From NCBI RefSeq assembly GCF_021391675.1, contig NZ_CP090095.1:3291501-3355500 (forward strand): a DNA stretch of 64,000 bases, written 5' to 3'. This DNA comes from Neorhizobium galegae (lineage in GTDB: Bacteria; Pseudomonadota; Alphaproteobacteria; Rhizobiales; Rhizobiaceae). A program made the position numbers and the translations under genes. Shown piece after piece: positions 1 to 64,000 of this stretch (its first letter is position 1; every line of letters begins with the position of its first letter). Below the pieces are notes generated by a model. It searched no databases. It was not told the origin of the DNA and saw only the letters and a list, made by a program, of their open reading frames with translations.

Positions 1-2
1 TC

Positions 3-1625
3 CCGGTCGTCACCGCCAACGTCGTGCCGAGCGCCGCCGCCAAGATCGGCAACCGCATCAAGCCCTCGCTGGTGCTGACCGTCGGAGGCCAGAAGATCGG
101 CATCGTCGGCGCCGTCACCAACGACACCGCCGAAATCGCCAATCCCGGCCCGAACATCACCATTGCCGACGACGTCGCCAAGATCACCGAAGCCGTCCAG
201 GGCCTCAAGGCCCAGGGCGTCGACAAGATCATCGCACTGACCCATGTCGGTTATCCGCGCGACCTCACCATGATCGCCAAGATCCCGGATGTCGACGTCG
301 TCGTCGGCGGCCATACCCACACGCTGCTGTCGAACACCGCCAAGGGCGCCGAAGGCCCCTACCCGACCTGGTCGGACAACCCGGGCGGCTACAAGGTCCC
401 GGTCGTCCAAGCCTATCAGTATTCGAAGTATCTCGGCGACATCAAAATCGTCTTCGACGACAGCGGTGTCGTGAAGTCGGCCGAGGGCGAGCCGATCCTC
501 ATGGACAAGTCGATCACCCCGGACCCGGCCTTCCTGGCCCGCGTCGCGGAGCTGAAGAAGCCGATCGAGGACATGAAGAAGAAGGTCGTCGGCGCCTCCG
601 AAGCCGTGATCGACGGTGACCGCCGCGTCTGCCGCGCCAAGGAATGCTCGATGGGCAACCTGGTCGCCGATGCCATGCTCGACCGCACCAAGGGTCAGGG
701 CATCACCATCGCCATCCAGAACGGCGGCGGCCTGCGCGCCTCGATCGACGCCGGCGAAGTCACCCAGGGCGAAGTCGTCAGCGTCCTGCCTTTCCAGAAC
801 ACGCTCGCCACCTTCCAGCTCACCGGTGCCGATGTCATCAAGGCCCTGGAAAACGGCGTCAGCCAGATCGATGACGGCGCCGGCCGTTTCCCGCAGGTCG
901 CTGGCCTCAAATATTCCTTCGACAAGTCGAAGCCGGCCGGCTCCAAGGTCAGCGACGTGCAGGTCAAGGACGGCGACAAGTTCGTCGCCATCGACCCGGC
1001 CAAGAGCTACGGCGTGGTCACCAACAATTTCATGCGTGCAGGTGGCGACGGTTATGCCATCTTCAAGACCGGCGGCAAGAACGCCTATGACTACGGTCCG
1101 GACCTCGCCGACGTGACGGCGGAATTCGTGGCTGCCCGAAACCCTTACAAGCCCTATACGGACGGCCGCGTCACCGACCTGACCCCGGCAAGCTACACGC
1201 CGCCGGCAAAGCCTGCGCCGGCCGCTCCTCCGGCGGCTGCTCCTGCCGCACCGGCTCCGACAGCCGCGGCTCCTGCTCCGGCTGCCCCGGCCCCGGCAGC
1301 AACGCCGGCCCCGACCATGGCGGCACCCGCAGCCCCTGCACCTGCCGCTCCCGCTCCCTCGATGGCGGCTCCGGCAGCACCTGCCGCTCCGGCCCCGAAC
1401 ACCATGGCCGCAGCCCCGGCAAAGCCTGCTCCGGCAGCGGCTCCCGCCGCTCCGCAGCCGGCCGGTCCGACCAAGTACACGGTCGCCAAGGGTGACTCGC
1501 TGTGGAAGATCGCCGAAGCCACCTATGGCGACGGCGAAAAGTGGACCGAGATCGCCAAGCTCAACGCACTGCGCCACCCGAATGTCATCCAGGTCGGCGC
1601 CGAGCTGGAACTGCCGGCGAAATAA
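3..1625 (+). CDS. Bifunctional 5'-nucleotidase / cyclic phosphodiesterase with C-terminal LysM domain (5' end outside window)
   Basis: This is the 3' part of a periplasmic metallophosphatase that hydrolyses nucleotides or 2',3'-cyclic nucleotides. The frame is already open at the window edge, so the signal peptide and the first metal-binding motifs lie upstream. The visible part holds a GGHTHT metal motif near nt 307-324. A 5'-nucleotidase C-terminal domain follows, with NGGGLRASI (nt ~720-745) and the substrate-binding region NNFMRAGGDGY. Next come about 90 residues of Ala/Pro-rich linker (nt ~1200-1465) and a terminal LysM module (about the last 50 residues, starting KYTVAKGDSLWKIAE). LysM binds peptidoglycan, so the enzyme is probably tethered to the cell wall. 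540 codons are visible. A terminator follows at once, making this the last gene of its transcript. Confidence 0.93.
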   Translation, partial: PVVTANVVPSAAAKIGNRIKPSLVLTVGGQKIGIVGAVTNDTAEIANPGPNITIADDVAKITEAVQGLKAQGVDKIIALTHVGYPRDLTMIAKIPDVDVVVGGHTHTLLSNTAKGAEGPYPTWSDNPGGYKVPVVQAYQYSKYLGDIKIVFDDSGVVKSAEGEPILMDKSITPDPAFLARVAELKKPIEDMKKKVVGASEAVIDGDRRVCRAKECSMGNLVADAMLDRTKGQGITIAIQNGGGLRASIDAGEVTQGEVVSVLPFQNTLATFQLTGADVIKALENGVSQIDDGAGRFPQVAGLKYSFDKSKPAGSKVSDVQVKDGDKFVAIDPAKSYGVVTNNFMRAGGDGYAIFKTGGKNAYDYGPDLADVTAEFVAARNPYKPYTDGRVTDLTPASYTPPAKPAPAAPPAAAPAAPAPTAAAPAPAAPAPAATPAPTMAAPAAPAPAAPAPSMAAPAAPAAPAPNTMAAAPAKPAPAAAPAAPQPAGPTKYTVAKGDSLWKIAEATYGDGEKWTEIAKLNALRHPNVIQVGAELELPAK

Positions 1626-1669
1626 GCCGCCGGCATCGCTGACAAGGACAATTTGTCTCGTTTCTTCAG

Positions 1670-1697
1670 CCGGCCCGGGCTTTCCCGGGCCGGTTTT
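1670..1697 (+). terminator. Rho-independent terminator after the nucleotidase gene
   Basis: A perfect 10-bp stem, CCGGCCCGGG (1670-1679) against CCCGGGCCGG (1684-1693), closes a 4-nt loop and is followed by four T. It separates the nucleotidase from hemH. Confidence 0.85.
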
Positions 1698-1756
1698 CTT
1701 CCTAAGTAATCCCGCAGATAAAGCGCCCGGCTATCGTTCAACCCGAAAGTGTCCGC

Positions 1757-2791
1757 ATGACCTCCCATTCCGCCCCCATGCCCTCCGATCATCCGAAGGT
1801 GACTTTCGGCAAGGTCGGCGTGCTGCTCGTCAATCTCGGCACGCCCGACGGCACGGATTACTGGTCGATGCGGCGTTATCTCGCCGAGTTTCTGTCCGAC
1901 AAGCGGGTGATCGAATGGTCGCGGCTCTACTGGTATCCGATCCTCTACGGCATCGTGCTCAACAAGCGGCCGCAGAAGGTCGGCAAGGCCTATGAGGCGA
2001 TCTGGAACAAGGATCTCAACGAAAGCTACCTGCGCACCTATACCCGCAGCCAGGGCGAGCTGATGGCCGAGCGGCTGAAGGATCTCCCGAATGTCGTCGT
2101 CGATTGGGCGATGCGCTACGGAAAACCCTCGATCGCCGAGCGCATCGATGCCCTGAAGGAGAAGGGCTGCGAAAAGATCGTCCTCTTCCCGCTCTATCCG
2201 CAATATGCGGCTTCCACCACCGCCACCGTCAACGACAAGGCCTTCGAGCACCTGATGAAGCTGCGCTGGCAGCCGGCGTTACGCACCGTGCCGCCCTATC
2301 ACGACGAGCCGGCCTATATCGAGGCGCTGGCGGACTCCGTCAGGGCGAAGTATGCGGCCCTCGACTGGGAGCCGGAAATGCTGATCGCCTCCTTCCACGG
2401 CATCCCGCAATCCTATTTCAAGGCGGGCGATCCCTATTACTGCCATTGTCAGAAGACCGCGCGGCTCCTGAAGGAGACCCTCGGCTTCACGGACAGGAAT
2501 TTCATGATCACCTTCCAGTCCCGTTTCGGGCCCGAGGAATGGCTGCAGCCCTATACCGACAAGACGGTCGAAAAACTCGCCCATGACGGCATCAAGCGGA
2601 TCGCGGTGATGAACCCCGGCTTCGTCTCCGACTGTCTGGAAACGCTCGAAGAGATTGCCGAAGAAGCCGGCGAGATCTTCCTGCATCACGGCGGCGAAAA
2701 GTTCGCGCATATCCCCTGTCTGAACGACAGCCCCGGTGGCATGACGGTGCTGGAAAAGGTCGTTCGCCGCGAACTTCAGGGCTGGGTGTAA
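1757..2791 (+). CDS. hemH: Ferrochelatase
   Basis: Inserts Fe2+ into protoporphyrin IX, the last step of haem synthesis. The 344-residue protein has the usual bacterial length. It begins with the family motif LLVNLGTPDG, carries SFHGIP with the conserved His at residue 214, and has TFQSRFGPEEWL and NPGFVSDCLETLEEI, the latter with the conserved acidic pair of the active site. A TTG/ATG-rich leader separates it from the terminator upstream, so it probably has its own promoter. The next gene is convergent. Assignment is secure from motifs along the whole length. Confidence 0.97.
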   Translation: MTSHSAPMPSDHPKVTFGKVGVLLVNLGTPDGTDYWSMRRYLAEFLSDKRVIEWSRLYWYPILYGIVLNKRPQKVGKAYEAIWNKDLNESYLRTYTRSQGELMAERLKDLPNVVVDWAMRYGKPSIAERIDALKEKGCEKIVLFPLYPQYAASTTATVNDKAFEHLMKLRWQPALRTVPPYHDEPAYIEALADSVRAKYAALDWEPEMLIASFHGIPQSYFKAGDPYYCHCQKTARLLKETLGFTDRNFMITFQSRFGPEEWLQPYTDKTVEKLAHDGIKRIAVMNPGFVSDCLETLEEIAEEAGEIFLHHGGEKFAHIPCLNDSPGGMTVLEKVVRRELQGWV

Positions 2792-2843
2792 GCCGGCTCA
2801 TTCCAGCCGCCCCTGATTTATTGCCTCTCCGGGTTCAGCGCTT

Positions 2844-3599
2844 TCAGCGGGCCGGCAGGTCGATCACATCGCCGTCTGCCGGAATCAGCAGGCGCGATGG
2901 GCCGATTCCGGCCGAACCAGCCGCCTCGCGCAGATGTGCACGCGAAACGGTGGCATGATCGAGCGCCTCCATATGCGCCGCGACAACCGTGGCCTCAGGC
3001 GCGGACCGGCAGAGTTCGATCGTTTCCGCCGCATCCATGACGATGAGGTCGCCATCCCAGAGGGCGCCGCAGGAATGGCTGACGATGACATCGGGCACGA
3101 CGCGCTCCACCGTCTCCAGTACCGGCGGATAAAGGACCGTATCGCCCGCCCAATAAATGAGCGGCTCACCGGGCGCGGCAAGCGTCAGTCCCATTACCGA
3201 CCCCATCTTTTCCCGGACCGGACCAAGCCCGTGGCTGCCCTCACGGCGCGTGATCGTGATGCCTTGCCAGACGAGCTCCCCCTCGAGCGGCTCCACATCG
3301 GTAAAACCTTCTGCAGCGATTGTCGCCTCATCGCCCGGCTGACAGATCAGCGGCAGATGTTTCGGGACACGTTGTTTGGCCACCGAATCGAAATGGTCCG
3401 TATGGAGATGGGAGACGATCACCAGTTCGACACCCTGCAAGACCTCCTCCACCGAAAGCGGCAGGTCCGTCAACGGATTGGCGGATTTTCCGGTATAGGA
3501 CGGCAGGCTGTGACGAGGTGCGAAATAAGGATCGATCAGGATGCTGCGGCCCGCATAGGAAAGCTTGAGCGTCGCATTGCGGATCAATTGAAGCTTCAT
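2844..3599 (-). CDS. MBL-fold metal-dependent hydrolase (UlaG/RomA-like)
   Basis: A 251-residue metallo-beta-lactamase-fold hydrolase of the UlaG/YcbZ-like type. It has an early DPYFAP strand end and the metal motif SHLHTDHFD (His64, His66, Asp68, His69). Further ligands fit WAGDTV and VVAAHMEALDH toward the C-terminus. No signal peptide is seen, so it should be cytoplasmic. The substrate cannot be read from the sequence: members include lactonases, phosphodiesterases and N-acyl hydrolases. It lies just downstream of queC on the same strand with an 87-nt gap and may share its transcript. Confidence 0.85.
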   Translation of the reverse strand: MKLQLIRNATLKLSYAGRSILIDPYFAPRHSLPSYTGKSANPLTDLPLSVEEVLQGVELVIVSHLHTDHFDSVAKQRVPKHLPLICQPGDEATIAAEGFTDVEPLEGELVWQGITITRREGSHGLGPVREKMGSVMGLTLAAPGEPLIYWAGDTVLYPPVLETVERVVPDVIVSHSCGALWDGDLIVMDAAETIELCRSAPEATVVAAHMEALDHATVSRAHLREAAGSAGIGPSRLLIPADGDVIDLPAR

Positions 3600-3686
3600 C
3601 GAGGTACCTCGTGCGGGAAGAATGCGAAACCTAGCCCGGTTGGCCGTGATGATCCAATGACTGTTCTAGATGAGACAGCCACTCTA

Positions 3687-4397
3687 TCAACGCGTCTCCT
3701 CGGCCGTGAATCGCTCCGTCGCCGCCCTCCAGAAATCCGGATCCTCGTACTCGGTCGGATCTTCGATGCCGGCAAGGTGGAAGGCTTCGCGCCGCTCGAC
3801 GCAGGTGCCGCAGCGGCCGCAATGGCGGGCACCGCCCTTGTAGCAGGACCAGGTTTCGGCAAACGGCGTAGCGTGACGAGCGCCGTCCGTGACGATATCG
3901 GCCTTCGATCCATGGACATAAGGCGCAAGCAGCCGCACCGAGGCATAACCGTTGAGGGCATGATCCTGCATCGCCTGGAAGGCGTCGATGAAACCGGGCC
4001 GGCAGTCGGGATAGATGAAATGGTCGCCGCCATGCACGGCGATCGCCACCGCATCGGCGTTTCGCGCCGCCACCACCCCGAAGGCGATCGACAGCATGAT
4101 CGCGTTGCGGTTCGGCACCACGGTCACCCGCATCGTCTCCTCGGCATAATGCCCGTCCGGCACGTCCACGTCATCGGTCAGTGCCGAGCCGGTCAACCGG
4201 CTGCCGATGCCGCGCATGTCGATGATCTCGTGGAACACACCGAGCCGCGCGGCGCAGGCGGCGGCGAAATCGAGTTCCTTGCGGTGCCGCTGGCCATAGT
4301 CGAAGGAGATCAGCCCCAGCAGCTGCTGTTCGGCGGCAATCCTGTGGGCGAGCGAAACGGAATCCAGTCCGCCGGAGCAGACGACGATGGTTTTCAT
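3687..4397 (-). CDS. queC: 7-cyano-7-deazaguanine synthase
   Basis: Converts 7-carboxy-7-deazaguanine to preQ0 with ATP and ammonia, in queuosine tRNA modification. The 236-residue protein starts with the PP-loop ATP pyrophosphatase motif SGGLDS (residues 8-13). It carries a four-Cys zinc site near the C-terminus (about C185, C193, C196, C199, in HCGRCGTC). Both hallmarks are intact and the length is normal. Its usual partners queD and queE are not next to it here. The start ATG at 4397 gives the canonical MKTIVVCSGG N-terminus. Confidence 0.96.
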   Translation of the reverse strand: MKTIVVCSGGLDSVSLAHRIAAEQQLLGLISFDYGQRHRKELDFAAACAARLGVFHEIIDMRGIGSRLTGSALTDDVDVPDGHYAEETMRVTVVPNRNAIMLSIAFGVVAARNADAVAIAVHGGDHFIYPDCRPGFIDAFQAMQDHALNGYASVRLLAPYVHGSKADIVTDGARHATPFAETWSCYKGGARHCGRCGTCVERREAFHLAGIEDPTEYEDPDFWRAATERFTAEETR

Positions 4398-4590
4398 GGG
4401 CTTTCATCCTTGTTTTGACCGGGTAGGCTGCGACCGGGAGTTCGAACCCGCTTCCTAGACCGGCAACGCGTCCTTGTGAATAACCCGGGCGACATCGACA
4501 GCGGTCGGGCTGTCATTTCTTCCCTGTAAAGAACGTGCTAACTCATCACGTGTGATCTGGCGGACTTACCGCCTGCAATGGAGGAATGTC

Positions 4591-5628
4591 ATGAACTTGG
4601 GCGGCCTGGGTGGCTTCGATATCGTCGTGATCGGCGTCGTACTGCTGATCATCCTGGTCCTGTTCGCCGGGATCAAGACCGTGCCGCAGGGTTACCGCTA
4701 CACCGTGGAGCGCTTCGGACGCTATACGCGCACGCTGGAGCCCGGCCTCAACATCCTGACGCCCTTCATCGAGCGCATCGGCGTGCGCATGAACGTCATG
4801 GAGCAGGTGCTCGACATCCCGACCCAGGAAGTCATCACCAAGGACAATGCCAGCGTCTCCGCAGATGCTGTCGCCTTCTATCAGGTGCTCAATCCGGCCC
4901 AGGCCGCCTACCAGATTTCCAACCTGCAGAACGCCATCCAGAACCTCACCATGACCAACATCCGCTCGGTCATGGGCTCGATGGATCTCGACGAGCTGCT
5001 CTCCAATCGCGAAGTCATCAACGAGCGCCTGCTGCGCGTCGTCGACGAGGCCGTCGGCCCCTGGGGCATCAAGGTCACCCGCGTCGAGATCAAGGACATC
5101 CAGCCGCCCGCCGACCTCGTCGAATCGATGGGGCGGCAGATGAAGGCCGAGCGCGAGAAGCGCGCCCAGATCCTCGAGGCCGAAGGTTCCCGCAGCGCCC
5201 AGATCCTGCGCGCCGAAGGCGCCAAGCAGGCGGCCGTCCTGGAAGCCGAGGGCAAGCGCGAGGCCGCGTACCGCGAGGCGGAAGCTCGCGAGCGTCTGGC
5301 GGAAGCCGAAGCCAAGGCGACCCAGTCCGTCTCGCAGGCGATCGCCGCCGGCGACGTGCAGGCAATCAACTATTTCGTGGCGCAGAAATACATCGAGGCG
5401 CTGGCGGCGATCGGCAAGGCGCCCAATTCGAAGATCGTGCTGATGCCGCTGGAGGCTTCGTCGGTCATCGGTTCGCTCGGCGGCATCGGCGCCATCGCCA
5501 AGGAGGTTTTTGGCGATGGTTCGGGTCCCGCCGCACCGCCGCGCCCCTCGGCCGGCCCGCGTCCCCAGCCCGGCCCGCGCACCACGCCGGTCCTCAATCC
5601 GTTCAACCCGAATTCTTCAGAGACCTGA
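4591..5628 (+). CDS. SPFH/Band 7 membrane protein (stomatin/QmcA-like)
   Basis: A 345-residue stomatin-family protein: one N-terminal membrane helix (about residues 10-30), the SPFH domain (about 30-190, including [15 protein letters not shown] and [14 protein letters not shown]), then a long Ala/Glu-rich coiled coil (about 190-255) and a Pro-rich tail. Such proteins form membrane-associated oligomers that organise microdomains or protease complexes. The start is fixed by GGAGG at 4580-4584, six bases before ATG 4591; in-frame codons further upstream lack such a site. An nfeD gene follows after 3 nt, the classic SPFH-NfeD pair. Confidence 0.93.
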
Positions 5629-5631
5629 ACC

Positions 5632-6090
5632 ATGCTGCATGATGCTGTGGTCAATCTCGGTCCCTGGAGCTGGTGGATATTGGGCGTCGTCCTCTTGTGT
5701 GCCGAACTCGCTGCACCCGGCGTCTTCCTGATCTGGATCGGCGCGGCCGCGATCGTCATCGGCGTCCTGTCTCTGGCGCTCTGGGACGCGGCCTTCTGGA
5801 CCTGGCACGTCCAGCTCCTGCTTTTCGCGGTGCTTTCCGGCGCCTTCGCACTGGCCGGCCGCCGTTTCTATTCCAACCGCAACCAGGCGACGGACGAGCC
5901 CAATCTCAACCGTCGCGGCGAAAGCCTGGTCGGCCGCACCGCAACTCTTCACGAACCGATCGCCGAGGGGCGCGGCCGCATCCGACTCGACGATACATGG
6001 TGGTCGGTGATGGGACCGGACCTGCCGGCCGGCACGCAGGTGAAGGTGGTGGCGGCGAGCGGCCGCGACCTGACGGTCGAAGCGGCGTAG
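5632..6090 (+). CDS. NfeD family membrane protein (short form)
   Basis: The 152-residue partner of the preceding SPFH protein. It has two or three hydrophobic segments (about residues 12-80) and a C-terminal OB-fold-like domain beginning near LVGRTATLHEPI, with WWSVMGPDLPAGTQVKVV. NfeD short forms are thought to regulate or scaffold stomatin assemblies. It lacks the N-terminal ClpP-like protease region of long NfeD proteins. Three bases separate it from the SPFH stop, so the two genes are surely cotranscribed. Confidence 0.92.
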   Translation: MLHDAVVNLGPWSWWILGVVLLCAELAAPGVFLIWIGAAAIVIGVLSLALWDAAFWTWHVQLLLFAVLSGAFALAGRRFYSNRNQATDEPNLNRRGESLVGRTATLHEPIAEGRGRIRLDDTWWSVMGPDLPAGTQVKVVAASGRDLTVEAA

Positions 6091-6139
6091 TTCTTCCGGT
6101 TGGAAAACGGCTTAAAGCGGCTTGGAGCCTGGCTGAATA

Positions 6140-7141
6140 TCAGGCGACGCCGACGCGCAGCAGGTCGTGGAAGTGGACGATGCCGACCGGCTTGCGCTCT
6201 TCGTCGACCACGAGCAGCGCGCCGATGCTGTGCTTGTTGAGCAGCGCCATGGCCTTCGTGGCAAGCGTTTCCTTGCCGACGGTCTTCGGGTTGTGCGTCA
6301 TCACGTCGTCGACCAGCGTTTCGCGCAGATCGAGATGAAGGTGCCGGGAAATATCGCCATCGCTGATGAAGCCGCAGAGGCTGCCATCCTCGTCGACTAT
6401 GCCGACGCAGCCGAAGCGCTTGCGCGACAGTTCCTCGATCGCCTCCAGCATGAGGACGCCCTTTTTGACCAGAGGCATGCGATCACCGGTATGCATCAGG
6501 TCGCCGACATGGCTCAACATCGCCCCGAGCTTGCCGCCTGGATGGTAGACGCGGAAATCGGTTGCCGAGAAACCGCGTGCTTCGAGCAGCGCCACGGCAA
6601 GCGCGTCGCCCATGGCAAGCTGCATCAGCGTCGAGGTGGTCGGCGCCAGACCGTGCGGGCAGGCTTCCTGTTCCTTGGGCAGCAGCAGAACGACATCGGC
6701 CTCGCGGGCCAGCGTCGAAATCTCGCCCGACGTCATGGCGATCAGCGGAATGGAGAAGCGGCGGGTGAAGGAAACGATGCCCTGCAGTTCGGCGGTCTCG
6801 CCGCTCCAGGACAGAGCCAGCACCACGTCGCCCGAGCCGATCATGCCGAGATCGCCGTGATTGGCTTCAACCGGATGCACGAAGAAGGAGGGTGTGCCGG
6901 TCGAAGCGAGGCTGGCGGCGATCTTGCGGCCGATATGTCCGCTCTTGCCGATGCCGGTCACGACGACCCTGCCGTCGATGTCGCCGATCAGTTCCGCGGC
7001 CTTGCGGAAGGCATCCCCAAGGCCGTTCTGAAGCGCCAGCTCCAGCGCATTAAGCCCTTGTTTCCCGAAGGAAATTGTCCTCAAGGCGGAATCGACAAGG
7101 TCGTTTTCGACCAGTTGCAAAGCTCTCTTGATCATGGGCAA
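6140..7141 (-). CDS. kdsD: KpsF/GutQ family sugar-phosphate isomerase (arabinose-5-phosphate isomerase)
   Basis: Probably interconverts ribulose-5-phosphate and arabinose-5-phosphate, the first step toward Kdo for lipopolysaccharide. The 333 residues split into an N-terminal SIS domain (about 40-175; VTGIGKSGHIGRK and SWSGETAEL) and two C-terminal CBS domains (about 205-325; LMHTGDRMPLV and VMTHNPKTV). Domain order and length match KdsD. A regulatory or catabolic paralogue such as GutQ cannot be ruled out. It is convergent with nfeD. Confidence 0.9.
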   Translation of the reverse strand: MPMIKRALQLVENDLVDSALRTISFGKQGLNALELALQNGLGDAFRKAAELIGDIDGRVVVTGIGKSGHIGRKIAASLASTGTPSFFVHPVEANHGDLGMIGSGDVVLALSWSGETAELQGIVSFTRRFSIPLIAMTSGEISTLAREADVVLLLPKEQEACPHGLAPTTSTLMQLAMGDALAVALLEARGFSATDFRVYHPGGKLGAMLSHVGDLMHTGDRMPLVKKGVLMLEAIEELSRKRFGCVGIVDEDGSLCGFISDGDISRHLHLDLRETLVDDVMTHNPKTVGKETLATKAMALLNKHSIGALLVVDEERKPVGIVHFHDLLRVGVA

Positions 7142-7280
7142 GCCTTAACGCTTTTCACCCATCAAGTCTATCGGCTTTGGCGCGGGGCCGCTAAGTTGGC
7201 CGCTGCCATAGCGTCGCAACCAAACGTTAACCACATGGCTTTACGTTTGGGTAAGCATTTGCGATTGCCCGGGCAGGCCT

Positions 7281-8816
7281 ATGAAGATCACCACAACGAC
7301 AGGCGGGACGCGTCAGAGGCGCCGGGCGGCACTCGGCCTTCTGCTGGCCTGTTCAGCGCTTGTTTCGCCCGCAGCCGCCCAGACCCGCAACGTGTTTCCG
7401 CCGCAGAACGGCTCTCTTCCCTCGGTCGCGAACGCCACGTCGCCAACTTCGAACACGGCCTCCAACACGGCATTGAGAGGCAGCACCTCGGCGCAGCCGA
7501 CGACCAACGCCACCAATGCCGCCGACGACCAGAACCAGGACGATCCCAATCTCGCGACCGGCACCACGCCCGGCCGCAGCCAGGCGGCCAACCAGGAGCC
7601 TCCCTACGAGGACGACCTGAACCAGCCGCGCGAAGAGCCGCTCGACCGCGGCGCGGAGCCTGTCGAAACCCAGGAACAGCCCCGCGAGCCGGGCGATCCG
7701 ACCGGCATCCGGATGGGCAGTTTCCTGCTCCGCCCCTCGATCAACCAGAGCATCGACACCGAGACCCGCCGCTCGAACGGCACCAAGATCCGCCGCGATT
7801 ACCTGTCGACGACGATCCGCGGCACGCTGACCTCCGACTGGTCGCGCCATTCGTTGACGGTGACGGGCGAAGGCACGCTGGAACGCAATCTCGGCAGCAG
7901 CAGCCAGGGCGAGCAGCCGGAAGCGAACATCAATGCGGACCTGCGGCTCGACCTCTCCAACGATACGGTCGCCCATATCACCGGCGGCTACCGGTTCTCC
8001 CGCGAGGACGACTACGATCCGAATGCGCTCGGCGGCGCATCGACCCAGCCGGGCGTCCATGAATTCACCGGCGGCGCCTCCGTCCAGCGCGACTTCGGCA
8101 AGGTCCGCGGCACCGCCGCACTCGATTTTTCCCGTGCGGCCTATACGGATGCGAAACTCTCCGACGGTACGATCGTCAGCACCAAGGACCGCAACCGCAC
8201 CGGCATCGACGGTCGCCTGCGGCTCGGCTACGAACTGTCGCCGGCACTCGTCCCCTATGTGGAAGTGGCGACCGGCCGTACCTTCTACGACCTCAGGCGC
8301 GACAATTCCGGCTATGCCCGTTCGTCGCAGAGCTATGCGGCGCGCACCGGCGTCGAATTCGATTTGGGCGAAAAGCTGCGCGGCGAGATCGGCACCGGTT
8401 ACGAAATCGTCGACTACGAGGACGACCGCCTGAAATCGGTCGGCGCGGTCACCCTCAACGGCACCGCCACATGGTCGCCGCAGCGCGGCACCAATGTCGA
8501 TCTCGGTCTGCGCACCACGGTGCAGGACTCGACCACGCCCGGCCAGAGCGGCTGGGTGGAATACCAGGCGACGGCGGCGCTGACCCATGAAATGCGCGAC
8601 AACCTCATCGCCCGGCTGACCGGCAGTTCGACTTTGCGGGATTTCCCGAGCGGCGGCCCGAGCGACGAAACGGTCTGGATCGGCGGCGCCGGCCTGACCT
8701 GGGCCATCAACCGCTATCTCGATCTGACCGGTGACGTCGAATACGAACAGGCGGGCGGCGGCGGCACCAACGACAAGATCGTCCGCGCCGGCGTCGGCCT
8801 CACCTTGAAGCGTTAA
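7281..8816 (+). CDS. Outer membrane beta-barrel protein
   Basis: A 511-residue exported protein. An Arg-rich N-terminus and hydrophobic stretch (about residues 13-33) end in a signal-peptidase site near AAAQT. A low-complexity region rich in Asn, Thr, Gln, Pro and Glu spans about 35-145. The remainder consists of alternating polar/aromatic strands (TGGYRFSREDDYD, LRLGYELSP, GVGLTLKR) typical of an outer-membrane barrel. Function is not recognisable. The stop (8814-8816) overlaps the stop of the convergent gene at 8813-8815, so there is no terminator space between them. Confidence 0.8.
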   Translation: MKITTTTGGTRQRRRAALGLLLACSALVSPAAAQTRNVFPPQNGSLPSVANATSPTSNTASNTALRGSTSAQPTTNATNAADDQNQDDPNLATGTTPGRSQAANQEPPYEDDLNQPREEPLDRGAEPVETQEQPREPGDPTGIRMGSFLLRPSINQSIDTETRRSNGTKIRRDYLSTTIRGTLTSDWSRHSLTVTGEGTLERNLGSSSQGEQPEANINADLRLDLSNDTVAHITGGYRFSREDDYDPNALGGASTQPGVHEFTGGASVQRDFGKVRGTAALDFSRAAYTDAKLSDGTIVSTKDRNRTGIDGRLRLGYELSPALVPYVEVATGRTFYDLRRDNSGYARSSQSYAARTGVEFDLGEKLRGEIGTGYEIVDYEDDRLKSVGAVTLNGTATWSPQRGTNVDLGLRTTVQDSTTPGQSGWVEYQATAALTHEMRDNLIARLTGSSTLRDFPSGGPSDETVWIGGAGLTWAINRYLDLTGDVEYEQAGGGGTNDKIVRAGVGLTLKR

Positions 8817-9697
8817 ACCCCGGTTCGGGCGGCAATCCATTCCATCAGCGCGTTCTGCGCATGCAGCAGAAACGCCTTCGCCGCTGCGCTCTGGCAGGCG
8901 GGATGCGCCATCGCATCCGCGGTCACTTCCTGCCCTCGCGCCACAGGCGGACAGGGGATGAAGATCGCATCCAGGCGGCAGCGATCGAGAACCTCGGCCG
9001 ATATGCGATAGTCGGCGACCTCGCCTTCCGCCACCCCGCTCGGCCAGCTATCCGTGAAGATGACGTCCGCATCCTCAAGCTCGCGCATATCCGTGCTCAG
9101 GCGGAAATTCGGATTGAGAAGCGCCGGGTCGCTGACATGCCAATCGTCCGGATAGACCTGCACCACCTCGATCGGCAGCGAGATCGACGCCTCCACCCAG
9201 GACCGCAGAATATTGGCGTCCGGCGCCACACCGGCGATCTTCAGCCCGTCGATGCCGCCCCTTTTGGCTCTGACATAGGCGAGATCGCCAAGCGTCTCGC
9301 AAGGATGGTTCGATCGCGTCCGGGCATTGATGACCGGCGCCCGGGCATTTGCTGCAAGTTCCCGGAGCGAGGCCAACTCCGGCGTGCGGACGACGATCAT
9401 GTCGAACCAGTTGTCGAGATAACCCGCCAGATCGGCAACCGCCTCGCGCCCGCCGAGGCTGGCCGGCACATGCGTGCAAATGCCGCCCATCGTCTGGATA
9501 CCGAGATCGAAGGCCGTCGTATTGCGCCAGCCGCCATCGTCGACGATCAGGGCGACCCGTCTGCCCTCGAGGCTTTTCGGCATTCGCCGTTCCCGCCACG
9601 CTTCGCCAAGTTCGCCGGCGCGTTTAAGGATTGCCAGCACCGCCTCCGTCGGCAGGTCATGAAATTCCAGAAAATCGCTACCCTCAGAGACACCCAT
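8813..9697 (-). CDS. Aspartate/ornithine carbamoyltransferase-fold protein with degenerate active site
   Basis: A 294-residue homologue of ornithine carbamoyltransferase along its full length. The carbamoyl-phosphate loop, S-T-R-T-R in true enzymes, reads GGWRNTT here, so only one Arg is kept. The HPCQ motif is HPCE, and the HCLP motif is PCPP, which retains the Cys. The C-terminal LHAQNA helix is present but the conserved Arg before it is missing. It probably binds another substrate or has lost transferase activity. The start at 9697 (MGVSEGSDF) is chosen because the longer frame would read through the galU terminator. It follows galU on the same strand. Confidence 0.75.
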   Translation of the reverse strand: MGVSEGSDFLEFHDLPTEAVLAILKRAGELGEAWRERRMPKSLEGRRVALIVDDGGWRNTTAFDLGIQTMGGICTHVPASLGGREAVADLAGYLDNWFDMIVVRTPELASLRELAANARAPVINARTRSNHPCETLGDLAYVRAKRGGIDGLKIAGVAPDANILRSWVEASISLPIEVVQVYPDDWHVSDPALLNPNFRLSTDMRELEDADVIFTDSWPSGVAEGEVADYRISAEVLDRCRLDAIFIPCPPVARGQEVTADAMAHPACQSAAAKAFLLHAQNALMEWIAARTGV

Positions 9698-9710
9698 GTC
9701 ACCCGACACC

Positions 9711-9752
9711 GTGAAAAACGAAAACCCCTCATAGCAGGACCATGAGGGGTTT
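9711..9752 (-). terminator. Rho-independent terminator of galU
   Basis: The inverted repeat 9722-9732 / 9742-9752 (AAACCCCTCAT arms, 9-nt loop) is followed on the minus strand by T-rich sequence (TTTTCGTTTTT). It sits 39 nt past the galU stop and upstream of the next gene's start. Confidence 0.85.
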
Positions 9753-9790
9753 GCGTGACGTCGAACCGGCAAACTTGCCGGCCGGAAAAT

Positions 9791-10678
9791 TTACTTCAGC
9801 GAGGCGAGCAGTGCCTTCATCGGCCCTTCGATCGCCGGGCGAATGTCGGGACGCTGCAGCGCGAAGGCGAGGTTGGCCAGGATGAAGCCGTCCTTGGCGC
9901 CGCAGTCGAACGTATCGCCCTTGAAGGGATAGGCCGCGAATTCCTGAGATTTCAGGAGCGCCAGCATGCCGTCGGTAAGCTGGATCTCGTTGCCGGCGCC
10001 GCGCTCCTGGGTTTCCAGGATCTTAAAGATCTCCGGCTGCAGGATGTAGCGGCCGTTGATGTAGAGGTTGGACGGCGCGGTGCCCTTGGCCGGCTTTTCG
10101 ACCATCTGGGTGATCTTGAAGCCCTCGCCGACCGGTGAGCCGATGCCGACGATACCGTATTTATGCGCCTGTTCCGGATCGCATTCCTGAACCGCGATGA
10201 CGTTGCCGCCGCTCTCGGCATAAAGATCGACCATGCCCTTGAGGCAGCCCTTGCCGCCGGCCATGATCATGTCGGGAAGTAGGACCGCGAAAGGCTCGTT
10301 GCCGACGATGTCGCGCGCGCACCAGACCGCGTGGCCAAGCCCGAGCGGCACCTGCTGGCGCGTGAAGCTGGCGGTGCCGGCAACTGGCAGAAGCCCAGCG
10401 AGCAGCGTCAGCTCGGCGTTCTTGTTGCGCTCGCGCAGCATCTGTTCCAGCTCGTACTGGATGTCGAAATAGTCTTCGATGACCCCCTTGCCGCGTCCGG
10501 TCACGAAGACGAAATGTTCGATCCCGGCTTCGGCCGCCTCATCCACGACGTACTGGATGACCGGCTTGTCGACCACGGTCAGCATTTCCTTCGGCACCGC
10601 CTTGGTCGCGGGCAGGAAGCGCGTGCCCAGACCTGCTACCGGAAACACTGCCTTACGGATCTTTTGTTGTTGTGCCAC
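9791..10678 (-). CDS. galU: UTP--glucose-1-phosphate uridylyltransferase
   Basis: Makes UDP-glucose from UTP and glucose-1-phosphate, feeding exopolysaccharide, lipopolysaccharide and cyclic glucan synthesis; rhizobial copies are also called exoN. The 295-residue protein opens with the nucleotidyltransferase signature [19 protein letters not shown] (residues ~16-34). It has [14 protein letters not shown] and the GalU-specific [12 protein letters not shown] region. Length is normal. It is monocistronic as judged by the terminator downstream, although the carbamoyltransferase-like gene follows on the same strand. Confidence 0.96.
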
Positions 10679-10878
10679 TCATGCCTCCTGCAAGCACGTC
10701 ATTGTGCAAATATTCAAATCTCGGCATCTAATGACGAATTGCTACCGTTTCGCAAAGACTGCCGCGGGTTGGGTTTCTATGGTAAAGAATTTGTTGACCC
10801 AATCCTGTTATTACATCGTTAAGCCGCATGCCACTCTTGCCGTCAGGCTTGGTAAAAGAAGAATGGACCCGACTGCCG

Positions 10879-12099
10879 ATGAAGACGCTTCGCACCAACC
10901 TCTTTCGTGGGTTTGCCTTCTCCCTGATCGCCGGGCTCGCCGCTGCGGCCATGCCGATAGATGCTCAGGCAGACGCCGGTTTCAAGACGTGGATCGCAAA
11001 ATTCTACGACACCGCCGCCAAAAGCGGTATCACACGCTCCACCTATGACCGAGCGTTCGCCGGTATCAGTGAACCCGATCAGGACGTGCTTGAGAAGGCG
11101 AATTTTCAGCCGGAATTCAAGTCCAGGATCTGGGACTATCTCGACAGCCGCGTAAACCCCTATACGGTCAAGATCGGCCGCGAGATGGCCGCCAGGCACG
11201 GCTCGACGCTGGCCTCCCTGGAACGCCATTTCGGCGTCGACAAGAACATCCTGCTCGCCATCTGGTCGATGGAATCCAATTATGGTGCAGCACTGGAAAA
11301 TCCCGACCGCCTGCACCACGTGCCGCAGGCGCTGGCGACCCTTGCCTGGGGCGATCCCAAGCGCGCCAAGTTCGCCCGCAACCAGCTCATCGCCGCACTG
11401 AAGATCCTGCAGTCGGGCGATATCACCCCGAAGCAGCTGACCGGCTCCTGGGCCGGCGCCATGGGCCATACCCAGTTCATCCCGACCAGCTACCTGCTCT
11501 ACGCGATCGATGCCGACGGTAACGGCAAGCGTGATATCTGGCATTCGGTCCCGGATGCGCTTGCCACGTCCGCCAACCTGCTTGCCAAGAACGGCTGGCA
11601 GAGCGGCAAGACCTGGGGTTACGAAACCGTGCTCCCGGCCAACGGCGCCCGTCACGAAGGCCAGACCAAGACGCTCGGCGAATGGGCGAAGCTCGGTTTC
11701 GCCCGCCCGAACGGCAAAAGCTTCCCGCGCGGCACCGACCGGGCGACGCTGAAGCTGATGGCCGGCGAGAGCGGCCCGGCCTTCCTGATGCTCGGCAATT
11801 TCTTCACCGTGAAGAAATACAACGCCGCCGACAGCTACGCGCTGGCGGTGGGCCTGCTCGCCGACGAGATCGCCGGTGTCGGCGGCGTCCAGCAGAGCTG
11901 GCCGCGCCCCGAAGGCACGCTGGACATCAAGCAGAAGTTCGAGCTGCAGAACCGCATGAAGCAGCTCGGTTATTACGAGGGCGAAGTCGACGGCAATTTC
12001 GGCTCCGGCTCGAAGGCTGCGATCTCGGCGATCCAGAAACGCCTCGGCATGCAGCAGAACGGCGAGCCCTCGAAGTCGCTTCTCGAAGCTTTGCGTTGA
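10879..12099 (+). CDS. Lytic murein transglycosylase, MltB type, with peptidoglycan-binding domain
   Basis: Cleaves the MurNAc-GlcNAc bond of peptidoglycan to 1,6-anhydro products in the periplasm. The 406-residue protein has a signal peptide ending near AQA (about residue 30) and an SLT_2 catalytic domain with the acid in WSMESNYGA (Glu132). GSWAGAMGHTQFIPTSY follows, and a C-terminal PG_binding_1 domain occupies the last 60 residues (GYYEGEVDGNFGSGSKAAI). Start 10879 is preferred over the in-frame codon 51 nt upstream because it begins directly with the Lys/Arg head of a clean signal peptide. galU is divergent. Confidence 0.93.
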   Translation: MKTLRTNLFRGFAFSLIAGLAAAAMPIDAQADAGFKTWIAKFYDTAAKSGITRSTYDRAFAGISEPDQDVLEKANFQPEFKSRIWDYLDSRVNPYTVKIGREMAARHGSTLASLERHFGVDKNILLAIWSMESNYGAALENPDRLHHVPQALATLAWGDPKRAKFARNQLIAALKILQSGDITPKQLTGSWAGAMGHTQFIPTSYLLYAIDADGNGKRDIWHSVPDALATSANLLAKNGWQSGKTWGYETVLPANGARHEGQTKTLGEWAKLGFARPNGKSFPRGTDRATLKLMAGESGPAFLMLGNFFTVKKYNAADSYALAVGLLADEIAGVGGVQQSWPRPEGTLDIKQKFELQNRMKQLGYYEGEVDGNFGSGSKAAISAIQKRLGMQQNGEPSKSLLEALR

Positions 12100-12165
12100 C
12101 AAGAAGGCGTATCGCGCCACATCGTTTAAGGGAATCTCCCGCAAGACTTGCGGGGCGGCGGAGGC

Positions 12166-13461
12166 ATGAAGGCTTTGCATAAATCCGGGCAAAAAGAGAC
12201 CGTCCAGAACGGTGCCTGGCGGAACAGGCCTCGACCAGACAAGGGCGTGCGAAACTGGGGATGGGTGCGTCTGGCCCTTTTCCTCCTCGCGGTGCTGGTC
12301 GCCCTGCCGGCCGGCTCGCCGCCGGCCGCCGCCCAGGAGCCCATCCCGCGCCGTAACCTCTTCGATTACCTGTTCGGCGGTCCGCGTTACGAGCGCGACG
12401 ACCGCTATGAGCGGCCCGCCCCCTACAGCCGCCGCCGCTACGAACGCGACGGCTCGATCATCGAGATGAAACCGCGGCCGCGCCGCAGCACGGGACGAGC
12501 GGCCGCTCCCCGCCCGGTGCAGCCGATCGCGCCACCGGCGCCGGAACCGGTCGCCAAAATCAATAATGCCAAGCAGGTTTTGGTGGTCGGCGACTTTATG
12601 GCCGGCGGCATCGGCAGCGAACTGGAAACGGCGTTTGCGACCGCTCCCGGCGTCGCGATCACCGAGCGCAGCGACGGCTCCTCCGGTCTCGTGCGCGAGG
12701 ATCACCTCGACTGGGCGGCCGAGCTTCCCGCCATGCTCGACGAGGTGAAACCCGCCGTGGTCGTGATCATGCTCGGGGCCAACGACCGCCAGCAGATGAC
12801 GATCGGCAGCACCAAGGAAAAGTTCCGCAGCGACGCCTGGTTCAAGGAATACGAGCGGCGGGTGACCGAACTTGTCGGCATCGTCGCCGCACGCAAGCTG
12901 CCGCTCCTCTGGGTCGGCCTGCCTTCCTTCCAGTCGCCGGTGGCGACCGCCGACGCCGTGACGCTCAACGCCATTTACCGCAACCAGGCGGAAAAGGCCG
13001 GCGGCGAATTCGTCGATATCTGGGAAGGTTTCGTCGACGAGGACGGCAAGTTCATCGTCACCGGGTCGGACGTCAACGGCCAGCAGGTGCGCCTGCGCGG
13101 TTCCGATGGCATCACCTTCACCAAGGCCGGCAAGCAGAAGCTCGCCTTCTACGTGGAAAAGCTCGCGCGCCGGCATCTCGGCGAAATGGCAAGCCCCGAT
13201 GTCGTGAAGCTCGACGGCTCCAACCTGCCGGCTCTATCCACCCTTCCCGCCTCGCCCGGCCAGGCCATCCCGACCCATCCGATCAGCCTCTCCGACCCCG
13301 AGCTCGACGGCGGCAAGGACCTTCTCGGCGCCGCCCCACTCCCCTCCGTCCTCGTCGAAACACCGCGCGACAAACTGGTCAGGCGCGGAGAACTCGCCCC
13401 GGCGCCGGCCGGACGCATTGACGATTATAGGATCCCGGCCGTGAGCGCGGCGACCCGTTAG
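12166..13461 (+). CDS. SGNH/GDSL hydrolase family protein (DUF459)
   Basis: A 431-residue envelope protein. After a basic N-terminus comes one hydrophobic segment (about residues 34-56) ending AAAQ, then an Arg/Tyr-rich stretch. A DUF459 SGNH domain (about residues 135-345) follows, with VVGDFMAGGIG standing for the GDS block and MLGANDRQQM for the GxND block. The canonical Ser of GDS reads as D-F-M here, which is usual in this subfamily but leaves catalysis unproven. It follows the lytic transglycosylase after 66 nt on the same strand, suggesting a joint role in cell-wall remodelling such as O-acetyl removal. Confidence 0.85.
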   Translation: MKALHKSGQKETVQNGAWRNRPRPDKGVRNWGWVRLALFLLAVLVALPAGSPPAAAQEPIPRRNLFDYLFGGPRYERDDRYERPAPYSRRRYERDGSIIEMKPRPRRSTGRAAAPRPVQPIAPPAPEPVAKINNAKQVLVVGDFMAGGIGSELETAFATAPGVAITERSDGSSGLVREDHLDWAAELPAMLDEVKPAVVVIMLGANDRQQMTIGSTKEKFRSDAWFKEYERRVTELVGIVAARKLPLLWVGLPSFQSPVATADAVTLNAIYRNQAEKAGGEFVDIWEGFVDEDGKFIVTGSDVNGQQVRLRGSDGITFTKAGKQKLAFYVEKLARRHLGEMASPDVVKLDGSNLPALSTLPASPGQAIPTHPISLSDPELDGGKDLLGAAPLPSVLVETPRDKLVRRGELAPAPAGRIDDYRIPAVSAATR

Positions 13462-13527
13462 CGATCGGGTGTGGCATTCGCCCTTTTCCCGCAAACCGGG
13501 AGAGGGAGTGAAACCGCGCCGCATCCG

Positions 13528-13549
13528 ATCTCCCCCTTGTGGGGGAGAT
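13528..13549. repeat. Palindromic intergenic repeat, copy A
   Basis: A perfect 9-bp hairpin, ATCTCCCCC-TTGT-GGGGGAGAT, lies between two convergent genes (DUF459 and gltD). Just upstream (about 13480-13507) is a second imperfect C/G-rich hairpin. The core resembles the arms of the elements at 21428-21571 and 42037-42060, so they look like copies of one dispersed repeat family. Confidence 0.6.
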
Positions 13550-13607
13550 TAAAGGAGCTTGCCGCACCGACTCACATCAACCGTCTGCCCAGCGAAATTC
13601 CCGCCAC

Positions 13608-15062
<1,455 letters not shown>

Positions 15063-15127
15063 GTTTAAACCCTCAATCCGTCCTGCCGCTCTCGCAGCCG
15101 GTTAAAACCTAACAATCCTCGCGAAAC

Positions 15128-19849
<4,722 letters not shown>

Positions 19850-20327
19850 CGTCATTCCTCCTGTTGGCCGCCTTCGGCAGCGGGCAAAGTGGCCCTCAAA
19901 TATCTCTTGGGGATGACAGCCAAGCTCCATCCCGTGCTTCATGCGATGGCGCCGCTCCAGCGTCAGTTGCAGCTTTGCAGCGCAACATAACCCGGATCGG
20001 CGTGAGCGTCAGCGGAAAAGACGCGCCAATTATCGCTTCATTTCCCGGAATTAGGACAGCACTTCTGTCCTAATTTTCAAAATTTATGCCATAGAAGTTA
20101 ACCGGCGACAAGAGCGGTTGCTAAAAATCTCCCGCTTTTGGCGACAGAAGATTACGCCAAATGCCGTAGATGTCGAAATTTAATTACGTTCGGGCGGGTT
20201 TTAAAGCGTGCTACTTGCTGACCTAACCGTTTTGGCCTTTCGGCCGCCCTCGCCGATTGATTACCGGTTCAAAAAGATTAATCTCCGCACGCCTTCCAAG
20301 ACAAAGCTTCCAGGGTGATTTTTCAAA
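19850..20327. other. Intergenic region between divergent gltB and threonine aldolase genes
   Basis: 478 bp with no convincing reading frame. The half nearer the aldolase gene is clearly more AT-rich than its surroundings, as expected for promoters. The only strong structure seen is the dyad at 20049-20075. No tRNA-like fold or rho-independent terminator was found. Confidence 0.6.
20049..20075. promoter_or_regulatory. Perfect 11-bp dyad, candidate operator for gltB and/or the aldolase gene
   Basis: AATTAGGACAG (20049-20059) is exactly complementary to CTGTCCTAATT (20065-20075) around a 5-nt centre. It lies about 200 bp upstream of gltB and 250 bp upstream of the aldolase gene. No long T tract follows on either strand, so a regulator-binding site is more likely than a terminator. 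The cognate regulator is unknown. Confidence 0.45.
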
Positions 20328-21380
20328 ATGTTTTTCGCTTCCGACAACTGGGCCGGCGCCCATCCGTCCATCAATGAACGCCTCTCCAAGGAGTCGACCC
20401 GGTTTGCCGCCGCCTATGGCAACAGCGACCTCGACAAGGCGGTCGAGGCCCGTTTCAACGAGATCTTCGAACGGGACGTCTCCGTCTATTTCGTCTCCAC
20501 CGGCACGGCCGCAAATTCGCTGTCGCTCGCCAGCATCGCCCGGATCGGCGGCGTCACCTTCTCCCATTCGGAAGCGCATGTAATCGAGGATGAATGCGGC
20601 GCGCCCGACTTCTTTTCCGGCATGCGCATGGTTCCGGTCGAAGGCGAAGACGGCAAGATGGATCCGGCCAGACTGGCAGCCCGGATCGCCGGCTTCCCGC
20701 AGGATTCGCTCCATCACGGCCGCGCCGCAGCCGTCACCGTGACCCAGGCGACCGAAACCGGCACCATCTATACGCTCGACGAGATCGACGCGATCACCGC
20801 GATCGCCAAGGCGAACGGCCTGCCGGTGCATATGGACGGCGCCCGTTTCGCCAATGCCCTGGTCTCCCTCGACGTATCGCCCGCCGAAATGACCTGGAAG
20901 CGCGGCATCGACATCCTCTCCTTCGGCGGCACCAAGAACGGCTGCTGGTGTGCGGAAGCGATCGTCTTCTTCAATCCGGAGCTGGCCAGGGACTTCGCCT
21001 TCATCCGCAAGCGCGCCGCCCAGCTCTTCTCGAAGACCCGCTTCATCTCGGCCCAGTTCGATGCCTATCTGCAGGACGGCCTCTGGCTCAACATGGCAAG
21101 CCACGCCAACAGCATGGCCGACCGCCTGCGCGCCGGGATCGGCTCGCTGAACAGCACACGGCTTGCCTGGGACACGACCTCCAACGAGGTTTTCGCCGTG
21201 CTCAACAAGGCATCGGCCGAGGCAGCCGAAGCCAAGGGCGCGAAATTCTACGGCTGGCCGGTGCCGACCAACATGCCGGAGCCAGTGAAGGACGACGAAA
21301 CCCTGATCCGCCTCGTGACCTCGTTCGCCACCACCGAAGAGGATATCGACCAGTTCCTGTCGATCTGCAAAGCGGGCTGA
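20328..21380 (+). CDS. ltaE: Low-specificity L-threonine aldolase
   Basis: A PLP enzyme that splits threonine or allo-threonine to glycine and acetaldehyde. The 350-residue protein has the Beta_eliminating lyase fold. Family motifs include STGTAANSLSL, HMDGARFANALVSL and the PLP lysine (Lys203) in SFGGTKNGCW. The start MFFASDNWAGAHP matches the usual N-terminus (SDNxxG). A palindromic repeat element lies downstream, and the gene is divergent from gltB. Confidence 0.93.
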   Translation: MFFASDNWAGAHPSINERLSKESTRFAAAYGNSDLDKAVEARFNEIFERDVSVYFVSTGTAANSLSLASIARIGGVTFSHSEAHVIEDECGAPDFFSGMRMVPVEGEDGKMDPARLAARIAGFPQDSLHHGRAAAVTVTQATETGTIYTLDEIDAITAIAKANGLPVHMDGARFANALVSLDVSPAEMTWKRGIDILSFGGTKNGCWCAEAIVFFNPELARDFAFIRKRAAQLFSKTRFISAQFDAYLQDGLWLNMASHANSMADRLRAGIGSLNSTRLAWDTTSNEVFAVLNKASAEAAEAKGAKFYGWPVPTNMPEPVKDDETLIRLVTSFATTEEDIDQFLSICKAG

Positions 21381-21427
21381 ACGACGCCGCGTTTCGATCT
21401 CCCAATTGGGGCAGCGCTATCGCTTAG

Positions 21428-21571
21428 GGGACGTGAGGCGGTGCGGCATCCCTAACCCTCCCCCTTGTGGGGAGGGTGGCCGGCAGGCGGGAGGGGTTTT
21501 AACTGGAGCAAAGTCCCCTCCCCAACCCCTCCCCACAAGGGGGAGGGGCTCCACGCGCCGCCTCACGTCCC
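21428..21571. repeat. Long palindromic intergenic repeat, copy B
   Basis: A 144-bp inverted repeat between two convergent genes. The outer arms GGGACGTGAGGCGG (21428-21441) and CCGCCTCACGTCCC (21558-21571) are perfect. Inner arms centre on CCTCCCCCTTGTGGGGAGG and its complement near 21525-21548. RNA from either strand would fold into a long hairpin, so it can act as a bidirectional terminator for ltaE and the LysR gene. It shares its core with the repeats at 13528 and 42037. Confidence 0.75.
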
Positions 21572-21616
21572 ATTTACCACGCCTGCCCAACGAGCCAGGC
21601 GCCTCTCTCGCGACCG

Positions 21617-22471
21617 TCACGCTTGATGTTGTGGCGCGATCTGCGCCACGATCAGGCTCGACAGCGCCTCCATGAGCGCGGCATCGGCGCCGCAACGCGG
21701 AATCAGCACAAATTCCACGTCTTCCAGCACCGGCAGCCGGTCTCCAGGGATCTCCTTGAGCCCCGCCGGCGCCATGCTGCGCGGCTGGACGAGCACGCCC
21801 ATACCGGCCCGCGCCGCCGCCGTCAGCCCGCTCAGGCTGCCGCAGGTGCAGACGATCCGCCAGGCCATCTTTTCCCGGTCGAGCGCCTCCTGGGCCACGC
21901 GCCTGGTAATGCTCGGCGGCGGAAAGGCGATCAGCGGCAACGCATCGCCGCGCAGCGCCACATCCGGGTCGCGCGCCAGCCAGACCAACGGTTCGCGATA
22001 AAGCAGCCGACCGTGCGTCTCGCCGATATGCCGCTTGGCGAGCACCAGATCCAGATCGCCAAGGTCCTGCATCTGGTAGAGCACCGCCGAGAGCGCCACG
22101 GTCAATTCCAGATCGACCAGCGGATAAAGCCGGATGAAATCTTCGAGGATCGAGGTCAGCCGGCTCGCCACCACGTCTTCCGAAACCCCGAGCCGCAGCC
22201 GCCCGCGCAACCGGCTCTCCCCGAACAGCGAGGCCACCTTGCCGTTCATGTCCAGCATGCCCCGCGCATAACCGAGCAATGCCTCGCCCTCCGCCGTCAG
22301 CTTCACCTGATGCGTATCGCGAAACACCAATTGGCGGCCGAGCGATTTTTCGAGCCGCTGGATATGCTGGGTGACGGTCGACTGGCCGATTCCCAGCCGG
22401 GTTGCAGCTTCCGTGAAACTGCCTGTCTGCTGCAGCATGACGAAACTGTTCAGGTGGTGAAGGTTCAGCAT
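21617..22471 (-). CDS. LysR family transcriptional regulator
   Basis: A 284-residue LysR-type regulator. The N-terminal winged helix-turn-helix (residues ~1-60, GSFTEAATRLGIGQSTVTQH) is followed by the linker helix and a periplasmic-binding-like effector domain. It is transcribed divergently from the transporter gene at 22560 with 88 bp between starts, the typical arrangement in which a LysR protein controls its neighbour and itself. The effector is unknown. Confidence 0.92.
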   Translation of the reverse strand: MLNLHHLNSFVMLQQTGSFTEAATRLGIGQSTVTQHIQRLEKSLGRQLVFRDTHQVKLTAEGEALLGYARGMLDMNGKVASLFGESRLRGRLRLGVSEDVVASRLTSILEDFIRLYPLVDLELTVALSAVLYQMQDLGDLDLVLAKRHIGETHGRLLYREPLVWLARDPDVALRGDALPLIAFPPPSITRRVAQEALDREKMAWRIVCTCGSLSGLTAAARAGMGVLVQPRSMAPAGLKEIPGDRLPVLEDVEFVLIPRCGADAALMEALSSLIVAQIAPQHQA

Positions 22472-22559
22472 GGCTATCCGTTACCGTGATAACTGTTAGT
22501 GTTTGCATTCTGCTTCATGATAAGGGAGGGGTAAATCCTCAAATCCGAGGAATCCGCCC

Positions 22560-23561
22560 ATGAGCCGTTTTCTGCCGGACCGCTTCACGGTCCTTCTCGT
22601 CTGCACCGTCATTCTCGCCTCGGCCCTGCCGATCCACGGCGTCTATGCCGACTGGTTCAACGTCGCCACCGACATCGCCATTGGCCTGTTGTTCTTCCTG
22701 CATGGCGCGCGCCTGTCGCGCGATGTCGTGGTGGCGGGCATCCTGCACTGGCGCCTGCACCTGACGATCCTGCTGACGACATTCGCGATCTTCCCGATCC
22801 TCGGGTTGATGATCGGCTTCATCCCGGACGACATCCTGGCCGCGCCGCTCTATGCCGGCATCCTTTTCCTCTGCGTGCTGCCCTCGACCGTGCAGTCGTC
22901 GATCGCCTTCACCTCGATCGCCGGCGGCAACGTGCCGGCGGCCATCTGCGCCGCTTCCGGCTCCAACATCTTCGGCATGTTCCTGACGCCGCTGCTGGCC
23001 GGCATCCTGCTCTCGACCACCGGTGACGCCGGTTTCTCCTGGGATGCGCTCGAAAGCATCCTGCTGCAGCTTCTCGCCCCCTTCGTTCTCGGCCAGATCC
23101 TGCAGCCCTGGATCGGCAACTGGATTCGCTCGAAGAAGAAGATGCTCGCGCCCGTCGACCGTGGCTCGATCCTGATGGTCGTCTATCTCGCCTTTTCGGA
23201 AGCGGTGATGGAAGGCCTGTGGCACACCTTTTCGGTGCTCGATATCGGCGTCGTCATCCTGGTCGACATGGCGCTGCTGGCAGTGGTGCTCTGCATCACC
23301 ATGTTCGGCAGCCGCGCGCTCGGCTTCAACAAGGAAGACGAGATCACCATCACCTTCTGCGGATCGAAAAAGTCGCTGGCAAGCGGTGTGCCGATGGCCA
23401 ACGCCATCTTCGCCGGCCAGTCCTCCTCGATCGGCGCCATCGTCCTGCCGCTGATGCTCTTCCACCAGATCCAGCTGATGGCCTGCGCCGTCATCGCCCA
23501 GAAATATGCAAACCGCCTGAAGGCGAAGAAGGATGCCGTCGCGGCCCCGGCTGCGGCCTGA
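22560..23561 (+). CDS. Bile acid:sodium symporter-like transporter (SBF-like)
   Basis: A 333-residue inner-membrane protein with about nine or ten hydrophobic helices and few soluble stretches. Features are an early GLLFFLHGARLS, the central LPSTVQSSIAFTSIAGGN and a late FCGSKKSLASGVPMANAIF. These fit the SBF-like branch (PF13593; YfeH-type) of the bile acid:sodium symporter superfamily. The transported compound cannot be read from sequence. Probable control is by the divergent LysR protein. Confidence 0.88.
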   Translation: MSRFLPDRFTVLLVCTVILASALPIHGVYADWFNVATDIAIGLLFFLHGARLSRDVVVAGILHWRLHLTILLTTFAIFPILGLMIGFIPDDILAAPLYAGILFLCVLPSTVQSSIAFTSIAGGNVPAAICAASGSNIFGMFLTPLLAGILLSTTGDAGFSWDALESILLQLLAPFVLGQILQPWIGNWIRSKKKMLAPVDRGSILMVVYLAFSEAVMEGLWHTFSVLDIGVVILVDMALLAVVLCITMFGSRALGFNKEDEITITFCGSKKSLASGVPMANAIFAGQSSSIGAIVLPLMLFHQIQLMACAVIAQKYANRLKAKKDAVAAPAAA

Positions 23562-23598
23562 GGCCCGGCATTACTCACCGTTTCCCGATGAGAGATTG

Positions 23599-23632
23599 AA
23601 ACCCAGGCACTTTCCAAAGCGCTTGGGTTTTA
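23599..23632 (+). terminator. Probable terminator of the SBF-like transporter gene
   Basis: AAACCCA (23599-23605) pairs with TGGGTTT (23624-23630) across an 18-nt partly structured loop, followed by TTTATTATATT. It overlaps the promoter proposed for the next gene. Confidence 0.45.
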
Positions 23633-23639
23633 TTATATT
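23611..23639 (+). promoter_or_regulatory. Candidate promoter giving a leaderless DUF4160 transcript
   Basis: TTTCCA (23611-23616), a 17-nt spacer and TATATT (23634-23639) form a sigma70-like promoter. Its predicted start site falls on or next to the ATG at 23645. No Shine-Dalgarno sequence precedes that ATG, consistent with leaderless translation. Confidence 0.4.
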
Positions 23640-23644
23640 AAACC

Positions 23645-23893
23645 ATGCCGACCGTTCTACGTTTCGCTGGCCTACGCGTGGTGATCTATCCGAACGATCA
23701 TCGTCCCGCGCATGTCCATGTCAAGGGAGCTGGCGGAGAAGCGGTCTTCATCCTGAATTGCCCCGGTGGACCACTGGAGTTGCGGGAGAGCTACGGTTTC
23801 AAGCTCGCTGAACTCCGCCGTATCGAGGAAACCCTCGCAGAAGAAATAGCCGCCCTTTGTGCGGCATGGAGTGCCCATCATGGCGATTTCTGA
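23645..23893 (+). CDS. DUF4160 domain protein
   Basis: An 82-residue protein matching DUF4160: after a short strand it carries the diagnostic DHRPAHVHVKG motif (residues ~17-27), then two short strands and a C-terminal helix rich in Glu/Leu. The biochemical function of the family is not established. It has no ribosome-binding site and may start at the transcript end. The DUF2442 gene begins inside its last codons, so translation of the two is coupled. Such pairs resemble toxin-antitoxin modules in size and layout. Confidence 0.85.
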   Translation: MPTVLRFAGLRVVIYPNDHRPAHVHVKGAGGEAVFILNCPGGPLELRESYGFKLAELRRIEETLAEEIAALCAAWSAHHGDF

Positions 23894-24293
23894 ACAGGAA
23901 CTGAGAGCAGCCGAGGAACGCATGCAGGTTCAGCGGGAGGCGGGGTATGCCGTCTCTGCCCGTTACGATCGACGCTCGTCCCGCATCGTCATCGGTCTCA
24001 ACACCGATGTCCAGGTGGCAATCCCGGCAAGGAAGATCGAAGGGCTTTCCGAAGCTTCAGAGGGAGAGCTCTCCGAGATCGAGATCAGCGCTACGGGCCT
24101 TGGCCTTCACTGGCCGAAACTCGACGCCGACGTGTACGTCCCCGGCCTCCTCCAGGGCATATTCGGCTCGAAACGCTGGATGGCTGCTCAGCTGGGTGCC
24201 GCCGGAGGCAAGGTCCGCTCGGCGACCAAAACGGCAGCAGCCCGGGAAAATGGCCGCAAAGGCGGACGTCCGCGGAAGATCGCCGCAAATTAA
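23880..24293 (+). CDS. DUF2442 domain protein with basic C-terminal tail
   Basis: A 137-residue protein with a central DUF2442 domain (about residues 15-95, including ISATGLGLHWPKLDADVYV) and a basic tail NGRKGGRPRK that looks DNA-binding, similar to an AT-hook. It overlaps the DUF4160 gene by 14 nt. ATG 23880 is chosen because the longer frame only adds residues inside the partner gene. Some DUF2442 proteins are thought to be antitoxin-like or regulatory, but this is inference. Confidence 0.83.
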   Translation: MAISEQELRAAEERMQVQREAGYAVSARYDRRSSRIVIGLNTDVQVAIPARKIEGLSEASEGELSEIEISATGLGLHWPKLDADVYVPGLLQGIFGSKRWMAAQLGAAGGKVRSATKTAAARENGRKGGRPRKIAAN

Positions 24294-24300
24294 TCCCCAC

Positions 24301-24338
24301 AAAAACCAAAAACGGCCCTTCCCCCAAGAGGAAGGGCC
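24301..24338 (-). terminator. Rho-independent terminator of hsp20
   Basis: On the minus strand, arms GGCCCTTCC / GGAAGGGCC (24314-24322 and 24330-24338) are followed by TTTTTGGTTTTT (24301-24312). It ends the hsp20 transcript and faces the convergent DUF2442 gene. Confidence 0.85.
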
Positions 24339-24383
24339 GCATTGGGCTTGCTCGAATATATCGGCCGGTAACCCGGCAGCGGG

Positions 24384-24865
24384 TTAGTTGACCTGCTGCG
24401 GGGTTACCTGAGCCTCGATCGTCTTCGGAGCGACTGCGTCTGCGGCAATCGCGATGCGACGGGGCTTCATGGCTTCCGGAATATTCCGGAGAAGGTCGAT
24501 ATGGAGCAGGCCGTTCTTCAGCGAAGCGGACTGCACTTCGACATGATCGGCGAGCTGGAAGCGGCGCTCGAAGGCGCGCTTGGCGATGCCGCGATAGAGA
24601 TATTCGCTCTGGTCGGCGGCGGTTTCGTCCTCGCTCTTTTCACCCTTCACGGTCAGCACGTTCGCATGGGCTTCGAGGCTCAGTTCCTTTTCGTCGAAAC
24701 CGGCGACAGCCATGGTGATGCGATAGGTGTTATCGCCGGTCCGCTCGATATTGTAGGGCGGATAGCTCGGGGTCTGGTCGGTCGGACCACGATTGTCGAG
24801 CAGGTTGAAAAGGCGGTCGAAGCCGACGGTGGAGCGGTAAAGGGGGTAAAATCGACGTGACGCAT
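24384..24865 (-). pseudogene. Small heat-shock protein Hsp20/IbpA, frameshifted near the N-terminus
   Basis: An alpha-crystallin-family holdase chaperone. Translation from ATG 24865 (AAGGAGG 5 nt upstream) gives MRHVDFTP and then leaves frame. The correct frame, read from the next codon, gives LYRSTVGFDRLFNLLDN and then the intact alpha-crystallin domain (YNIERTGDNTYRITMAVAGF to LRNIPEAMKPRRI). One base is missing, most simply in the run of five C (plus-strand G at 24842-24846, expected six). Repaired, the protein has 160 residues. The sequence is otherwise undamaged and its heat-shock control elements are intact, so sequencing error or a very recent mutation is likely. An alternative is a shortened protein of 109 residues starting at 24713. 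Confidence 0.85.
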
Positions 24866-24965
24866 GGAGTCCTCCTTGGGAAGCGACGTTGCGGTTAAGT
24901 TAAGCGCCCGCATCCCGTAATGGCGATGTCGGTCGCGTTGAGCGGACCCTTTGTGGCGCCCGCAG
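24866..24965 (-). promoter_or_regulatory. ROSE-like RNA thermometer in the hsp20 leader
   Basis: In the predicted 5' leader, UCGCU (complement of 24882-24886) faces the ribosome-binding site AAGGAGGAC. It can pair leaving one bulged G, exactly the U-Y-G-C-U rule of ROSE elements that control rhizobial small heat-shock genes. The predicted leader is about 100 nt with further GC stems upstream, the size of known ROSE elements. The 4-bp core was checked by hand; the complete fold was not computed. Confidence 0.7.
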
Positions 24966-24970
24966 AGTTC

Positions 24971-24999
24971 AGATGGGGATTGGTTTTCGCGGCTTCAAG
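24971..24999 (-). promoter_or_regulatory. RpoH (sigma-32) heat-shock promoter of hsp20
   Basis: On the minus strand CTTGAA (-35, 24994-24999), a 15-nt spacer and CCCCATCT (-10, 24971-24978) match the RpoH consensus almost perfectly. Its start site would give the ~100-nt leader containing the thermometer. Confidence 0.8.
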
Positions 25000-25081
25000 G
25001 CCCCGGGTCGCGGCGCGGTTCCACCCGTGAACCTGACATGAACAGCCCGTTTCGGGCCGGTTCAGGATCGTTTTGATAGAA

Positions 25082-25199
25082 GTGACAGTGGAAGGCAGAC
25101 TGTCTCTCTCGACCGAAGCTCCATTCGTCCCTTCGCTTCGGTCATCAATTGCCGGAATCGCTTAGGGTATCCCTAGACCCGCGATTCCGGCTTCTTTTT
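25082..25199 (+). ncRNA. Candidate small RNA with three hairpins and a strong terminator
   Basis: Three consecutive stems occur on the plus strand. The first is GACAGT/ACTGTC (25084-25089/25099-25104). The second is GACCGAAG/CTTCGGTC (25111-25118/25136-25143), with CTCC, an anti-Shine-Dalgarno motif, in its loop. The third is GCCGGAATCGC/GCGATTCCGGC (25151-25161/25181-25191), with an inner TAGGG/CCCTA stem, then TTCTTTTT. No plus-strand gene lies upstream to need this terminator. No convincing promoter was found, so the 5' end is a guess. Confidence 0.4.
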
Positions 25200-25215
25200 C
25201 CTGCTGAAAACTCCT

Positions 25216-25599
25216 TTAGTCCTCGGCCCGCGTCTCCAGCGGCGCGCCCGGCAGATAGAGCAGGATCGGCCTGATTTCGTAGACCGCCGTCGGATTGGCC
25301 CGGCGCAGATCCCGTGCCGCCGCAATGGCTCCATCGATCGTCGGAAAATCCACCACGTAGAGGCCGAGCAGCTGCTCCTTGGTCTCGGCAAACGGACCGT
25401 CGATGACCATGCCCTCGCTCTTGCCCCGCAATGTCACGGCCTGCTCCGTCGGCCCGAGTCGAGCGGCAGGTCCCAGGGATTTCTGCGCAACCAGACGGTC
25501 ATTGACCTCCAGCAGCTCGGTCATCAGCGCCTGATCCTCCTCCTCGGTCCAGGATTGCACCACTCCCTCCTGATGGTAGGCAAGGATTGCGTAATACAT
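25216..25599 (-). CDS. YciI-like (YCII-related domain) protein
   Basis: A 127-residue protein of the YCII family, dimeric alpha-beta barrel proteins often of unknown role; some act in chlorinated-aromatic catabolism or accompany ECF sigma factors. Features are MYYAILAYHQEG at the start, VIDGPFAETKEQLLGLYVVD in the middle (the DGPFxExKE motif) and VYEIRPI near the end. Start 25599 is preceded by GAGGGAGA on the minus strand. No ECF sigma factor is adjacent. It is divergent from the alpha/beta hydrolase gene. Confidence 0.9.
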   Translation of the reverse strand: MYYAILAYHQEGVVQSWTEEEDQALMTELLEVNDRLVAQKSLGPAARLGPTEQAVTLRGKSEGMVIDGPFAETKEQLLGLYVVDFPTIDGAIAAARDLRRANPTAVYEIRPILLYLPGAPLETRAED

Positions 25600-25828
25600 G
25601 ACTTGTCTCCCTCTTATACCTCGACTGACGCCAACCAACCTCCTCGCACACTCCCGTGCTCCCGCGGGCCGACGGACATCCAGAAATCTGCGAATGCGGT
25701 CGAATACACATGTTAGACCGGCAGCGTGCAAGCCCTCCGATTTCTTCGATATCGTCTGGCACGCCATCGGCTGCCGCCAGTCGCGCTTTTTCCTTGACGT
25801 CCCGCCGCCGCTGGCTGACCCTGCCGGC

Positions 25829-26818
25829 ATGAGCGAAGCGGCAGATTCCATCGACGACATTCTCCACCCGACGCCCGGCAATCCGGCTCCGATCAATTGC
25901 ACGGCCGGCTATTTTACCGGCCATCGAGGCACCCGGTTACGCTACGGCCTGTTCCGCTCCGGGATGTCGCCGGCGATCGGCACCATCGTGCTCATGCAGG
26001 GCCGCAATGAGTGCATCGAGAAATATTTCGAGACGATCCGGGACCTGAACGCCATGGGCCTATGGGTCGCGACCTTCGACCTGCGCGGCCAGGGCGGCTC
26101 GCAGCGGCTGACGAAAAATCCGCGCAAGGGCCATGTCCGCCGCTTTTCCGATTACGAGCGGGATCTCGAAATTTTCCTCGAACATATCGTCCTGCCGGAT
26201 GCCCGCCTGCCCTTCTTCCTGGTTGCCCACTCGACCGGCGCCCTGATCGCGCTCTCGGCTGCCCCGCGGCTTTCGAACCGCATCAACCGGATGGCGATTG
26301 CAGCTCCCTATATCGCGCTCTCGGGTCAGGGCGTGCCGGAAGGGCTGATCCGTTCGCTCGCCGGGCTGGCAAGCTGGACCGGCTTCGGCGGCATCTCGAT
26401 GGGCACCGACCGGAGCAACCGCCCCTTCGAAGACAACCCGCTGACCTCGGACCCGAAGCGTTTTGCCCGCAACGTCGAGATCGGCGCCGCCCATCCGGAG
26501 CTGACGATTGGCCCGCCGACGGCGCGCTGGCTGCACGAGACATTCAAGGCGGCGCGGCGGGTGTCTTCCCAGTCGCATCTGACCCGAATAACCATCCCGA
26601 CCCTGATCCTCGCTCCCGTCCTCGACGCCATCGTCCCCTATGCGGCGCAGGAGGAACTGTCGCGCAATTTCCGTGCCGGTCAGCTGATCACCATCAACGG
26701 CGCGCGCCACGAACTGTTTCACGACAGGGATATCTACCGCGCCCAGGGGCTGGCGGCGATCGAGGCCTTCATGCCCGGCCAGGATGGCGGTTTCGGGCTT
26801 TCCGAAACCGCCGCGTGA
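25829..26818 (+). CDS. Alpha/beta hydrolase, lysophospholipase (PldB) type
   Basis: A 329-residue serine hydrolase of the monoglyceride lipase/lysophospholipase group (Hydrolase_4). Features are the oxyanion strand VLMQGRNECIEKY, FDLRGQGGS, the nucleophile in VAHSTGALIAL, the acid in PVLDAIVP and the His in ARHELFHD. No signal peptide is seen. Start 25829 (MSEAADSID) is preferred: upstream codons in frame overlap the divergent YciI start and encode an Arg/Pro-rich stretch with no family similarity. It has no clear ribosome-binding site, so the start is uncertain. Confidence 0.85.
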   Translation: MSEAADSIDDILHPTPGNPAPINCTAGYFTGHRGTRLRYGLFRSGMSPAIGTIVLMQGRNECIEKYFETIRDLNAMGLWVATFDLRGQGGSQRLTKNPRKGHVRRFSDYERDLEIFLEHIVLPDARLPFFLVAHSTGALIALSAAPRLSNRINRMAIAAPYIALSGQGVPEGLIRSLAGLASWTGFGGISMGTDRSNRPFEDNPLTSDPKRFARNVEIGAAHPELTIGPPTARWLHETFKAARRVSSQSHLTRITIPTLILAPVLDAIVPYAAQEELSRNFRAGQLITINGARHELFHDRDIYRAQGLAAIEAFMPGQDGGFGLSETAA

Positions 26819-26839
26819 TCCTTCGATCCGCTCGGTGAC

Positions 26840-27619
26840 CTATTTGCCGGAAAGCAGCTTCATGGCTTCCGCATGCACGGCCTTGCTGCCCGCCGCAAGA
26901 ATATTGCCGCCGTTTTCCGGGCGCCCGCCGTCCCAGGTGGTGATGATGCCGCCCGCCTGCTCGATGATCGGAATCAGCGCACCCACGTCGTAGGGCTTCA
27001 GGTTGTTCTCGACGACGAGGTCGATATGGCCGGAGGCGAGCAGCACATAGGCGTAGCAATCGCAGCCGTAACGGAACAGCCGCACCTTCTCCTCGACCGA
27101 ACGGTATTTCGCCAGATCGTCGACGCCGAAGATATGCGGCGAGGTGGTGAACAGGGTGGCGTCGGCAAGGCTGCCGCAGTCGCGCACCGAAATCTGCTGC
27201 CTCTCGCCGTCCGGGCCGGAATACCAGGCGTTGCTGCCGTCGGCAAAATAACGCTCGCCGATGAAAGGCTGGTCCATCAGCCCCATGGCGGCGCGGCCGT
27301 TCGACTGGAAGCCGATCAGCGTGCCCCAGACCGGCAGGCCGGAAATGAAGGCGCGCGTACCGTCGATCGGATCGATCACCCAGACATGCTCGCGGTCGAG
27401 GCCGACATTCCCATGCTCCTCGCCGAGAATGCCGTGTTCGGGAAAGCGTTCGGTGATCAGCGCCCGGATCGCCGTCTCGGCGGCGCGGTCGCCCTCGGTC
27501 ACCGGGTCGAACCCGCCCTGCTCCTTGTTGACAACCGAAAGGCCGGTTCGGAAGCGTGGCAGGGTCTCGGCCTTGGCGGCGGCTGCAAGCGCATCGAAGA
27601 AGTCGCGATCAGGAAGCAT
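26840..27619 (-). CDS. hisN: Inositol monophosphatase family phosphatase, histidinol-phosphatase (HisN) type
   Basis: A Mg2+-dependent phosphatase of 259 residues. Its metal-binding blocks are LGEEHG and WVIDPIDGTRAFISG, followed by the C-terminal GALIPIIEQAGGIITTWDG. The 'G-T-R-A-F-I' variant and length fit HisN, which removes phosphate from histidinol-phosphate in histidine synthesis. Other activities in the family (inositol-1-phosphate, SuhB) cannot be excluded. The suhB-type small RNA is encoded 165 bp upstream on the other strand. Confidence 0.87.
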   Translation of the reverse strand: MLPDRDFFDALAAAAKAETLPRFRTGLSVVNKEQGGFDPVTEGDRAAETAIRALITERFPEHGILGEEHGNVGLDREHVWVIDPIDGTRAFISGLPVWGTLIGFQSNGRAAMGLMDQPFIGERYFADGSNAWYSGPDGERQQISVRDCGSLADATLFTTSPHIFGVDDLAKYRSVEEKVRLFRYGCDCYAYVLLASGHIDLVVENNLKPYDVGALIPIIEQAGGIITTWDGGRPENGGNILAAGSKAVHAEAMKLLSGK

Positions 27620-27784
27620 GGAGAGATCCGCTGAGGAAGAGGTGATCTCTTCTAGGATACTCGCCTGAAACTGAAAACCGGTTTCGCGTGATCATGCGCA
27701 GAAAATCAAAAAACAATCGACCGGCGCCGAAAAACTCATCAAATCGCCCAAAAATGGCGCATATTTAATCACTTGAAAAAGATG

Positions 27785-27814
27785 CTTGACATTTGTGCAG
27801 CGCACTCGTAGCTT
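27785..27814 (+). promoter_or_regulatory. Promoter of the suhB/mmgR-type small RNA
   Basis: CTTGAC (27785-27790), an 18-nt spacer and TAGCTT (27809-27814) resemble the CTTGAC-type promoters of rhizobial small RNAs. The predicted start is about 27820. Confidence 0.6.
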
Positions 27815-27820
27815 CAATGC

Positions 27821-27897
27821 ACAGTCTTTGACTGTAAATACCCTCCTTGGGTGTTTCCTCCCTAGACTTAGCCGCGCCCACAAGCGCGGTTTTTTTT
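27821..27897 (+). ncRNA. mmgR: suhB/mmgR (alpha-r8) family trans-acting small RNA
   Basis: An RNA of about 77 nt with three elements. A hairpin ACAGTC-TTT-GACTGT (27821-27835) comes first, then a small hairpin ACCC-TCCTT-GGGT. Unpaired TTTCCTCCCT follows, the conserved anti-Shine-Dalgarno core of this family as I recall it. Last is the terminator CCGCGC-CCACAA-GCGCGG with eight T (27872-27897). The size and the location next to an inositol-monophosphatase-type gene match the family. In Sinorhizobium mmgR limits polyhydroxybutyrate accumulation. Family assignment is from memory of the motif, not a covariance search. Confidence 0.75.
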
Positions 27898-27969
27898 GTC
27901 CGCGATCGAGCCGGCGAGCCCGCCTACCCGCGGGCGATAGACCAAACCTGTGGAAAACTTTAAGGGAAG

Positions 27970-28858
27970 CTATTCGGCTGCGAGCGCGCTGTCGCCGCCT
28001 GCGAAGTCGACGACGAAGTCCGCCATCTGTCGCATGAAGGTCGAAAGGGTGGCTGCTATCACCGGGAATTCCGGCCGTCTGGCAAGCGTCATCTCGTCCA
28101 CGTAGAGCGCGCGGTTGATCTCGATCTGCAGCGCATGCAGGCCGCGCACCGGCCGTCCGTAATGTTCGGTGATGAAGCCGCCGGCATAGGGCTTGTTGCG
28201 CACCGCCGAAAAACCCATGCCTTCGAGGAACTGCATAGCCGCCCGAGAGAGCTCGGCAGACGCGCTCGTGCCGTAGCGGTCGCCGATGATGAAGTCGGGC
28301 CGCACGTCCGAACCGGAGAGCCGGATATTGCCCGGCATCGAATGGCAGTCGATCAGGATGGCGAGCCCGAAGCGGGCATGAGTGCGGGCGATCAGCTTGC
28401 GAAGGCAGGCGTGGTAAGGCTTGTAGATCGTTTCGATGCGGGACATCGCCTCGTCGACCGGCAGCCGGCGGCGGTAGATTTCCATGTTTTCGGCGACGAT
28501 CCGCGGAATCGTGCCCAGCCCGCCTGCGACCCGCATCGAGCCGATATTGACGAAAGGCGGCAAAGGCCCGTCGAACATGCGCGGATCGAGCTCGTAAGGC
28601 TCGCGGTTGACGTCGAGATAGGCGCGCGGGAAATGGGCCAGAAGCAGCGGCGCACCGAGTTCCGGCGCATCGGCGAAAAGCTCGTCGACATAGTGGTCTG
28701 CGGAGCGGCGGATGGCGAGCGAGATCGAGGCCGCTCTCGGCGAGAAATTCAGGCGGGTAGAAGCTGCCGCTGTGAGGCGAATTGAAGACGAAGGGGATAG
28801 TCTGCGTGGCGGGCTCCCTCACTTCGAAATGTTCAAAATCACCTGCGTTGCAATCCAT
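27970..28858 (-). pseudogene. N-formylglutamate amidohydrolase, frameshifted
   Basis: Hydrolyses N-formyl-L-glutamate to glutamate and formate (last step of one histidine degradation route). The first 45 codons from ATG 28858 give the family motif FVFNSPHSGSFYPPEFL. The rest, including ADHYVDELFAD, AYLDVNREPYELDPRMF and LIDCHSMPGNIR, lies in another frame. One surplus base near 28721-28724 accounts for this: after GLD the correct frame reads SLAIRRSADHYV. Repaired, the protein has about 295 residues with no other damage. It is either a recent null mutation or a sequence error; the site is not a homopolymer. Confidence 0.85.
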
Positions 28859-29042
28859 CCTGCCTTTACCATGTCACGAACTTGTTCAGGAACTCATGTT
28901 GCCAGTTGCCCGAGGCGAAGTCCATACTATCTATACCCTACCAAATCCTCTTACACCCTCATTAAACGGATGTTTACCGCGCGTAGGCAGTGTAAGAGAT
29001 ACCGACAACTCTAAAAATTTGCATTGGATAACGGTCCTGGAG

Positions 29043-29405
29043 ATGATTCAGAAAATCCTTCTCGCCGAAGACGATAACGACATGCGTCGTTTCCTGGTGA
29101 AGGCGCTTGAAAAGGCGGGTTACAAGGTCGCGTCCTTCGACAACGGCGCGAGCGCCTATGACCGCCTGCGCGAAGAGCCCTTCTCGCTGCTCCTGACCGA
29201 CATCGTCATGCCGGAAATGGACGGGATCGAGCTTGCCCGCCGGGCGACCGAACTCGACCCGGACCTGAAGGTGATGTTCATCACCGGCTTTGCGGCCGTG
29301 GCGCTGAACTCCGATTCCAAGGCTCCGAAGGACGCCAAGGTCCTGTCGAAGCCCTTCCACCTGCGCGATCTGGTGGACGAAGTGAACAAGCTTCTGGCTG
29401 CCTGA
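29043..29405 (+). CDS. cpdR: Single-domain response regulator CpdR
   Basis: A 120-residue receiver domain without an output domain. In Caulobacter and Sinorhizobium, CpdR is phosphorylated through the CckA-ChpT relay. When unphosphorylated it directs ClpXP to its substrates and the cell pole, thereby controlling CtrA turnover. Visible are the acidic pair AEDDND, the phosphoacceptor Asp53 in LLTDIVMPEMDG, the Thr/Lys positions (FITGF, LSKPFH) and a C-terminal LLAA. Start 29043 (MIQKILLAEDD) matches the family; longer frames only add non-homologous sequence. Confidence 0.95.
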   Translation: MIQKILLAEDDNDMRRFLVKALEKAGYKVASFDNGASAYDRLREEPFSLLLTDIVMPEMDGIELARRATELDPDLKVMFITGFAAVALNSDSKAPKDAKVLSKPFHLRDLVDEVNKLLAA

Positions 29406-29468
29406 GGGCCCAAAAGCCCTGATCTGCAAGGCCTTCAAAAAACCTTCGCATTTCATGGCAAAAACCTG

Positions 29469-29497
29469 TTGACGGCCCGACCAGTCTATGGTCTATG
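29469..29497 (+). promoter_or_regulatory. Promoter of tRNA-Val
   Basis: TTGACG (29469-29474), a 17-nt spacer and TCTATG (29492-29497), ending 13 bp before the tRNA. Confidence 0.65.
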
Positions 29498-29510
29498 CGC
29501 CGCCACGGAT

Positions 29511-29585
<75 letters not shown>

Positions 29586-29601
29586 TCCAGTTCAAAACGT
29601 T

Positions 29602-29634
29602 AAGAAATCCGCTTCGGCGGATTTCTTCGTTTCT
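29602..29634 (+). terminator. Terminator after tRNA-Val
   Basis: An 11-bp perfect stem AAGAAATCCGC/GCGGATTTCTT with a TTCG tetraloop, followed by a T-rich tail. Confidence 0.85.
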
Positions 29635-29755
29635 GATCCTTCCCTTATTCTGTCCGTTCCAAAACGGCGCACTTGCGCCCGAAATCCTTCACCAGCCTTG
29701 CTGGCGATTTGGTCATCTGCGCCTGTTATGGTGTTACGACATCAAGGAGGTGTAG

Positions 29756-29995
29756 ATGGCGCAGTTCAAGAATTCGGAGCATCTCGTCCAGACGAAAGCA
29801 CCCGCCTTCGAGAAGGATTGGATGCCGGGGCAGAAGGTGCCGAATGCCGGCATCTACCGGTGCAGGACCTGCGGCGACGAAATCGTCGTGCACAAGGACG
29901 CGGCCATCCCGCAGATCCACCACGAGCATACGGTCCTTGGACCGGTAATCTGGAAGATGCTCGTATTCGCCCAGAAACATCCGTCGCGCGCCTGA
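29756..29995 (+). CDS. Small hypothetical protein with a CxxC motif
   Basis: A 79-residue protein preceded by a near-perfect ribosome-binding site (AAGGAGG about 7 nt before ATG). The sequence FEKDWMPGQKVPNAGIYRC leads into CRTCGDEIVVHKD and then IPQIHHEH. One CxxC with several His nearby suggests a small zinc-binding fold. It resembles short YjzC-like/zinc-ribbon proteins, but I cannot assign a family. It is a free-standing gene between tRNA-Val and the convergent DUF1328 gene. Confidence 0.75.
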   Translation: MAQFKNSEHLVQTKAPAFEKDWMPGQKVPNAGIYRCRTCGDEIVVHKDAAIPQIHHEHTVLGPVIWKMLVFAQKHPSRA

Positions 29996-30148
29996 CCTCC
30001 GCATCTGCGCAGAACAGTTACTGCCGTTTCGAGACCGGTCTCTTTTTTTCGCCGAGCGTACCGAATCGGCCCAAACCCGCCTCGTAACACGACATCGAAT
30101 ATGCCAAATGCGACCCACCGCGTCATTGATGCGGATTTTCCCCAATTT

Positions 30149-30178
30149 GCCCCGCCCGACCTTCGGCGGGGCTTTTTT
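30149..30178 (+). terminator. Rho-independent terminator, plus strand
   Basis: GCCCCGCC (30149-30156) pairs with GGCGGGGC (30165-30172), followed by six T. It probably ends the transcript of the 79-residue gene, 150 bp upstream. The gap between them holds only a weaker GAGACC/GGTCTC T-tract site near 30036-30054. Confidence 0.8.
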
Positions 30179-30229
30179 GTTTCAGCGGCACGATTCCTCG
30201 CGCTTGACGCCCCGGGGACGTCAGGGGAA

Positions 30230-30403
30230 TCAGAGAATCGCGTTGCCGGCCGCAAAGGCGAGCACGACGAAAATCAGGAAAACGACAAGGAAGATGAAGA
30301 ACAGGATTTTCGCGATCCCTGCCGTCGCGGCGGAAATACCCGAAAAGCCGAGGAAACCGGAAATCAGCGAGATGACCAGAAAGATGAGAGCCCATTTCAG
30401 CAT
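30230..30403 (-). CDS. DUF1328 small membrane protein
   Basis: A 57-residue protein that is almost wholly two membrane helices: [20 protein letters not shown], then [20 protein letters not shown]. This is the DUF1328 (YtjA) family, whose role is unknown; it is often linked to stress. Start 30403 is set by AAGGAAA upstream on the minus strand. It follows the iron-transporter operon by 60 nt on the same strand, but a functional link is doubtful. Confidence 0.9.
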
Positions 30404-30463
30404 GGAATTGTTTCCTTCACGTTGGTGGTCCGACAACGCGAAGAAATGTTCCCGGGTTCCCAA

Positions 30464-31513
30464 TTAGCGCAGGACGTGGGCGGCTCCGGCCACGCCGATC
30501 GTCACCCGGTCGCCGACGACAAGCGTCTCGCGGCTCGGAATGTCGAGCCGGAAGGAGAAGCCTTGCGGATCGCCGCCAAGCCTGATCCGGACATCCGAGG
30601 TCGGGCCACAGAAATTCATCTCGGCGATCGTCCCGGAAGCCCCCTCGCCGCCATTGTGGCCGCCGGCCTGCGTAACCGTGACCTGTTCCGGCCGCAGCAT
30701 GATCTGGGCCTTGCCGCGATAGGCGTCATCGTCGACCGGCAGCACGCCCAGTGGGCTTTCTGCCTGTCCGTCGGCAATATCCGCCGGCATCACGATCGCC
30801 TCGCCGAGGAAGGCCGCCGTCGCCGCGTCGACGGGCCTGGAATAGACCTCGCGCGGAGAACCCACCTGCGCGAATTTTCCCGCCCGCATCACCGCCACCT
30901 GGTCGGCGAAGGCAAGCGCCTCGCCCTGGTCGTGGGTCACCAGAAGCGTGGTGATGCCGGCGGCGGTCAGCACGTCGGTCACCGCCTTGCGGGTCGCGGC
31001 CCTGAGGCCCGTATCCAGCGCCGAGAAGGGCTCATCGAGCAGCATCAGCCTCGGCTTGCGGGCGAGCGCCCTCGCAAGCGCCACGCGCTGCTGCTGTCCG
31101 CCTGAGAGCTGGTCCGGCTTGCGGGAGAGCATGGCCGCGTCGAGCCCGACCATGTCCATCAACTGGGCGATGCGGGCATTCTTGACCGAGGCCTCCGCCT
31201 CCAGCCCGAAACCGATATTCTGCCGGATCGTCAGGTGCGGAAACAGGCAGCCGTCCTGCGCCACGATGCCGATGCCGCGCTTGTGCGCCGGCACCTGGGA
31301 GCGACCGTCGGCAAGCTGCCGGCCGGCGAACACGATGCGGCCCTCATCCGGCGCGTCGAAGCCGGCAACCAGGCGCAGAAGCGTGGTCTTGCCGCAGCCG
31401 GAAGGCCCGACGATCGCCGTGCGGCTGCCGGCTGTCACCGACAGGTCGATGCCGTCGAGGGCTGCCACGGAACCATACTGTTTGCGCAGGGAGGTCAGGG
31501 TAAGAAACGTCAT
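30464..31513 (-). CDS. fbpC: Ferric iron ABC transporter, ATP-binding protein
   Basis: The ATPase subunit of a FbpABC/AfuABC-type Fe3+ importer. The 349 residues hold Walker [12 protein letters not shown], signature [15 protein letters not shown] and Walker [15 protein letters not shown]-terminal TOBE/regulatory domain (about 240-349) is present, as in iron and related ATPases. Its ATG overlaps the permease stop by 4 nt. All ATPase residues are intact. Confidence 0.93.
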
Positions 31514-33078
31514 CGCCCAGCGATCTTTTTCGATTGATGGTGGAGAAGAAAGGTGAGCGGCAGCGAGAAGGCAACCATCAGCACCGCATAGGGAGCCGCA
31601 CCGGCATAGTCTATCTCGCCGGTCAGCGCCCAGAAGGCCATGGCGAGCGTGCGGGTGCCGTTCGGCGCCAGCATCTGGGTGGCGGTGAGCTCGTTCATGA
31701 TGCCGAGCGAAGAGAGCGCGACGCCGGCCGCTGCCCCCGGCGCCGCAAGCCGGATCGTCGTCGCGAGCAGCGCGTTGCCCGGCGACCGCCCGAGGCTCGC
31801 GGCAGCCTGTTCGATCTCGACCGGCACCTGCGCAATGCTGGCCCGCAGGCTCACCAGCGCCCGCGGCAGAAACATCACCACATAGGCGAGCACGATGGTG
31901 GCAACGCTCTGGTAGAGCGGCAGCATGGCCCGCACGGTGATGGTGACGAGCGCCAGCGCCACGACGACGCCCGGCATCGAGCTAGCGAGGTAATAGCAGC
32001 CTTCGAGGAACCGGCTGGCGCGGGTCGGCCGGCGCACGGAGAGCCAGGCGATCGGCACGGCGGCGGCGGTCGTCGCGATCCCGCCGACCAGGCAGATGAC
32101 CAGCGTCTGCCACAGCGCCAGCCCCACCTCGTCGATCCGCCAGACACCGGCCCCACCGGCGATCAGCCAGCGACCGAGCGTCAGCACCGGAACGCCGAGC
32201 GCAAAGGCAGCGGTCGCAGCCGGCAGAAGGAGAGCGACGTATTTCCATCGGCCGAGCCGGGCGATCTTCGGCCGGCGGGCGACCCCGGATCCAAGCCGCG
32301 CATAGCGGCTGCGGCCGCGCAGGCTCGCTTCGAGGCCGAGCAGCACGAAACAGCAGAGCACCAGTACCAGGGCCAGCATATAGGCGGCGACACCGTTATA
32401 GGTCGACTGGAACTGGTCGAGGATGGCGGTGGTGAACGTGTCGAAGCGGATCATCGCAAACAGACCGTATTCGGCCAGCAGATGCAGGCCGATCAGCAGC
32501 GCGCCGCCGCAGAGGGCAAGCCTAAGCTGCGGCAGCACGACGCGCCGGAAGACGGCAAACGGTGCCAGTCCCAGCGAGGCCGCCTGATCTTCCAGCGCCG
32601 GGTCGAGCAGCCGGAAGGCGGCCGAAAGCGGAAGGTAGAGAAACGGAAAATAGGCGACGACCGAGATCGCCACGCCGGCGGGAAGGCCGTTGAAACCGGG
32701 CCACATCCCGATCCAGGCATAGGAGTGCACGAAGGCGGGCACGGCAAGCGGCGTGACGCAGAGCCAGGACCAGAACCGCGCGCCCGGCAGGTCGCTGCGT
32801 TCCGTCAGCCAGGCGAGCGCGACGCCGAGCACGGCGCAGATGGGGATGGTAAAGACGACGAGCAGGACCGTATTGGCCAGCAGATCGCCGACCCGCGAGC
32901 GGAAGATCAGCTGCGAGGCCATCTCCCAACCTGTCACGACCGCTGCCCATAACACAAAGCCGAGCGGCAGGAGCGCCAGCAAGGCCACCGCGACCGCAAT
33001 CGTCAGCGTCCAGGACGACGCCGCCGGCAGGCGGTGTCGCGGCGCGATGGAGATCCTGGTATCTGTGGTGGAAGTCAT
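31510..33078 (-). CDS. fbpB: Ferric iron ABC transporter, permease (fused two-domain)
   Basis: A 522-residue inner-membrane permease made of two fused BPD_transp_1 units, about 12 helices, as in FbpB/SfuB/CysTW-type iron importers. Each half shows the cytoplasmic loop for ATPase contact ([20 protein letters not shown] and [19 protein letters not shown]). Start 33078 ([10 protein letters not shown]) is chosen because the longer reading would begin within or just after the hairpin that follows fbpA. It is cotranscribed with fbpA and fbpC. Confidence 0.9.
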
Positions 33079-33095
33079 TGCCGGTCCGAAAATAC

Positions 33096-33126
33096 GAGAC
33101 ATCGCAGGTACGCCCTGCGATGTCTC
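33096..33126 (-). promoter_or_regulatory. Intercistronic hairpin between fbpA and fbpB
   Basis: A perfect 13-bp stem (GAGACATCGCAGG, 33096-33108; complement 33114-33126) with a 5-nt loop, 24 nt past the fbpA stop and with no T run. Such structures protect the upstream mRNA, so the binding protein is made in excess over the permease. Confidence 0.7.
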
Positions 33127-33150
33127 CATGCAACTGTTATCGGCCGCTTT

Positions 33151-34164
33151 TTAGAGCAGGCCGGCGGCGGTCATCATGTCGGTGACCTTGGCGTTGTTGA
33201 GGGTCGAGGGCTCGACCTTCGGGGCTGCCAAGTCGGCGATCGGGGTCAGCATCTTGTTGGAAGCCTCGCCCTTGCCGACGGCATATTCAAAGGAGGTGCC
33301 GTCGCGCAAGATCTTCTGGCCGCCCTTGCCGGTGACCCACTTCAGGAAGGTCTGCGCCTGTTCCTTGTGCTTGGAGGAGGCAAGGATGCCGCCACCCGAG
33401 ATCGACACGAAGGCGCCCGGATCCTGGTTCTTGAAATAATGCATGCCGATGTTCTTGGTGTTCTCGCCGGTCTTCGCGACGTCGCCGAAATAGTAGTAGT
33501 GATAGATCAGCGCGCCTTCGAACTGGCCGGCATTGACCGCCTTCATGGCAGTCGAGTTGCCGCGGATCGGGGTCGCATTTTCCTTCATGCCCTTCAGCCA
33601 GGCAGCGGTCGCTTCTTCGCCCTTGAGCTGCAGCAGCGCACCGACGATCGCCTGGAAATCGGCGCCCGACGGAGATGCCGTCCAGCGGCCCTTCCATTCC
33701 GGCTTGGCAAGGTCGAGCATCGACTTCGGCAGCTTGTCTTCGGTCAGCTTGGTCTTGTCATAGACAAAAACGGTCGAGCGGGCAGCGATGCCGACCCAGT
33801 TGCCGTTGGCCGGATGGAAACCCGGCAGAACCTGGTCGAGGGTCGCCTTGTCGATCGGCGCGAAAAGACCTTTGCCATCGACCAGCACCATGGCCGGCGA
33901 GTTTTCGGTCAGGAACACGTCGGCCGGCGAATTGGCGCCTTCCTGGACGATCTGGTTGGCGATTTCGAGGTCGCTGCCCTGGCGGATGGTGACCACGATG
34001 CCGGTCTCTTCCGTGAAGGCCTTCGCCCATTCCTTGGTCAGCCCTTCGTGCTGGGCATTATAGATGGTGAGACTGTCGGCCACCTGCGCCGAAGCGGGCG
34101 ACGATAGGGACAGAACGGAAAAAGCCAGGGCAACGCCCGCAGCCAAGGTGAATGAAGTCTTCAA
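33151..34164 (-). CDS. fbpA: Ferric iron ABC transporter, periplasmic binding protein
   Basis: A 337-residue iron-binding protein. A signal peptide ends at SPASAQ (about residue 27). The mature part is a class II periplasmic fold beginning LTIYNAQHEGLTKEW. The tyrosine cluster YHYYYFGD corresponds to the iron-ligand tyrosines of FbpA/SfuA/FutA proteins. It has a strong ribosome-binding site (GGAGG) and a good promoter. It is the first gene of the operon; substrate assignment (Fe3+ rather than another ion) rests on the Tyr cluster. Confidence 0.92.
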   Translation of the reverse strand: MKTSFTLAAGVALAFSVLSLSSPASAQVADSLTIYNAQHEGLTKEWAKAFTEETGIVVTIRQGSDLEIANQIVQEGANSPADVFLTENSPAMVLVDGKGLFAPIDKATLDQVLPGFHPANGNWVGIAARSTVFVYDKTKLTEDKLPKSMLDLAKPEWKGRWTASPSGADFQAIVGALLQLKGEEATAAWLKGMKENATPIRGNSTAMKAVNAGQFEGALIYHYYYFGDVAKTGENTKNIGMHYFKNQDPGAFVSISGGGILASSKHKEQAQTFLKWVTGKGGQKILRDGTSFEYAVGKGEASNKMLTPIADLAAPKVEPSTLNNAKVTDMMTAAGLL

Positions 34165-34203
34165 GATCGCCTCCGCAAGAGAGTCAGGAATTTGACGCGC
34201 CCG

Positions 34204-34232
34204 TCATAACCAAAGCAGAGATTTGTGGTCAA
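34204..34232 (-). promoter_or_regulatory. Sigma70-type promoter of the fbpABC operon
   Basis: On the minus strand TTGACC (34227-34232), a 17-nt spacer and TTATGA (34204-34209). The palindrome TGACG-CGCC-CGTCA (34193-34206) overlaps the -10/start region and is a candidate repressor site. It is not an exact iron-responsive (RirA) or Irr box. Confidence 0.6.
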
Positions 34233-34457
34233 GTTTATTTCCAGGACAGGCGTAACAAAAGCGTGATTTACGTTTAAAATACAAATGGATACAGCAGGCG
34301 GCACGAACTGATCGTGGCACCGGTCCTTGGTATGCAACTTGTACTTGGGCGGAAATTGCCGCCGGCGGCATCGTCGCAATCTTCCGGCCCGCGGGCAAGT
34401 TGGTGACTTGCCGCATAAGCGCCGCCGCGGATTTCCGCGCAGGCGCACGAATCAGCT

Positions 34458-36557
34458 ATGGCTAATTCGAACACATCGGGAACGGACATGGCTGTTGCTT
34501 ATCTGGAAAAGCTGAATGACGCGCAGCGGCGCGCGGTCGAGCACGGCTCGGACGTGCCCAGGGGCGGCCCGGCCGGGCCTTTGCTGGTCATCGCCGGCGC
34601 CGGTTCCGGCAAGACCAACACGCTCGCCCACCGCGTCGCGCACCTGATCGTCTCGGGCGCCGACCCGCGCCGCATCCTGCTGATGACCTTTTCCCGCCGC
34701 GCGGCTCCGGAAATGGGCCGCCGCGTCGAGCGCATCTGCGCGCAAGTGTTAGGCGCAAATGCCGGCATCATGACCGACGCCCTTGCCTGGGCCGGCACCT
34801 TTCACGGCATCGGCGCCCGGCTGCTGCGCCTCTACGCCGAACAGATCGGCCTCGACCACGACTTCACCATCCACGACCGGGAAGATTCCGCCGACCTGAT
34901 GAACCTGGTGCGCCACGAGCTCGGCTTCTCGAAGACCGAGAACCGGTTTCCAACCAAAGGCACCTGTCTGCAGATCTATTCCCGTGCGGTGAATTCGGAG
35001 ACGCCGCTGGACGAGGTGCTGAAACTCTATTTTCCCTGGTGCTCCGCCTGGGAACCGCAGCTGCGCGAACTGTTCGCCTCCTATGTCGAGGCCAAGCAGG
35101 CCCAGAACGTGCTGGATTACGACGACCTCCTTCTCTACTGGGCGCAGATGATGAGCGAGCCGGCGATTGCGCAGGATGTCGGCGGCCGTTTCGATCATGT
35201 CCTCGTCGACGAATACCAGGACACCAACCGGCTGCAATCGTCGATCCTGATGGCGATGAAGCCCGGCGGCATCGGCCTCACCGTCGTCGGCGACGACGCC
35301 CAGTCGATCTATTCCTTCCGCGCGGCGACGATCCGCAACATCCTCGATTTCCCGAACACCTTCGATCCGCCGGCCAACATTGTCACGCTCGACCGCAACT
35401 ACCGCTCGACCAATACGATCCTCGCCGCCGCCAACGGCGTCATCGATCTCGCCCGCGAGCGTTTTACCAAGAACCTGTGGACCGAGCGCCAGTCGGAAGA
35501 GCGTCCCCGCCTCGTCGCCGTCAAGGACGAGACCGAGCAGGCCAATTACATCGTAGAGAAGATCCTCGAAAACCGCGAGACCGGCATGACGCTGAAGAGT
35601 CAGGCCGTGCTGTTCCGCTCGTCGCATCATTCTGGCCCGCTGGAAGTCGAACTCACCCGCCGCAACATCCCGTTCGTGAAGTTCGGCGGCCTGAAGTTCC
35701 TCGACAGCGCCCATGTCAAGGACATGCTGGCCGCCTTGCGTTTCGCCCAGAACCCGCGCGACCGGGTCGCCGGTTTCCGGTTGATGCAGCTCATTCCCGG
35801 CATCGGCCCGCAGACGGCCGGCAAGATCCTCGATGCCATCACCGCCGATCCCGAGCCGCTTGCAGCGCTTCAGGAAATCCCCGCACCGCCACGTTCCGGC
35901 GCCGACTGGCCCGCCTTCGTCGACATGCTTGCCGCCGTCAGAAGGGGCGCAGGCTGGCCGTCCGAAATCGGCCTCACCCGCCTCTGGTATGAACCGCATC
36001 TCATCCGAATTCACGAGGATGCCGAGACCCGCAAGGCCGACCTTTTGCAGCTCGAGCAGATCGCCTCCGGCTATACCTCCCGCGAACGGTTCCTCACCGA
36101 ACTGACCCTCGATCCGCCAGATGCGACCAGCGCCGAATCCGGCACGCCTTTGCTCGACGAGGATTATCTGATCCTCTCGACCATCCATTCATCGAAGGGC
36201 CAGGAATGGCGTTCGGTCTTCCTCTTGAACTGCGTCGACGGCTGCATCCCCTCCGACCTCGGCGTCGGCTCGACCGCCGAGATCGAGGAGGAGCGCCGAC
36301 TCCTCTACGTCGCGATGACGCGGGCGAAGGACCACCTGCATCTGATGACGCCGCAGCGCTTCTTCGTGCACGGCCAGGCCTCGCAGGGCGACCGCCACGT
36401 CTACGCCGCGCGCACCCGCTTCATCCCGGCGACCTTGCTGCAATTCTTCGAAACTGCCGCCTGGCCGGTCGTCGTCCCGATGTCCGAAGCCGAACGCCAG
36501 GCCCGCCACCAGGTCCGCATCGACGTCACCGCCCGCATGCGGGGGATGTGGCGGTAA
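34458..36557 (+). CDS. UvrD/Rep-family ATP-dependent DNA helicase
   Basis: A 699-residue superfamily 1A helicase. In order: the Q-motif region LNDAQRRAVEHG, Walker A AGAGSGKTNT, Walker B VLVDEYQDTNRLQ, VVGDDAQSIYSFRAA, motif IV-V STIHSSKGQEW and motif VI ERRLLYVAMTRAKDHL. All helicase motifs are intact. It is a UvrD-like paralogue, not RecB or AddA, since it lacks a nuclease domain. An alternative start is 34488 (MAVAYLEKLN). Likely role: DNA repair or replication restart. Confidence 0.93.
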   Translation: MANSNTSGTDMAVAYLEKLNDAQRRAVEHGSDVPRGGPAGPLLVIAGAGSGKTNTLAHRVAHLIVSGADPRRILLMTFSRRAAPEMGRRVERICAQVLGANAGIMTDALAWAGTFHGIGARLLRLYAEQIGLDHDFTIHDREDSADLMNLVRHELGFSKTENRFPTKGTCLQIYSRAVNSETPLDEVLKLYFPWCSAWEPQLRELFASYVEAKQAQNVLDYDDLLLYWAQMMSEPAIAQDVGGRFDHVLVDEYQDTNRLQSSILMAMKPGGIGLTVVGDDAQSIYSFRAATIRNILDFPNTFDPPANIVTLDRNYRSTNTILAAANGVIDLARERFTKNLWTERQSEERPRLVAVKDETEQANYIVEKILENRETGMTLKSQAVLFRSSHHSGPLEVELTRRNIPFVKFGGLKFLDSAHVKDMLAALRFAQNPRDRVAGFRLMQLIPGIGPQTAGKILDAITADPEPLAALQEIPAPPRSGADWPAFVDMLAAVRRGAGWPSEIGLTRLWYEPHLIRIHEDAETRKADLLQLEQIASGYTSRERFLTELTLDPPDATSAESGTPLLDEDYLILSTIHSSKGQEWRSVFLLNCVDGCIPSDLGVGSTAEIEEERRLLYVAMTRAKDHLHLMTPQRFFVHGQASQGDRHVYAARTRFIPATLLQFFETAAWPVVVPMSEAERQARHQVRIDVTARMRGMWR

Positions 36558-36671
36558 GCTGCCCGAGAGACACCTGTTGTCACAAGCTTCTAACCCGGCT
36601 GTGAGATGAGCGGGCAATCAAACCGACTGCAACATGCCGTTGCCAACCTGGACCTTGAGGACCGAATTCCC

Positions 36672-37724
36672 ATGGACAGTATCGAAGTCTTTGACGGGCA
36701 TAACGATGCGGTCCAGCTCATGGTGGACTACAAACCGACCGGCCGCGATTTCCTGACCCGGTCTGAGGAAGGCCATCTCGATCTTCCTCGCGCGATCGAA
36801 GGACGCCTGATGGGCGGGCTGTTCGCCCTGCACGCCTCCCCGGAGCGCAAACCGGAAAACGACCTGATCGTCACCAGCGATGGATACGAGGTCCGGTATG
36901 CCGACGCCGTGCCTTTGGACTACGCCCGCCTTCAGATCGACGCGCAGCTTTCCGCGATCGGCGGACTGATCCGGCGTTCGAACGGCCGGATGCGGCTTGC
37001 GACCGATGTCGATGGCATCACGACAGCCCGGGCTGAATCTGCTTTTGCCGTCGTCCTTCACATGGAGGGCGCCGAAGCGATCGACCCGGACTTCGATTAT
37101 CTCCATCACTTGCACGAAGCCGGTCTCCGGTCCCTCGGCCCGGTCTGGAGTCGTCCGAACATCTTCGGCTACGGCGTTCCCTTTGCCTATCCAAGGTCTC
37201 CCGACACCGGTCCCGGACTGACGAATCTCGGCAGGAATCTCGTCAGGACCTGCAACGCCCTTGGCATCATGATCGACCTCGCGCATCTGAACGAACGCGG
37301 ATTCTGGGACGTTGCAGCCTTGAGCACCGCTCCCCTCGTCGCCACCCATGCCTGCGCCCATTCCATATGTCCCTCGACCCGCAATCTCACCGACCGGCAG
37401 CTCGACGCCATTCGCGATACGGATGGCGTCATCGGTTTCAACCTCGCCGTCTACGACATACGCGCCGACGCCCATCTCGACGCGGATACGCCACTCGATG
37501 TTGTGGTCCGCCACATCGAGTATCTCATCGACCGCATGGGAGCGGACAGGGTCGCCCTCGGCTCGGACTTCGACGGCACCGTCGTACCCCGCCAGATCAG
37601 GGACGCCAGCGGCCTGCCGCATCTCTTCGATGCCATGCGCAAGGCCGGATTCGACGAGCCGACGTTAAGAAAATTCGCCTTCGACAACTGGCTCCGCGTC
37701 TTCGGTCTGACCTGGCCGTCCTGA
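36672..37724 (+). CDS. Dipeptidase, peptidase family M19 (renal dipeptidase)
   Basis: A zinc-dependent dipeptidase of 350 residues. Visible are the first metal motif DGHNDA (His/Asp), the bridging Glu in HMEGAEAID and HEAGLRSLGPVWSRPN. The later His ligands lie in THACAHSICPSTRNLTD, and LGSDFDG near the C-terminus is typical of M19. No signal peptide is seen. Start 36672 (MDSIEVFDGHND) fits family N-termini; an in-frame codon at 36606 would add 22 unlike residues. It follows the helicase gene. Confidence 0.92.
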   Translation: MDSIEVFDGHNDAVQLMVDYKPTGRDFLTRSEEGHLDLPRAIEGRLMGGLFALHASPERKPENDLIVTSDGYEVRYADAVPLDYARLQIDAQLSAIGGLIRRSNGRMRLATDVDGITTARAESAFAVVLHMEGAEAIDPDFDYLHHLHEAGLRSLGPVWSRPNIFGYGVPFAYPRSPDTGPGLTNLGRNLVRTCNALGIMIDLAHLNERGFWDVAALSTAPLVATHACAHSICPSTRNLTDRQLDAIRDTDGVIGFNLAVYDIRADAHLDADTPLDVVVRHIEYLIDRMGADRVALGSDFDGTVVPRQIRDASGLPHLFDAMRKAGFDEPTLRKFAFDNWLRVFGLTWPS

Positions 37725-37840
37725 TCGGCACAGACGCCCGGACGGCCACGTCGCAATAGGCTTGTCCCCTCGCCTGTCGCATTGACTCAACCGGAACCGG
37801 GTGGGAAACAAACGGCATCATCCAGACGGGAGGGGATCGA

Positions 37841-38551
37841 ATGACCAGCCGCAAGATCGTTCTGGTGCAGGGCGCCTGGGGTTCGAGCGCGAGCTGGACG
37901 CCGGTCGCCGATATCCTGCGGGGCATGGGTCACCAGGTCTTCGTGCCGAGTCTGACCGGGCTTGGCGAACGCTCTCACCTCTTCTCGGGGGCCATCAATC
38001 TCGACACCCATATCGGCGATGTCTGCGGCCTCATCGAAGCCGAAGGCCTGGAGGAATTCGATCTCGTCGGCCATTCCTATGGCGGCATGGTGATCACAGG
38101 CGTCGCCGATCGTTTCGCGAACGGTATCCGCACGCTGACCTATCTCGACGCTTTCCTGCCGGAAAACGGCCAGTCGGCGCTCCATCTGCTCGGTCCGGAA
38201 GTGGCGATGGCCAACCTTGCCATGGCTGGCGAACTCGGCGGGGTCGCGGTGCCGCCCCCTGCCCGTCACGCGACGCGCGTGCCGGAGCATCTGCGCCACT
38301 ACATGACCAGCCGCTCGCCGCAGCCGTTCGCGACGATGATCCAGAAGATCAAGCTGTCGGGTGACTATCGGAAGATCGCGAAAAGGCTCTACGTCTCGGC
38401 GAATATCGAGCAGTCGAAGATCTTCTCCGGCATCTACGCCAAGGTCAGCGCCGATCCGTCCTGGGCATCCATGGAAGTGCCGAGCGGCCACATGCTGCAA
38501 CTCGAAATGCCGGAACAGGTCGCCCGCATCATCCACGATTTCATCGGCTGA
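37841..38551 (+). CDS. Alpha/beta hydrolase (esterase)
   Basis: A 236-residue serine hydrolase related to methyl-esterase/EstC-like and hydroxynitrile-lyase-fold proteins. Features are VLVQGAWGSSASWTP (oxyanion region), the nucleophile elbow VGHSYGGMVITG and the catalytic His in SGHMLQLEMPEQ. GGGAGGGG upstream gives a strong ribosome-binding site. No signal peptide is seen; the substrate is unknown. Confidence 0.9.
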   Translation: MTSRKIVLVQGAWGSSASWTPVADILRGMGHQVFVPSLTGLGERSHLFSGAINLDTHIGDVCGLIEAEGLEEFDLVGHSYGGMVITGVADRFANGIRTLTYLDAFLPENGQSALHLLGPEVAMANLAMAGELGGVAVPPPARHATRVPEHLRHYMTSRSPQPFATMIQKIKLSGDYRKIAKRLYVSANIEQSKIFSGIYAKVSADPSWASMEVPSGHMLQLEMPEQVARIIHDFIG

Positions 38552-38583
38552 CTTTTCGCCCGATTAGTCAGACGAGACGAAAG

Positions 38584-38609
38584 CGGCGGCGGAAACAACC
38601 GCCGCCGCA
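38584..38609 (-). terminator. Hairpin terminator between convergent genes
   Basis: A perfect 10-bp stem GCGGCGGCGG/CCGCCGCCGC around a 6-nt loop. On the minus strand it is followed by TTTCGTC, so it best serves the hypothetical gene at 38617-39114. Confidence 0.55.
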
Positions 38610-38616
38610 TCCGGTA

Positions 38617-39114
38617 TCACTTTACGATCGGCTTGATCGACAACAGGATGTCGACCAGTTCCTTCTGGTGCTTTTCCTCGTCGCCCTTGGTTCCCCAATA
38701 GGTGACGACGAGACCCTTGGTCGGCGACGTCTGGATCAGTGCAAGCCCGACGCTCACCGGGCCGCTCTCGTCCTTGCCGTCCCAGTCGAGCGTGGTCATC
38801 TGCATGCCGTTGAACTCCTCGACCGGAGTTTCCTTCAGCGTCTTGGGATCGACGGTGACGCCGACCTCCTTCAGGAAGTCGATGGCATCCGAAACGGTCT
38901 TGTCCATCGACTTCAGCTCCGCGACATCGGCGGAAAGATAGACGGCGTCGTCACTGGACGTGGCATCGACGCCGGTGTCGGTTTCCTTCGGGTTCCAGCT
39001 GTCGGGGATCTTGATGCTGGCGATCGGAGCGTCGCTCGGGAACTTGAGTGTTTTCGCCTCAGCCAACATGGGAGCGGCCATGACGAGCATGGCAATCAGG
39101 AGAGCTTTTTTCAT
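38617..39114 (-). CDS. Hypothetical secreted protein
   Basis: A 165-residue protein with a clear signal peptide (residues 1-20, cleaved near AEAKT). The mature part is mixed alpha/beta, with IKIPDSWNPKETDTGVDAT, a central DWDGKDESGPVSVGLALIQT and a C-terminal amphipathic helix. No family was recognised; it resembles small periplasmic proteins with a PsbP/Mog1-like or DUF1795-like fold, but that is only a guess. It is a single gene with its own terminator. Confidence 0.7.
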   Translation of the reverse strand: MKKALLIAMLVMAAPMLAEAKTLKFPSDAPIASIKIPDSWNPKETDTGVDATSSDDAVYLSADVAELKSMDKTVSDAIDFLKEVGVTVDPKTLKETPVEEFNGMQMTTLDWDGKDESGPVSVGLALIQTSPTKGLVVTYWGTKGDEEKHQKELVDILLSIKPIVK

Positions 39115-39281
39115 CTGTGAATCCTAAAAAAGTGGGGACCGCAGATGCTTCAACCAGCGGCGGAAACCCGTTTAGCACGCAGCCCTTTAAGAATGGGTGG
39201 AGCAAACACTCAAAAAGCCGGGGATTTCCGCCAAAATTGCCGCTGGGGTTACGGCCGTCCTCGTCGGCCTTCAGGGCTGGC

Positions 39282-40004
39282 CTAGTTGGACCCCCGTCCG
39301 CCGCCACGCCGTTCCAGAAGCTCGATCTGGATCTGCTGCATCTCCGCCAGCCGCTCCCATTGATGCGCCATCTGGTGGTCGATCTTTTCGTGCAGCTGGC
39401 GGATTTCCAATTCAGCGCGCAGGTTGATCATGTAGTCGTTCTCGGAGCGCATTCGGTCCTTTTCCTCCTGCCGCCGCTGGCTCATCATGATCACCGGCGC
39501 CTGCAGCGCCGCCAGGCACGAGAGCACCAGGTTGAGCAGGATGAACGGATAGGGATCGAACGGGACTGCGAACAGGCCGACGACGTTCGCCGCCATCCAC
39601 AGGCAGAGCACGCCGAGAAAGCTCAGGATGAAGGTCCAGGAGCCGCCGAAGGAGGCGACCTTGTCGGCCACCCGCTCACCGAAAGTGGGGTTGCGCTCGA
39701 GCAGGCTGGCAGCGCTCTTCTGCACCGTCGAGGCACCCTTCTCGAAACTGTCGAGCACGCGCCTGTCGAGGTCGGAAAGCTCGCCGCGCTCCTCGTCGAG
39801 CAGCTTTTCCACATAGCGGCGGCGGAAACGGGCAAGATCCTCGTCGCAGATCAGGCTGTTCTCATCGCAGTCCTTCACCTCCTCGACGATCATCTCGGCC
39901 AGATGCGGGCGCAGATATCCGGTCCTGTGCATTTTCGAGAGTGGAAAGCTGCGGCCGCAGACGATGCATTGTCCTGTCTTGGCCGAAGCCAGATGCCTGC
40001 CCAT
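39282..40004 (-). CDS. DUF1003 membrane protein
   Basis: A 240-residue protein. An N-terminal CIVCGRSF (possible metal ribbon) leads into charged helices. Two membrane helices follow (about 140-165 and 170-195) with the family sequence FDPYPFILLNLVLS and APVIMMSQRRQEEKDR, then a C-terminal coiled coil. This is DUF1003, of unknown function. Start 40004 lies one base past the stop of the upstream BacA-like gene, so the two are translationally coupled. Confidence 0.92.
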   Translation of the reverse strand: MGRHLASAKTGQCIVCGRSFPLSKMHRTGYLRPHLAEMIVEEVKDCDENSLICDEDLARFRRRYVEKLLDEERGELSDLDRRVLDSFEKGASTVQKSAASLLERNPTFGERVADKVASFGGSWTFILSFLGVLCLWMAANVVGLFAVPFDPYPFILLNLVLSCLAALQAPVIMMSQRRQEEKDRMRSENDYMINLRAELEIRQLHEKIDHQMAHQWERLAEMQQIQIELLERRGGGRGSN

Positions 40005-40005
40005 C

Positions 40006-41784
40006 TCATGCCTCTTCTTTCGTCTTCTTCGCATGCGCGTGAAGCGGCGACAGGTGGAAGAGGCGCGGCGAGAATTTTGCCCGAAACTCTTCCGAACGGC
40101 CGATATAGATGAGCGTAACGCCGTCGAGACGACCGAGCACGTTCAGCAGCCGCTCCTGGGTTTCCGGCTCCAGGCCTTCCAGCACGTCGTCCATGATCAG
40201 CCAGGCCGGCTTGCGCAGCACCGCGTTGGCGATCGCGAGCGATGCCTCCTCGTCCTTGTCGAGCAGCCGGTCCCAGCGCTCCACCTGGTCCAGCCTGCCC
40301 ACGAGACGGCCGAGACCGACCTTTTCGAGCGCTTGCGTCAGCGTCTTGTCATCGGCGCCGGTCAGTCCGGCGGGAGAGATCATCACCTCGCGCAGCGTCG
40401 CCGTCGGAAGGTATCCGTCCTGCGGCATCATGATCATGCTGTCCACCGGCGGCAGGCCGATCTCGCCGCGCCCCCAGGGCCAGATGCCGGCCAACGCCTG
40501 GAAGAACAGATGCCGGTCGGCGCCCGGATCGCCGTTGACCATCACCCGTTCGCCCGGCTTGATGGCGCAATCGCCTTCCACCACGCGCACGCCGTGTCCC
40601 GCCTCGGCCAGCTCGGGCTCGCCATAGACCGTGATCCCGCAAAAGCTGATGCCCTCGCCTCGTTGCGCCTCGCGATAGGCGATCACCCCACCCTTCTTGG
40701 CCAGAGTATCCATGATCAGCAGCGCGTTGCGGAAAGAGGAGACGCGGTTCAGCGTCGCGCGCCAGTCGGCGATGACGCTGAAATTGACGACATACCAGCG
40801 GAGCGCCTGGTTGACCTGGTTGAAGGCGCCGACCGCCATCATCAGCCCGCCGAAGGAAAGCTCGCCCGAAAAATACATCGGCGAGGCGATGATGATCGGC
40901 GCCACCAGCGCCAGCCAGCCGAACCCGGCCGACACCCAGGTGAGATTGGCGAGCGCCCAGGCAAGCTTGCGCAGCATGCCCAGCACCCCGTCGATCGCGA
41001 AATGCACACGGGTGAGCTCGTTCACCTCGCCGCGCGCCAGCGCGATCGGCTTCAGGTTCTCGTTGGCGCGCACCAGGGCTGAGCGCAGGTCCGCTTCGCG
41101 CGCATAACGCTCGGCATTGAGCCGGGGCAAAAGGTTGCCGACCACGTTGCTGAGCACCGAGCCCAGGAGCGCATAGAGGATCGTCGTCCAAACCATGTAG
41201 CCGGGGATCGAAATGGTGCGGCCGCCGAAATGGAAGACGAAATCCGACGAGATCGCCCAGAGGACGCCGATGAAGCTCGCCAGCAGAATGGTGGAGTTGA
41301 CGAGCCCGATCGCCAGCGCCGTGGTGTTTTCCGCCAGGATGCGCGTGTCCTCGTGCAGCCGCTGGTCGGGATTGTTGGCGATCGCGCCGGCCCCGGCGAG
41401 CTTCAGCGCCCGGCCGGGCTTCAGCCAGACGTCGGCGAGATCGCGCGCCAGCCCTTCGCGCATCCGCATCGCAGTGATCTGATTGAGCCATTGCTGGACG
41501 ACGTTGAGCAGGGTCAGCGAAAAGGCGATGACGCCAAAGACGACGAGCTGGTTCAAGAATTCCGGCATGTCGCGCCGTTCCAGCGCGTCGTAGAACGGCC
41601 CGTTCCACTCGTTGAGCCGGTATGTCGCATAGGTCGTCGCGAAGATGACCAGAAGCAGCGCCACGATCAGCACCAGAACGCGATTGCGCACCGGCGCATT
41701 CCAGAATGCTCTGCCCATCATGCGGAGCTGACCACCCAGGGAAAGTTCGAAGGCCGGCACGACACCTTCGGAATTCTGCGACAT
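40006..41784 (-). CDS. SbmA/BacA-like ABC protein with degenerate ATPase domain
   Basis: A 592-residue protein: an SbmA/BacA-type membrane domain with about six helices (residues ~20-330; LNEWNGPFYDALE), then an ABC ATPase-like domain. Related BclA/ABCD transporters import peptides, including host antimicrobial peptides in rhizobial symbiosis. Here Walker A reads NGDPGADRHL and lacks the Gly-Lys-Ser/Thr. The signature is LLDKDEEASLAIA instead of LSGGE. Walker B keeps one Asp but reads LIMDDVLEGLE without the catalytic Glu. ATP hydrolysis is therefore unlikely, and the membrane domain may be proton-driven like SbmA. It is coupled to the DUF1003 gene. Confidence 0.85.
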   Translation of the reverse strand: MSQNSEGVVPAFELSLGGQLRMMGRAFWNAPVRNRVLVLIVALLLVIFATTYATYRLNEWNGPFYDALERRDMPEFLNQLVVFGVIAFSLTLLNVVQQWLNQITAMRMREGLARDLADVWLKPGRALKLAGAGAIANNPDQRLHEDTRILAENTTALAIGLVNSTILLASFIGVLWAISSDFVFHFGGRTISIPGYMVWTTILYALLGSVLSNVVGNLLPRLNAERYAREADLRSALVRANENLKPIALARGEVNELTRVHFAIDGVLGMLRKLAWALANLTWVSAGFGWLALVAPIIIASPMYFSGELSFGGLMMAVGAFNQVNQALRWYVVNFSVIADWRATLNRVSSFRNALLIMDTLAKKGGVIAYREAQRGEGISFCGITVYGEPELAEAGHGVRVVEGDCAIKPGERVMVNGDPGADRHLFFQALAGIWPWGRGEIGLPPVDSMIMMPQDGYLPTATLREVMISPAGLTGADDKTLTQALEKVGLGRLVGRLDQVERWDRLLDKDEEASLAIANAVLRKPAWLIMDDVLEGLEPETQERLLNVLGRLDGVTLIYIGRSEEFRAKFSPRLFHLSPLHAHAKKTKEEA

Positions 41785-42036
41785 CTACTGCGACTCCTGC
41801 AAACACCCTCGTCACCCCTAACTTAGCATGCGTTTGCATCTTGCGCAGCTTCAAGGGGGCCGGCTCCCCCTATATGATGACGCAATCGCAATTCCTCACC
41901 CTACCCCACCAATATTGAGCAACTCGTCTCCGCGGAACCCGCAGCAAGAATGATCCGGGGAGTGCGCGGCATTCCCTACCCCGTTGATATGGCAGGACAA
42001 TCGCATCTGGGATGTAAAGTGGGGGTGGTGTCCCCA

Positions 42037-42060
42037 ACCCTCCCCCACAAGAGGGAGGGA
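42037..42060. repeat. Palindromic intergenic repeat, copy C (half element)
   Basis: CCCTCCC-CCACAAGAG-GGAGGG hairpin of the same C/G-rich type as copies A and B. It lies in the 380-bp gap before the TetR gene, which otherwise holds only that gene's promoter and operator (42106-42150) and the leader of the divergent BacA-like gene. Confidence 0.5.
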
Positions 42061-42105
42061 CTCTACGGATTGCCCCCCGCCAGCCTCCACGCATCCCAAA
42101 ATCCC

Positions 42106-42150
42106 TTGCAATTTTTGCAACAGAATGTTAATGACCGACCAGTCAGTCAT
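42106..42150 (+). promoter_or_regulatory. Promoter and overlapping operator of the tetR efflux operon
   Basis: TTGCAA (42106-42111), a 17-nt spacer and TAATGA (42129-42134) form the promoter. The TetR-type imperfect palindrome ATGACCGACCAGTCAGTCAT (42131-42150; 16 of 20 positions symmetric) overlaps the -10 and start site, which fits autorepression. Confidence 0.7.
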
Positions 42151-42165
42151 AATCGAGAGCGCCCG

Positions 42166-42786
42166 ATGGCCGAGAAGAAGAGAGAGAAACGCGATCCGCA
42201 GCAGCGCCGGGCCGAGATCCTGGCGGCGGCCTTCGCCTGTTTCTCGGAGCGCGGTTTCGCCGCAACCCGCATGGAAGATGTCGCGGCCCGTGCCGGCATC
42301 GCCAAGGGCACCGTCTACCTGCATTTCCCGGACAAGGAGGCGCTGTTCACCGAACTCGTCTCCGGCATCGCCTCGCCGATCCTCGGCCAGATCGACGGGC
42401 TGGCGGCCAACGAAGCCATCCCGCCGCGCTTCGCCGTGTCGATGTTCTACACGCTCTTCAAGCGCGAGGTGCTGGAGACCGAGCGCCGCCACCTGCTGCG
42501 GCTGATCCTCGCCGAAGGCCCGATGTTTCCGGCTGTCACCGAGTTTTACCACCGCGAGATCATCTCCAAGGGTCTTGGCGTGCTGCGCATCCTCTTGAAG
42601 CGGGCGGCCGACCGTGGCGACCTGCGCAACCCGGCTATCGCCGAACTCCCGCAGATCGTCATCGCCCCGGCGCTGCTGTCGATTGTCTGGACGACGCTGT
42701 TCGAGGCCTACGAACATCTCGACACGCAAAATCTGTTCGACACCTTCCTCGATACCCTGTTCGTGCCGGAGGCAAGCGCGCCATGA
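42166..42786 (+). CDS. TetR/AcrR family transcriptional regulator
   Basis: A 206-residue repressor. The N-terminal helix-turn-helix is MEDVAARAGIAKGTVYLHFP (about residues 42-61), preceded by RRAEILAAAFACFSERG. A larger ligand-binding domain follows. Start 42166 (MAEKKREKRD) is chosen because earlier in-frame codons lie upstream of, or inside, the promoter and operator. Its stop overlaps the next ATG (ATGA), so it is the first gene of the efflux operon and probably its repressor. Confidence 0.94.
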   Translation: MAEKKREKRDPQQRRAEILAAAFACFSERGFAATRMEDVAARAGIAKGTVYLHFPDKEALFTELVSGIASPILGQIDGLAANEAIPPRFAVSMFYTLFKREVLETERRHLLRLILAEGPMFPAVTEFYHREIISKGLGVLRILLKRAADRGDLRNPAIAELPQIVIAPALLSIVWTTLFEAYEHLDTQNLFDTFLDTLFVPEASAP

Positions 42787-43748
42787 GACGCATCCTCGTC
42801 ATCGTTCTCCTCGCCGGCGCCACCCTCGCCGCCCTACCCTTTCTCCTCGCAGACCGGGCTCCGCGCCCCTATCAGGGCTGGGTCGAGGCCGATACGCTGT
42901 TCATCGGCACTGAGACCACCGGCCGGCTGACGAAACTCGATGTCGCCGAAGGCCAGGCCACCGAAGCCGGCGCGCCGCTCTTCAAACTCGACTCCCTGAG
43001 CGAAGAGGCCGCCGTCGCAGCAGCCAGTGCAGCGCTTGCCCAGTCGCAGGCAGCACTCGATCTTGCGCAAGCCGCCCAGAAGCGCCCGGAGGAGATTGAC
43101 GTGCTGCGCGCCTCCGAACGGGAAGCCACCGCCCGACTGGACCTCGCCGAACAGGATCTCGACCGCACCCGTGTCCTCGTCGAGCGCGGCACGTCCACCC
43201 GCGCCAATCTCGACACCGCGACCGCCACCGAAGCCGCCAACCGCGCCGCCCTCGACAATGTCCGCAGCCAGATCATCCTCGCCGCCCTCCCCGCCCGCGA
43301 TGAGACCCTGCGCCAGGCGCGCGAATCCGTCGCAGCCGCCAAGGCCGATCTCACCTCGGCCGAGGCAGCGCTTGCCCGCCGCTCCGTTTCGGCGCCGGCC
43401 ACAGGCAGCGTCGAGACGCTCTATTACCGCACGGGCGAAGTCGTGCCCGCCGGCCGGCCGATCGTCGCACTCCTGCCGCCGGAAAACGTCCGCATCCGCT
43501 TCTTCGTGCCGGAAACCGAAATCGCCAGATTGTCGCTCGGCCAGCCGATCCGCGTCACCTGCGACGCCTGCCGGCCGACCGACGCGAAGGTGAGCTTCAT
43601 CGCCAAAACCGCCGAATATACCCCGCCGGAAATCTACAGCCTCGAGGAGCGCGCAAAACTCGTCTACCGCGTCGAGGCCATCCCTGCCGACCCGAAGGCG
43701 CTACGCCCCGGCCAGCCGGTCGACGTCGCGCCCGGACCACGCCCATGA
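42783..43748 (+). CDS. HlyD-family periplasmic adaptor subunit
   Basis: A 321-residue membrane-fusion protein (YbhG-like). It has an N-terminal membrane anchor (residues ~3-22) and a lipoyl half-motif (GWVEADTLFIGTETTGRLTK). A long Ala-rich coiled coil with Asp/Glu/Arg (about 75-200) and a beta-barrel (LYYRTGEVVPAGRPIV) follow. It links the ABC pump in the inner membrane to an outer-membrane channel. ATGA overlaps join it to tetR and to the ATPase gene. Confidence 0.93.
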   Translation: MRRILVIVLLAGATLAALPFLLADRAPRPYQGWVEADTLFIGTETTGRLTKLDVAEGQATEAGAPLFKLDSLSEEAAVAAASAALAQSQAALDLAQAAQKRPEEIDVLRASEREATARLDLAEQDLDRTRVLVERGTSTRANLDTATATEAANRAALDNVRSQIILAALPARDETLRQARESVAAAKADLTSAEAALARRSVSAPATGSVETLYYRTGEVVPAGRPIVALLPPENVRIRFFVPETEIARLSLGQPIRVTCDACRPTDAKVSFIAKTAEYTPPEIYSLEERAKLVYRVEAIPADPKALRPGQPVDVAPGPRP

Positions 43749-44695
43749 CCGACGCCACCATGACGGTCGACGCCCCCGAAACGGTGATCGACGTCCATCA
43801 CCTCACCAAGAGTTTTGGCGGCCGCAAGGTGGTCGATGACCTCTCCATGTCGGTGAAGAAGGGCCGCATCCACGGCTTTCTCGGCCCCAACGGCTCCGGC
43901 AAGACGACCACCATCCGCATGCTCTGCGGCCTGCTCACCCCCGATAGCGGCGACGGCACCTGTCTCGGCTTCGATATCCTGACCGAAAGCGACCGCATCC
44001 GCCGCCGGGTCGGCTACATGACCCAGAAATTCTCGCTCTACCAGGACCTGTCGATCCGCGAGAACCTCGAATTCGTCGCCCGCGTCTACGGCCTGCCCGA
44101 TCCGCGCGGCAAGGCGGGCGCCGCCATTGAACGCCTCGGCCTTAAGGGCCGCGAGAAACAATTGGCCGGTGAACTTTCCGGCGGCTGGAAACAGCGCCTC
44201 GCGCTCGGCGCCTGCATCCTGCCCGAACCGGCACTCCTCCTCCTCGACGAACCGACCGCCGGCGTCGATCCGAAGGCACGCCGCGACTTCTGGAACGAGA
44301 TTCACGCGCTTGCCGCCGACGGCCTCTCGGTTCTGGTCTCCACCCACTACATGGACGAGGCCGAGCGCTGCCACGAGATCGCCTATATCGCTTACGGAAA
44401 GCTGCTCGCCGAAGGCACGGTCGACGAGGTGATCGCCGGCACCGGCCTCGTCACCTTCACGGTCTCCGGCCCCGACGTCCACCATCTCCAGTCCGAACTC
44501 GAAAACCGGCCGGGCATCGACATGATCGCCCCCTTCGGCACCAGCTTGCACGTCGCCGGCCGCGATGCCGCAGCCCTCGAACAGGCCATCGCCCCCTATC
44601 GCGATCGGCCGGGCCTCAAATGGGAAAAGGGCGAACCGACGCTCGAAGATGCCTTCATCGACCTGATGCGCCGCTCGGAGGACAATTTCAAATGA
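43745..44695 (+). CDS. ABC transporter ATP-binding protein (efflux)
   Basis: A 316-residue ATPase of the DrrA/YbhF half type. Walker A is GPNGSGKTTTIRML, the Q-loop region VGYMTQKFSLYQDLS, the signature LSGGWKQRLALGA and Walker B LLLLDEPTAGVD. All are intact. It has a C-terminal DUF4162-like tail (about 230-316). Overlaps on both sides show a coupled operon. It probably energises drug or lipid efflux through the next gene's permease. Confidence 0.93.
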   Translation: MTDATMTVDAPETVIDVHHLTKSFGGRKVVDDLSMSVKKGRIHGFLGPNGSGKTTTIRMLCGLLTPDSGDGTCLGFDILTESDRIRRRVGYMTQKFSLYQDLSIRENLEFVARVYGLPDPRGKAGAAIERLGLKGREKQLAGELSGGWKQRLALGACILPEPALLLLDEPTAGVDPKARRDFWNEIHALAADGLSVLVSTHYMDEAERCHEIAYIAYGKLLAEGTVDEVIAGTGLVTFTVSGPDVHHLQSELENRPGIDMIAPFGTSLHVAGRDAAALEQAIAPYRDRPGLKWEKGEPTLEDAFIDLMRRSEDNFK

Positions 44696-45858
44696 CCCCG
44701 GCGCCAGGCAGCATGAACGGCAATGGCTCTTCCGGGGGCGGCTCCTTCGGCCGCTTCTGGGCGATGACAGTCAAGGAATTCATCCAGATGACCCGCGACC
44801 GCATCACGCTCGCGACCATGGTCATGCTGCCGATCATGCAGCTCTTCCTGTTCGGCTTTGCGATCAACACCACGCCGCACAACCTGCCGACCGCCGTGCT
44901 GATGCGCGAAAACAGCGATGTCGGCCGCTCCATCCTCGCAGCCCTCAAGAACACAGATTTCTTCGAGGTGAAGACCGTCGTCACTCGCGCCGAGGACATG
45001 GACGCGCTGCTGCAATCGGGAAAGGTGCTGTTCGTCGTCGAGATCCCGGAAGGTTTCGAACGGTCGCTGCGCCGCGGCGATTCCCCCTCGCTGCTGGTCG
45101 CCGCCGACGCCACCGACCCGGTCGCCGCAAGTTCCGCGCTCGGCGCGCTCTCCGGCATCATCTCGACGGCGCTCGAAAACGACCGCCAGGTCGCCTTCGC
45201 CGAGCCCGTGAAACCCGCCTTCCAGATCGTCCAGCACCGCCGCTACAATCCCGCCGGCTCCTCGACCTTGAACATCGTCCCCGGCCTGCTCGGCACGATC
45301 CTGACGATGACGCTGCTGATCTTCACCGCCCTTTCCGTCACCCGCGAGGTCGAGCGCGGCACGATGGAGAACCTGCTCTCCATGCCGATCAAGCCCCTGG
45401 AGATCATGCTCGGCAAGATCGCGCCCTACGTGCTGATCGGCCTCATCCAGGCGCTCGTCATCATCGGCGTCGGCATTCTGGTCTTCCGCGTGCCGGTCCT
45501 TGGCGATCCGCTGTCGCTGGCGGCCGCGACGGCCCTCTTCGTCCTCACCAACCTGTCGATCGGCTACACGTTCTCGACGATCGCGGCGAACCAGCTGCAG
45601 GCCATGCAGATGGCGATGATGTTCTTCCTGCCGAACATTCTCCTCTCCGGCTTCATGTTCCCCTTCGCCGGCATGCCCGATTGGGCGCAGTGGATCGGCG
45701 AAGCGCTGCCGCTCACCCACTATATCCGCATCGTCCGGGCGGTGATGCTGAAGGGCGCCAGCATCGAGACATTGGCCTATGACACGCTGGCGCTCGCCGG
45801 CCTGATGGCCGTCGCCATGCTGATCGCGGTCCGCCGTTTCCGCCGCACGCTGGATTGA
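44692..45858 (+). CDS. ABC-2 type transporter permease (efflux)
   Basis: A 388-residue permease of the YbhS/YbhR or ABC2_membrane_3 type. One N-terminal helix (about residues 35-55) is followed by a periplasmic domain and then five C-terminal helices with VPGLLGTILTMTLLIFTALS and REVERGTMENLLSMPIKPLE. Start 44692 is fixed by the ATGA overlap with the ATPase gene. Only one permease gene is present, so a homodimer is expected (E. coli has two, ybhS and ybhR). Confidence 0.92.
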   Translation: MTPAPGSMNGNGSSGGGSFGRFWAMTVKEFIQMTRDRITLATMVMLPIMQLFLFGFAINTTPHNLPTAVLMRENSDVGRSILAALKNTDFFEVKTVVTRAEDMDALLQSGKVLFVVEIPEGFERSLRRGDSPSLLVAADATDPVAASSALGALSGIISTALENDRQVAFAEPVKPAFQIVQHRRYNPAGSSTLNIVPGLLGTILTMTLLIFTALSVTREVERGTMENLLSMPIKPLEIMLGKIAPYVLIGLIQALVIIGVGILVFRVPVLGDPLSLAAATALFVLTNLSIGYTFSTIAANQLQAMQMAMMFFLPNILLSGFMFPFAGMPDWAQWIGEALPLTHYIRIVRAVMLKGASIETLAYDTLALAGLMAVAMLIAVRRFRRTLD

Positions 45859-45986
45859 GGAATAAGGCCGGTTATCTCGCGTCTGCGGTATAAGCTTGGA
45901 TTCCGCCTTGCTTTATTCTCGTGCATTGCACAAAATCCTTGCAACGATCATCGATCGGCCCGGTAAAGCGGCCGGCAAGGGGAAGT

Positions 45987-48900
45987 ATGTCGATCAAGGC
46001 GAGTGTCTACCACCTTACCCACTATATGTACGACAAGCCCGTCCGTCTCGGACCGCAGATCATCCGCCTCAAACCGGCTGCCCATTCGCGCACCAAGGTG
46101 CTCAGCCATTCGCTGAAGGTGACGCCGTCCAACCACTTCGTGAACCTGCAGCAGGACCCCTACGGCAACTACCTCGCCCGCTTCGTCTTTCCGGACCCGG
46201 TCACCGAGTTCAAGATCGAGGTCGACCTGGTCGCCGACATGACAGTCTACAATCCCTTCGACTTCTTCGTCGAAGAGGATGCCATGAAATGGCCGTTCAG
46301 CTATCCGCCGGAACTGGTCGAGGACCTGTCGATCTACATGGTGCCGGAGCCGCCGGAACCGGCGCTGGTCGATTACCTGAAAACCTTCGACATGTCCCCA
46401 GACCAGCCGACGGTCGACATGATCGTCGGCATCAACGCCCGCCTGCAGCAGGCGATCGGTTATGTCATCCGCATGGAGCCCGGCGTGCAGACGCCGGAAC
46501 AGACGCTGACCTCCGCCATGGGCTCCTGCCGCGACTCCAGCTGGCTGCTCGTCCAGATCCTGCGCCATCTCGGCCTCGCCGCCCGCTTCGTCTCGGGCTA
46601 CCTCATCCAGCTCACACCGGACCTCAAGGCGCTCGACGGTCCCTCCGGCACTGAAGTCGATTTCACCGACCTGCACGCCTGGTGCGAAGTCTATCTTCCC
46701 GGCGCCGGATGGGTCGGCCTCGATCCGACCTCCGGGCTTCTGACCGGCGAAAGCCATATCCCGCTTGCCGCCACGCCGCATTTCCGCAACGCTGCGCCGA
46801 TATCAGGCGGTTATTTCGGCGAGGCCGAAACCTCCTTCGCCTTCGACATGAAGGTCAACCGCGTCGCCGAACATCCGCGCATCACCAAACCCTTCTCGGA
46901 CGAATCCTGGGATGCACTCGACGCGCTCGGCGAACAGGTCGATCGCGTGCTGAAGGCGCAGGACGTGCGCCTGACGATGGGCGGCGAGCCGACCTTCGTG
47001 TCGATCGACGATTTCGAATCCGGCGAATGGAACACCGATGCCGTCGGCCCGACCAAGCGCGAAAAGGCCGATATCCTGATCCGCAAGCTGCGCGAGCGTT
47101 TTGCGCCCGGCGGCTTCCTGCATTATGGCCAGGGCAAGTGGTATCCGGGCGAAAGCCTGCCGCGCTGGACCTTCTCGCTCTACTGGCGCAAGGACGGGCG
47201 GCCGATCTGGAGCAATCCGGACCTCGTCGCCGAGGAAGGCCGCGACTACGACGTCGGCGAGCAGGATTCCGCCAAGCTCCTGACCGGTATCGCCACCGAA
47301 CTCGGCATCGCCCCGGACATGGTCGTGCCGGCGTACGAGGACCCGGCAGAATGGATCATCAAGGAAGGCTCGCTGCCGGACAATGTCGATCCGTCGAACT
47401 CCAAGCTCAAGGATCCGGAAGAGCGCAACCGCATCGCCCGTGTCTTCGAGCGCGGCCTGACCAGCCCGAGCGGTTACGTCCTGCCCGTTCAGGCCTGGAA
47501 CGCGCAAGCGGCCGGCAAGCGCTGGATCAGCGAGAAATGGCGCACCCGGCGCGGCCGCATCTTCCTGGTGCCCGGCGACAGCCCGGTCGGTTACCGCCTG
47601 CCGCTCGGCACCCTGCCTTACGTCCCGCCGTCGCAATTCCCCTATATCCACGAGGCCGACCCTTCGATCCCCCGCCGGCCGCTGCCGGAAGCGATCATAC
47701 CGGCCGGCCGCGCCATGCCGGAATCCTCCTTCAAGGCAGGTGATGCGGTCAATCCCGGCCGCGTCGAACAAACCCTCGGCGAGATCGGCGGCGCCGTCCG
47801 CACGGCGGTTTCGGTCGAAGCCCGCGACGGCCGGCTCTGCGTCTTCATGCCGCCGGTGGAAAAGATCGAGGACTATCTCGAACTGATCGCCGCTGCCGAA
47901 AACGCCGCGACCGCACTCGGCCTCGCCGTGCATATCGAGGGTTACGCCCCGCCGCATGACGAGCGCATCAACGTCATCCGCGTCGCGCCCGATCCGGGCG
48001 TCATCGAGGTCAACATCCATCCGGCCGCAAGCTGGAAGGAGACGGTGGCGACCACCGCCGCGATCTACGAGGAGGCCCGCCAGAGCCGCCTCGGCGCCGA
48101 CAAGTTCATGATCGACGGCCGCCACACCGGCACCGGCGGCGGCAACCATGTCGTGGTCGGCGGCGCCAATCCGAACGACAGCCCGTTCCTGCGCCGGCCC
48201 GACCTGTTGAAGAGCCTGGTGCTCCACTGGCAGCGCCACCCCTCGCTCTCCTACCTGTTCTCCGGTCTGTTCATCGGCCCGACCTCCCAGGCGCCCCGCA
48301 TCGACGAGGCCCGCCACGACTCGATGTACGAGCTGGAAATCGCGCTTGCCCAGGTACCGGCGCCTGGCCAGGGCGCTCCCCCGCTGCCTTGGCTGGTCGA
48401 CCGCCTGTTCCGCAACCTGTTGACCGACGTCACCGGCAATACCCATCGTTCGGAAATCTGCATCGACAAGCTGTTCTCGCCGGACGGCCCGACCGGCCGC
48501 CTCGGCCTCGTCGAGTTCCGCGGCTTCGAAATGCCGCCGAATGCGCGCATGTCGCTCGCCCAGCAATTGCTGGTCCGGGCGCTGATCGCCCGCTTCTGGA
48601 AGAACCCGCTGCAGGGCCGGTTCGTGCGTTGGGGAACGGCGCTCGCCGACCGCTTCATGCTGCCGCAATATGTCTGGGCCGACTTCATGGACGTCCTCCA
48701 GGACCTGCGAGAAAACGGCTTCGACCTGCGTCCCGAATGGTTCGAGGCGCAACTCGAATTCCGCTTCCCCTTCTTCGGCGAGGTCGAATACGAAGGCTCA
48801 AAGCTGGAACTTCGCCAGGCGCTGGAACCCTGGCACGTGATGGGCGAACAGGGTGCGATCGGCGGCACCGTGCGCTACGTCGATTCGTCGGTGGAACGCC

Positions 48901-49313
48901 TCCAGGTCCGGCTCGAAACCGCCAATCCGTCCCGCTACACCGTCGCCTGCAACGGCCGCGCCGTGCCGCTGAAAGGCACCGGCACGTCCGGCGTTTCGGT
49001 TGCCGGCGTCCGCTTCAAGGCCTGGCAGCCGTCGGCCGGCCTGCACCCGGTCCTGCCGGTTAATACGCCGCTGACATTCGACATATATGATACATGGTCC
49101 GGCCGTTCGATCGGCGGCTGCATCTATCACGTTGCCCATCCGGGCGGGCGTAGTTATGACACCTTCCCGGTCAACGGCAACGAGGCGGAAGCACGCCGAC
49201 TCGCCCGGTTTGAACCATGGGGTCATACCGCTGGAAGTTATACGCTTCTGGCCGAAACGCCCTCGCCCGAATTTCCGCTGACGCTCGATCTGCGCCGGCC
49301 GCAAGGAGTCTGA
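45987..49313 (+). CDS. Transglutaminase-like protein fused to DUF2126
   Basis: A 1108-residue protein: a bacterial transglutaminase N-terminal domain (residues ~1-90), then a transglutaminase core with a complete triad (Cys181 in MGSCRDSSW, His230 in [10 protein letters not shown], Asp246 in GLDPTSG). A long DUF2126 domain follows (about 290-1108; [36 protein letters not shown]). DUF2126 is related in the literature to COOH-NH2 ligases. Start 45987 follows GGGGAAG. With the next two genes it forms a predicted peptide-modifying system; the substrate is unknown. Confidence 0.9.
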
Positions 49314-49321
49314 AACGCCCG

Positions 49322-51732
49322 ATGTCCAAGGCACCGGCAACCGAACGCAAGGCAAAAGGGGGATCGCTGGCGATCCCCTTCTCGGTTATGCCGCATTGCC
49401 CGGCGTTGCCGACGAGATGCTCGATGCGAACGGCCAGATCCGGCCGGTCTGGCGCAACCTGATCTCCCATCTCGGCCGCATGACCGAGCACGAGCGCCGC
49501 GAGCGTTTCGCCCGTGCCGACCGTTATCTGCGCGATGCGGGCGTCTTTTACCGCACTTACGGCGCCCAGGGCAGCGGCGAGCGCAACTGGCCGATCAGCC
49601 ACGTGCCGGTCCTCATCGACGGCAAGGAATGGGAGACCGTCTGCAAGGGCCTGACCCAGCGCGCCGATCTCCTGGAAGCGCTGATCGCCGATATCTACGG
49701 CGACAACAAGCTGGTGCAGGAGGGTTTCCTGCCGCCGGCGCTGATTGCCGGAAACGCCGAATTCCTCCGCCCGCTGGTGGGCGTCAAGCCGGTCGGCGGC
49801 CACTACCTGCATTTCTGCTCGTTCGAGATCGGCCGCGGACCGGACGGTAACTGGTGGGTGCTTGCCGACCGCACCCAGGCGCCGTCCGGCGCCGGTTTCG
49901 CGCTCGAAAACCGCGTCGCCACCACCCGCGCCTTTTCGGACATCTATGCCGAATCGCATGTCCACCGCCTCGCCTCCTTCTTCGGCGCCTTCCGCGATGC
50001 GCTGCAATCCCACAAGCAGAACCCGGAGGACCGCATCGCGGTCCTGTCGCCGGGTCCTGCCAACGAGACCTATTTCGAGCACGCCTATATCGCCCGCTAT
50101 CTCGGCTTCATGCTTCTCGAAGGCGAAGACCTTACCGTCGTCAACGACCGCGTCATGGTCCGCACCGTGGCCGGCCTCAAGCCCGTGGGCGTACTCTGGC
50201 GCCGCCTCGACGCGGCTTACGCCGATCCGCTCGAGCTCAACCAGCACTCCCATATCGGCACCCCCGGCATGGTGCAGGCGCTGCGTGCCGGCGCGCTCAC
50301 CTTCGTCAACGCGCTCGGCTCCGGCATTCTCGAGACCCGCGCGCTGCTGGCGTTCGCACCGACCGTCTGTCGGCGGCTGATCGGCGAGGACCTGATCATG
50401 CCCTCGATCGCCACCTGGTGGTGCGGGCAGAAAAAGGAACGCGAGCATGTCGCCAAGAATATCGAGCGCATGGTCATCGGGCCGGCCTATTCCCGGCTGC
50501 CCTTCTTCGACGACAACGGCCAATCGGTACTCGGCTCGTCGCTGCGCAAGACGGCAAGGGAGACGGTCGGCGACTGGCTTGCGACCGAAGGCGCCAAGCT
50601 GGTCGGCCAGGAGGTCGTGACGCTTTCGACCACGCCCGCCTACGTCAACGGCAAGCTCACTCCGCGGCCGATGTCGCTGCGCGTCTTTGCCGCCCGCACG
50701 GAACACGGCTGGCAGATCATGCCGGGCGGCTTTGCCCGCATCGGCGCCGGCGACGACGTGGCGGCGATCGCCATGCAGTCGGGCGGGGCCGCCGCCGACG
50801 TCTGGATCGTCAGCGACAAGCCGGTCGCAAGGGCGACGCTCCTGCCGCCCGAGGAAAGCTTTACCCGCAACATGCCCGGCAGCCTGCCGAGTCGCGCGGC
50901 CGACAATCTCTACTGGCTCGGCCGGTATATCGAGCGGGCCGAAGGCGCCCTGCGCATCCTGCGCGCCTGGCACCTGCGGTATGCGGAATCTGCCGATCCG
51001 AAAGCACCGCTTCTGGCCGATGTCACCCGCTACCTGAAGGGCATCGATGTCGAGATGACCAAGGCAGTGCCGGCATCGCTTCTGCGCAACATCGACAGCG
51101 CCATCTATTCGGCGAGCAACATTCGCGACCGTTTCTCGCCCGACGGCTGGCTGGCGCTGACCGACCTTGCCAAGACCGCCCGCCGCTTCCACGAAACCGT
51201 CCATGCGGGCGACGACGCCTCGCATGCGATGACCGTGCTCCTGCGCAAGCTCGCGGGCTTTGCCGGTCTGGTGCATGAAAACATGTACCGTTTCACCGGC
51301 TGGCGTTTCCTTTCGATCGGCCGCCACCTGGAGCGCGGCATGCACATGACCCGGCTGCTCGGCCACATGTCAGGCCCCGACGCGCCGGATGGCTCGCTCG
51401 ACATGCTGCTCGAGATCGGCGACAGCGTCATGACCCACCGCCGCCGTTACAACGTCGCCACGGCAAGGCTGACGGTCGCCGACCTCCTGGCGCTCGACCC
51501 CCTGAACCCACGCTCGATCCTGTTCCAGCTGAACGAAATCCGCACCGAGGTGGAGCAATTGCCGAACGCCTTCGTCAACGGCCAGATGTCGCCCTTCTAC
51601 CGCGAGGCGATGCGGCTGCATTCCGGCCTTGCGGTGATGACCCCGGAGGCCATGAACGACGATACCTATGAGAAGATCGAACTGGAGATGGAGAAGCTGT
51701 CCGATATCCTCGGCCAGACTTATTTCAGCTGA
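49322..51732 (+). CDS. Circularly permuted ATP-grasp plus alpha-E protein (DUF404/DUF407/DUF403), apparent frameshift near start
   Basis: An ~803-residue two-part protein. The N-terminal two thirds are a circularly permuted ATP-grasp (DUF404/407; GVADEMLDANGQIRPVW, RDAGVFYRTYG, FLRPLVGVKPVGGHYLHF). The last 280 residues are the helical alpha-E domain (from about 50875; RAADNLYWLGRYIERAEGAL). Reading from ATG 49322 gives MSKAPATERKAKGG, and then the frame is lost. The downstream frame continues back naturally as IAGDPLLGYAALPGV. One missing base in the run of five G at 49358-49362 explains this. If real, the only in-frame start is TTG 49396, giving 778 residues. The next gene overlaps by one base. 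Confidence 0.82.
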
Positions 51733-52613
51733 TGCTTTACGATCTCTCCCTCCACATGGGTTATACCTACGACGTGCCGGCCTCGGGCGCCCGCCACGTG
51801 ATCCGCCTCCTGCCGCTGTCCCTGCCCGACCGGCAGCGGCTGATCGCCGGCTCGATCACCGTGGGGCCGCAGGCCGATGAGCGGACCACCTTTATCGATT
51901 TTTTCGGCCAGCAGGCGACGTCCGTGCTGCTGCGTGCGCCGCACGAGACGCTCGACATCCGCATGCAGGCCCGCGTCCTGGTGGAAACCACCTCGATGAC
52001 GGCGGACCTGTCGCCGGAACTGGCAACGCTCGGCGGCGAACTGGCGGATTTCTGGTCGGTCGATGCCGCCTCCCCGCATCACCTGACGGGCGCAAGCCCG
52101 CGCCTTGCCGAGGAACCGCTGATCGCCGCCTATGCCCGCGAAATCGTCAAGCCCGGCCAGACCGTGCTGGAGATCGCGCTTGGCATCTGCGCCCGCATCC
52201 ACAAGGACTTTACCTACGACGCCAAGGCGACCGAGGTCGATACGACGCCGAAGGAGGCTTTTAGGCTGAAGCGCGGCGTCTGCCAGGATTTCACCCATAT
52301 CATGATCGTGGCGCTCCGCAGCCTCGGCATTCCGGCCGGTTATGTCAGCGGTTTTCTGCGCACCATTCCGCCGCCAGGCAAGGAGCGCCTCGAAGGCGCC
52401 GACGCCATGCATGCCTGGGTGCGGGTCTGGTGCGGCGAGACCATGGGTTATGTCGAACTCGACCCGACCAACAACATTCCGGCCGGCAGCGACCATATCG
52501 TCGTCGGTTACGGCCGCGACTATTCCGACGTCGCCCCGGTTATCGGCATGCTCAAGGGTTACGGAAATCAGAACGCCGTGCAGGCGGTGGACGTCATTCC
52601 GCTGAAATCCTGA
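51732..52613 (+). CDS. Transglutaminase-like cysteine peptidase
   Basis: A 293-residue protein: a transglutaminase N-terminal domain (residues ~1-90) then the catalytic core with Cys184 (RGVCQDFTHI), His227 (ADAMHAWVRVW) and Asp244 (ELDPTNN). No signal peptide is seen. It overlaps the ATP-grasp stop (TGATG), so the three genes are one operon. It may cleave or transfer the isopeptide bond made by the ATP-grasp partner. Related neighbourhoods often add an Anbu peptidase gene here; none is found in this window. Confidence 0.93.
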   Translation: MLYDLSLHMGYTYDVPASGARHVIRLLPLSLPDRQRLIAGSITVGPQADERTTFIDFFGQQATSVLLRAPHETLDIRMQARVLVETTSMTADLSPELATLGGELADFWSVDAASPHHLTGASPRLAEEPLIAAYAREIVKPGQTVLEIALGICARIHKDFTYDAKATEVDTTPKEAFRLKRGVCQDFTHIMIVALRSLGIPAGYVSGFLRTIPPPGKERLEGADAMHAWVRVWCGETMGYVELDPTNNIPAGSDHIVVGYGRDYSDVAPVIGMLKGYGNQNAVQAVDVIPLKS

Positions 52614-52736
52614 AATCCCGCTCCGTTTTGGCGCTGATTCTTAACATTCCGTAAAATTGCAGCGAATGATTTAGGCCTTCCTATACCCGCCAGGAATACA
52701 CCGGGGCTGTTCAAATGAATTGAACTCTGGGGGCTA

Positions 52737-54065
52737 ATGATGAAGCACACAATTTTTGCGCGGCTGGCGAAGGACCGCGCCGGTAATTTCGGTATCATGA
52801 CGGCTGCAATGCTTCCCGTCCTGCTGGCGGTCGGCGGCGTCGCGGTCGATCTGACGCAGGCGATGGATCAAAAGAATCAGCTCCAGGCGCTGGCGGACGG
52901 CGCCACGCTCGCTGCGGCGTCCGCCATGGCCGCCAAGGGCACCATGACGACGGCGGAAGCCCAGAAGCTTGGCACCGATATGTATGTCGCCCAGAAGATA
53001 GAGGCGCTTAAGAATTCCGGTATTTCCGCTGAGCAGCAGGCCGCGGAAGAGGCCAAGCTGAGAGCGAACACCCAGACATTGGTAACCTCCTCGGGCAGTT
53101 CCACCACGGCTGCCAGCTACGAGGTCCGCATGAAGTCGAGCTACGATGTGCCGCTCAGCGGCCTGACCTCGCTCCTCGGCTTCCAGACCGTGCGCGTCAG
53201 CGTCGAAAGCGTCGCAGCGAGCGGCCGCGAAGGCAACGCCCTCTCCATGTACCTGGCGCTCGACGAATCCGGCTCGATGGCCGAGGACACGACCACCGTA
53301 AACGCAACCGCCCCGACGAAGCCCGGTTGGATCGACGGACCCTACGAATGTGGCACCACCAAGAAATCCAAGACCTGCTATGGCTATCATATGGGAGAAG
53401 TACCGAACTACATGACGAAGATGGCGTCGCTTAAGGCCGCCGCTGGTGTCATGTTCGCCGAACTCGAAAAAGCCGATTCGAACCATGAACTGATCCGTGT
53501 CGGCGCCGATTCCTACGACGACCAGACGAAGACCCAGCAGAGCATCCAGTGGGGTACATCCCTGGTGGACAGCTATGTCAAGAAGCTGCCGGAACCACCG
53601 TCGGGCGGCACCGATGCCAGCGGCGCGCTGACCAATGCGCTGAATGCGCTGAAGAATGCCAACGCCACCGAAAAGACCGCTCATGACGGCAAGGGCAACA
53701 CCAATTTCGAGCGCTACATCGTCTTCATGACCGACGGCGAGATGACCGGCAACAGCGGGACCTGGAACTCGACGATCGACGCCAAAGTGCGCGACATCTG
53801 CTTGAACGCGAAAAGCGACGGCCTGACGGATGCCGCAAAGGAGAAGCTGAGGAACGGGCAGCAGCTCACGGAAGAGGAAATGGCAAAGGGGATCAAGATC
53901 TACACGATCGCCTTCATGGCACCGGACAAGGGCAAGAAGCTGCTGAACTACTGCGCCAGCGGCCCCGGATATTATTACGAGCCGGAAAATATGACGACGC
54001 TGGTGAAAACCTTCGCCGAAATCGCTCGCAAGGCCGCCAAGACCGGCACCCGCCTGACCAACTGA
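52737..54065 (+). CDS. TadG-like pilus assembly protein with von Willebrand A domain
   Basis: A 442-residue protein. The N-terminal TadE/TadG motif KDRAGNFGIMTAAMLPVLLA (about residues 12-31) is a pilin-like hydrophobic helix. The rest has a von Willebrand A fold (about 165-430) with MIDAS motif DESGS (in LALDESGSMAE), Thr (GGTDASG) and Asp (FMTDGEMT). Low-complexity Ala/Lys sequence lies between. No other tad genes are nearby, so it is an orphan. It probably sits in the envelope, exposed to the periplasm or surface. A terminator follows. Confidence 0.88.
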   Translation: MMKHTIFARLAKDRAGNFGIMTAAMLPVLLAVGGVAVDLTQAMDQKNQLQALADGATLAAASAMAAKGTMTTAEAQKLGTDMYVAQKIEALKNSGISAEQQAAEEAKLRANTQTLVTSSGSSTTAASYEVRMKSSYDVPLSGLTSLLGFQTVRVSVESVAASGREGNALSMYLALDESGSMAEDTTTVNATAPTKPGWIDGPYECGTTKKSKTCYGYHMGEVPNYMTKMASLKAAAGVMFAELEKADSNHELIRVGADSYDDQTKTQQSIQWGTSLVDSYVKKLPEPPSGGTDASGALTNALNALKNANATEKTAHDGKGNTNFERYIVFMTDGEMTGNSGTWNSTIDAKVRDICLNAKSDGLTDAAKEKLRNGQQLTEEEMAKGIKIYTIAFMAPDKGKKLLNYCASGPGYYYEPENMTTLVKTFAEIARKAAKTGTRLTN

Positions 54066-54091
54066 ACCTGCCTCCCAGAAAGGCTGCAAAG

Positions 54092-54122
54092 ACGCCCCGC
54101 CCTCACCGGCGGGGCGTTTTTC
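54092..54122 (+). terminator. Rho-independent terminator after the TadG-like gene
   Basis: The stem ACGCCCCGCC / GGCGGGGCGT (54092-54101, 54108-54117) with a 6-nt loop is followed by five T. Confidence 0.88.
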
Positions 54123-54265
54123 GTTGGTCTTGTCCGAGCGATACACGCAAAGATAAATCGGTCATTGCGCAGTGTCATAACGGTGCATAAACTGTCCTTA
54201 TACATCTTGCCAGATGGACTGAATCGGACGCCCTTCCTCCCGCTCCCCCAGAAAGTTGGCGACAT

Positions 54266-56727
54266 ATGAATACTACGTCTTCTCCGGTCGAAATTCCTCA
54301 GCCGGCCCCCCGCAGCTCCCGTCCCGAGATCATGGCGGAAGAGATCATCGAGCGCCTGACCTACCGTATCGGTAAGGACGCAAAGGTGGCCAAGCCCCAC
54401 GACTGGCTGACCGCCACCATCCTGGTGGTGCGCGACCGCATCATCGACACCTGGATGGAATCGACCCGCAAGGTCTATCGGACCGGCGGCAAGCGCGTCT
54501 ATTACCTCTCGCTCGAATTCTTGATCGGCCGCCTGATGCGCGATGCCGTCAGCAATATGGGCCTGATGCAGGAAATCCGCGACGCGCTGTCTTCCCTCGG
54601 TGTCGACATTGACGTGATTGCGGTTCTCGAACCCGATGCCGCACTCGGCAACGGCGGTCTCGGCCGCCTCGCTGCCTGTTTCATGGAGAGCATGGCGACC
54701 GTCGACATTCCGGCCTACGGCTACGGCATCCGCTACGTCCACGGCCTGTTCCGCCAGCAGATGGCCGACGGCTGGCAGGTCGAGCTTCCGGAAAGCTGGC
54801 TCGCCCACGGCAACCCCTGGGAATTCGAACGCCGCGAGAGCTCCTACGAGATCGGTTACGGCGGCACGGTCGAGACGGTCGGCGGTTACGACGAGACGCC
54901 GCGCTACGTCTGGAAGCCGGCCGAACGCGTCATCGCCATGGCCTATGACACGCCGGCCGTCGGCTGGCGCGGCAAACGCGTCAACACGCTGCGCCTCTGG
55001 TCGGCACAGCCGATCGACCCGATTCTATTGGATGCCTTCAACGCCGGCGACCACATCGGCGCGCTGCGCGAAAGCAACAAGGCCGAAAGCCTGACCCGCG
55101 TCCTCTATCCGGCCGACGCCAACCCGGCCGGCCAGGAGCTGCGCCTGCGCCAGGAGTTCTTCTTCTCCTCGGCCTCGCTTCAGGACATCCTGCGCCGTCA
55201 CCTGCAGCAATATCCGGACTTCACCAACCTGCATGAGAAGGTCGCGATCCAGCTCAACGACACCCACCCGGCCGTGTCGATCGCCGAGCTGATGCGCCTG
55301 CTGACCGACATCCACGGCATGGATTTCGAGCAGGCCTGGTCTGTCACCCGCCAGACCTTCTCCTACACCAACCACACGCTGCTGCCCGAAGCACTGGAAA
55401 CCTGGCCGGTGCCGCTGTTCGAGCGCCTTCTGCCGCGCCACATGCAGATCGTCTATGCGATCAACGCCTTGATCCTGATCGAGGCGCGCAAGCAGAAGAG
55501 CTTCTCCGACACCCAGATCCGCGCGATCTCGCTGATCGACGAAAGTGGCGACCGTCGCGTCCGCATGGGCAACCTTGCCTTTGTCGGCTCCCATTCGGTC
55601 AACGGCGTCTCGGCCCTGCATACGGACCTGATGAAGGTCACGGTCTTCGCCGACCTGCACACGATGTATCCGGCCCGCATCAACAACAAAACCAACGGCA
55701 TCACCCCACGCCGCTGGCTGATGCAATGCAACCAGGGCCTCACCTCGCTGATCCAGGAAGCGATCGGCGACGAGTTCCTCGACAATACGGACGCCTTGCA
55801 GGGGCTCAACGCCCATGCCGACGACCCGGCCTTCCAGGAGAAGTTCGCCGCCGTGAAGCGGGCCAACAAGGTGCAGCTCGCCAACCTCGTCGGCAGCCGC
55901 ATGGGCATCCGCATCGATCCGTCGGCGATGTTCGACATCCAGATCAAGCGCATCCACGAATACAAGCGCCAGCTGCTCAACATCATCGAGGCCGTCGCCC
56001 TCTACGACCAGATCCGCTCGCATCCCGAGATGGACTGGGTCCCGCGCGTAAAACTGTTCGCGGGCAAGGCGGCGCCGAGCTATCACAACGCCAAGCTGAT
56101 CATCAAGCTCGCCAATGACGTGGCGCGCGTCATCAACAACGACCCGGCCGTCCGCGGCCTGCTCAAGGTCGTCTTCGTGCCGAACTATAACGTCTCGCTC
56201 GCCGAGATCATCGTTCCGGCCGCCGATCTTTCCGAGCAGATCTCGACCGCCGGCATGGAAGCATCCGGCACCGGCAACATGAAGTTCGCGCTGAACGGCG
56301 CGCTGACCATCGGCACGCTCGACGGTGCCAACGTCGAGATGCGCGATCATGTCGGCGAGGAGAATATCGTCATCTTCGGCATGACTGCCGACGAGGTCGC
56401 CAAGGTCCGTTCCGAGACCTACCAGCCTCGCGCCATCATCGAGAAGTCACGGGAACTTGCACAGGCGCTCAACGCCATCGCCACGGGCGTTTTCTCGCCG
56501 GACGACCGTTCCCGCTTCACGACCCTCACCGACGGCATCTACAATCACGACTGGTTCATGGTCGCCGCCGATTTCGACGCCTATGCCGACGCCCAGCGTA
56601 ACGTTGACCAAATCTGGTCCGACCCTAAATCCTGGTATTCGAAGACAATTCGCAATACCGCCCGGATGGGATGGTTCTCCTCGGACAGAACTATTCGTCA
56701 GTATGCGTCTGAAATCTGGAGAGCCTG

Positions 56728-56728
<1 letters not shown>
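54266..56728 (+). CDS. glgP: Glycogen phosphorylase
   Basis: Releases glucose-1-phosphate from glycogen with phosphate and PLP. The 820-residue protein has normal family length. Motifs include [11 protein letters not shown] near the N-terminus, [11 protein letters not shown], and the PLP lysine in [19 protein letters not shown], followed by LDGANVEM. It is the first gene of the glycogen operon, 200 bp after the previous terminator. Its stop overlaps the glgB start by one base (TGATG). Confidence 0.97.
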
Positions 56729-58938
<2,210 letters not shown>

Positions 58939-58958
58939 GGGACCTTGGGAGGGAAACG

Positions 58959-60221
58959 ATGAACGAAAAGAGAATTCAGCCCCTGTCGCGCGATGCAATG
59001 GCCTATGTGCTTGCCGGCGGCCGAGGCAGTCGCCTGAAGGAACTCACCGACCGCCGCGCCAAGCCGGCCGTCTATTTCGGCGGCAAGGCGCGCATCATCG
59101 ATTTCGCACTGTCGAACGCGCTGAATTCCGGCATCCGGCGCATCGGGGTGGCGACGCAGTACAAGGCCCATTCGCTGATCCGCCACATGCAGCGCGGCTG
59201 GAACTTCTTCCGGCCCGAGCGCAACGAGAGCTTCGACATCCTGCCCGCCTCCCAGCGCGTCTCCGAGACGCAATGGTATGAAGGCACCGCCGACGCCGTC
59301 TTCCAGAACATCGATATCATCGAGGCCTACGCCCCCGAATACATGGTCATCCTCGCCGGCGACCACGTCTACAAGATGGACTACGAATACATGCTCCAGC
59401 AGCATGTGGATTCCGGCGCCGACGTAACAGTCGGCTGCCTCGAGGTGCCGCGCATGGAAGCCACCGGCTTCGGCGTCATGCATGTCAACGAGAAGGACGA
59501 GATCATCGCCTTCGTCGAGAAGCCCGCCGATCCGCCCGGCATTCCCGGCAATCCCGGTTTTGCGCTCGCCTCGATGGGCATCTACGTCTTCCACACCAAG
59601 TTCCTGATGGACGTGCTGAAGCGCGACGCCGAAACGCCCGGCTCCAGCCGCGACTTCGGCAAGGACATCATCCCCTATATCGTCGAGCACGGCAAAGCCG
59701 TCGCCCACCGTTTCGCCGATAGCTGCGTCCGGTCCGATTTCGAACGCGAACCCTACTGGCGCGACGCCGGCACGGTCGACGCCTACTGGCAGGCCAATAT
59801 CGACCTGACGGAAATCGTTCCGGGGCTTGATATCTACGACAAGTCCTGGCCGATCTGGACCTATGCGGAAATCAACCCGCCGGCGAAATTCGTCCATGAC
59901 GACGAAAACCGCCGCGGCTCGGCGACCTCCTCGGTCGTATCGGGCGACTGCATCATCTCCGGTTCCTCGCTCAATCGCAGCCTGCTCTTCACCGGGGTGC
60001 GTGCCAATTCCTATTCCCGCCTGGAGGGCGCGGTCGTGCTGCCGAACGTCCGGATCGGAAGACGCGCGCAGCTTCGCAATGTCGTCATCGATCACGGTGT
60101 AACCATTCCGGAAGGCCTGGTGGTTGGCGAGGATCCCGAAATCGATGCGAAGCGTTTCCGCCGCACCGAAAACGGCATCTGCCTGATCACCCAGACGATG
60201 ATCGACAAACTGGACCTGTAA
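58959..60221 (+). CDS. glgC: Glucose-1-phosphate adenylyltransferase
   Basis: Makes ADP-glucose, the rate-limiting and allosterically controlled step of glycogen synthesis. The 420-residue protein starts at 58959, just after GGGAGGG. It has the nucleotidyltransferase block [20 protein letters not shown], the substrate loop [10 protein letters not shown] and a C-terminal left-handed beta-helix (about 300-420). It lies 20 nt past glgB and 6 nt before glgA, in a clear operon. Confidence 0.97.
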
Positions 60222-60227
60222 CGCGTT

Positions 60228-63316
<3,089 letters not shown>

Positions 63317-63320
63317 GCCT

Positions 63321-64000
63321 ATGGCAAAAACGGCGATCCAGGGCGGCGTGACTTTGACGGCAGACGGCGCGGATTTCGCCGTCTGGTCGCACCATGCCGA
63401 GCGCATCGAACTCTGCCTCTTCGACGCCGAGGGAAAGAAGGAAACCGCCCGCCACCGGCTGGTGCGTGGCCGCGACGATATCCACCGCATCTCGGTGCCG
63501 GCGCTCGGTGCCGGCGCCCGTTACGGCTACCGCGCCTGGGGCGCCTACGATCCCGACAACGGCTCCTGGTTCGATTCGTCGAAACTGCTGGTCGACCCCT
63601 ATGCCCGCGAACTCGATCGTCCCTTCCGGCACGATGCCCGGCTCACGATGTTCGGCGTCGATACCGCCGATCTGGTGCCGAAGGCGGTCGTCACCCGCGA
63701 TCCGCTCGCCAAGATCGGCCGGCCGATCCTGCCGCCGGGCGGCTTCGTCTACGAGGTCGCGGTAAAACCCTTCACCATGCTTCATCCGGCGATCCCGGAA
63801 AAACAGCGCGGCACGGTCGCAGCCCTTGCCCATCCTTCGATCATCGCGCACCTCAAGAAGATCGGCGTCGATGCCATCGAACTGATGCCGATCACCGCCT
63901 GGATCGATGAACGGCATCTGCCCCCGCTCGGTCTCACCAACGGCTGGGGCTACAATCCGGTCGCCTTCATGGCGCTCGATCCGCGCCTCTGCCCCGGCGG
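63321..64000 (+). CDS. glgX: Glycogen debranching enzyme (3' end outside window)
   Basis: The first 226 codons of an isoamylase-type GH13 debranching enzyme that trims limit-dextrin branches after phosphorylase. ATG 63321 lies 5 nt past the pgm stop. The visible part contains the N-terminal CBM48 domain (DGADFAVWSHHAERIELCLF, GYRAWGAYDPDNG, KLLVDPYARELDRP). The catalytic barrel then begins (GVDAIELMPITAWIDERHL, TNGWGYNPVAFMALDPRL). The reading frame is open to the window edge. It is the last visible gene of the glycogen operon. Confidence 0.95.
   Translation, partial: MAKTAIQGGVTLTADGADFAVWSHHAERIELCLFDAEGKKETARHRLVRGRDDIHRISVPALGAGARYGYRAWGAYDPDNGSWFDSSKLLVDPYARELDRPFRHDARLTMFGVDTADLVPKAVVTRDPLAKIGRPILPPGGFVYEVAVKPFTMLHPAIPEKQRGTVAALAHPSIIAHLKKIGVDAIELMPITAWIDERHLPPLGLTNGWGYNPVAFMALDPRLCPG

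Follow-up and report, generated by a model that had tools for sequence, protein, structure and literature searches.

The cassette occupies positions 45987-52613 of a 64-kb window (the whole stretch of DNA that was analysed) in a host genome of 6.05 Mb. ORF calls within the window place three genes there, all on the + strand:

45987..49313, + strand: gene 1, transglutaminase-like domain fused to DUF2126, 1108 aa (Pfam; homologues also 1108 aa)
46005..46727, + strand: Bact_transglu_N and Transglut_core of gene 1 (Pfam; C203/H252/D268 in the numbering of the 45921 ORF)
46821..49295, + strand: DUF2126, predicted glutamine-synthetase-fold amidoligase
49396..51732, + strand: gene 2, alpha-E fusion whose ATP-grasp fold has lost its catalytic residues
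49864..49878, + strand: former metal-ligand motif, A-D-R-T-Q here versus E-D-N-x-R in split paralogues
50473..50541, + strand: former P-loop Lys and Gly-rich loop, lost here (VVK-x4-SGGYG in this genome's split paralogue)
50884..51726, + strand: alpha-E domain, both Glu-Arg pairs conserved (Pfam)
51732..52613, + strand: gene 3 (TG2), transglutaminase-like protein, triad C184/H227/D244 (Pfam; triad in 54/54)

The position, domain content and one-base overlap of genes 2 and 3 (at 51732) given in the initial annotation agree with the ORF calls and with a Pfam search, in which gene 2 matched CP_ATPgrasp_2 (460 bits) and Alpha-E (PF04168; 200 bits against a cut-off of 20.8) and gene 3 matched Bact_transglu_N and Transglut_core. 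The proteins closest to those of this genome are from Neorhizobium. The open frame of gene 1 spans 45921-49313, with an ATG at 45987. For gene 2, TTG 49396 is the earliest in-frame start, no ATG, GTG or TTG preceding it. A Neorhizobium homologue (P0005), 99% identical to gene 2, is longer by 25 N-terminal residues, and in the window these residues are split over two frames at 49322-49396, beside a homopolymer. The shifted 5' end of gene 2 reflects either a strain change or an assembly error; homologues with an intact 5' end occur in other genomes.

Just upstream of the cassette (41950-45858) lie genes for a TetR regulator, an HlyD-type adaptor, an ABC ATPase and an ABC-2 permease, an arrangement resembling a split RbbA-type exporter. 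The TadG-like gene described earlier as following the cassette is indeed present at 52737-54065 (Pfam Tad, 3.7e-10; VWA_2 under its cut-off). It is followed by glgP (together 52737-60221), and both are neighbours of the cassette in some relatives too: among 80 named loci, 11 have a VWA gene near the cassette and 13 have glgP there. The loci bearing them belong to Rhizobium, Sinorhizobium, Ciceribacter, Martelella, Metarhizobium and two "Rhizobiales bacterium" records.

Neighbourhood comparison upheld the linkage of the three genes. Of 150 genomes of the order, 63 carry DUF2126, and the order set of 61 loci comprises the window and 60 others, two of the 63 genomes (G089 and G123, fragments) having been left out. 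By script, 54 of the 59 order loci that could be tested have the fused gene after DUF2126, a figure that one manual correction raises to 55, and 52 of 54 have TG2 after the fused gene. Among the named loci (80 kept of 588), which may overlap in species with the other loci, the fused gene follows DUF2126 in 71 of 75 by script and 73 by hand, with TG2 next in 69/69. A further set of 22 loci, 20 of them from the phylum and two from plasmids, shows the same gene order in 13 of the 21 that could be tested, with TG2 in 13/13. The script undercounts, missing the fused gene in L091, L146 and L148 and TG2 in L064, because open frames overlap those of neighbours. Exceptions in the order include L065, L068 and L078, where the fused gene and TG2 lie elsewhere in the genome, and L093 (G134, 78% complete), with no fused gene beside DUF2126. 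Among the further loci, gene order is rearranged in L230, L231 and L238, and L219-L223 have no fused gene near DUF2126. In L247-L249 the fused gene is retained unlinked from DUF2126.

Both transglutaminase-fold proteins had been credited with complete Cys-His-Asp triads, and these proved intact throughout (TG1 62/62, TG2 54/54 aligned sequences); C203/H252/D268 of gene 1 is unchanged in 59/59 aligned homologues. Based on the intact triads, the cassette transglutaminases are predicted cysteine hydrolases or transferases. The DUF2126 match (PF09899) scored 1333 bits against a cut-off of 27 and covered profile positions 2-826 of 826, and its modelled structure has a glutamine-synthetase fold. The candidate catalytic residues E356, E696, N698, H743, E845, E865 and R867 are invariant (59/59); profile alignment of DUF2126 with GCS2 (hhalign), meant to bring them into register with the GS/GCS active site, gave a probability of 0.1. 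Judged by the model, DUF2126 is more likely than the ATP-grasp to be the ligase of the cassette. It differs from glutamine synthetase and YbdK-type carboxylate-amine ligases, to which it is about 10% identical, in its larger size and the adjoining transglutaminase domain. Several DUF2126 proteins, among them P0164, P0170 and P0173, carry the name "IMP dehydrogenase" in public databases, clearly a misannotation. At L223 (G399) DUF2126 is strongly diverged and its transglutaminase domain is a separate gene.

The initial annotation read gene 2 as an ATP-grasp ligase, a reading to be given up if nucleotide-binding residues proved to be lost. Gene 2 keeps the ATP-grasp fold, as its CP_ATPgrasp_2 match indicates, with A157 and R159 where the metal ligands Glu and Asn are expected, and the P-loop Lys and the Gly-rich loop are gone as well; the loss is the one that was to overturn the reading of gene 2 as an active ligase. 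We take the roles of these residues (metal ligands, P-loop Lys, Gly-rich loop) to be those in glutathione synthetase and GspS. The loss is general. The two metal ligands occur together in none of 161 fused homologues (L255 was dropped because it duplicates L252), and the P-loop Lys never occurs with both of the loop glycines tested. By contrast, the metal ligands, the P-loop Lys and both glycines are retained in each of the 60 split sequences compared, which represent 58 distinct loci because two genes were counted twice (as L051/L110 and, by coordinates, L114/L263). The fused form, which is under purifying selection, is a single clade in the tree, although its separation from the split form there is partly by construction because the classes were first sorted by best BLAST match. 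The alpha-E residues are conserved in both forms: E24/R25 in 55/55, R158 in 55/55 and E157 in 53/55 fused proteins, and 24/24 in the split form. In the literature searched, which lay outside the 2009 paper defining the cluster and leaves priority uncertain, we found no account of the dead active site in the fused ATP-grasp, of how general it is or of its dependence on an intact paralogue.

Although right about the content of the cassette, the initial annotation missed a second, intact ATP-grasp/alpha-E/transglutaminase locus outside the window. The genome has two alpha-E matches, one in the cassette and one in this second locus (L005, C1:3.036 Mb), where separate genes encode a circularly permuted ATP-grasp, an alpha-E protein and a transglutaminase. 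The split ATP-grasp of the second locus (L005 6161-7663) is intact in its catalytic residues. The gene after it (L005 9738-10703) has no Pfam match and occupies the place of Anbu in many relatives.

The absence of Anbu beside the cassette, noted earlier, extends to the whole genome (G000). A 13-sequence Anbu profile found none there, the cassette and the second locus included; the same profile, six of whose rows derive from the positive controls, detected Anbu in 6/6 of those controls. A single Anbu protein as query likewise gave no match in this genome and matches in 6 of 13 Rhizobiaceae genomes. PF00227 has one match in the genome (88 bits). This family alone could not settle the question because it overlooked Anbu in six control genomes, each of which has one PF00227 match and an Anbu found by profile. 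Whole-genome PF00227 searches miss many Anbu genes, and PF00227-based surveys therefore undercount them. It had also been claimed that Anbu often lies next to such cassettes. This was not so in the order (0/60 loci) or among named loci (1/80), although Anbu was found around DUF2126 in 7 of 20 further phylum loci. Split loci, 20 of which were taken from 109 alpha-E genomes by score and kinship, have Anbu in 16 of 20 cases, the query's own included. Anbu accompanies mainly the split ATP-grasp/alpha-E/transglutaminase locus, and its absence beside DUF2126 is ordinary. L219-L222 come from small genomes (2.3-2.9 Mb) in which Anbu directly adjoins DUF2126 and the fused pseudo-ligase is absent nearby.

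Co-occurrence of the two forms was followed using alpha-E matches as a proxy, with scores above about 245 bits classed as split and below 240 as fused (checked against individual loci); the counts ignore kinship among genomes. In the order, 60 of 63 DUF2126 genomes have two alpha-E matches, and the remaining three are 84, 78 and 56% complete. The Pseudomonadota sample, in which the cluster type is common, has DUF2126 in 84 and alpha-E in 156 of 299 genomes. Alpha-E is present in 84/84 of these DUF2126 genomes, with two or more matches in 76, one of which (G215) has two split-class matches. Eight DUF2126 genomes have a single alpha-E; scores are given for seven of these, each within the split class. 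In a further 11 genomes of this sample, two alpha-E matches occur and DUF2126 is absent; all 11 have the fused gene, with TG2 adjoining in 10 and an intact split ATP-grasp seen in 10, the eleventh genome being 74% complete. An intact split pair lies immediately upstream of DUF2126 in seven loci (L041, L049, L051, L134, L188, L195 and L229). The split type almost always accompanies DUF2126 or the fused gene, and the exceptions are incomplete assemblies.

We see an even chance that the cassette is half of a two-locus cytosolic system making and breaking amide bonds on a small substrate or peptide, with the dead gene 2 protein as a regulatory or scaffolding subunit. ATP-dependent ligation would be carried out by DUF2126 and by the intact split ATP-grasp, encoded at C1:3.036 Mb here and directly upstream in some lineages. 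The gene 2 protein would be a catalytically dead regulatory or scaffolding subunit pairing with these active ligases, its alpha-E domain perhaps holding the substrate, and the two transglutaminase domains would hydrolyse or transfer the amide product. Because the gene 2 ligase is catalytically dead yet kept by selection, it is probably a partner of intact ligases; co-occurrence and shared ancestry point to such a partnership of dead and live ATP-grasps. The pseudo-ligase appears to be dispensable in places, given that DUF2126 occurs without a nearby fused gene in L219-L223 and in the incomplete L093. Against a partnership, PMC6376114 reports that pull-downs with proteins of the related Yersinia Anbu operon gave no specific interactions. 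With somewhat less confidence, we tentatively suggest that gene 2 represents an ancient ATP-grasp-alpha-E pseudoenzyme, retained in several phyla and linked to an intact split paralogue within the genome, which serves as a regulatory or assembly subunit while a GS-fold ligase does the chemistry. If this is true, the DUF2126 branch is misdescribed as an "ATP-grasp peptide synthetase", because a GS-fold enzyme performs the cassette chemistry.

Other roles for gene 2 were weighed against this partnership. The fused ATP-grasp could now serve a non-canonical nucleotide-dependent reaction, a change known from some pseudokinases. Purifying selection on the fused gene (dN/dS 0.03-0.20, 12 pairs) and family-specific invariant residues, including W342, G344, R234 and R429, fit this idea, but the former nucleotide loop varies in length and sequence among fused proteins, unlike a retained active site, and we regard such a change of reaction as unlikely. 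More doubtful still is that the product is built on the pseudo-ATP-grasp-alpha-E protein, which would then be the substrate or carrier, and is released from it by TG2, the constant neighbour of that protein. The constancy of TG2 speaks for this, both in the script counts after the fused gene (52/54, 69/69 and 13/13 in order, named and further loci) and in 10 of the 11 genomes lacking DUF2126. However, alpha-E is conserved in the split form as well, and the 42 columns invariant over 51 fused proteins contain no Cys, Ser or Lys and a single Thr (T257), so that the fused protein has no obvious attachment site.

The proposal of the initial annotation, that an active fused ATP-grasp-alpha-E lets the cassette alone make or attach a short peptide, which the transglutaminases then remove, is improbable in view of the 161 fused sequences, none with both metal ligands or with the P-loop Lys plus both glycines. 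Least credible of all, at a very small probability, is a relic paralogue retained through operon structure: the loss of catalytic residues would be expected of a relic, but the selection data strongly disfavour one, and the fused gene persists in L247-L249, apart from DUF2126, and in genomes that lack DUF2126. Knowing that one ATP-grasp is dead and that its intact partner lies at another locus alters which genes have to be co-expressed or deleted together, and in place of a loose "peptide synthesis" label it offers an enzyme-pseudoenzyme pair that can be put directly to the test.

DUF2126/transglutaminase clusters with the same gene set as the cassette were reportedly proposed as peptide synthesis systems by Iyer et al. 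in 2009. The amidoligase/transglutaminase cluster class of comparative genomics is attributed to that work in PMC5666114, PMC6376114 and PMC3597751, and membership of the cassette in it, as claimed initially, stands as far as these citing texts describe the class. The cluster type is thus already known as a prediction, and the dead fused ATP-grasp would be the new element. With the Anbu operon the cassette shares the ATP-grasp, alpha-E and transglutaminase families, but in the cassette ATP-grasp and alpha-E are fused, the ATP-grasp is dead, DUF2126 is added and Anbu is absent; the second locus of the genome is of the Anbu-operon type minus Anbu. Opposed synthetase and amidase activities recall GspSA, here split in the proposed system over several proteins. 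In contrast to GspSA and eukaryotic glutathione synthetase, the synthetase domain has lost its catalytic residues here, and the predicted hydrolases form transglutaminase-fold domains of their own. RloABC/RimBK likewise pair an ATP-grasp with a peptidase, and Rlo also has one dead enzyme domain (PMC12239564). Their gene set is different, with an aspartic protease, an inactive transglutaminase and an ATP-grasp; it is the transglutaminase that is dead there and the ATP-grasp here.

No product of such clusters is named in the literature searched. A table of the review PMC7764037 includes, as active against nematodes, a clone from a metagenome that carries genes for ATP-grasp, alpha-E, transglutaminase and a protease, a lead that such clusters may yield a bioactive compound. 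In the plasmid collection, the sole near match to the cassette was on an Enterobacter roggenkampii IncFII plasmid (L195 6603-15794, NZ_CP116251.1), near arsC and IS elements; the E. coli genomes gave none. The plasmid locus has a five-gene order of split ATP-grasp, alpha-E, TG-DUF2126, fused pseudo-ligase and TG2.
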